A stretch of 29,969 nucleotides of DNA, taken from IMG/VR virus record IMGVR_UViG_3300043449_000121, positions 1 through 29,969 of that record; one strand, written 5' to 3'. This DNA comes from a virus. A program made the translations under genes and the position numbers. Positions 1 to 29,969 of the stretch are shown here, in pieces. Position 1 is the stretch's first letter; the number at the start of each line of letters is the position of its first letter. Under the pieces are notes generated by a model. The model saw only the letters and a program-made list of their open reading frames with translations. It did not search any database and was not told where the DNA came from.

Positions 1-1494
1 CATGGTTTGTTGTGCAGTCATGCCCATACTATCAGCAAGATTACGAATTCTAAATCTTCCCGCATCAGTATGGATATTTACATTTTGCATTGCTTTTGCG
101 AGCATTTCCATCTTCTCTGCTGGATTTGCTCTCATCAATGCGATATGGTCTATTGCTACACCAAAGTCTCTTGCAAGCGTTCTGGAGAGGGTTAGCGAGG
201 CGTCTAATGAATCTAGCTTGTCTCCAAACTTGGCAATTGCATCTGCTCCGATTCCAAATTTAGATGAAACCTCTAGTGTATCTTTCATTACTTCATTTGC
301 TTGAGAGCCATATACAACAAATGTATTCATATTGGTTGCCAAGCCTTTAACTGCTTCTGCTGTTAAACCAAGGCTTCTTGCAGTATGCACAAGGGCTGTG
401 GACATTTCTACTGATGATTGTGTAGAATAACCTAAAGAACGGTCAAATGCGGAAAGAATCGTAACGCTTTCGCTAGCACCAATTCCAAATTTTTGCATTT
501 GATATGAAGCCACTAAAAGCTCTGTTGTTTGTTCTCTTTGTTTATTTCCTAGATTGACATACGCACTAGCCAAAGAGTTAACAGTTGCTGTTTGCGCGCC
601 AGCATCAATACCAAGGCGATTACCAGCAGCAGCGGCAGCATTGAAGCCAGAAGTTACAGTTGTTCCAAGTTCTCTACCCAATTTAGCTATTGTATCATAG
701 AATTGTTGAAATTTGGACCAAGCATGGAATAGGGCTGAACCTAATAAAGTAACTGGATTAAACATGGCCGTGAACGCGCCTGTTGCAGCTTTAGCAACCC
801 CTGTTAAGAAGCCCATCGCGCCGCCGTTTCCAATCAATGAAACTGCTAAATGATTATATTGTTCTGTTAAACCAGCAGTAGTTTGAAACTGTCCTTTTAA
901 AGAATTTGAAAGTGATGTGATAGAAACATCGCGTTGTTTGTCTAATAATTGCTTTTCTTTTTCTTGTTTAATTAGTTCTTCATTACTTCTGATAATTTCC
1001 ATCTCCAAATCGCTTGCAATTTGCAGCGACTTATTGGCTGCATCAAGTTTTTTTCCACCTTCTTCTATTGCTTTATTATATTCTTCGCGTGACTGCGTTA
1101 AGCGATTTAATTCTTTAATTTGGTCAGTAGTACGTGTAGATAATGCTTCAAGAGCAGCAATTTCAGATTCTATAGTTGCCAAGTCTGTTGCGCGGGTCGC
1201 GTTTAAACTGGTTATTGCAGCTACTTCTTCTTGCAAGATACCGATTGTACCTAGTCTGACTGTTTGTGATTGTTTAACAAATTCTAATTCTGCTTGAGCT
1301 TTTTGCAATGCTTGTTCTTGAAGTTGAACTTCAGCTTGTAATAAGTCATGACGATTTTTATAAACTTCATGACCTTTTTCAATCTCTTGATTTAATCTAG
1401 TAATAGAATCTGTTAATTTTATAGAAATTCTTTCCGTATCACCCATTAGGGCAGCTACTCTAGCAAGTTCTTCTGCTGTTAAATCTAATGCCAT
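1..1494 (-). CDS. Tail tape measure protein, N-terminal 498 residues (runs off window)
   Basis: An open frame runs without a stop from ATG at 1494 to the window edge (exactly 498 codons), starting MALDLTAEELARVAALMGD. Residues about 15-200 are charged and Gln/Glu/Lys-rich with heptad character (long coiled coil). A Gly/Ala-rich hydrophobic stretch follows (GFLTGVAKAATGAFTAMFNP, about residue 240), then an alpha-helical Ala-rich region with RSLGLTAEAVKGLATNMN-type repeats typical of phage tape measure proteins. Its place directly after sheath, tube and tail-chaperone genes is where contractile phages encode the tape measure, which sets tail length and is threaded into the host at injection. 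An SD (AAGGAAA) lies about 11 nt upstream. The start codon is flanked by a 10-bp inverted repeat (see separate entry). A large structural or fibre coiled-coil protein is the alternative; I favour tape measure from composition and position. Confidence 0.72.
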   Translation of the reverse strand, partial: MALDLTAEELARVAALMGDTERISIKLTDSITRLNQEIEKGHEVYKNRHDLLQAEVQLQEQALQKAQAELEFVKQSQTVRLGTIGILQEEVAAITSLNATRATDLATIESEIAALEALSTRTTDQIKELNRLTQSREEYNKAIEEGGKKLDAANKSLQIASDLEMEIIRSNEELIKQEKEKQLLDKQRDVSITSLSNSLKGQFQTTAGLTEQYNHLAVSLIGNGGAMGFLTGVAKAATGAFTAMFNPVTLLGSALFHAWSKFQQFYDTIAKLGRELGTTVTSGFNAAAAAGNRLGIDAGAQTATVNSLASAYVNLGNKQREQTTELLVASYQMQKFGIGASESVTILSAFDRSLGYSTQSSVEMSTALVHTARSLGLTAEAVKGLATNMNTFVVYGSQANEVMKDTLEVSSKFGIGADAIAKFGDKLDSLDASLTLSRTLARDFGVAIDHIALMRANPAEKMEMLAKAMQNVNIHTDAGRFRIRNLADSMGMTAQQTM

Positions 1495-1504
1495 CTAATG
1501 GGTG
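1440..1504 (-). promoter_or_regulatory. Inverted repeat looping out the tape-measure start codon
   Basis: Perfect 10-nt arms: CACCCATTAG in the mRNA ends immediately before the ATG, and CTAATGGGTG lies 45 nt downstream inside codons 15-18. In RNA this would form a stem abutting the start codon, with the ATG and about 14 codons in the loop, and would cover the SD-ATG spacer. This is seen directly in sequence; a role in translational control is inference. Confidence 0.45.
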
Positions 1505-1512
1505 TTTCCTTT

Positions 1513-1863
1513 TTAATATCCTGTAAATGGATACTTGATACCAGTATCTCTTTCAAATTGTGCTGCTGCAAACTTAAGTTGTGCTTGGTTTTGATGTGTG
1601 CGTGGGTCATTAAGGCCATGATTAACGTAAGCATCATATAGTCTTTTCTCGCGAGCAATTAGTTCTACAAAGGAACCAATTTGTGCTGGAGAACCAGAAA
1701 CTGAAATATTTGGTATTGGTCCCATGCCCGAAAGTGCTGCAACAACTTGACGGATAGAATTAGCCATATCATAAGGATTGAAGTTTTCCATTAGACGCTC
1801 CTGTGGGTCTAGGATTAATCTAACAGGTTTAAGATTGTCTGTCATGTAATTTCTAATACTCAT
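1513..1863 (-). CDS. Conserved hypothetical protein between tail chaperone and tape measure
   Basis: 116 aa, starting MSIRNYMTDNLKPVRLILD. No family I can name. It is mixed helical, with a central Ser/Gly/Pro patch (GMGPIPNISVSGSPAQIG) and a C-terminal helix ending FERDTGIKYPFTGY. No signal peptide or membrane segment. It ends 18 nt before the tape-measure ATG and is the first gene after a strong terminator, so it probably leads a separate late transcript with the tape measure. The ATG at 1863 has no SD; a CTATTTATA motif ends 3 nt before it, suggesting a leaderless mRNA. A second Met (residue 7, 1845) is an alternative start, also without a good SD. Position suggests a tail or tape-measure-associated role; this is inference only. 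Confidence 0.75.
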   Translation of the reverse strand: MSIRNYMTDNLKPVRLILDPQERLMENFNPYDMANSIRQVVAALSGMGPIPNISVSGSPAQIGSFVELIAREKRLYDAYVNHGLNDPRTHQNQAQLKFAAAQFERDTGIKYPFTGY

Positions 1864-1866
1864 ACA

Positions 1867-1876
1867 TATAAATAGA
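1867..1876 (-). promoter_or_regulatory. Late-promoter-like motif T-CTATTTATA before the 116-aa gene
   Basis: Sense strand reads TCTATTTATA directly after the terminator T-tract. TATTTA is followed by only 5 nt (TATGT) and then the ATG, so a start site at normal -10 spacing would fall at or next to the A of the ATG. Confidence 0.5.
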
Positions 1877-1905
1877 AAAAGACAGGGTTTTTACCCCTGT
1901 CTTTT
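1876..1905 (-). terminator. Rho-independent terminator after the tail-chaperone gene
   Basis: Perfect 11-bp stem AAAAGACAGGG / CCCTGTCTTTT around a 7-nt loop, followed on the minus strand by TTTTTC. It lies 3 nt past the stop of the frameshift-extended tail-chaperone frame (1909). The A-rich opposite flank means it could also act on the plus strand, but no plus-strand genes are present. Confidence 0.8.
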
Positions 1906-1908
1906 AAA

Positions 1909-2154
1909 TTACTTTTTATTAGCTTCGTCGTATTGCTTTTTTTCGTCTTCAAATTGTTTTGCCAATCTCTTTGTAAACCAATGTCTTAATTGAATTGGAA
2001 GATTGTAAACTTCTATAAAAGACCAACCACCATGATATTTGAGGATAAACATTTCCTCATATATCGATTCGTGATACTTATCGGTTAACCCAAAAAAAGT
2101 CCGCTGTAAACGGCACCTCCATCTCTGTATCAAAGCCACAGAAACGGCACTCAA
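1909..2154 (-). CDS. Frameshift-accessed C-terminal extension of the gp26-like tail chaperone
   Basis: Open frame overlapping the end of the upstream chaperone gene by 77 bp, in the +1 frame relative to it. The frame opens only with TTG (2154), with no SD. The conserved-looking part begins exactly where the two frames meet, at a run of seven T (2092-2098): FFGLTDKYHESIYEEMFILK, then GGWSFIEVYNLPIQLRHWF and a charged helical tail. Sixty residues follow the slip point. The pattern aromatic-xx-YxxPxxLRxFxxxxL resembles small proteins next to the gp26 gene in marine T4-like phages. Most likely it is made as a fusion of about 337 aa by slippage of tRNA-Phe on UUUUUUU, like lambda gpG-T tail chaperones. 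The first in-frame ATG (2052) is inside the domain, with GAGG only 2 nt away, so independent initiation is a weak alternative. Confidence 0.6.
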   Translation of the reverse strand: MSAVSVALIQRWRCRLQRTFFGLTDKYHESIYEEMFILKYHGGWSFIEVYNLPIQLRHWFTKRLAKQFEDEKKQYDEANKK

Positions 2155-2923
2155 ATGAGTTATTGTAAGATACGTTTGGAGTAACCATCTTAACTAATTT
2201 CTTAAAATAAATTGAATCTCTTGCTGGAAGGTTGGCAATTAATTGCTCTACTTGTTGTCTATCTGCCACATCGTTGACAGCTACAATCATTAGTCGAAGA
2301 ACGTCTGTCGCATTTGTTTCATTTTGAACTATAGTTTTTGATGTAAGCTTCTCAACTAGGAATCTTTCTTCACGACCTGTTGGAAGTTTAAATGAAATCT
2401 TGACTTTGCTCATTGGAAGAACAAGATGCATTAATCCGTCTTCTGTTTGTGTTACTCCAAGATTCTCTAAAGCTTCTGTGTCTAGAGCATAATTTACATT
2501 TGGGTTTTGTAAATCAAATGAATATTCTTGTGCTTTTGAACAAGAAGGACAATTAACTTTGGTGTCATAATCTGGGCCATAACCAGAAATTCTTGCTGCA
2601 ACTATAATAGCATTTCTATCACCAATCAATAATGATTCAGTTCTAATTTGCTTATCAATTACCAAGTCAGCAATAAGTTTATCAATTACAACACCTTTTT
2701 TAATAAGACTCTTTGATGTTAAAGTATCTTCATCTTTTGCTGTCATAAAGCGAATTTCAATAGTTTCTTTGCCATGTAGAGGATGATTTGGCGAATAATA
2801 AAGACCTTTGGATGGTAATTCTACATGCTCTGTTGGAACGACGAACGAAAGCCCACCATCTGTCTGTGGGGCTTCTGATTGAGGGAGATGTGCTCCACCC
2901 AATCTATCTTGGTTATTTCTCAT
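2078..2923 (-). CDS. gp26-like baseplate/tail assembly chaperone (T4_baseplate family), zinc-ribbon
   Basis: 281 aa. The N-terminal part carries VPTEHVELPSKGLYY, HPLHGKETIEIRFMTAKDED and LTSKSLIKKG, motifs I recognise from the T4 gp26/gp51-type family of marine T4-like phages. Next come a DRNAIIVAARISGYGPDY segment and four cysteines arranged as CPSC (about residue 125) and CRFC (about residue 262), a probable zinc site. T4 gp26/gp51 help hub and tape-measure assembly, and this position before the tape measure is that of tail chaperones. ATG at 2923 has SD GGAG 6 nt away and abuts the previous stop. The zero-frame product ends ADFFWVNR just after a T7 slippery run; a second frame continues past it (see the extension entry), so two products sharing an N-terminus are expected. 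Confidence 0.72.
   Translation of the reverse strand: MRNNQDRLGGAHLPQSEAPQTDGGLSFVVPTEHVELPSKGLYYSPNHPLHGKETIEIRFMTAKDEDTLTSKSLIKKGVVIDKLIADLVIDKQIRTESLLIGDRNAIIVAARISGYGPDYDTKVNCPSCSKAQEYSFDLQNPNVNYALDTEALENLGVTQTEDGLMHLVLPMSKVKISFKLPTGREERFLVEKLTSKTIVQNETNATDVLRLMIVAVNDVADRQQVEQLIANLPARDSIYFKKLVKMVTPNVSYNNSFECRFCGFDTEMEVPFTADFFWVNR
2092..2098 (-). promoter_or_regulatory. Probable programmed ribosomal frameshift site (T7 run)
   Basis: Zero frame reads GAC TTT TTT TGG GTT AAC CGA TAA. Moving +1 reads TTT TTT GGG TTA ACC GAT and stays open for 60 codons; -1 hits TAA within three codons. Phe-tRNA can re-pair perfectly on UUU after a +1 (or -2) slip. A GGAGGTG sequence lies 17 nt upstream and could act as an internal SD stimulator, although that spacing is longer than usual. 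Confidence 0.6.
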
Positions 2924-3769
2924 TTATACTCCGTGTTTCTTTGGGTCGTCATGCATATACGAGGTATATACTGCCCACATATAACCTATTTGTAAATTAT
3001 ATTCAATAAATGCGTTATCATTTTCGTAATTATTATCACCAAATGATACTTCTTTCAAATAAGGTTCATATAAATTCCACTTACCTACTGGGTATGTTCT
3101 TTGTGTATTTAAGTGTGCTTTGTCAATTGGATTGCCAAAGGTTTGTGTATAGTCGTTTTGTGCTTGACCATTTTCGCCAATTACCGTTCCAACATTGTCG
3201 TAGTCTGGAAGGTAATCGGTCGATAAATCAATTATCTCAAATGGCTCAAACAATAAGCGACTTCTAATCTGCATAGGGTCTTTACCTGCGGCTGCTTTAG
3301 CATCCATGTTAATAGCAGGAAGCCCTATATCAGATACCCTTGATATTCTGTCTGTAGTTGAAAATCTATATCCAGAACCATCAATCAAGAGACTTAATAA
3401 ATAATCTAAATCTTTTGGAACTTCTTGAGGATGAAAAGTGTGAGAACCTACATTTACTAATTTTATACTAATAGGTTCCCATTTATAGTTTTCTGGCTTT
3501 GGAGATTCAAACCCTATGAAGAATCCGTCACCTTCTATATATTTTTTACCTGTATCGATACGAAACTTTGGTCTATCAATAGACTTTACTAACCATGAAT
3601 AGTTTGGAATATTTTTAAATTCATTTCCAAAACCACTACCAGACAAGTTAATATCGTAATTACTTTTAAATACAGCATTATCGCCAAACCTAACCAAAAA
3701 CTTATATTTTGATTTAGGTTTGGCGTTAAAGCTAGACCAGAAATTAAATCTATTATCTCCGGGTGTCAT
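2924..3769 (-). CDS. Second tube-fold tail protein (gp54/gp48-like tube initiator candidate)
   Basis: 281 aa. N-terminus FNFWSSFNAKPKSKYKFLVR parallels the tube protein encoded just upstream (FWSDAGLEPKRKHKFLMF). The C-terminus PYLKEVSFGDNNYENDNAFI parallels the tube protein's AWISKVDMGDVSYDNDNQLS. It is therefore a tube-fold paralogue with an insert of about 75 residues. In T4, gp48 and gp54 are tube-like proteins on which the tube nucleates; a protein like this directly after the tube gene could be that initiator or a second tube or cap subunit. This is inference from internal similarity. The start has no convincing SD (AAGTGATAC before ATG), with a 16-nt gap after the tube gene, so it may depend on translational coupling. 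Confidence 0.6.
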   Translation of the reverse strand: MTPGDNRFNFWSSFNAKPKSKYKFLVRFGDNAVFKSNYDINLSGSGFGNEFKNIPNYSWLVKSIDRPKFRIDTGKKYIEGDGFFIGFESPKPENYKWEPISIKLVNVGSHTFHPQEVPKDLDYLLSLLIDGSGYRFSTTDRISRVSDIGLPAINMDAKAAAGKDPMQIRSRLLFEPFEIIDLSTDYLPDYDNVGTVIGENGQAQNDYTQTFGNPIDKAHLNTQRTYPVGKWNLYEPYLKEVSFGDNNYENDNAFIEYNLQIGYMWAVYTSYMHDDPKKHGV

Positions 3770-3785
3770 GTATCACTTGTTTATA

Positions 3786-4412
3786 TTATCTTGTGCGTCT
3801 TGGTGCGCCAATAGAAGCAATATCAGCATCTGAAGAAATTTGTCTATCTTCTTTGCCTGTAATTGTTCTTCCAGCTTCTTGTTGTTGTAACTCTGCCCAA
3901 TCATAAACAATTGTCAATTTGTATTCTGATAATTGGTTATCGTTATCATAAGATACGTCACCCATATCAACTTTAGAAATCCAAGCGTTCCATAACTGCC
4001 ATTGTTCTACAACGAGTCCCATTTCATCTATTTGTTGAAATATAACTCCACCGCTTAAAGAAGATACAGCACCAGACTTGTCAATAAGTGTCAAAGGTGT
4101 GGCCCCTGCGGAACCGCCCTGTAGGGCGGCTCCTTTTCTTACAGGACTTTGATTACCAGCATCGTTCATAAATTGCATAATTTTTTGAACAATTTGGTCA
4201 TTTTCTGTATCAACAAATGTTACTGTAACATCGTTCCACTTGACACCACCGGGAAACTTGTAGCTATTTCCTAGAAACTTGTGTTCACCAACAGTAATTT
4301 CCATGTTTGGCTTATTAGTTGATTTTACCAAAATAGCTGGTAAATCTCCAACAAACATCAAAAACTTATGCTTTCTCTTTGGTTCTAAACCTGCATCACT
4401 CCAGAATGCCAT
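3786..4412 (-). CDS. Tail tube protein, gp19-like
   Basis: 208 aa, close to T4 gp19 (163 aa) plus a small internal insert. Begins MAFWSDAGLEPKRKHKFLMF, with GGVKWNDVTVTFVDTENDQI and a closing ISKVDMGDVSYDNDNQLSEY-KLTIVYDWA pattern, as in tube proteins of T4-like phages: a beta-rich subunit that stacks as hexamers inside the sheath. A Gly/Ala loop (about 95-107) and a charged C-terminal tail follow. It lies 30 nt after the sheath gene, the canonical 18-19 order. SD GGGAG stands about 9 nt before the ATG, and an ACTATATAATA sequence upstream of the SD may be a promoter variant, as tube is needed in many copies. Confidence 0.82.
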   Translation of the reverse strand: MAFWSDAGLEPKRKHKFLMFVGDLPAILVKSTNKPNMEITVGEHKFLGNSYKFPGGVKWNDVTVTFVDTENDQIVQKIMQFMNDAGNQSPVRKGAALQGGSAGATPLTLIDKSGAVSSLSGGVIFQQIDEMGLVVEQWQLWNAWISKVDMGDVSYDNDNQLSEYKLTIVYDWAELQQQEAGRTITGKEDRQISSDADIASIGAPRRTR

Positions 4413-4442
4413 ATCTTAAATCTCCCTTTATATTATATAGTA

Positions 4443-7247
4443 TTAATCGTTAAAAGAAGCACCAGAACCTGCAATAACGAAATCAATTGCAATGTATTCT
4501 ATGGCTCTTGCTGGCTTGACGAAAATCTTGGCGTATACAATGTTTCTATCAACCAAATCTGGTGTGGTTGTTGATTCATCAAGAATCAAACGATATTCTG
4601 TAATACCAAGTCTTGTTTGGACGCTGCTTAAGAAAGCTTCGGCTTGTGACTTGAATCTATTCCATGTAACACTTACGTTTTGGTCGAAGAGAATTGTTGA
4701 AGCGATGATTGAGATTTGTCTCTTCAAGTAGATAACCAATCTACGAACGTTGATTCTATCGAGAGCAGATGGTGTAATTTGTAGAGTCTTTTGTCCAAAG
4801 ATTACGATACCTTCTGCTGGGAATGAAGCAATTGGATTGATGTTGGCTTCATAAAGTGCATCACGCTCATCGGCATTCAAACGCTTTGAAACACCGATAA
4901 CTGGAACACCACCACGACCCTCTGATAAACCACCTCTGGTGAATCCTGCTGGTGCGAACCAGAGTTCTTGTGTTGCTTGACCATAAGACATAGCACCTAG
5001 AGCAACAACTGATGGAGGAACCATTAGATTTCTATTTGTAATGGTATCGCGGATTTGTACCCAAGGGTAGTAAGTTGCACCATAGCTGCTATTCAAAGCA
5101 CGACCTTGAAGACTTGAAACGACTTCGGAAACCGTATCGCCCAAACGCTCTATAGCGGTTAAGCTTTCTTCATGCTCTGGTACATAAACGTCTGGTAAGT
5201 CAATGATTGCTAGTGCATCACCTCTTGCCTCACATGTATTGACGAGGTGAGTGGTTAATGATTCGTGAGTCATGCCCGGAATAGTAACAATATCAGTTAC
5301 TAGAGTCTCTGCATCGCCACAAGTATCGATTGCACGACGAACAGTATTGTATACATAGCTTGTTACTTCTGTATCACTAGATACCAAATTTGCATTAGCG
5401 AATGGGTCTGATTCGATAATATTAACACCATCGAAACCACCAACCATTGGCATTGTAAACTTATTATAGCCAGCATTTAACAAGGCTGTTGCTCCACTTA
5501 CAGCAGAGATAGAATTACCAGCAATACGTGAACCAGATACATATACTGGGCCCGTACCTGCTCCTACGGCTCCACTAACATCATCGAGTGTGAATACGAA
5601 TGATGGTGTGGTGTTTGTTGTTGTTGCTTCGTAAGAATCGAAACCATATGGCTTTGATTTAACTAAATCATAATATGATTGGTCAAAGATTGTTGTTGTG
5701 CCAGAAGTTGTTGTCTTGATACCAAAGTGTGCTTTGGTGAAGTCTGACAAGCCAGCTTCAGAGGCAGAGCCAATCAAGGGGATTGATGGGAATGTAAAGG
5801 TTGCTTGGAAAGAAGAACCGCTAGCTGCTACTAATGAAGAACCAGCAGCATTTCTCTTGGCTGCATTACTTACGAAAGAATTGGTTGGAACACCAGAGCC
5901 AGTTGTTACTGTGAAGCTCTTGAATTTTGGTGGACCGAAGAAACCGAATGGTACATAAGCTGCATCAATCAAACCAAGCTCTACAGCTTCGTCTAATTCT
6001 ACATATACAACTTTTGATAGAAGTGGATAGGTTCCAACTTCTCTGTAGCGTCTTTCTGAATCTGACCAATCTAGTCTCTTGTCACCGATTCTCTTGGCAA
6101 TGAAATTTTCTGATGCTGGATTCAAGTCAAGGTTTGTGTATCTTTCTAGAACCTTTTGTACTGCATCAGTATCGCCAGCTTGACGGATTGCAATTGAGAA
6201 TGTGCCATATGGGTTGAATTGTGGGTTTGCTGGTGCTTTAACATTGTAGATAGAAACTTTGAGATTCTTGCTTTCCCATTCACCAGAATCAATTGCTACC
6301 AAGCGGAATAGTTTTTGTTGTAATTGTGCATTGAATGCAGCAGTATTTGTATTTAAGTCTTGACCAATTACCCAACCAGTTTTAGCTGGTTGCATACCAC
6401 CACGATAGTCACAACCTTGAGTTGTTCCGCTCATCAATGGAGCAATAAAACCAAACAATGATGAATTGATATTTACTGCGTTTTGTATTGATGCGTCGTA
6501 GGTTTCACCAAGCCAATATGTTTCTTGAGAAGCAGTTGGTGTTATTCTTGTGTTTGTAAGAATTGGATTTGTATTGAATACTTTTCTAGCATATCTGTCA
6601 GATGAAGTGTCAAAGTTGAAAGTTGCTACATATTCTTCTGCTTCACTACCATTATAGATAATAGCTTTAAACTCGTTCTTGGCTACACCAGTACCTTCAA
6701 TAAGAATATTTGAGCCAGATGTATTGGAACCAGTAACGTTTGCACCAGAAAGAGCCATTGAGCCAGTTTGCAAATACCATACGGCTGCAAGGGAGCCAAC
6801 ACCAAGATTGGTATTAACATCAGATGCAGAAGGAATTAAGAATAAGCCATAAGCACCACCAGCGGTAATTGGGCTGTGTTCAGTTGTTCTCCAGCCAGCT
6901 TCTCCATCATCTTGGGTTGCATTTTCGTTTTGTGTACCAAGTAGGCGAATAACATTAAGAGATGGAGTATTGCGTAACCAAGCTTGTGCAGCATAAGCGG
7001 CGTAGGTTGGGGAAGTGTAATTGCCGCTTCTCCATACGTCACCACCGACTTTACCAGCAATTGGATTGCCAAAGATTTCTACAAATTGTGAGAAAGATGA
7101 AACACGAACAGGACGCATTGCTGGTCCACGCTCAAATCGGCCAATAACAGTTGGTCCAACGCCAGCAGGTACTGCTGTTACTTGTGAATTATCAATCTCT
7201 GCGATTTGCACGCCGGGAGAAACAAATTTAAATTTATCTACAGCCAT
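4443..7247 (-). CDS. Tail sheath protein, gp18-like
   Basis: 934 aa, clearly longer than T4 gp18 (659 aa). N-terminus FVSPGVQIAEIDNSQVTAVP and TVIGRFERGPAMRPVRVSSF is the standard sheath opening. The C-terminal domain (about 640-934) has the conserved core: DALAIIDLPDVYVPEHEESL, YYPWVQIRDTITNRNLMVPP, RINVRRLVIYLKRQISI and the final FVKPARAIEYIAIDFVIAGS strand that exchanges with neighbouring subunits. The middle (about 115-600) is Ser/Thr/Gly-rich and probably forms the surface domains that account for the extra length. The sheath contracts to drive the tube through the envelope. SD TGGAG precedes the ATG, and an ACTATTTAAT motif lies about 37 nt upstream, so it probably has its own late promoter. 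Confidence 0.92.
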   Translation of the reverse strand: MAVDKFKFVSPGVQIAEIDNSQVTAVPAGVGPTVIGRFERGPAMRPVRVSSFSQFVEIFGNPIAGKVGGDVWRSGNYTSPTYAAYAAQAWLRNTPSLNVIRLLGTQNENATQDDGEAGWRTTEHSPITAGGAYGLFLIPSASDVNTNLGVGSLAAVWYLQTGSMALSGANVTGSNTSGSNILIEGTGVAKNEFKAIIYNGSEAEEYVATFNFDTSSDRYARKVFNTNPILTNTRITPTASQETYWLGETYDASIQNAVNINSSLFGFIAPLMSGTTQGCDYRGGMQPAKTGWVIGQDLNTNTAAFNAQLQQKLFRLVAIDSGEWESKNLKVSIYNVKAPANPQFNPYGTFSIAIRQAGDTDAVQKVLERYTNLDLNPASENFIAKRIGDKRLDWSDSERRYREVGTYPLLSKVVYVELDEAVELGLIDAAYVPFGFFGPPKFKSFTVTTGSGVPTNSFVSNAAKRNAAGSSLVAASGSSFQATFTFPSIPLIGSASEAGLSDFTKAHFGIKTTTSGTTTIFDQSYYDLVKSKPYGFDSYEATTTNTTPSFVFTLDDVSGAVGAGTGPVYVSGSRIAGNSISAVSGATALLNAGYNKFTMPMVGGFDGVNIIESDPFANANLVSSDTEVTSYVYNTVRRAIDTCGDAETLVTDIVTIPGMTHESLTTHLVNTCEARGDALAIIDLPDVYVPEHEESLTAIERLGDTVSEVVSSLQGRALNSSYGATYYPWVQIRDTITNRNLMVPPSVVALGAMSYGQATQELWFAPAGFTRGGLSEGRGGVPVIGVSKRLNADERDALYEANINPIASFPAEGIVIFGQKTLQITPSALDRINVRRLVIYLKRQISIIASTILFDQNVSVTWNRFKSQAEAFLSSVQTRLGITEYRLILDESTTTPDLVDRNIVYAKIFVKPARAIEYIAIDFVIAGSGASFND

Positions 7248-7282
7248 TACTAAATCTCCAATGTTTTATTTTAATTATCAGT

Positions 7283-7292
7283 ATTAAATAGT
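7283..7292 (-). promoter_or_regulatory. Late-promoter-like motif ACTATTTAAT before the sheath gene
   Basis: Sense strand ATATAACTATTTAATACTGA in the 65-nt gap before the sheath gene, about 37 nt from the ATG and leaving room for a leader with the SD. No hairpin terminator is evident in this gap. Confidence 0.5.
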
Positions 7293-7312
7293 TATATCTA
7301 CATCAAAACGCT

Positions 7313-8206
7313 TTATTCTCTATAATTAGTTTTGTTTTTCAATGAATTTACAATCTGATTGATATCTCCCACCATCGTTCTTTCTCTAGGTATTTTTATT
7401 TGAACTGCATTTTCTCTCTTAACAAATGTGGGAGTATTTTGATTATTACCTTGACCAGATAAATAACCTAACACATTGAAGTTAATTTTGGAAGTGTAGA
7501 TTTTTCTATCTTCTGCAAGATTTGAAGAATTATGTTCTATACCAAACCCATCTTCAAAAAAGACCTCAAATTGATGTTCTTTCTCATATATTTGTTGAGT
7601 CTTTTTATTTCCATTCTTGGTTATGAAAGTTTGAATGATTTCGTTTGCTTGTTGCAAATAATCACATTTAGTATGTAATGTGTATTTAACCATGATAGGT
7701 ACTGGCATGTTCATAGTTATGGTAGTATAAACAACTTTGGTTGGAACTGCTCTTGGGTCGCGTAATCCAAATGGATTTGAGAAGTTTCCATATCTATCCA
7801 CTCTATTGACTACTGTTCCTTCTATGCCTCTTGTTAAATCTGCGTTTTGAAAATTTGTTGTCTTCTCTTGATTTACAGTTCTGGATACAGTAACAGAGCC
7901 ACCACGATAATCATTTAATGCTGGTATGTTCGCTGGTACTGCTGAATTCTTTGATTCTTTCTTAATCTCTGTTCTGTCAATTGTCATTAGTGGCAGTCGT
8001 AACATACCAGAACTATCTCTCAAATCTTTATCAGATTTTAATTGATATGCTCTTTCGGCTGACAACCAAATGACAGGAACCTTTTTCCAACCATCTTGTG
8101 TATTTGTGTATATATCATAATGTTCATTTATCCAATTAAACACAGCAGTATCGATTGTTTCGATTGTTGAAGGCTCAAGTATAAATTCTTCTTTAGTTTC
8201 TGCCAT
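7313..8206 (-). CDS. Tail completion / sheath terminator protein, gp15-like
   Basis: 297 aa (T4 gp15 is 272). The layout matches gp15: an N-terminal segment VPVIWLSAERAYQLKSDKDL, then LPLMTIDRTEI, then the core MNMPVPIMVKYTLHTKCDYL with QQANEIIQTFITKNGN, then EDRKIYTSKINFNVLGYL and a polar C-terminal tail. T4 gp15 has the equivalents ...FIRVPITYASKEHF, KMIYELSIFTRYEDDMFQIVEQ and RRIEWSLTFEVNGWMYP. It would cap the finished tail tube and sheath and join to the neck. Context supports this: it sits between the gp13-like neck gene (1-nt gap) and the sheath gene. SD TAGG is 6 nt from the ATG. Assignment rests on motif order, not on an alignment score. Confidence 0.62.
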   Translation of the reverse strand: MAETKEEFILEPSTIETIDTAVFNWINEHYDIYTNTQDGWKKVPVIWLSAERAYQLKSDKDLRDSSGMLRLPLMTIDRTEIKKESKNSAVPANIPALNDYRGGSVTVSRTVNQEKTTNFQNADLTRGIEGTVVNRVDRYGNFSNPFGLRDPRAVPTKVVYTTITMNMPVPIMVKYTLHTKCDYLQQANEIIQTFITKNGNKKTQQIYEKEHQFEVFFEDGFGIEHNSSNLAEDRKIYTSKINFNVLGYLSGQGNNQNTPTFVKRENAVQIKIPRERTMVGDINQIVNSLKNKTNYRE

Positions 8207-8207
8207 G

Positions 8208-9500
8208 TTAACCTACGAATATATTTTGTGGAACTTTGGTTGCAATCTTCTGCATGTTCTCTGCTTCTGTTGCAACTTGCTCTGTAATCTTGGCATATGT
8301 CATTTTTTCTAACATAGTCTTTAACTCTTCTCTTAACTTATCTTGTTGCTCTTTTCCTTCTGATATCAGAGCAGAACCGTTAAGTGTTACAGTCTCGCCG
8401 GGAATTGGAATGGTGCTAAACTTTGAACGAATTTGACCCAATATCTCCTTACAGAGAGCCAAGCAGAATCTTCTAATCCATTGCTTACCAATTGAGTTTA
8501 TATTCTCATATGGAATATTGGCGAATGGAAGGGTATTCATATTGTTTACGCCAGTTACACCTTCTTTAGAATTTTGTGCAGAGCCAGAAGGATAAATATT
8601 TTCTCTCCACCCATCCTCTTGAAAACTAAAATCTACCCAAAAATGTCTTGGAGTAAATGAGTTTGGAACTGGGAAGATTCTTAATTTTCCGTTTATCATT
8701 TCAAATGAATAGTGAGAATTTCTTGTATAAATAGAAGTTTCATAAGCCATTGCTTGGAGTTTGTTTTGCCATGCTGGAATTACTTCAAACGTACTATCAT
8801 CTGCATATTGACCATATGTAGATAAGTTACCAATTACGTTAAGACCACCATAATAACCAAAGAATCTCCACATCGATGCTGGTGTCTTATAATAAAATCT
8901 TCTTACAACAATCTTCTTATCTCCTACTGCACCAGAGAACGGAACTGTTCCGCCAGTAGCTGGGTCATAGTTATTTGCCGATGCTGATTGAATAATAGAG
9001 AACAAATCATAGTCCTGTACTTCATCTGTGATTGGTATTGATGCTGAATAGATATTTGAATTGATACCAACACCAGCTTCCAATGCATATGCATCGCCTT
9101 GTTTGCGAAGAATATCAAGATTGTATTTGGGGTAAGCTAATTCTACTCTACCTCCCAAATCTTCAACTAACTCACCATTTTGGTCGAATGTTCCAGTTGT
9201 TTTACCAAGCATTGTTGGTAAAGAATTTTGTGCTTGATGTAAGTTGACAATATATGAATATTCTAATACTGCTTCTTCATATGCTGCATACACATTTCCA
9301 ACAGTCAATTCTATATCGAGTACATCCCCTCCTATCTTTTTATACACATAAGCAACTTGGTCAGAAGCACCAGTTAAGAATGCATCAGAGCCAGAATAAA
9401 TTGCAAACGGAAGGTATTGTGTGACTTCTGTTGGGCTTCCAGTTACAGGTAAAACTACTGCACTTAAAGTACTAACAGGAAGTAAATTTGGAACTGCCAT
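8208..9500 (-). CDS. Neck protein, gp13-like (head-completion connector)
   Basis: 430 aa. The early part has IELTVGNVYAAYEEAVLEYS, equivalent in place and pattern to T4 gp13's [20 protein letters not shown]. The C-terminal third contains NSIGKQWIRRFCLALCKEIL, GQIRSKFSTIPIPG and a Lys/Glu-rich helix ending NIFVG, which I know from structural proteins of marine T4-like phages. T4 gp13 and gp14 form the neck between portal and tail. It is longer than T4 gp13 (309 aa), with extra aromatic-rich middle sequence (SMWRFFGYYGGLNVIG). Excellent SD (GAGGAG); preceded by a terminator and an ACTATTTA motif, so it probably starts a transcript with the downstream tail-terminator gene. A different connector or baseplate role remains possible. 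Confidence 0.58.
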   Translation of the reverse strand: MAVPNLLPVSTLSAVVLPVTGSPTEVTQYLPFAIYSGSDAFLTGASDQVAYVYKKIGGDVLDIELTVGNVYAAYEEAVLEYSYIVNLHQAQNSLPTMLGKTTGTFDQNGELVEDLGGRVELAYPKYNLDILRKQGDAYALEAGVGINSNIYSASIPITDEVQDYDLFSIIQSASANNYDPATGGTVPFSGAVGDKKIVVRRFYYKTPASMWRFFGYYGGLNVIGNLSTYGQYADDSTFEVIPAWQNKLQAMAYETSIYTRNSHYSFEMINGKLRIFPVPNSFTPRHFWVDFSFQEDGWRENIYPSGSAQNSKEGVTGVNNMNTLPFANIPYENINSIGKQWIRRFCLALCKEILGQIRSKFSTIPIPGETVTLNGSALISEGKEQQDKLREELKTMLEKMTYAKITEQVATEAENMQKIATKVPQNIFVG

Positions 9501-9520
9501 TCAATGAATTACTCCTCAAG

Positions 9521-9530
9521 TTAAATAGTC
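9521..9530 (-). promoter_or_regulatory. Late-promoter-like motif GACTATTTAA before the neck gene
   Basis: Sense strand TTTATGACTATTTAACTTGA, immediately after the terminator T-tract and ahead of SD GAGGAG. It gives a leader of about 15-20 nt if used as a -10 element. Confidence 0.55.
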
Positions 9531-9531
9531 A

Positions 9532-9569
9532 TAAATAAAAGAAAACCCCCGACTATCTCTAGTCGGGGG
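9532..9569 (-). terminator. Rho-independent terminator after major capsid gene
   Basis: Perfect 10-bp GC-rich stem CCCCCGACTA / TAGTCGGGGG with tetraloop GAGA, followed by TTTTCTTTTATTT on the minus strand, 24 nt past the major capsid stop codon. This is the strongest terminator in the window and would isolate the very abundant capsid transcript from the tail genes. Confidence 0.93.
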
Positions 9570-9592
9570 CTTCTTTATCTATCTAGGATAGA

Positions 9593-11317
9593 TTAGGCGG
9601 TTGCGCCGCTCTCACCGAGTAAGCCACGGACGATAACAAGACCGTACATGTCTGGTCTTACCATCTTCTTGGCGTAACGGGTCATGACACCCTTACGTGG
9701 AACGAAGTCATCTTGACCAAAGATGGTTGGAGTGACTTGGAGTGGTACGTATGGAGCGTATACATAACCGCTTTCAAGGAAGCTGTTACCCTTACGACCG
9801 ACGAGGATTACGTTACGGAGGAAGTCTGCTGCAACGTATACATCCCACTTCTTGGAGATTGAGCCGACGTTGACTGCGCCAACTTCGCCCTTCTCGTCTT
9901 CGTGAGAAACCTTGGCTCTGAAGCCAGAGGTGAACTCAAGAATGTTAGCAACTTCTGGACCACATACGAGGAAGTTTGCACCACCACGTAATGTCTTTCT
10001 GTGGATTTGGGCTGAAACATCGTTAATTGTTTCAATTAGTGTTTCATACCATGCACTTACAGTACCTGTGAAGTCTGGGGCTTTTGTTGCAGCACCGATT
10101 TCAACACCAGTTGTACGATTGACGAACAAACCGGGTGAACGTGACCAGTAGAATGTACCAGCGGTTGCACCTTTGATGAGGTCTTCCATGATTTCACGGT
10201 CGATTTCAAGTGCTACGTGCTCTGATAGAAGTGAGGTAAGCTCAACTTCTGCATCGAGGTTGTGGTAAGCATTGAGGTCTTGACCGAGTTCTGGTGACCA
10301 CTTGGCCTTGAGTTTCTTGGTGATAGCAGTTACGCTGACTGATTCAACTTTGATATCCAATTCTGGAATTTCGGTTGAAGCCTCTAGACCCCAAGTTGAT
10401 GTACCAGCGATTGCACCGAGAGCGTCAACGCCTGCTGGTGAAGCTTGGAATACGTCTACAATTGGGAACTCAAGTTTAACGGCTGCGCCAGTTACGTCAG
10501 TAATGGCTGTTGCTGGGACTTGTGTTGATGTGAATACGAATTCAACATTTGTACCATTAACTCTTGTAAGTCTTCTAACAAGCTTGGTACGACCAGAAGA
10601 ACCAACGGCATTGATACCACCAAGGGATGAAGAAAGGTTGATTGCAACCAAGTTCTTTGTATTGAAGTTTTGACCGCTGTTGCTTACGAGGCCAGCGAGA
10701 GTTGTTGAGGCAACAGCTACGTATGTACCAGAAGCAACGTCTGGGTCGAAACGGAGGTATGAATCAACCAATCCGTCACCAGCAGTACCAAAGGTTACAG
10801 CTACGAGTGAAAGTCCGCTCTTTGAACCAGTTGGTGATGAATAACCATTGTTCATGCTGTAGAAACCTTTTTCAATGTTTGTGCTTGAAAGGTTAACACC
10901 GCCTGTTACTTCGCGACCAACAATACCTTGAGCGTATGGTGATTCACCAGCAAGGGCTGAAAGTCTTGGGGTTGTACCAGTTGTATATGTGAAGTCGAGG
11001 AAGAAGATAAGACCGCTTGGAAGGCTCATTGGTTGAACGCTAACGAGGTCGTTAGCAATCAATTGAGCGAATACACGACGAACGATTGGGAATGCTACTG
11101 AAGCAAAACCTTCAACGTCGCCAGCGGACATTGTTGAAGACTCACGAAGAAGCTCTTTGGCTTGGTTCTCAAGAAGAACGGCCATGCCAGAACGCTTACG
11201 GTCGTCGGTGATACCTTCTAGAAGACCAGTCTTTTCCCACTTGTTAAGAAGGGCTGCGCCTTCTTTTGCGAGGTCACGGTGAACCATACCCTCTGTTAAT
11301 TTTTGTACGATTGACAT
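9593..11317 (-). CDS. Major capsid protein, gp23-like
   Basis: 574 aa (T4 gp23 is 521). N-terminal propeptide contains EGAALLNKWEKTGLLEGI, comparable to T4's AELLNKWKPLLEGEGL. The sequence AKELLRE|SSTMSAG follows, with L-R-E at residues 57-59 matching the T4 prohead-protease consensus (I/L)-x-E; T4 gp23 is cut after residue 65. The HK97-fold part starts with FPIVRRVFAQLIANDLVSVQ and PMSLPSGLIFFLDFTYTTG. Later blocks include EAEVELTSLLSEHVALEIDR, NFLVCGPEVANILEFTSG and VILVGRKGNSFLESGYVYAP, YVPLQVTPTIFGQDDFVP. It forms the hexameric shell. Very strong SD AAGGAG, 18 nt after the scaffold gene, with a terminator directly after. A separate pentamer (gp24) paralogue is not in this window. Confidence 0.95.
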   Translation of the reverse strand: MSIVQKLTEGMVHRDLAKEGAALLNKWEKTGLLEGITDDRKRSGMAVLLENQAKELLRESSTMSAGDVEGFASVAFPIVRRVFAQLIANDLVSVQPMSLPSGLIFFLDFTYTTGTTPRLSALAGESPYAQGIVGREVTGGVNLSSTNIEKGFYSMNNGYSSPTGSKSGLSLVAVTFGTAGDGLVDSYLRFDPDVASGTYVAVASTTLAGLVSNSGQNFNTKNLVAINLSSSLGGINAVGSSGRTKLVRRLTRVNGTNVEFVFTSTQVPATAITDVTGAAVKLEFPIVDVFQASPAGVDALGAIAGTSTWGLEASTEIPELDIKVESVSVTAITKKLKAKWSPELGQDLNAYHNLDAEVELTSLLSEHVALEIDREIMEDLIKGATAGTFYWSRSPGLFVNRTTGVEIGAATKAPDFTGTVSAWYETLIETINDVSAQIHRKTLRGGANFLVCGPEVANILEFTSGFRAKVSHEDEKGEVGAVNVGSISKKWDVYVAADFLRNVILVGRKGNSFLESGYVYAPYVPLQVTPTIFGQDDFVPRKGVMTRYAKKMVRPDMYGLVIVRGLLGESGATA

Positions 11318-11334
11318 ATTAAATACTCCTTAAA

Positions 11335-12480
11335 TTATTTTTTAATTCCTGCTAAAATTTGCAATCTCTCTAGCTCTGGAACGTGAGCTATCTCTTGTTC
11401 TCTTCTGCCAGAGATTGAAGATATTACATTTCTTGTTACTGCTTCGTTAAGTGATTTTGGTGCTGCATTAGTATTTGCACTCTGCACAGAACTTTGAAGT
11501 GTTTCAAAAATTGTTTTTGCTTCGTCTGGTGTTTTAGCGTTAGAAAGCTTTTCGACAACAGTTGTTTTTTGTCGCTCATTCAAGGAGACATTGCTTAATA
11601 CGCGATTTACATAGAGAAGTTTGGCATTAGACAAAGCGAATGAATCCAACTTCTCTTTTAGAACTGAAACAACATTTTCATATTGCTCAAGTCTTTTAGA
11701 CAGAACAGCTTTGTGTTCTTCTAAAGTTTCTAAACTCTTATTTGTTTTATCTCTTTCTTTTCTGGCTTTTTCAAGTTCTTTTTTGGCTGCTTCTGCTTCT
11801 TCTTTGGCAGCAGCTACTTGAGCCTTGGAAAGTTTGATAGCATCTTGTGTGTGATTTGAAGGACCGCCGAGACTCCAGCTTTCGCCTTTAAATCTTTTAT
11901 CATTTCCTACGTTGTTTGGTATATCTTTATCTGATAAGCCACCGATTGATAATTGTGTATCTTCTTCAAGCATTGACAATAATTCATTCTTGTTAAATTC
12001 TAAAACAACATCATTTGATGTTGATTCTTTGAGAATGTTTCTGTCAATTCTATAATAACCTTCACCAAGACCAGCTTGTTGTTGTGGGTTCAAAGGAATT
12101 CCTGTAGCAGACGCTCCTGTTTGTCCAAAACTGTTTCCAGAAATAGGTTCACCAGATTCTGTATCAGACAGCTTTTTAGCTATAGCGTCTAAATCAATTT
12201 CTATTTTCTCATCTTCTTCTTTACAAGCACAGAGCTTTTCGCCTTCAGTTGCAGCACTAGGAATATTCTTTAGTGGCTCCTCTACAGGTGGAGCGGCTCC
12301 CATATCCATAGAAGGGTCAGCCATTCCAGCCATTTGGTCTTCTTCTGCTTCTAATAAGCTTTTCAAAGCCTCTTTAACTTCAACTGAATATTTTTCTATA
12401 ACTGATGCTTCCGCATTTTTAAGTGCAGCTTCTTTAAGTGCTGCTGCATCAATTATTGCTTGTTCCAACAAAGAAGACAT
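11335..12480 (-). CDS. Prohead core scaffold protein, gp22-like
   Basis: 381 aa, acidic. N-terminal helix MSSLLEQAIIDAAALKEAAL; acidic Met/Pro-rich part with a CACKEE patch; a strongly predicted coiled coil at about 215-300 (EEAEAAKKELEKARKERDKT). The C-terminal gp22 signature is LSNAKLLYVNRVLSNVSLNE followed by RQKTTVVEKLSNAKTPDEAK. The scaffold fills the prohead and is degraded by the gp21-type protease; several (I/L)-x-E sites are present. It precedes the capsid gene by 18 nt, the T4 order 22-23. SD TGGAG is 8 nt from the ATG and an ACTATTTATC motif lies about 37 nt upstream, so scaffold and capsid probably form one late transcript ended by the terminator at 9532-9569. Confidence 0.85.
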   Translation of the reverse strand: MSSLLEQAIIDAAALKEAALKNAEASVIEKYSVEVKEALKSLLEAEEDQMAGMADPSMDMGAAPPVEEPLKNIPSAATEGEKLCACKEEDEKIEIDLDAIAKKLSDTESGEPISGNSFGQTGASATGIPLNPQQQAGLGEGYYRIDRNILKESTSNDVVLEFNKNELLSMLEEDTQLSIGGLSDKDIPNNVGNDKRFKGESWSLGGPSNHTQDAIKLSKAQVAAAKEEAEAAKKELEKARKERDKTNKSLETLEEHKAVLSKRLEQYENVVSVLKEKLDSFALSNAKLLYVNRVLSNVSLNERQKTTVVEKLSNAKTPDEAKTIFETLQSSVQSANTNAAPKSLNEAVTRNVISSISGRREQEIAHVPELERLQILAGIKK

Positions 12481-12515
12481 TAATAATTCTCCAGATTCTT
12501 TTTAATAGTTATCAA

Positions 12516-12525
12516 AGATAAATAG
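12516..12525 (-). promoter_or_regulatory. Late-promoter-like motif ACTATTTATC before the scaffold gene
   Basis: Sense strand ATACCTACTATTTATCTTTG in the 77-nt gap before the scaffold gene. It leaves a leader of about 30 nt with SD TGGAG. No clear terminator hairpin precedes it here, only an A/T-rich stretch. Confidence 0.55.
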
Positions 12526-12557
12526 TAGGTATATTTTAAAAAAACCATTTATATTTA

Positions 12558-13082
12558 TTAAAGTATGAATAACTCGTACCATATATTGTTATTATAAATA
12601 AAGTGTCTATTTGTATTTGTTCCAGCGGACATTGTTAAACTGTTGACATTAGAATTATTTATATTAAAAAGAGAAAGACCAGATGAACAGGTTATAAATA
12701 AAGTTTGTGAATCTGATGTTTTTCTAAATATCAATATTCTTCCATTCGCATTTGGCTGATGTAAAGTTACAGTACCGTTATTCGTCGCAGTACCATACAA
12801 CAAAAAGAAATCACTATCAGTTGTTATATCAGTTGTTGATACTGGGCCAAAGTTTTTTACTCTAACACCAGCGGACAAAGTTTTTGTATTAATCCCTTGA
12901 GTAATGTTTAAAGTACCAGATATTGTTATGTTTGATGGTTGTGCTACTAAAGTTTCTGAACCACTAACTTGTATCGATATTTTATCATCTGCAAAGTCAA
13001 TTAATGTATTGTTTTGTGGGTCTTCGGCTGAAACTAAATCGCCAATCTTTTGTTTGTTCTTACTGTTAAATGCGTATGCCAT
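12558..13082 (-). CDS. Small fibre-like virion protein with shared N- and C-terminal domains
   Basis: 174 aa from ATG 13082. N-terminus MAYAFNSKNKQKIGDLVSAE matches the opening of the 545-aa fibre-like protein encoded upstream (MAYKFSVGKYKHSGSLVSAD), suggesting a common attachment end. The C-terminal 90 residues (TTDSDFFLLYGTATNNGTVT, NGRILIFRKTSDSQTLFITC and a final NIWYELFIL) match the end of the 515-aa fibre-like protein (TTDSDFILLYAATTAATTVT, SGKILIIRKTSNVNNITLTC, NWYEIFAGG). It is in effect a fibre with the shaft removed: anchor plus tip domain. No SD; an ACTATTTAT motif ends 3 nt before the ATG. An upstream in-frame start would lie inside the terminator, so I reject it. Structural role in the virion is inference. 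Confidence 0.75.
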   Translation of the reverse strand: MAYAFNSKNKQKIGDLVSAEDPQNNTLIDFADDKISIQVSGSETLVAQPSNITISGTLNITQGINTKTLSAGVRVKNFGPVSTTDITTDSDFFLLYGTATNNGTVTLHQPNANGRILIFRKTSDSQTLFITCSSGLSLFNINNSNVNSLTMSAGTNTNRHFIYNNNIWYELFIL

Positions 13083-13084
13083 GC

Positions 13085-13094
13085 AATAAATAGT
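13085..13094 (-). promoter_or_regulatory. Late-promoter-like motif ACTATTTATT abutting the small fibre gene
   Basis: Sense strand ATTGTACTATTTATTGCATG: TATTTA is followed by 4 nt and the ATG, with no SD. It lies directly downstream of a terminator. Suggests a leaderless or near-leaderless mRNA. Confidence 0.52.
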
Positions 13095-13104
13095 ACAATA
13101 TAAA

Positions 13105-13137
13105 TAAAAAGGGTGGCACCCCCGAAAGGATGCCACC
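13105..13137 (-). terminator. Rho-independent terminator after the 545-aa fibre gene
   Basis: 10-bp stem GGTGGCATCC / GGGTGCCACC (one G-U pair in RNA), loop TTTCGG, followed by CTTTTTATTTA on the minus strand. It lies about 40 nt after the fibre gene stop (13179). Confidence 0.85.
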
Positions 13138-13178
13138 ACATTTTTATCGACTCTAATAACCCAAGTACAAGATAAGGA

Positions 13179-14816
13179 TTAGAAGATGAACCAAGCTGAA
13201 CCGCTAGCTACGAACATAACGGCTGCGTATGGTGAATCGAGTACGACTGATGCTGCACCGCCGTCGATTGTATCAGTACCGCCACGTTGAATTGTAACAG
13301 CATTGTCAGAACCATCTGCTTTCTTGACCTTGATGGTCTTACCTGCCCATGAAGAAGCGGCTGGAAGCTCAAGAGCGAAACCAGCAGAAGCTGCATTGGC
13401 GAGGATGATTGAAGCAGAACCAGTAGCGGCTGCGTTAACAGATTGAATTGCCTCTGTTGCGGCACCAACGAAGCTACCATAGAAGGTTTCAGCCTTCATT
13501 TGTGGAGCTACTAATGGTAATGATGATGAAAGTGAATCAACACCAACAACACCACCCATATCTACGTCAGCAGTCAAGAGTGAGGCATATCCACCGAAGT
13601 CAATACCGTGGCTTGCGCTAAATGCTGAAGTACCAGAAGCAATAAGGATTCTTGCGTCTTTGACTTCAAGATTTTGAGTATTGATAGCAGTCATAGTACC
13701 AGTAACATTAAGGTTGTTAATGGTTACTGTTCCTGTGAAAGTTCTGTTACCGTCGATTGTTGTCTTGAGGTCAAGACCACCAGCGTCTGCAAAAAGTGCA
13801 TTGCTGCTTGAGAGTTTAACTTGTACTGCGTCAGCTAATACTTGGATACCATTACCTTCACCAACTGCGAGAGTTGATGAAAGACCTCCACCGAGTTGAC
13901 CAGAAGCATCGCCAGTAAGACCGTTACCAGCATTAATGCTCCAGTTTTGATTACCTTGAACTGCTGTGTTTGAACCAGAGCCGTAGATTACGGATAGTTT
14001 TGTCAAACCAGCGTTAGGGTCATTAGTAAAGCCGATACCATTACCAGCCAATGATTGATTGAGGCGTACTCTATCACTAACAACTTCAACTACACCAGTT
14101 GCTTGAACTGCGATTACACCAGCAGCATAGCTGATACCGTCGCCACCAGAAAGATATTGGTCCATCTTGTGTTGGACTGAACCAGAGAATGTAACTGGCT
14201 CAAACTTGCTTGATGAAAGTGCAGAGGCTTTGATATCTGCGCTGAATGCACCACCAGCGTAACTTAAGTCAACTTCAGCAGTATCGGTTACAGATAGTTG
14301 CTTTCTTACATCTGCTGTGAAGTTATTGAGTTGTGAAGATGAAAGATTTGTTAATCCAGCACCGTCACCAACTACAACACCACCAGAGATTGCTGAAGCT
14401 GATAGGGCAGTAAGACCGCTGATTGTTGCAACTGTTTGACCAAGAACAACGGCTGTTGAACCAAGTACTGAACCAGTATTTACTAGTTTAGCATTTGTAA
14501 TGGTAGCAGAAGCGATGTGACCATCTACAATTGCGCCAGCAGCAATTGAACCAGATTGTACTGCACCAGCGGCAATCTTGCCATTGGTAACAGCAGCATC
14601 AGCCAATTTGCCAGTTGTAACATTCAAATCTTTGATTTTTGCTGTTTCAACTGCTTCTGCTGCAAGCTTGGCGGCTGTAACGTTCAAATCAGCAAGTTCT
14701 GCTGTATTGATTGTTCCACTTGGAAGTGAAACGTCACCGCTTGAAACGGTAAGAGAATCAGCAGATACTAAAGAACCAGAGTGCTTGTATTTACCTACCG
14801 AAAATTTATATGCCAT
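13179..14816 (-). CDS. Fibre-like virion protein (545 aa), repetitive shaft
   Basis: Residues 1-25 form the MAYKF..GSLVSAD anchor shared with the 174-aa protein. Residues about 35-110 are a run of short repeats (LNVTAAKLAAEAV, LNVTTGKLADAAVTNGKIAA, GAVQSGSIAAGAIVDGHIA), typical of trimeric beta-helical or triple-stranded shafts. The middle is Ser/Gly/Asn-rich beta sequence (GDGAGLTNLSSSQLNNFTAD; NNLNVTGTMTAINTQNLEVK). The last about 85 residues (ALELPAASSWAGKTIKVKKA, TDTIDGGAASVVLDSP and final SGSAWFIF) are related to the C-terminus of the gp14-like neck protein. Probably a head, neck or tail appendage; host recognition cannot be shown from sequence. SD AAGGAAA is about 11 nt from the ATG, and the 5' leader contains an 11-bp hairpin. 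Confidence 0.75.
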   Translation of the reverse strand: MAYKFSVGKYKHSGSLVSADSLTVSSGDVSLPSGTINTAELADLNVTAAKLAAEAVETAKIKDLNVTTGKLADAAVTNGKIAAGAVQSGSIAAGAIVDGHIASATITNAKLVNTGSVLGSTAVVLGQTVATISGLTALSASAISGGVVVGDGAGLTNLSSSQLNNFTADVRKQLSVTDTAEVDLSYAGGAFSADIKASALSSSKFEPVTFSGSVQHKMDQYLSGGDGISYAAGVIAVQATGVVEVVSDRVRLNQSLAGNGIGFTNDPNAGLTKLSVIYGSGSNTAVQGNQNWSINAGNGLTGDASGQLGGGLSSTLAVGEGNGIQVLADAVQVKLSSSNALFADAGGLDLKTTIDGNRTFTGTVTINNLNVTGTMTAINTQNLEVKDARILIASGTSAFSASHGIDFGGYASLLTADVDMGGVVGVDSLSSSLPLVAPQMKAETFYGSFVGAATEAIQSVNAAATGSASIILANAASAGFALELPAASSWAGKTIKVKKADGSDNAVTIQRGGTDTIDGGAASVVLDSPYAAVMFVASGSAWFIF

Positions 14817-14842
14817 TGATTATAATTTCCTTGTTGTGTTAA

Positions 14843-14882
14843 GAAAGGCAATACCCCATGTAAACATAGAATATTGCCTTTC
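14843..14882 (-). promoter_or_regulatory. Hairpin in the 5' leader of the 545-aa fibre gene
   Basis: Perfect 11-bp stem GAAAGGCAATA / TATTGCCTTTC with an 18-nt loop that itself contains ATGT..ACAT complementarity. On the minus strand it is followed by TTAACACAACAAGG, not a T-tract, so it is a poor terminator. It sits just upstream of the SD; an mRNA-stability or translation role is possible but not shown. Confidence 0.45.
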
Positions 14883-14934
14883 ACGAATAATTAGTCTTGA
14901 CAACCAGACATAGCAATGTTATATAAAAATATTT

Positions 14935-15849
14935 TTAAATTATATACCAACTACCTGTACCGTCTGAATATAGCGAGAATGCACCAGATGGAGAATCAAC
15001 AGTTATAATAGAAAATCCATCAATTGTATCACTTCCTGCTGCTGCAACAAATCCAACATTTGTATCAACCGCTCCACCGATATCTTTAATAATATATGTT
15101 TTTCCTGCCCCAACTGAAGCAGCAGATGGTAACGTAACTGTTAACGAACCTCCAACAGTATTGATTCCAATATAATAATCAGTTGAAGTTATTGTATAAT
15201 TTCCACTAGTTGAAACCACGTTGTAAGTAGCACCACCTCCTCCACCGCCGCCAGAACCAGATGGACGAACAATTCCATTTCCACCATACGTTGGAGTTGC
15301 GGTTGAAGTTGTTTCTCTTCTTGTAGGGACAGTATTGGAAGTAAACTTTGGAGCAAACAAAGAATCTCTAGCTCTCTTACACTTTGCTACAATCTCAAAT
15401 TTACTTTCTGATTGACCAAATAATTGTTTTGGCTCGGCTGTTGATACTATTTCATAATATCTATCGCCATATAAAACGTAATCACCTTCACGAACAAACA
15501 GATTTTGGTCATCTGTTAATCTGCGTTTGTGAAAATGAATTTCAATTGAGGTCTGTTTATCAATACCAAGACCTTCTGTAAATAGATTTGTTTGACCTTC
15601 CCATTTAACGAGAGCATACACTCTTACTGGTGGTAAGAATGTTTTTTCTATTGCCTCGCCATAAATTGGATGAAAGCCAGAGCGGTCAATGTCAATTGAG
15701 AAATATGCAACTTGTTGACCAATGACTCTTTCAATGAGTTCGTCATTAACTTGTTTGACGAAATCTTTTTCCTTAACACCTGTAAATAATGGTGGTGGTG
15801 GACTAGTTGGTTGGAGCCATTCAGTATCTGATTTTTTTTTGCGTGCCAT
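14935..15849 (-). CDS. gp14-like neck protein fused to a C-terminal beta-domain
   Basis: 304 aa. Residues 25-165 follow T4 gp14 in order: VIGQQVAYFSIDIDRSGFHP then IYGEAIEKTF (T4: [21 protein letters not shown]), IDKQTSIEIHF, FVREGDYVLYGDRYYEIVST (T4: [20 protein letters not shown]) and EPKQLFGQSESKFEIVAKC (T4: DPFYQLGQNAIRKITAGKF). A Thr/Pro/Gly linker ends in seven consecutive Gly (200-206). Residues 208-304 are a beta-domain (GGSLTVTLPSAASVGAGKTY, AAAGSDTIDGFSIITVDSP, final GTGSWYII) shared with the neighbouring fibre proteins. gp14 closes the head with gp13 and carries the neck; the added domain would project from the neck like a built-in whisker. No SD; AACTATTTATAAT lies just before the ATG, implying a leaderless transcript. 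Confidence 0.6.
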   Translation of the reverse strand: MARKKKSDTEWLQPTSPPPPLFTGVKEKDFVKQVNDELIERVIGQQVAYFSIDIDRSGFHPIYGEAIEKTFLPPVRVYALVKWEGQTNLFTEGLGIDKQTSIEIHFHKRRLTDDQNLFVREGDYVLYGDRYYEIVSTAEPKQLFGQSESKFEIVAKCKRARDSLFAPKFTSNTVPTRRETTSTATPTYGGNGIVRPSGSGGGGGGGATYNVVSTSGNYTITSTDYYIGINTVGGSLTVTLPSAASVGAGKTYIIKDIGGAVDTNVGFVAAAGSDTIDGFSIITVDSPSGAFSLYSDGTGSWYII

Positions 15850-15853
15850 TAAT

Positions 15854-15863
15854 TATAAATAGT
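15854..15863 (-). promoter_or_regulatory. Late-promoter-like motif ACTATTTATA abutting the neck-fusion gene
   Basis: Sense strand GCTTAACTATTTATAATTAATG: TATTTA, 6 nt, ATG; no SD. A TATAAT hexamer also overlaps it, offset by 4 nt. It lies in the 27-nt gap after the 515-aa fibre gene. Confidence 0.5.
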
Positions 15864-15876
15864 TAAGCATTCAAGA

Positions 15877-17424
15877 TTAGCCACCAGCAAATATTTCATA
15901 CCAATTTGTACCGCTGCTAGCAAACATTTTATTAGTTTCAGTACCAGCAGTTATAACAATTCCTGTACCAGCAGTATTGGTATTATCTTTATCAAACAAT
16001 GCGCCACCAACAGAGCAAGTTAATGTTATGTTATTGACATTTGAAGTTTTTCTTATTATTAATATTTTTCCAGATTGAGCTGGATTGTGTAATGTAACCG
16101 TAGTAGCGGCTGTAGTTGCAGCATATAATAATATAAAATCAGAATCTGTTGTAGTGTCTGTGGGAGATACCGCAGAAAGAGTTTTTGACCTAGCTTCTCC
16201 AAATATTCCATTTACCAACAAGTTAGAACCAGTTATATCCCCACCAACTTGTAAATTTGATGAAGCAGATAATGTAGTAAATTTACCAGTTGATTGTGTT
16301 GTTGCACCTATACTAGTATTATCAATGGTTCCACCATTAATATCAAAAGCAGAACCAGTAGCACCAGCATTAAAAGTTGCTTGTCCTTGTACTGCTAGTT
16401 GTCCTCCAACAGTAAAATTACTAGAACCAGAGACTTCACCAGTATTACCGTCTAATGAAATTTTAACGTTTGTTCCTGCTGGGTCTGTCAATTCTACTTT
16501 TTTGCCACCAGTAAATCTAGCACCATTAGAAGCAGTTAATGTTGTTAATGTAGTAATCCCGTTAACGTTTAACACACCAGAACTTGAAACAGCAGACGCT
16601 GTAACAGTTTGTAAAGTACTTATACCAACAATGTTTAGAGTAGATGAAGCACTTAATGTAGTAAATCTACCAGATGATTGTACAGAGGCACCAATAGTTG
16701 CTCCATCGATAGTACCACCATTAATGTCAAATCTTGAACCAGTAATTTGACCATTAACTGTAATTATATCTGTTGATACATTACCAAGAATGGTATTACC
16801 ATTAGAATATAAGTCGCCCAAAATTGTTAAATCTTTACCAAAAGAAGAATTAGCAGATGCTAATAGTACACCGACACTAGCAGATGATGCTGTAACCTCG
16901 GTAAACGATGCAGTTGTGCCGTATGCAACTCCATTTATGGTTATTACATCTAAAATGCTGTCTCCTAGAGTAACATCTTTTGATGCCTGTAATGTTGTGC
17001 AACTAACTTCCTTACTTGAGATATCGCCAGTAGTTATGTTTCCCAAGTTACCATATATAGCGTGAGTAGTACCAGTTAAGTTTAAAGAACCAGTAATTAT
17101 ATGCGCTGTTCCACTAGCTAATATAGAGCCAGTAAATATATGAGTATCTCCTGCATCATCGCCAAACTTTGTGGAACCAGAAGTGTATATAATAGAAGAA
17201 GTAATTGTGGTAGTGTGGTACTCGGTAGCATACAGAGTACCACTAACTATTACATTTCCTGTGACATTTAATTGTCCATTGATTGAGCCTGTAGAGCCAG
17301 AAAATTGAAAGTTTGTACTTGCAGATGCGTAACCACCTTCATTAAGCACCACCCCTCTATCTGGCCCTATTACAGCAGCACCTGTAACGATAGAATTTAC
17401 ATAAGCCCAACCATATCTAGACAT
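15877..17424 (-). CDS. Fibre-like virion protein (515 aa) with repeated shaft modules
   Basis: Begins MSRYGWAYVNSIVTGAAVIG. Low-complexity Ser/Thr/Gly/Ile beta-sequence follows, with TSGSTKFGDDAGDTHIFTGS, a motif I know from marine T4-like phage structural proteins. A module FDINGGTIDGATIGASVQSS-GRFTTLSASS occurs twice (FDINGGTIDNTSIGATTQST-GKFTTLSASS), 384 bp apart at the DNA level. The C-terminal about 95 residues form the tip domain shared with the 174-aa protein. No enzymatic motif. Likely a trimeric appendage (whisker or fibre) given its position beside the neck gene; tail-fibre is the alternative. It starts 1 nt after the previous gene, with SD AGGAGTAGGA. Confidence 0.75.
   Translation of the reverse strand: MSRYGWAYVNSIVTGAAVIGPDRGVVLNEGGYASASTNFQFSGSTGSINGQLNVTGNVIVSGTLYATEYHTTTITSSIIYTSGSTKFGDDAGDTHIFTGSILASGTAHIITGSLNLTGTTHAIYGNLGNITTGDISSKEVSCTTLQASKDVTLGDSILDVITINGVAYGTTASFTEVTASSASVGVLLASANSSFGKDLTILGDLYSNGNTILGNVSTDIITVNGQITGSRFDINGGTIDGATIGASVQSSGRFTTLSASSTLNIVGISTLQTVTASAVSSSGVLNVNGITTLTTLTASNGARFTGGKKVELTDPAGTNVKISLDGNTGEVSGSSNFTVGGQLAVQGQATFNAGATGSAFDINGGTIDNTSIGATTQSTGKFTTLSASSNLQVGGDITGSNLLVNGIFGEARSKTLSAVSPTDTTTDSDFILLYAATTAATTVTLHNPAQSGKILIIRKTSNVNNITLTCSVGGALFDKDNTNTAGTGIVITAGTETNKMFASSGTNWYEIFAGG
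16259..16742 (-). repeat. Two diverged direct copies of a ~100-bp fibre module
   Basis: Segments 16259-16358 and 16643-16742 align along their length, encoding the repeated FDINGGTID..IGA..QS.G(R/K)FTTLSASS module. The 384-bp spacing suggests an ancestral internal duplication of a shaft unit. Similarity was judged by eye. Confidence 0.6.
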
Positions 17425-17425
17425 T

Positions 17426-17848
17426 TTATCCTACTCCTACTGAACCAGACCAATTGCTTCCAGATGGACCAGAATTGTGTAATAAATGAGTATCAATATT
17501 TGTTAACTCTGCTGCTATATTTACTGAAGAGTTGGTAGCACCAGAATTGCAGTACAAGAAGATACTTGATACTTTTACATCAAGAGTCAATCTAGATGAT
17601 ACTGTGGTTCCAGAATTTAGTGTAAAGTGGTTTGAGTTTTGTACGCCATGAGCAGAGAATCCAACTCTAACATCGCTGCTTCCACTTACACATGAAACAA
17701 CAATTCTTTTAGTAACTGAAGGGAATGTAATCTCGGTAGGTGCTGCTAGTTTCACCACGGTAATACCCCCAGAAACAAACGGGATACCAGATACTTGATA
17801 CGAGCCTACGTTTTGTAGACCAACAAAATATGGATTAGCGAGACTCAT
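17426..17848 (-). CDS. Small conserved virion-like protein (140 aa)
   Basis: Starts MSLANPYFVGLQNVGSYQVS, then GIPFVSGG and a beta-rich, Ser/Val/Asn-rich body (ITFPSVTKRIVVSCVSGSSD, VRVGFSAHGVQNSNHFTLNS), ending SGSNWSGSVGVG. The pattern recalls small structural or decoration proteins next to fibre genes in marine T4-like phages, but I cannot name a family. No signal peptide, no TM. It overlaps the end of the bS21 gene by 14 bp and ends 1 nt before the 515-aa fibre gene, so translation is coupled. SD AAAGGA is about 11 nt from the ATG. A capsid-decoration or fibre-adaptor role is inference. Confidence 0.72.
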   Translation of the reverse strand: MSLANPYFVGLQNVGSYQVSGIPFVSGGITVVKLAAPTEITFPSVTKRIVVSCVSGSSDVRVGFSAHGVQNSNHFTLNSGTTVSSRLTLDVKVSSIFLYCNSGATNSSVNIAAELTNIDTHLLHNSGPSGSNWSGSVGVG

Positions 17849-18131
17849 TGTTGTCTTTTCCTTTCTTTACGTGGCGGTTGTTTTTATTACCACTCTCTGC
17901 ATTAAGTAGTTTTCTTTTAAATTCTGCTTCGTGCTTTTTCCACTTTCTAATACCAGCAAGTTTTGCTCTTCTCTTAACTACGGATGGTTTCTCATAATAT
18001 CTTCTATCTTTAACTTGCTCTATGACTCTTTCTTTCTTTAATTTCTTCATAAACCTTTTAATCATTCTTTCAACTGATTCATCTTTCTTTGGCACGACTT
18101 TTACATTTACGTGCGTACTTTTTTTAGACAT
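17835..18131 (-). CDS. rpsU: Phage-encoded ribosomal protein bS21
   Basis: 98 aa from ATG 18131, which has SD GAGAGG 5 nt away; a GTG two codons upstream is less likely. The S21 core is clear: VKVVPKKDESVERMIKRFMK, KLKKERVIEQVKDRRYYEKP, SVVKRRAKLAGIRKWKKHEA, comparable to E. coli S21 (PFDVALRRFKRSCEKAGVL, EVRRREFYEKPTTERKRAK). It is longer than E. coli S21 (71 aa), with a short N-terminal and a basic/Asn-rich C-terminal extension. bS21 sits on the 30S platform near the anti-SD sequence and promotes initiation. Virus-encoded S21 is known from pelagiphages and other aquatic phages. Here it lies inside the structural operon, overlapping both neighbours by 8 and 14 bp, so it is probably expressed late. 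Confidence 0.9.
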   Translation of the reverse strand: MSKKSTHVNVKVVPKKDESVERMIKRFMKKLKKERVIEQVKDRRYYEKPSVVKRRAKLAGIRKWKKHEAEFKRKLLNAESGNKNNRHVKKGKDNNESR

Positions 18132-19269
18132 AAACACCTCTCAATTCATTTATTCTTTGTCTAATTTTTCTAACCTTATTTTCTTTCAAACCAGAAGCAT
18201 CTTCGGCAGATGAAATAATAACATAATTATCTCCTACCATTTCAGTTGCTTTAGAAAGCTCGTCAGAATTTAAATTTGTAAAATCATTTTGACGAAACAT
18301 TACATTAAATTGCGTCATTATTGAACCTTTATTATCATATGACTTTGGAGTATCAAGATTTAGTGATAAATCTTTATCATTACTTAAAACATATATTACA
18401 TCAATCATTGTTGGATTTTTTGGCATTTGTTCTGCATATTTAATGTTTGCATACCCAGCAGCTATTTCAAACGATTTCTCAAGTCCAACGCCCTGTGTTG
18501 GAATGAAATCTTGTTTAAATTTTGCATCTTGAGCCACAACAGATGTAGCAATCTTTTGTATATCATCTTTAATATCATCAAAAACTAGATTTGCAATTTT
18601 TGTTTGTGCTTGTTTGTCGCCTTTAGCAAATTTAGCCAGATATTCTCTAGCAACTTGTTGTGTATCGATAGAAGATATGTCACCACCAGCTTCTATAGTA
18701 TCTCTGATAATCATGCTGGTTAAATCGCCTTCTTTTACAATTAAATCTGATAAATCTTTTACTGAAGCAAAATGTACGCCTATATCTTTTTCTAATTGTT
18801 TTTTTTCTTTTTGTTTTTCAATTATCTGATTATACTTTTCTTCTGTTTGGTTTAACTCATATTCTTGACTTAATTGAGTTAATTCATTTTTAACTTCTTC
18901 TTGTCTTTTCTGTAGTGGAATTGTTTTGGTTAATACTTGCTTAAGTCTTTCACGAATTTCTTCAGCTTCTTCGCTTGTCCCTGTATATGGATTGAAAGTT
19001 CGTGATTCAAAATTTTTGAATCCCAGTTCATTATAAGCAGCATTAAATTCTTGTGCATTTTTCGTCATTCTTGGAAGTTCCGCATTAGCAACAACAGTTG
19101 GTTGTAATGCAGCCAACAATGCAGCCAAACCAATACCATTACCAATAAACTTACCAAGGCTTGCTTCTGCGATAAGATTATCTTCTTGTTTTATTTCTAA
19201 AACTTCAAGTAATTCTTGTCTTACAACTTCTCTTACTTGTTTCTCTGTTAAATAAACGCCTATATTCAT
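18124..19269 (-). CDS. Probable internal head protein with cleavable N-terminal tag (381 aa)
   Basis: N-terminal amphipathic helix LTEKQVREVVRQELLEVLEI resembles the tag on neighbouring proteins. It is followed by DNLIAE|ASLGKF: I-A-E at residues 33-35 then Ala is the exact form of T4 prohead-protease sites (FIAE|A in internal protein III). Next is a hydrophobic Gly/Ala/Leu segment, IGNGIGLAALLAALQPTVVA (about 42-61), ending ANA|E like a signal or membrane-active segment. A long charged coiled coil (about 105-165) follows, then a mixed domain with no recognised family. Proposed: packaged in the head, cut by the gp21-type protease, possibly ejected with DNA. No enzyme motif seen. SD AAAAGGA is about 9 nt from the ATG; the stop overlaps the bS21 start. 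Confidence 0.7.
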   Translation of the reverse strand: MNIGVYLTEKQVREVVRQELLEVLEIKQEDNLIAEASLGKFIGNGIGLAALLAALQPTVVANAELPRMTKNAQEFNAAYNELGFKNFESRTFNPYTGTSEEAEEIRERLKQVLTKTIPLQKRQEEVKNELTQLSQEYELNQTEEKYNQIIEKQKEKKQLEKDIGVHFASVKDLSDLIVKEGDLTSMIIRDTIEAGGDISSIDTQQVAREYLAKFAKGDKQAQTKIANLVFDDIKDDIQKIATSVVAQDAKFKQDFIPTQGVGLEKSFEIAAGYANIKYAEQMPKNPTMIDVIYVLSNDKDLSLNLDTPKSYDNKGSIMTQFNVMFRQNDFTNLNSDELSKATEMVGDNYVIISSAEDASGLKENKVRKIRQRINELRGVYV

Positions 19270-19272
19270 TTT

Positions 19273-19695
19273 TTAAATCCTTTTCCAGCCACCTGTTAAA
19301 TTTAACAAACCAGAAATATCAACGCCAGAATCACTTGGGTCTAAACCAGATAGTGGATTTCCAGCAGTTCCTTGAGATGGTATATTGTCTCTTTCTCTGC
19401 CACCAGAACCAAGAGGTTTTGTTCCCTCAAAAACATTAACACCAAGTTTGCCAACTAATGTCTCTTCTAGCTTCTTTCTACGAGCAATTGCTTCATCGTT
19501 TGTTTCTAATCTTTGTTGTGGTTTGAATTGCTTTGGACTGCTTACTTGTTGCTTTGATTCAGATACAATTGTGTTGCCACTTCCCTTCATAATTTCTGAT
19601 ACAACGGATGAAAGTATTCCTTCAGTTATTAAGCATTCATAGATTAATTCTTTTACGATTGGCTTTAAGGCAGTTTTTAGGTCTTTTGGATTCAT
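19273..19695 (-). CDS. Conserved head-module protein with N-terminal tag (140 aa)
   Basis: Starts MNPKDLKTALKPIVKELIYE then CLITE|GILSS, with I-T-E at residues 23-25 fitting the (I/L)-x-E protease consensus. The rest is polar and flexible (Gln, Ser, Lys), with KLGVNVFEGTKPLGSGGRER and a closing SGVDISGLLNLTGGWKRI. I have a memory of similar short proteins near head genes of marine T4-like phages but no function. It lies between the tagged 82-aa and 381-aa genes, and its transcript probably starts at the CTATTTATT motif after the hairpin at 19717-19744. SD GAGAG is 7 nt from the ATG. A prohead core or internal protein is my inference. Confidence 0.72.
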   Translation of the reverse strand: MNPKDLKTALKPIVKELIYECLITEGILSSVVSEIMKGSGNTIVSESKQQVSSPKQFKPQQRLETNDEAIARRKKLEETLVGKLGVNVFEGTKPLGSGGRERDNIPSQGTAGNPLSGLDPSDSGVDISGLLNLTGGWKRI

Positions 19696-19706
19696 TATAC
19701 ACTCTC

Positions 19707-19716
19707 AAATAAATAG
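19707..19716 (-). promoter_or_regulatory. Late-promoter-like motif CTATTTATTT before the 140-aa gene
   Basis: Sense strand CCCCCTATTTATTTGAGAGT: the motif begins at the foot of the hairpin and is followed by SD GAGAG and the ATG (TATTTA to ATG about 14 nt). Confidence 0.48.
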
Positions 19717-19744
19717 GGGGTAATATCAAATAAGATACTACCCC
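19708..19744 (-). terminator. Rho-independent terminator-like hairpin before the 140-aa gene
   Basis: 11-bp stem GGGGTAGTATC / GATATTACCCC (one G-U pair), loop TTATTT, followed by CTATTTATTT. The T-tract is interrupted and doubles as the promoter-like motif, so termination may be partial. Confidence 0.6.
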
Positions 19745-19773
19745 ATATTAAATTTGTCCAGTAAATTTAAAAA

Positions 19774-20022
19774 TTATTTACCAGCTTTACCTGTCTTGCC
19801 AGCATTAGCATTAATTTTTGGTGTTACTTTTTGCATTTTGCCTGTGTTGGCTACTTTGCCTTTCATACCACGTTTGCCAGACATTTTAGCAAGCTTTTTC
19901 TTGGCTTCTGCAATTGTTGCCTCAAGTGCTGCAACTTCTGGGTCTACTTCTTCTACTTCGCTCATAATTGCTTCAAGCTCTTCTTTGATGATTTGCTTGA
20001 GTCTTTGTTGTGTTAATGTCAT
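19774..20022 (-). CDS. Small basic prohead-core-like protein with N-terminal tag (82 aa)
   Basis: Start at ATG 20022 (SD AAGGA about 10 nt upstream), 1 nt after the protease stop. N-terminus MTLTQQRLKQIIKEELEAIM then SE|VEEVD: M-S-E at 20-22, the same register as L-x-E in two sister proteins. An acidic helix (EEVDPEVAALEATIAEAKKK) is followed by a very basic Lys/Gly tail (GKRGMKGKVANTGKMQKVTP..KTGKAGK), suggesting contact with DNA. T4 encodes small prohead core proteins (gp67, gp68) beside gene 21; this is a positional analogue. The mature piece would be a highly basic internal head protein. No fold can be assigned. Confidence 0.78.
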   Translation of the reverse strand: MTLTQQRLKQIIKEELEAIMSEVEEVDPEVAALEATIAEAKKKLAKMSGKRGMKGKVANTGKMQKVTPKINANAGKTGKAGK

Positions 20023-20023
20023 A

Positions 20024-20632
20024 TTATCTATTTCCTTTTCTTTGTAAAATTTCTTGAATGATTGTATCAATTCTGTTTGAGGATTTATTTTCTTTTAATG
20101 ATGTATCTTGGCGATACATATAAGCACCATGAGTAGAAGGCTCTGACACGATATCAAAACAAATCAAGCTAAAATCATCTTCTACTATTGTGCCTTCTTT
20201 ACTCTCTCTAACAGAACCAGTACCTCTGGAGGAGATACCAATTTTAATATTTGCGTTAACTAATTCTTGTAAGATTTTACCTCTTGGAGTATTGAGAACT
20301 TCAATCTTTCCCATTACATCTTTCCCGCTCCACCATACTTCAGTAACAACATGGGAAACTTTTTCTAATAGAACTGCACCTGTATCTGGGTGGTCTAATT
20401 CCCCAAGTGCCATTCTTTCCTTTACCAACACGCTATATCTTTCAATTTCTCTTTTAAGAATTTTTTCTGAATAAATACGTCCGTTACCATTTCTAGCTTC
20501 CGCTCTTTGAATAACGCCTGTCATAATAAGACCACCAGTTTTCATAAAGCGTTTATCAGATTCTGTAAGATAATCCTCGCAGACTCCACCGGGACATAAT
20601 TCAAAGAACTCTCTCAATAATGGTTTAGACAT
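20024..20632 (-). CDS. Prohead core protease, gp21-like
   Basis: 202 aa from ATG 20632 (SD AAGGA 8 nt away; a longer frame upstream lacks an SD and overlaps the previous gene). Core motifs: GVIQRAEARNGNGRIYSEKI, GELDHPD with the probable catalytic His81, and ANIKIGISSRGTGSV with the catalytic Ser at 134/135; FSLICFDIVSEPSTHGAYM follows. These correspond to T4 gp21 His85 and Ser140 (herpesvirus-assemblin-like serine protease). It matures the prohead by cutting after (I/L)-x-E. An L-T-E|S site at residues 22-24 of the protease itself is a candidate for self-processing. The genes around it encode proteins with matching cut sites. Confidence 0.92.
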   Translation of the reverse strand: MSKPLLREFFELCPGGVCEDYLTESDKRFMKTGGLIMTGVIQRAEARNGNGRIYSEKILKREIERYSVLVKERMALGELDHPDTGAVLLEKVSHVVTEVWWSGKDVMGKIEVLNTPRGKILQELVNANIKIGISSRGTGSVRESKEGTIVEDDFSLICFDIVSEPSTHGAYMYRQDTSLKENKSSNRIDTIIQEILQRKGNR

Positions 20633-20642
20633 TTTGTTTTCC

Positions 20643-21059
20643 TTATTTTTGACCTTGGCCCAGTTTATGACGAGCGAAATCTGCTGCAAGACCAGCACCA
20701 CCACCAACAAGTATGCCAAGAATCATGTTAAGTATGTTTGTTTCTAAAGTTGGTGTCATATTTAGACCAGTCTGTATTAAGTGTCCGATAAAAAATCCAC
20801 CCAATATACCACTAGCGGTCAATGATACATCCATATCACTAACTGATTCTTTTATATTTCGACCACTTAAACCACCTTTGTTTTGTTGCAACATCTTTAC
20901 TATTTTGTCAGCCATTTGACCTTGTTGTGTTTTCAAAAATTTATAATATTCTTGTTTTAATTTTTGTTGGTCTATCTCGCTACCTTGTTCTTGTTCTTTC
21001 AACGCAGTTACATATTCTTCTTTGATTATTCTGCGTAATTGTGATTGTGTAATCTTCAT
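20643..21059 (-). CDS. N-terminally tagged protein with Gly-rich membrane-like C-terminus (138 aa)
   Basis: MKITQSQLRRIIKEEYVTAL then KE|QEQGS gives the tag, with L-K-E at residues 20-22. The middle is a Gln/Lys coiled coil (EIDQQKLKQEYYKFLKTQQG). The C-terminal half has two hydrophobic Gly-rich stretches (TASGILGGFFIGHLIQTGLN and ILNMILGILVGGGAGLAADF) that could cross a membrane or pack in a helical bundle. If the tag directs it into the prohead, it would be a packaged, membrane-active protein, perhaps used during genome entry; this is speculative. It is encoded 10 nt before the protease gene. SD TAGGA is about 11 nt upstream. Confidence 0.75.
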   Translation of the reverse strand: MKITQSQLRRIIKEEYVTALKEQEQGSEIDQQKLKQEYYKFLKTQQGQMADKIVKMLQQNKGGLSGRNIKESVSDMDVSLTASGILGGFFIGHLIQTGLNMTPTLETNILNMILGILVGGGAGLAADFARHKLGQGQK

Positions 21060-21082
21060 TTAATTAAAATTTCCTATAATGT

Positions 21083-21160
21083 TTAACGGCAAAGCCGAGA
21101 GCCTTTGCAGCAGCGTCTTACTGGTTGTAACATCCACTTTGAAGTCCAAAAGTCTTGCAT
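21083..21160 (-). CDS. Possible 25-aa micro-ORF with perfect SD, or remnant of a small gene
   Basis: ATG at 21160 has SD AAAGGA about 8 nt upstream and runs 25 codons: MQDFWTSKWMLQPVRRCCKG then SRLCR, a basic Cys-containing peptide. The next frame (+1) over the same DNA reads KTFGLQSGCYNQ, a TAA stop, then DAAAKALGFAVKHYRKF, which looks more protein-like but has no start codon. So the 134-nt gap holds either a real micropeptide or a frameshifted remnant of a small gene. No family recognised. Confidence 0.35.
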   Translation of the reverse strand: MQDFWTSKWMLQPVRRCCKGSRLCR

Positions 21161-21193
21161 TTTAGTTTCCTTTGTTAATATTATATAGATTCT

Positions 21194-21505
21194 TTATTTG
21201 GTTTCTGTCTTGTTGATTTTAAAATTAATTCCAAAATCGGTAAATAATGTACAAAGAACATAGGAAGTCCCCGAGGATAAACATGCTAATAAAAACAAGT
21301 CAACAATATTTGGTTTTATATACATTAAAGTTGATACATTTGCTAATAATCCAATTAACCAACCAACATGAAATCCAACACACATTGGACACTTGAAGAG
21401 TTCACCAAGTAATCCATGTTTTGGTCTTATACAATCAAAGATTGTTCCATAGACTAGAACTTGAGTTAATCCAAAACAAATTAATATAAATAAAGCTAAA
21501 AACAT
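21194..21505 (-). CDS. Small membrane protein with CPMC motif (DUF1360-like)
   Basis: 103 aa. Three hydrophobic segments: FLALFILICFGLTQVLVYGT (2-21), HVGWLIGLLANVSTLMYI (about 46-64) and VDLFLLACLSSGTSYVLCTL (about 68-88). The motif GELFKCPMCVGFHVGWLIG sits before the second helix and resembles DUF1360-type small membrane proteins with a KCxxCxGFxxG loop. Function unknown; inner-membrane location expected. Coupled to the previous gene by a TAATG overlap. Why a membrane protein sits in the head module between the portal and protease is not clear; related marine phages appear to have a similar one, from memory. Confidence 0.72.
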   Translation of the reverse strand: MFLALFILICFGLTQVLVYGTIFDCIRPKHGLLGELFKCPMCVGFHVGWLIGLLANVSTLMYIKPNIVDLFLLACLSSGTSYVLCTLFTDFGINFKINKTETK

Positions 21506-22077
21506 TATTCACCAAAAGTCATATAATTATAAGCATTCTGTGCAGCACCGGGAACCGCTTGTCCAAGGGCACCCTTCTTTTGCTTGTGAGGAACTTCACC
21601 TAGCTCTGTTGATTCAGATTCATCTGGTTCTGTTATGTGCTTGTCTTGCAAATTATCATATTGTTTTTCATATGCAAAGATTGGCAGTTCTTCTTCAAGG
21701 AATTTGAAAATAACCAACAAGCACATTTGAATAGCATTTATTTCTGCATCTACTGGCTTTGGGATTGTTGCTTCCAAGCTGGAGTAGATGTTCCCCGCTT
21801 GCACACTCGCAGGGTCTATTACACCTTTCTTGTACATAAAATCAAACAGCTTATTTTGTGCATAATAAGTTCTATCACCCATTGTGTCTTTTGACAAGGC
21901 CATAACTTTGTTTGCTTGTGGCATCAATATTATGTCAATCAACGGATGGTCACGAACAATATAATTACCATCGAGAGTTTTTCTAATATTAAGACTTAAT
22001 GTAATATCAGATTTAATTTCTTGTTTTTGTTCTTCTTCTTTGTTGGCATCATTTTTCATTATAATTGTTATTGCCAT
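21505..22077 (-). CDS. Conserved T4-like marine phage protein (190 aa), unknown function
   Basis: Polar N-terminus, then LSLNIRKTLDGNYIVRDHPL, IDIILMPQANKVMALSKDTM and QNKLFDFMYKKGVIDPASVQ with AGNIYSSLEATIP, a pattern I know from unnamed genes following the portal in marine T4-like phages. The C-terminal region is acidic then Gly/Ala/Pro-rich, ending QNAYNYMTFGE. No TM, no cysteine motif. Overlaps both neighbours by TAATG stops/starts; SD GGAAG is 7 nt from the ATG. A head assembly accessory role is implied only by context. Confidence 0.75.
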   Translation of the reverse strand: MAITIIMKNDANKEEEQKQEIKSDITLSLNIRKTLDGNYIVRDHPLIDIILMPQANKVMALSKDTMGDRTYYAQNKLFDFMYKKGVIDPASVQAGNIYSSLEATIPKPVDAEINAIQMCLLVIFKFLEEELPIFAYEKQYDNLQDKHITEPDESESTELGEVPHKQKKGALGQAVPGAAQNAYNYMTFGE

Positions 22078-22883
22078 TATTCAACTTCCTTTGCCAATAC
22101 TTGCAAATACATGATATCTTCTAGGTATTTATTATCAATCTGTCTAGTTTTGAAAGACTCAAGTATTTCGCTAATCTCGCCGTATTTTGGATTACTTTTA
22201 ACTTGTATTGAATCATTCACGATATTTTTTATTCTTCCTAATTCTTCGTTTATATAAATCTTGAAATCCAAATCCATTCCATCTTTTGCCATAATGAAGT
22301 GAGTAAGAAGCTTTTTTTGTTCTTCCAAAAGTGTTCCATTATATTTTTCATTAAACTTGCTAACGAAAGTCTTCAAAACAATATTGTCAATTGTTTGTAC
22401 AGTTTTTGTTTCTTTTTCTTCTGATACTATAAAATCAGTAAGATTTTGTTCTAGTATTATTCTTGTTTTGATTGGGATATCGATATCAAAAATTTGTGAT
22501 ATTGTAGCAAGATTTCTATAATTTGGCATAAAGTTTCTGAATACTGTGGGGCCAACGGTCTTGTTTACTGTGCTAATTAAGCGGCTTTGTTCGTTAAATA
22601 TATCTTGTTGATTCATAGAAAAATAAACTCTCTTTGATTCATTTATCAAAGCTTTTGCCATATCTGTATCTTCAACATTTTCAATTTCATAGAGAGTTTT
22701 ATAAACGTCTAGCTCTCTTGCCAAAGGCTTACCAGTAGCGAAGAATTCTTTTATAATTCCGACTATTTGTTTTTTTACTATCTCGTTTTTCTCTACGGTT
22801 GCCTTTGTTAATTCCTTAACCAGAGCTTCGTAAAGAAAAGCGGTATTTCTTTTCTTATTGTGCTTCAACTTTGGTTTTGACAT
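22077..22883 (-). CDS. Conserved head-module protein (268 aa), unknown function
   Basis: Start at ATG 22883 (SD GGAG about 10 nt upstream), inside the portal gene by 29 bp; an upstream TTG frame start at 22907 is unlikely. N-terminus MSKPKLKHNKKRNTAFLYEA and LVKELTKATVEKNEIVKKQI is highly basic and helical, a pattern repeatedly found next to portal genes in marine T4-like phages. The rest is helical and charged with no known motif (DIFNEQSRLISTVNKTVGPT; LLEEQKKLLTHFIMAKDG). Likely cytoplasmic and involved in prohead or portal assembly, by position only. An AACTATTTAAAT motif inside the portal gene (about 50 nt upstream) may give it a separate promoter. Confidence 0.78.
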   Translation of the reverse strand: MSKPKLKHNKKRNTAFLYEALVKELTKATVEKNEIVKKQIVGIIKEFFATGKPLARELDVYKTLYEIENVEDTDMAKALINESKRVYFSMNQQDIFNEQSRLISTVNKTVGPTVFRNFMPNYRNLATISQIFDIDIPIKTRIILEQNLTDFIVSEEKETKTVQTIDNIVLKTFVSKFNEKYNGTLLEEQKKLLTHFIMAKDGMDLDFKIYINEELGRIKNIVNDSIQVKSNPKYGEISEILESFKTRQIDNKYLEDIMYLQVLAKEVE

Positions 22884-24807
22884 TCTTTTTATTCTCCAGA
22901 CCTTCAATTAATCGGTCAATTTCATAAGCGGATTTAAATAGTTGATATTCTTCATCCTCTCCATAATTAGATTCGTTATTGTCCATCTCCATGATTCCGT
23001 TTGCAAGTCCTGCAAATTCTCTATATCCGGGAAATGATTTATCCATACCAGCAAAACTTTCACCAGCAGAAGAACGCATATTACGCTTTCTAGCTCCACT
23101 CATTCTTTTATCATGAGTTACTGGTTTGTATCCATTATCAGTTCTTACCATTCTATCTCTTCTCTTGCCGGGAGTTTCACCGGGAGCGGCTAATAGAGTT
23201 GGCTCTTCTGGTTCTCCACCGCCGCCGCCTTCTGGTTCTCCACCGCCGCCGCCTTCTGGTGCGCCACCCTCTGGTGGTGGTGCTTCGCCACCAGTTTCGC
23301 CTCCCATGCCTCCACCAAGTCCAAGGCCACCGCCTCCACCGCCGCCACCGCCTTCATCAGCAGTACCGATAGCTTCAAGAGCTTTGGCAAGTTTACGGTC
23401 ATAGAATTGCTCACGTTGAATTCTGATGAATTCTTCGTCTGATAATCCAAAGATTGTTTGTGCAATCCAACGCTTGGAGAAGTATCCTTCAGTTGCAGCA
23501 GAAGCAACATCAAATTTAGTTTTCCAATGCTCAAGTTCTTGAAGTGCAGCAATTTTTGATGGATTGCTTAATGCAAGCTTGAAAGAAATCAAATCATTGC
23601 CTCTGAAGCCCATAGTATAAAGATGGATGATACCAATCTTTTCTAATTCAGATACAACAGCTCTTTGTAGTCTTTGAATGGTTCTTGCAAAACGAATATC
23701 TTTTTGTGCAAGAGTTGCCTTGTCTTCTGATGCACCTTCGCCTCTTGAAAGATAAGACATTGGAATCTTAAGAGCAGAAAATAGTTTATCTCTCAAATAT
23801 TTGATATCATCAATAGCTGTTGTGTTTTGACCACCGGGAAGAGCATCAATCTTTGTAGAGCCAGCTCCACCGCGAACAGGAATGAAGTAATCTTCATCTA
23901 CTGACATTGGATTGTAACGCAAATCAACACGGCCAGTTTCTGGGTCGAGTACTTGATTACGCTTCATGGTAGTCATGACTTTTTGCATATATTGTTCCAC
24001 TTCATTTGGTGGAATATTGCCAACGTCAATATAGAATACCTTACGTTCTGGCGAACGAACAACACGATAAGCCATCATCGCGTCTTCCATCAAAGTTAAT
24101 TGACGATAGATACGACGGGCTGGGTCTAATACTGAAGTTCCATATGGTGAAAATCTGTCGTTACCAAGAATTCTAAAGTGTGCAATTTGCCAATTTTCAA
24201 AAGCTATTTTTCCAGAATTCCATTGATATTGAACGTAATTTGGATTTGTCTTGTCTTCTCCCTCAATTCTCTCAATTTCATTTGTTGGAAGAGAAATAAC
24301 GTTCTTTACGCCTAGTTTTTCATCAATATCAAGATAAAGGAAGTAATCGCCAAACTTGCACATATTACGTGCCCAACTGTATAGGTTGTGCTCTAGGTTT
24401 AATACTTTAAAATAAAGATTGTTAAGAATATATTTAATTTCCTCATTTGGACAATTAATTCTCAACATTGGAGTAAGTTCAGATGATGTTGTTATTTCAT
24501 CTGCATAAATGTCAAGTGTTGAGGCAATCTCTGGCATATATTCCATTTGTTCAAAGTCGGTGTATCTCTGTACACGATTTTGGGCAGACAAAATCTTTGA
24601 AGAAAATTGTTCATAATGACCATAGGTTGATTTCTTAAAAGCCAAACCTTGAGCAGATGTGAAATTAAATTTATCTAATTGTCCACGCTTATATCTACTT
24701 TGATAAGCATGTTGATAGTTTACGATAGGTCCAGAAAACAATCTTGTTAAATTTTTAAATAACGGTGATTGTGGATTCTTTATATTTTGTGGTTTATTGT
24801 CTGCCAT
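22855..24807 (-). CDS. Portal protein, gp20-like, with glycine-rich tail
   Basis: 650 aa (T4 gp20 is 524). Conserved portal blocks: ADEITTSSELTPMLRINCPN, LYSWARNMCKFGDYFLYLDI, YRQLTLMEDAMMAYRVVRSP-ERKVFYIDVGNIP, and ALKIPMSYLSRGEGASEDKA with TLAQKDIRFARTIQRLQRAV. Residues about 482-534 are almost pure Gly/Glu/Pro (including a run of nine Gly), then a charged, probably disordered tail of about 110 residues. The dodecameric portal is the DNA entry channel and docks the terminase. SD AAGGGA is 9 nt from the ATG, 6 nt after the terminase stop. The unusual tail is unlike T4 portal and might reach into the head interior or the neck. Confidence 0.92.
   Translation of the reverse strand: MADNKPQNIKNPQSPLFKNLTRLFSGPIVNYQHAYQSRYKRGQLDKFNFTSAQGLAFKKSTYGHYEQFSSKILSAQNRVQRYTDFEQMEYMPEIASTLDIYADEITTSSELTPMLRINCPNEEIKYILNNLYFKVLNLEHNLYSWARNMCKFGDYFLYLDIDEKLGVKNVISLPTNEIERIEGEDKTNPNYVQYQWNSGKIAFENWQIAHFRILGNDRFSPYGTSVLDPARRIYRQLTLMEDAMMAYRVVRSPERKVFYIDVGNIPPNEVEQYMQKVMTTMKRNQVLDPETGRVDLRYNPMSVDEDYFIPVRGGAGSTKIDALPGGQNTTAIDDIKYLRDKLFSALKIPMSYLSRGEGASEDKATLAQKDIRFARTIQRLQRAVVSELEKIGIIHLYTMGFRGNDLISFKLALSNPSKIAALQELEHWKTKFDVASAATEGYFSKRWIAQTIFGLSDEEFIRIQREQFYDRKLAKALEAIGTADEGGGGGGGGGLGLGGGMGGETGGEAPPPEGGAPEGGGGGEPEGGGGGEPEEPTLLAAPGETPGKRRDRMVRTDNGYKPVTHDKRMSGARKRNMRSSAGESFAGMDKSFPGYREFAGLANGIMEMDNNESNYGEDEEYQLFKSAYEIDRLIEGLENKKNVKTKVEAQ
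22934..22942 (-). promoter_or_regulatory. Possible late promoter ACTATTTAA inside the portal gene end
   Basis: Sense strand ATCAACTATTTAAATCCGC, about 50 nt before the 268-aa gene ATG (22883). It matches the intergenic core but is in coding sequence. Confidence 0.33.
23210..23257 (-). repeat. Two exact tandem 24-bp repeats in the portal glycine-rich region
   Basis: The unit GGTTCTCCACCG-CCGCCGCCTTCT (plus strand) occurs twice head-to-tail, encoding EGGGGGEP units. The surrounding DNA is locally GC-rich compared with the AT-rich genome. Suggests recent slippage-type expansion of the linker. Confidence 0.8.
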
Positions 24808-24813
24808 TATTTT

Positions 24814-26394
24814 TTATCCCTTGAATATCCAACTAAACTCATTGTATATAGCTGCTTGTTGTTTTCTATTAAAGTCTGTATTGTTGAATCTATCCATACC
24901 ATGAATTGTAGTATTGAGGACAGTATTTGATTTCAAAATACCACCAAGCATCGCTTTTTTATATTCTGCTTCTCTGTAACTAGTTTGAAATACAGTATCT
25001 TTAATCCAACAAGCAATTGCTAACGACATTATTAAGTCGTCGTTGTATCCTCTCATTGCTTGTGGTTTTCCATTATGCCATACGAATGTGTTCAATTCAT
25101 TTATAACTCTCTTTGAATTTAATTTCAAGGCTTTATTACGAATAAATTCTTCAAGCTTTGCAATTATTAATGGACGAGATTTGTATGAAGTTGTAAAGCC
25201 CGGAACCGAGTTACTAGAAGATTCTGCCAATGCTTGGTCTATATGTTCGTTTGTTCCTTTGACTGAATGGAATACTTTAGGATATCCCATATTTATTAGG
25301 TCTTTAAGAACCGCATAACCAATATTGTTGTTCTCAATAACAATCATACAATTACCATATTCTTTTCCACAATTGAAGAGAAATCTTGCATAATCATCTG
25401 TTGCCATTTTTCCTTGATACTCTGCAACAACTTCCATAGTATCAACATTCATAACATGAAATACTGAATAATCGCTTCCATCTCCGCGCGCAACGTCTGC
25501 TATAAGCGCGTAGTTGTGATTTGGGTCATATTCTTTCCAAATCCAATAATTCCTATCAAACCCAGAGCGGTGCTTTGGGTCTGTTGTTTTCTCTAAATAA
25601 AACTCAATATCTTCTGGTGCAATAACTGTTTCGCCAGAAGCATTGAAGGAACATTCGTATTCTTGTGCAATCTTTCTTCTATCAAAGTTTTTAGTTTCAC
25701 TTTCAAACCACTCTTGGTCACGGTCTGGGTGGACTGACCAATGTAACTTCATTGGGTGAAAATCATTAATTGATGCTTCTGCGCCAACATAAGTTTGATG
25801 GAACCAATTACCTACACCATTAGGGGTTGAGATAGCTATACAACGACCACCAGTAGCAAGCGTAGGATATACGCCTGTCCACAGTTCGTCCATACCCTCG
25901 ATAAACCCAGCTTCGTCCAATACCATCAATGACAAAGCTTCTGAACGGCCAGCATCACCGGACGTTGCAGAAGCTTTGATTTGAGAGCCGTTGGAAAGCT
26001 CAAATGAATTTCTATTGTCGATTGAGATATCGGCAATTATCAACCAAGCTGGTAAATTCTTTATTATATATTTTACTTTCTTTACCAAGTTTGCTGCTGA
26101 TAACAGTTTGGTTGCTAAAACCAATACGTTCTTATCTCTATGGAACAACATTAGCCATGCTATATAAGCAGCTACTATTGTAGATAAACCTAGCTGACGA
26201 GCCTTAAGAACTACATTGAATCTGTAATCAATAAAGTTCTTAAGGGCTTCATCTTGAAACTGATATGTCTTGAACGGTATGGGGCCGCGAATTGGATGTG
26301 ATACTTTTGCATATGTATTGATAAAGTATACAGGGTCACGACCACATTTTAATATTTCTTTTTGTATTTGTTCTTTTGTAAATTTATAAGACAT
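24814..26394 (-). CDS. Terminase large subunit, gp17-like
   Basis: 526 aa (T4 gp17 is 610). ATPase: Walker A KARQLGLST (64-72), Walker B LMVLDE (156-161) and coupling motif AISTPNG (187-193). RNase H-like nuclease: first Asp300 in IADVARGDGSDYS, Glu354 in IVIENNNIG, and Asp452/453 in RGYNDDLIMSLAIA; the spacing is close to T4 (401/458/542). All key residues are present. It pumps DNA through the portal and cuts concatemers. It lies directly before the portal gene, 6 nt apart. The ATG has only a weak SD. The shorter length comes mainly from a reduced N-terminal region. Confidence 0.96.
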   Translation of the reverse strand: MSYKFTKEQIQKEILKCGRDPVYFINTYAKVSHPIRGPIPFKTYQFQDEALKNFIDYRFNVVLKARQLGLSTIVAAYIAWLMLFHRDKNVLVLATKLLSAANLVKKVKYIIKNLPAWLIIADISIDNRNSFELSNGSQIKASATSGDAGRSEALSLMVLDEAGFIEGMDELWTGVYPTLATGGRCIAISTPNGVGNWFHQTYVGAEASINDFHPMKLHWSVHPDRDQEWFESETKNFDRRKIAQEYECSFNASGETVIAPEDIEFYLEKTTDPKHRSGFDRNYWIWKEYDPNHNYALIADVARGDGSDYSVFHVMNVDTMEVVAEYQGKMATDDYARFLFNCGKEYGNCMIVIENNNIGYAVLKDLINMGYPKVFHSVKGTNEHIDQALAESSSNSVPGFTTSYKSRPLIIAKLEEFIRNKALKLNSKRVINELNTFVWHNGKPQAMRGYNDDLIMSLAIACWIKDTVFQTSYREAEYKKAMLGGILKSNTVLNTTIHGMDRFNNTDFNRKQQAAIYNEFSWIFKG

Positions 26395-26405
26395 AACATT
26401 TTTTA

Positions 26406-26963
26406 CTAGTCTTTCTTTGTTTCTTTTCTTGTATCGTTAATTGACTTCTTGGCGTCTTGTCTACCCATAGCCAAAAACTTCTTGGTGATATCACGGGTTG
26501 GGTCACCAGTTCTTTGACCAACTGGTACTACATCTTTCATACCATTAATTTCATAACATTGTTTAGCATATACGGCATTTCTAATTCTTGAAATTGGGTC
26601 TACTCTAATTTGTAAGTCGCCATGCTCTTTTAAAGATACTGAACCTTTAGTAACTTTCCTGTACTCTTTAATGAGGAAACTTTTAATGTTTCCAACTCTG
26701 TCAGATATTTCATTCTTAAATTTTGGGTCATGATATTGGTCCATTTTAACATCTACTTGATATGTTAAATATAGCTTATTACCCATAATTTTAATCTTGA
26801 ATCCATCCACAACTCTTGAATCGAGCAATGGGTCACCATCTTCTCTTACAAGCCCAATCTTGCGTGGTTCACCATCAAGAGCGTATCTTTGTGATTGTGA
26901 ACCGTCATAAGCATTTGCTGCTGCTTGATGGAGTCCTTGAATTATCTCATAAGTTGTAGCCAT
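26406..26963 (-). CDS. Conserved protein upstream of large terminase (185 aa), unknown
   Basis: MATTYEIIQGLHQAAANAYD, then DGEPRKIGLVREDGDPLLDS, RVVDGFKIKIMGNKLYLTYQ, and a helical region VGNIKSFLIKEYRKVTKGSV; the C-terminal tail is basic (GRQDAKKSINDTRKETKKD). I recall similar genes in other T4-like marine phages but no function. Position suggests either small terminase (T4 gp16, 164 aa) or a head-tail protein; there is no visible DNA-binding helix-turn-helix or central oligomerisation coiled coil, so I do not call it gp16. SD AAAGGA about 12 nt from the ATG; 11 nt before the terminase gene. Confidence 0.72.
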   Translation of the reverse strand: MATTYEIIQGLHQAAANAYDGSQSQRYALDGEPRKIGLVREDGDPLLDSRVVDGFKIKIMGNKLYLTYQVDVKMDQYHDPKFKNEISDRVGNIKSFLIKEYRKVTKGSVSLKEHGDLQIRVDPISRIRNAVYAKQCYEINGMKDVVPVGQRTGDPTRDITKKFLAMGRQDAKKSINDTRKETKKD

Positions 26964-26986
26964 TTATTTTCAATTCCTTTGTTTTA

Positions 26987-27421
26987 TTATTTTCTGGCGT
27001 TTGCTGCCGCTAGGCGGGCGCGAGCTTCCGCAGAATAATCATGATTTGCAGGTGGACCCGATGGTCTTTGGTATTGTGTTGATGGGGCTGGTTTTGGTTC
27101 TTCTATTAAAGGTACATTCATGCTTAATGCAACAGTACGTGCCAATTCTGCAACATCGTATCCAATTTCACGGGCTAATTCTTTTAAGTGTTCAAATGAT
27201 TCTGCGCTAGAATAATCAAGCATATCAGAAAGTTTAGTTTTGGTAGTATTACTATCTTTTTCTTTAAGAGCTGAAATTATCTCTGCAATAGGAAGTTGTT
27301 CACCGTCTAAAAAAATTCCATCTTCAGTATAACTAACACCACTACCACTAACATTCTCGGCCAACACCTTCCTTAATTCGGTTTTGATTATCTTTCTTAA
27401 TTGAGACTCTGTTATTCTCAT
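26987..27421 (-). CDS. N-terminally tagged small protein (144 aa)
   Basis: Tag MRITESQLRKIIKTELRKVL followed by AE|NVSGSG, L-A-E at residues 20-22. After the predicted cut come a small acidic domain (GIFLDGEQLPIAEIISALKE), a helical part (SFEHLKELAREIGYDVAELA) and a disordered Pro-rich tail with a final Ala/Arg helix (YSAEARARLAAANARK). Not recognised as any known family. SD AAGGA about 9 nt from the ATG; near the terminase rather than the protease, so the tag family spans both halves of the head module. Proposed to be packaged into proheads; inference. Confidence 0.72.
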   Translation of the reverse strand: MRITESQLRKIIKTELRKVLAENVSGSGVSYTEDGIFLDGEQLPIAEIISALKEKDSNTTKTKLSDMLDYSSAESFEHLKELAREIGYDVAELARTVALSMNVPLIEEPKPAPSTQYQRPSGPPANHDYSAEARARLAAANARK

Positions 27422-27442
27422 GATTTAAATTCCTTTTTAATA

Positions 27443-27775
27443 TTATTCTTGTTGGTAATCGTCTTCTTCAGATACGCCTCTTGATTTATCATATTCTAAA
27501 GCGTGATAAACATCACCAATTGATTGTGCCATTTGTGCAACCTTTGATTGCATCCATTCTGGCAGATTCTCGCCGTCTTCAATCATATCGTGAAGCTTTA
27601 AAGCATATTCGCCAATTTTAAAAAGTTGGCTTTTGGTCATATAGCCTTCGTAATCTAATTCTTGGTCTTGACCTTGAACGGTATCATCATAGCCTTGTGG
27701 CAAATCTTCTGAACGGTTTATTGCTTCCATTTCTTCTTTTATGATTTGCTTTAATCTATTTTTTGCTATTAACAT
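27443..27775 (-). CDS. N-terminally tagged small acidic protein (110 aa)
   Basis: Starts MLIAKNRLKQIIKEEMEAIN; residues 7-15 (RLKQIIKEE) are identical to the 82-aa protein next to the protease, but the (I/L)-x-E site at 20-22 is missing (N-R-S). The rest is acidic and helical (YMTKSQLFKIGEYALKLHDM, EWMQSKVAQMAQSIGDVYHA) with an acidic tail. No family. Strong SD GGAGG 8 nt from the ATG, inside the end of the previous gene (20-bp overlap). It might be an uncleaved member, or a chaperone-like protein; both are guesses. Confidence 0.72.
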   Translation of the reverse strand: MLIAKNRLKQIIKEEMEAINRSEDLPQGYDDTVQGQDQELDYEGYMTKSQLFKIGEYALKLHDMIEDGENLPEWMQSKVAQMAQSIGDVYHALEYDKSRGVSEEDDYQQE

Positions 27776-28145
27776 TATTTGGCCTCCAACCAGTATTCCA
27801 ACGCTCTTCTCTACCTTCTACATGTTGAACATAACATTTATAGCAACATCTATATTTATTCATATACATATCATCTTCTATAGAAAATGAATATATCGAA
27901 CAAACAGGACAGGTCCGATTGCTTTCTCTATTAAGTAGTTTTTTAGAAATAAAAACACCATCAATTTCAATTTTATGTTCTTTATCTTCTATAATTGTTT
28001 GTTTTTTATTTAATTCTTTGACTTGCTCTAAATATTCCGTTTCCTTATCTTCATTCCACAAGGATTTTGGATTCAAGATTGTTTCTGTGCCATATTTTTG
28101 AGCAATAGCTTTCTCTATTTTTACAATATCGTTAGGGTCTTTCAT
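27756..28145 (-). CDS. Zinc-ribbon protein (129 aa), unknown function
   Basis: N-terminal charged helix region, then a probable zinc site made of CPVC (about residue 79) and CCYKC (about residue 99), followed by the conserved-looking block YVQHVEGREERWNTGWRPNN. The pattern CPxC-(~16)-CCxxCYxxYVE.REERW..GWRP is familiar from hypothetical proteins of T4-like marine phages. No nuclease motif is visible. It overlaps the next tagged gene by 20 bp. Weak SD (GAGTGA). Possibly a small DNA-packaging or assembly factor; unproven. Confidence 0.72.
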   Translation of the reverse strand: MKDPNDIVKIEKAIAQKYGTETILNPKSLWNEDKETEYLEQVKELNKKQTIIEDKEHKIEIDGVFISKKLLNRESNRTCPVCSIYSFSIEDDMYMNKYRCCYKCYVQHVEGREERWNTGWRPNNVNSKK

Positions 28146-28152
28146 AAATCAC

Positions 28153-28575
28153 TCAATCGTTATTAATACTATCATAAACATAATATGTTCCAAATGAAGT
28201 TGCAAGTCCTGTAGCGAATCCTATTCCCATCCATAATGGAACCATGTTTTTATTTTGCTTCTTTATTATCTCATATGCTTTGTCAAGTTCTTTATCTTTT
28301 TGTTCTATTATGCTTTTATTTGTTTCTTGACAAGTTTTAAGTTCAAATTCTAATTTTGATATTTGTGCATCTTTAGAGATTTTTAATTTTTCTATTTCAT
28401 GTTTTGAGTTTTCTTCACATATAGAAACATCTTCTTGATGTTTGGATATTATTGTCGCTACTCCATCTGGAGTTATTAGTGCGCCATTAAACGGAGCAAC
28501 CTCTCCTTGTTTTATGGTTTGAAATTCTTGACCATATGCTGGGTTTATCAATAGTAGTAACAAGCTAATTACCAT
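28153..28575 (-). CDS. Signal-peptide, coiled-coil, C-terminal TM protein (lysis-module candidate)
   Basis: 140 aa. N-terminal hydrophobic stretch MVISLLLLLINPAYGQ looks like a cleavable signal (AYG|Q), though without a Lys/Arg n-region. Then KQGEVAPFNGALITPDGVAT, a motif (G..APF.G.L) seen in many phage and plasmid membrane proteins with coiled coils. Residues about 40-105 are a Lys/Glu coiled coil with two Cys, and VPLWMGIGFATGLATSFGTY (about 112-131) is a C-terminal TM segment. This topology puts the coiled coil in the periplasm. No lipobox, so it is not a standard outer-membrane spanin. Its start overlaps the preceding gene by 11 bp. Together they could act in envelope disruption; alternative: virion-membrane accessory. 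Confidence 0.68.
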   Translation of the reverse strand: MVISLLLLLINPAYGQEFQTIKQGEVAPFNGALITPDGVATIISKHQEDVSICEENSKHEIEKLKISKDAQISKLEFELKTCQETNKSIIEQKDKELDKAYEIIKKQNKNMVPLWMGIGFATGLATSFGTYYVYDSINND

Positions 28576-28945
28576 TTAATCCATACCTTCCTCTTAATTC
28601 ATTTGCTAATTGTGTCGGGTCTTGCAATCTTTGTGATAATAACATTTGTTGATATTGTTGAGTTTCTTTTATCTTTTTAATCTCTTCATCGTGTCTTATA
28701 TGTTCATTATTTAAATCTACTTGATATTGCATAAACAATCCATCATAATATGTTTTTTGTTTATCAATTGTATCTTGCAAAATTTTAATCTGTTCTTTTG
28801 ATGAATCTCTAGAAGAATCTAAAGCTTTTCTCAAATTACTCGTATAGTTTAAAAAATAAAGCGGTACTACAATAGCATAAACTATTGCAAGTACCGCTTT
28901 CCAATTTTCTTTTAGAAAACTAAACACTTCCTCTAAATTTTCCAA
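28565..28945 (-). CDS. TM plus coiled-coil protein, i-spanin-like
   Basis: 126 aa. A single N-terminal TM (NWKAVLAIVYAIVVPLYFLN, about 14-33) is followed by a long charged coiled coil (LDSSRDSSKEQIKILQDTID, about 42-100) and a short tail LANELRGRYGLNGN. N-in TM plus periplasmic coiled coil is the i-spanin (Rz) topology, and its neighbours are a holin-like gene and another envelope protein. No ATG is available: the frame opens with TTG at 28945 right after an in-frame stop, and GTG at 28927 sits too close to AGAGGAA. The start is therefore uncertain. Function assignment is from topology and context only. Confidence 0.62.
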   Translation of the reverse strand: MENLEEVFSFLKENWKAVLAIVYAIVVPLYFLNYTSNLRKALDSSRDSSKEQIKILQDTIDKQKTYYDGLFMQYQVDLNNEHIRHDEEIKKIKETQQYQQMLLSQRLQDPTQLANELRGRYGLNGN

Positions 28946-29117
28946 CTATGTCAACAACTGATTGGCTACCAATATAAATAGCAGAAATCAAAACCCAATC
29001 AGAAGAAGAGAGGTCTGAAAAAGCCAACAACCCTGTGGCAGTAAGCCATACAAGAAGTTTTCTTGAAACTAACTTGTCCAACACTTTATCAAGACCATGT
29101 TTAAAAATTGCCATCAT
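28920..29117 (-). CDS. Small two-helix membrane protein, holin-like
   Basis: 65 aa (64 from the second ATG). Charged N-terminus AIFKHGLDKVLDKLVSRK, then two hydrophobic segments LLVWLTATGLLAFSDL (about 21-36) and SSDWVLISAIYIGSQSVVDIVG (about 38-58), and a basic end. Size and two-TM layout fit small phage holins, and similar proteins occur upstream of spanin-like genes. SD AAGGAAA is about 8 nt from the first ATG. A CAACTATTTATT motif lies about 45 nt upstream inside the previous gene, so the membrane cassette may have its own promoter. No endolysin is present in the window, which weakens the lysis call. Confidence 0.55.
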   Translation of the reverse strand: MMAIFKHGLDKVLDKLVSRKLLVWLTATGLLAFSDLSSSDWVLISAIYIGSQSVVDIVGKFRGSV

Positions 29118-29325
29118 TTGTGTTTCCTTCTTTGAATTTTATATAATCTTTAAGTGCTGAAATAAATAGTTGCTCAAACTTTTCTTGCTCCCACTTTTCC
29201 CAACCATGCATTTTGATTATTTCTTCTTCAAATCCATCCTCAATATCAAAAACAACTTTTGCAGAACCATCTGGGTTGTCGATAATGTCGGCTACTTTTA
29301 TCCGATAGTTTTTAAATGTTGACAT
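29101..29325 (-). CDS. Small hypothetical protein (74 aa)
   Basis: Starts MSTFKNYRIKVADIIDNPDG with SD GGGAG about 7-8 nt upstream; an upstream Met lacks an SD and would sit further inside the ATPase gene. Beta-rich N-half with SAKVVFDIEDGFEEEI, then a helical end with WEKWEQEKFEQLFISALKDY. It overlaps the SbcC-like gene by 14 bp and the holin-like gene by 17 bp. No family recognised; cytoplasmic. Confidence 0.7.
   Translation of the reverse strand: MSTFKNYRIKVADIIDNPDGSAKVVFDIEDGFEEEIIKMHGWEKWEQEKFEQLFISALKDYIKFKEGNTNDGNF
29161..29170 (-). promoter_or_regulatory. Possible late promoter ACTATTTATT inside the 74-aa gene
   Basis: Sense strand GAGCAACTATTTATTTCAGC, about 45 nt before the holin-like ATG. 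Same core as the intergenic motifs, but located in coding sequence, so chance is possible. Confidence 0.35.
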
Positions 29326-29969
29326 ATGAATAGCTCCCGTTCTTTTCAATTGTAACAGTAGTATCTACGATATCTTTGAGTGCGTCAAGATGTGAGATAA
29401 GAATTACTACATCATAGTGTGCTTTAATCATATCAATCATTCGGATAAACCCTTCCATATTGTCTGCGTCTAGTGCGGTTGCTGGCTCATCTAGGATAAA
29501 GACATTGCTCTTTGGAAGATTGGATACTTGGAGAAGAGCAAGGCGAATAGCCATAGAAGCAATTGTCTTTTCTGCACCAGAACCCATTTCAATTGGGCGT
29601 GGTTCAAATTTTGGATGTTTGATTAGAACATTTAGCTTTGAACCATCGTCCTCAAAGAATACTTCAAAGTCTACAATATTTGCTAATGTCTTGGCAATCT
29701 CGTTATTGATGATTGAAAGCTTCTTCTTGATGATATCATATGAAATACCGTTTGGATGCATACAGCGCATGAAATAGTCATAAGCTGCATATTGATTGCG
29801 GAGATTATCAAGCTCTATTTGTAGTTTTTTAGCGTTCTCAATGTTTGCTTCCATAGAACCAATGTTCATATAAAGCTTGCGGAGTTCACCATCGGCTTCA
29901 ATGATTTTAGCATTTAAGTCTACGATTTTCTTTTCAAGTTCTTTTCTGCTTGCTTGAATTTTGCTAATC
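29312..29969 (-). CDS. SbcC/Rad50-like recombination ATPase (gp46-type), C-terminal part
   Basis: The open frame continues past the window edge, so 29869 ATG is internal. Visible order: coiled-coil arm (ISKIQASRKELEKKIVDLNA...), ABC signature-like EMGSGAEKTIASMAIRLALL, Walker B VFILDEPATALDADNMEGF, and H-loop VVILISHLDALKDIVDTTVT. These are the C-terminal ATPase lobe of the SMC/Rad50 class. In T4, gp46/gp47 is the recombination nuclease that resects DNA ends for recombination-dependent replication. The signature reads SGAEK instead of the usual SGGEK. It is the last replication/recombination gene before the virion block. Partner gp47 would be expected upstream. Confidence 0.88.
   Translation of the reverse strand, partial: ISKIQASRKELEKKIVDLNAKIIEADGELRKLYMNIGSMEANIENAKKLQIELDNLRNQYAAYDYFMRCMHPNGISYDIIKKKLSIINNEIAKTLANIVDFEVFFEDDGSKLNVLIKHPKFEPRPIEMGSGAEKTIASMAIRLALLQVSNLPKSNVFILDEPATALDADNMEGFIRMIDMIKAHYDVVILISHLDALKDIVDTTVTIEKNGSYSYVNI

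Follow-up and report, generated by a model that had tools for sequence, protein, structure and literature searches.

The stretch analysed here (the window) is an IMG/VR virus record of 29,969 bases, consisting of a single metagenome contig. On its minus strand the genes run in the order terminase, portal, major head protein, tail sheath, tail tube, a second and weak tube-family match, a gp26-like gene, a 116-aa gene and then the beginning of a tape measure gene. Two adjacent genes on this strand (2924-3769 and 3786-4412) show matches to tail tube families (PHROG 4542), weak in the case of the second, and likely represent a duplicated or diverged tube gene. The gp26-like gene is a member of the T4_baseplate family PF12322 (E 1.6e-15; 57.8 bits against a cut-off of 24.5). 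The features found in and around its 3′ end are the following:

2078-2923, minus strand: gp26-like gene, putative short form of a tail assembly chaperone (281 aa); Pfam PF12322 T4_baseplate, PHROG 150 baseplate hub
2115-2120, minus strand: Shine-Dalgarno (SD)-like element GGAGGT, ending 16 nt before the T run
2101-2113, minus strand: possible mini-hairpin CCG(U)...(G)CGG, located 3′ of the SD-like element and 5′ of the slip site, from fold-energy tests in clade A (defined below)
2090-2098, minus strand: candidate slip site TTT TTT TGG (T7 run 2092-2098, TGG 2090-2092); TTT or CTT (or CTA) followed by TGG occurs in nearly all of 239 unique loci
2078-2080, minus strand: zero-frame stop TAA, four codons past the second TTT; a stop lies within a few codons in 239/239 loci
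1909-2091, minus strand: 60-codon +1-frame extension with its stop codon, a gp51/DUF6760-like helical domain according to frame, pN/pS, DUF6760 match and AlphaFold
1877-1905, minus strand: intrinsic terminator 3′ of the extension, an 11-pair stem followed by a T-rich tail

On the minus strand the gene ends in GAG GTG CCG TTT ACA GCG GAC TTT TTT TGG GTT AAC CGA TAA, and from GAC onwards both the sequence and its frames are as described in the initial annotation. Past the shift, the +1 frame reads GGG TTA ACC and continues for 60 codons to a TAA at 1911-1909, so that the predicted fusion has a length of 337 aa (277+60). The -1 frame, as also noted before, is shut immediately (TTG GGT TAA; the stop is at 2085-2087). 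The continuation had been described as devoid of a proper start codon, and indeed its only candidates in the window are TTG, GTG and TTG, 41-62 nt 5′ of the TGG codon, while no ATG precedes the conserved YEEMF block in this frame. The region originally indicated (1909-2154) is the right one; its span, on the other hand, is that of a mechanical open reading frame, the functional extension being 2091-1909. The extension does stop 3 nt before the terminator, as had been claimed. Finally, the two frames do overlap and lie close to the tape measure gene as proposed, but since the 116-aa gene (1513-1863) and the terminator intervene, the extension is near this gene and not adjacent to it.

The homologous loci fall into three clades: clade A is the window's marine type, clade B comprises loci like that of Microcystis phage Mel-JY01, and clade C loci like that of Flavobacterium phage immuto. 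The comparison of homologues called for by the initial annotation places the extension in the +1 frame in 236 of the 239 unique loci, the exceptions being one locus that is cut off and two with the extension in another frame; eight further loci from bacterial assemblies agree with the +1 position. In clade A the pN/pS of the extension is 0.18 in the +1 frame, compared with 1.12 and 2.13 in the remaining two frames. The extension is under purifying selection, and a chance open frame is excluded by these two results. An SD and ATG of its own are not the rule among the homologues: 53 of 234 loci contain no ATG, GTG or TTG between the opening of the +1 frame and 10 codons past the shift, so that an independent start is not general. 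Two huge-phage relatives carry the extension in the -1 frame, LR756511 with a TAATG overlap and Agrobacterium phage Atu_ph07 with a T TTT TTC site. There is also a practical aspect, in that the public annotation of immuto, SP-15, LIS04 and GXN1 shows a fragment ORF or nothing at the +1 extension, and the record of Mel-JY01 gives a separate hypothetical gene.

The slip site is TTT TTT TGG in 184 of the 239 unique loci, TTT CTT TGG in 30, TTC TTT TGG in 9, TTT CTA TGG in 4 and CTT TTT TGG in 3, with a few others; the rarer sites include TTT TTT TAC, and in distant phages TTT is followed by C or A. Overall, a conserved slippery site lies near the end of the first frame, and it has the P-site composition known from prfB, i.e., CUU or UUU followed by U. 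It does not correspond to a standard -1 site (X XXY YYZ), which would call for an extension in the -1 frame. The T7 run is present in 179/231 loci, whereas the longest T run is only 3 or 4 in 46/231, and at least nine changes between T7 and an interrupted run are seen on the tree. The Phe codon before TGG is TTT in 56/56 cases, compared with 30% TTC among Phe codons elsewhere; part of this constraint on the junction codons is due to dual coding. Across all clades, a T immediately precedes TTTTTT in a single one of the 183 representatives, which looks like avoidance of a -1-prone T TTT TTT or of a T8 run. In addition, 195/231 loci have a -1-frame stop 11 nt past the T that opens the slip site, and it comes with a biased Leu codon (CTA/CTG). 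Backward-slipping ribosomes may be caught by such a stop, or its position may simply follow from the zero-frame residue; the pattern is real, but because of this confounding it was not used as evidence.

Within the clade A gene, synonymous constraint peaks in the codons just 5′ of and at the slip site, where two features, overlooked in the initial annotation, lie a short way upstream of the T run. The SD-like element GGAGGU is shared by 82 of the 83 clade A representatives. Its duplex with the 16S anti-SD has a mean energy of about -8.7 kcal in this clade, compared with -4.5 in synonymous shuffles (z about -16), and the Glu codon within it is GAG in 69/69 cases. In 13 of the clade A representatives the element is shifted upstream by 6-7 nt, and its register has changed at least four times on the tree. 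The element is under synonymous-site selection in clade A. SD-like motifs also occur in 76% and 65% of the representatives of clades B and C, respectively, at other positions. An apparent tracking of interrupted slip sites by SD presence in clade C was dropped, the cases not being independent on the tree.

The second feature is a probable mini-hairpin, which in the window has the sequence CCGUUUACAGCGG. In clade A its mean energy is -4.5 kcal, compared with -0.7 kcal in synonymous shuffles (z -24), and the signal persists when synonymous codons are permuted within columns (z -8.7), a procedure that leaves relatedness in. The register of the hairpin varies among clade A loci, a fixed-register count reveals no covariation excess, and RNAalifold predicts nothing in the hairpin region; given these results and the residual relatedness, the hairpin in clade A is probable. 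Column permutation, applied to the last six codons, gives no clear support for it in clades B and C. The sole clade A representative without the SD-like element (locus L119, 3293-3331) also lacks the predicted hairpin; it keeps TTT TTT TGG and the +1 extension. According to work with an E. coli 70S system (PMC6321510), +1 frameshifting is stimulated, and -1 frameshifting damped, by an internal SD and likewise by a hairpin located upstream, adjacent to the E site. Our element sits farther from the slip site than in that system; with the hairpin looped out, about 6 nt would be left between the SD-like element and the P-site codon.

The likely nature of the products was approached by modelling and profile searches. 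The short form and the extension were folded apart with AlphaFold and reached pLDDT values of 90.5 (gp26-like half) and 92.3 (extension), the latter consisting of three helices. Chains of the HK97 tail assembly chaperone 2ob9 take ranks 1 and 2 among PDB chains, with non-significant E values of 0.26 and 0.62. Likewise, gp51 of Prochlorococcus phage P-HM1 is among the viral fold matches of the extension (probability 1.00, TM 0.74/0.85), with a non-significant E of 0.15. The match of the extension to DUF6760 (PF20546) scores 23.4 bits (E 6.3e-5), below the cut-off of 27. A search for DUF6760 in the control genomes and in three of the four bacterial assemblies returned nothing; the fourth gave just the phage locus itself, and a link to contractile injection systems is thus not established. 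T4 gp26 and T4 gp51 are mutually related (BLASTP E 2e-6), and the C-terminus of T4 gp51 has no significant match to the extension profile. In named phages the order tube, gp26-like gene, tape measure recurs. Gene order, the gp26/gp51 relation and the weak HK97 fold match point to a tail assembly chaperone pair, and the layout is that of the G/GT type, with overlapping frames, the second without its own start, near the tape measure gene.

How the extension is reached can be judged mainly from the variants of the slip site, and the pairing arguments together favour +1 ribosomal frameshifting. At TTC TTT TGG a +1 slip would re-pair fully, and TTT CTT TGG offers the CUU-to-UUU slip that is known from prfB. 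The few sites with CTA would require slipping at the UUU before it (UUU to UUC). The initial annotation had allowed for either a +1 or a -2 slip, and of these it is the +1 that the data favour. A -2 shift, as in phage Mu, would lead to the same frame with one extra residue (ADFFFGLTDK instead of ADFFGLTDK). The tRNA could re-pair after such a shift at U7, and arguably also at TTT CTT TGG, and backward slips with an SD some 10-16 nt upstream are on record (PMC6321510). However, at the nine TTC TTT TGG loci a slip by -2 would put tRNA-Phe on UCU, whereas +1 re-pairs in all common variants, and upstream hairpins are reported to hinder backward movement (PMC6321510), which makes a -2 shift very unlikely. 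Slippage of RNA polymerase, helped by the nascent hairpin, would produce from the U7 stretch some mRNAs with one U fewer or two more, from which ordinary translation would yield the fusion. The prevalence of T7, the resemblance of the hairpin and T run to a weak terminator (2113-2101 was flagged as such) and the near absence of a T before TTTTTT are all compatible with it. Nevertheless, the loci with only 3-4 T keep the +1 extension and the two states have interchanged repeatedly on the tree, so polymerase slippage is not the shared mechanism; furthermore, it would leave the SD-like element without a role. We consider its probability to be only slight.

The frames could also belong to two separate genes, the extension being self-started or translationally coupled, like the small gp51 of cyanophages, so that no fusion would arise. 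Some records do annotate a separate small gene after gp26, the junction of LR756511 reads TAATG, and in many members an ATG lies some 19 nt beyond the first base of the TGG codon. This ATG is not conserved, however, and besides the loci devoid of any start codon, no start codon is suitably spaced from the SD-like element, while the conserved junction FFGL makes sense only if the junction is translated; two independent genes thus appear quite improbable. Least probable of all, to a degree that we regard as negligible, is an artefact, i.e., a miscounted homopolymer or a decayed gene end. The window is indeed a single metagenome contig, and the initial annotation had asked for a sequencing error to be ruled out; yet identical frames recur in 236 independent loci under purifying selection, and the extension is also kept where no run exceeds 4 T. 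A sequencing error in the T7 run is accordingly rejected.

Taken as a whole, +1 ribosomal frameshifting that yields a short and a long chaperone with the aid of upstream stimulators is the best explanation, and we assign it a probability of about 0.84. What we infer from the sequence, namely the expression of the two forms, their ratio, the function of the stimulators and the chaperone role, would fit together as follows. Most ribosomes would decode GAC UUU UUU UGG GUU AAC CGA UAA and release the short 281-aa chaperone. In a minority, with tRNA-Phe on the P-site UUU and UGG (Trp) waiting in the A site, the tRNA would slip one base forward, from UUU to UUU; the A-site pause is assumed here, UGG being a sense codon. 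The slipped ribosomes would read GGG UUA ACC and so forth, producing the 337-aa form with the helical gp51-type domain. GGAGGU and the small hairpin refolding behind the ribosome could favour the +1 movement, a part played in prfB by the SD duplex, although the prfB SD abuts the E-site codon, whereas the distance of 16 nt to the T run speaks against such a likeness. The two forms might then act jointly, as lambda gpG and gpGT do, in loading the tape measure protein and recruiting tube subunits. A more specific proposal is that the SD-like element, a mini-hairpin that stands in for the SD:anti-SD duplex or brings it close, and U UUU UGG make up a composite +1 signal, old and widespread in a large, mostly uncultured T4-type branch; we put this forward tentatively, as nearly an even call that leans slightly to the negative. 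No description of such a composite signal with SD, mini-hairpin and sense codon was found in the literature searched.

The comparative evidence supports the original reading of this gp26-type tail chaperone gene, in which translation is programmed to move into the +1 frame: as far as sequence evidence goes, the conserved +1-frame extension of this phage tail gene is confirmed as a real finding, soundly interpreted. The scale of the conservation, the firm +1 direction, and the SD-like element with its probable hairpin are new here. For the +1 branch this holds unless it is already contained in Vladimirov et al. (2022), who, as cited in PMC10885494 and PMC12846349, identified T4-type chaperone genes. 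Depending on the branch, the gp26 family has separate genes, a -1-frame extension or a +1-frame extension, so a single protein family seems to have switched the direction of its programmed shift. The +1 signal, which would act at a sense codon, is conserved enough for mechanistic testing, and the SD-like element suggests use at a distance.

Frameshifting of tail chaperone genes is common among long-tailed phages; shifts of -1, -2 and +1 are all recorded, and T4 is named as the exception (2016 review, PMC5009743). As in lambda G/GT, P2 E/E′ and Mu, the overlapping frames lie between tube and tape measure genes and would provide a short form plus a minor, C-terminally extended one; lambda and P2, however, shift by -1 and Mu by -2, whereas here the shift is +1, the gene family is PF12322, and an SD-like element and a hairpin are located upstream. 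T4 gp26 and gp51 belong to the same protein family, but in T4 they are separate, divergent genes, while in the T4-type phages Sf-FS3, IC12, RL38J1, phiAS5 and Cygsa01 it is the -1 frame that carries the extension. Further +1 cases among phage structural or tail chaperone genes are Listeria phage PSA and, probably, the haloarchaeal myovirus HSTV-2 (PMC5009743); unlike the locus described here, PSA slips on the proline codon CCC, in its capsid and tail-shaft genes (PMC5009743). Finally, prfB (RF2) shares with our locus CUU or UUU followed by U, the forward slip and the upstream SD, and differs from it by a stop codon in the A site, where we find UGG, and by the spacing of the SD, which in our case leaves room for a possible hairpin before the T run.
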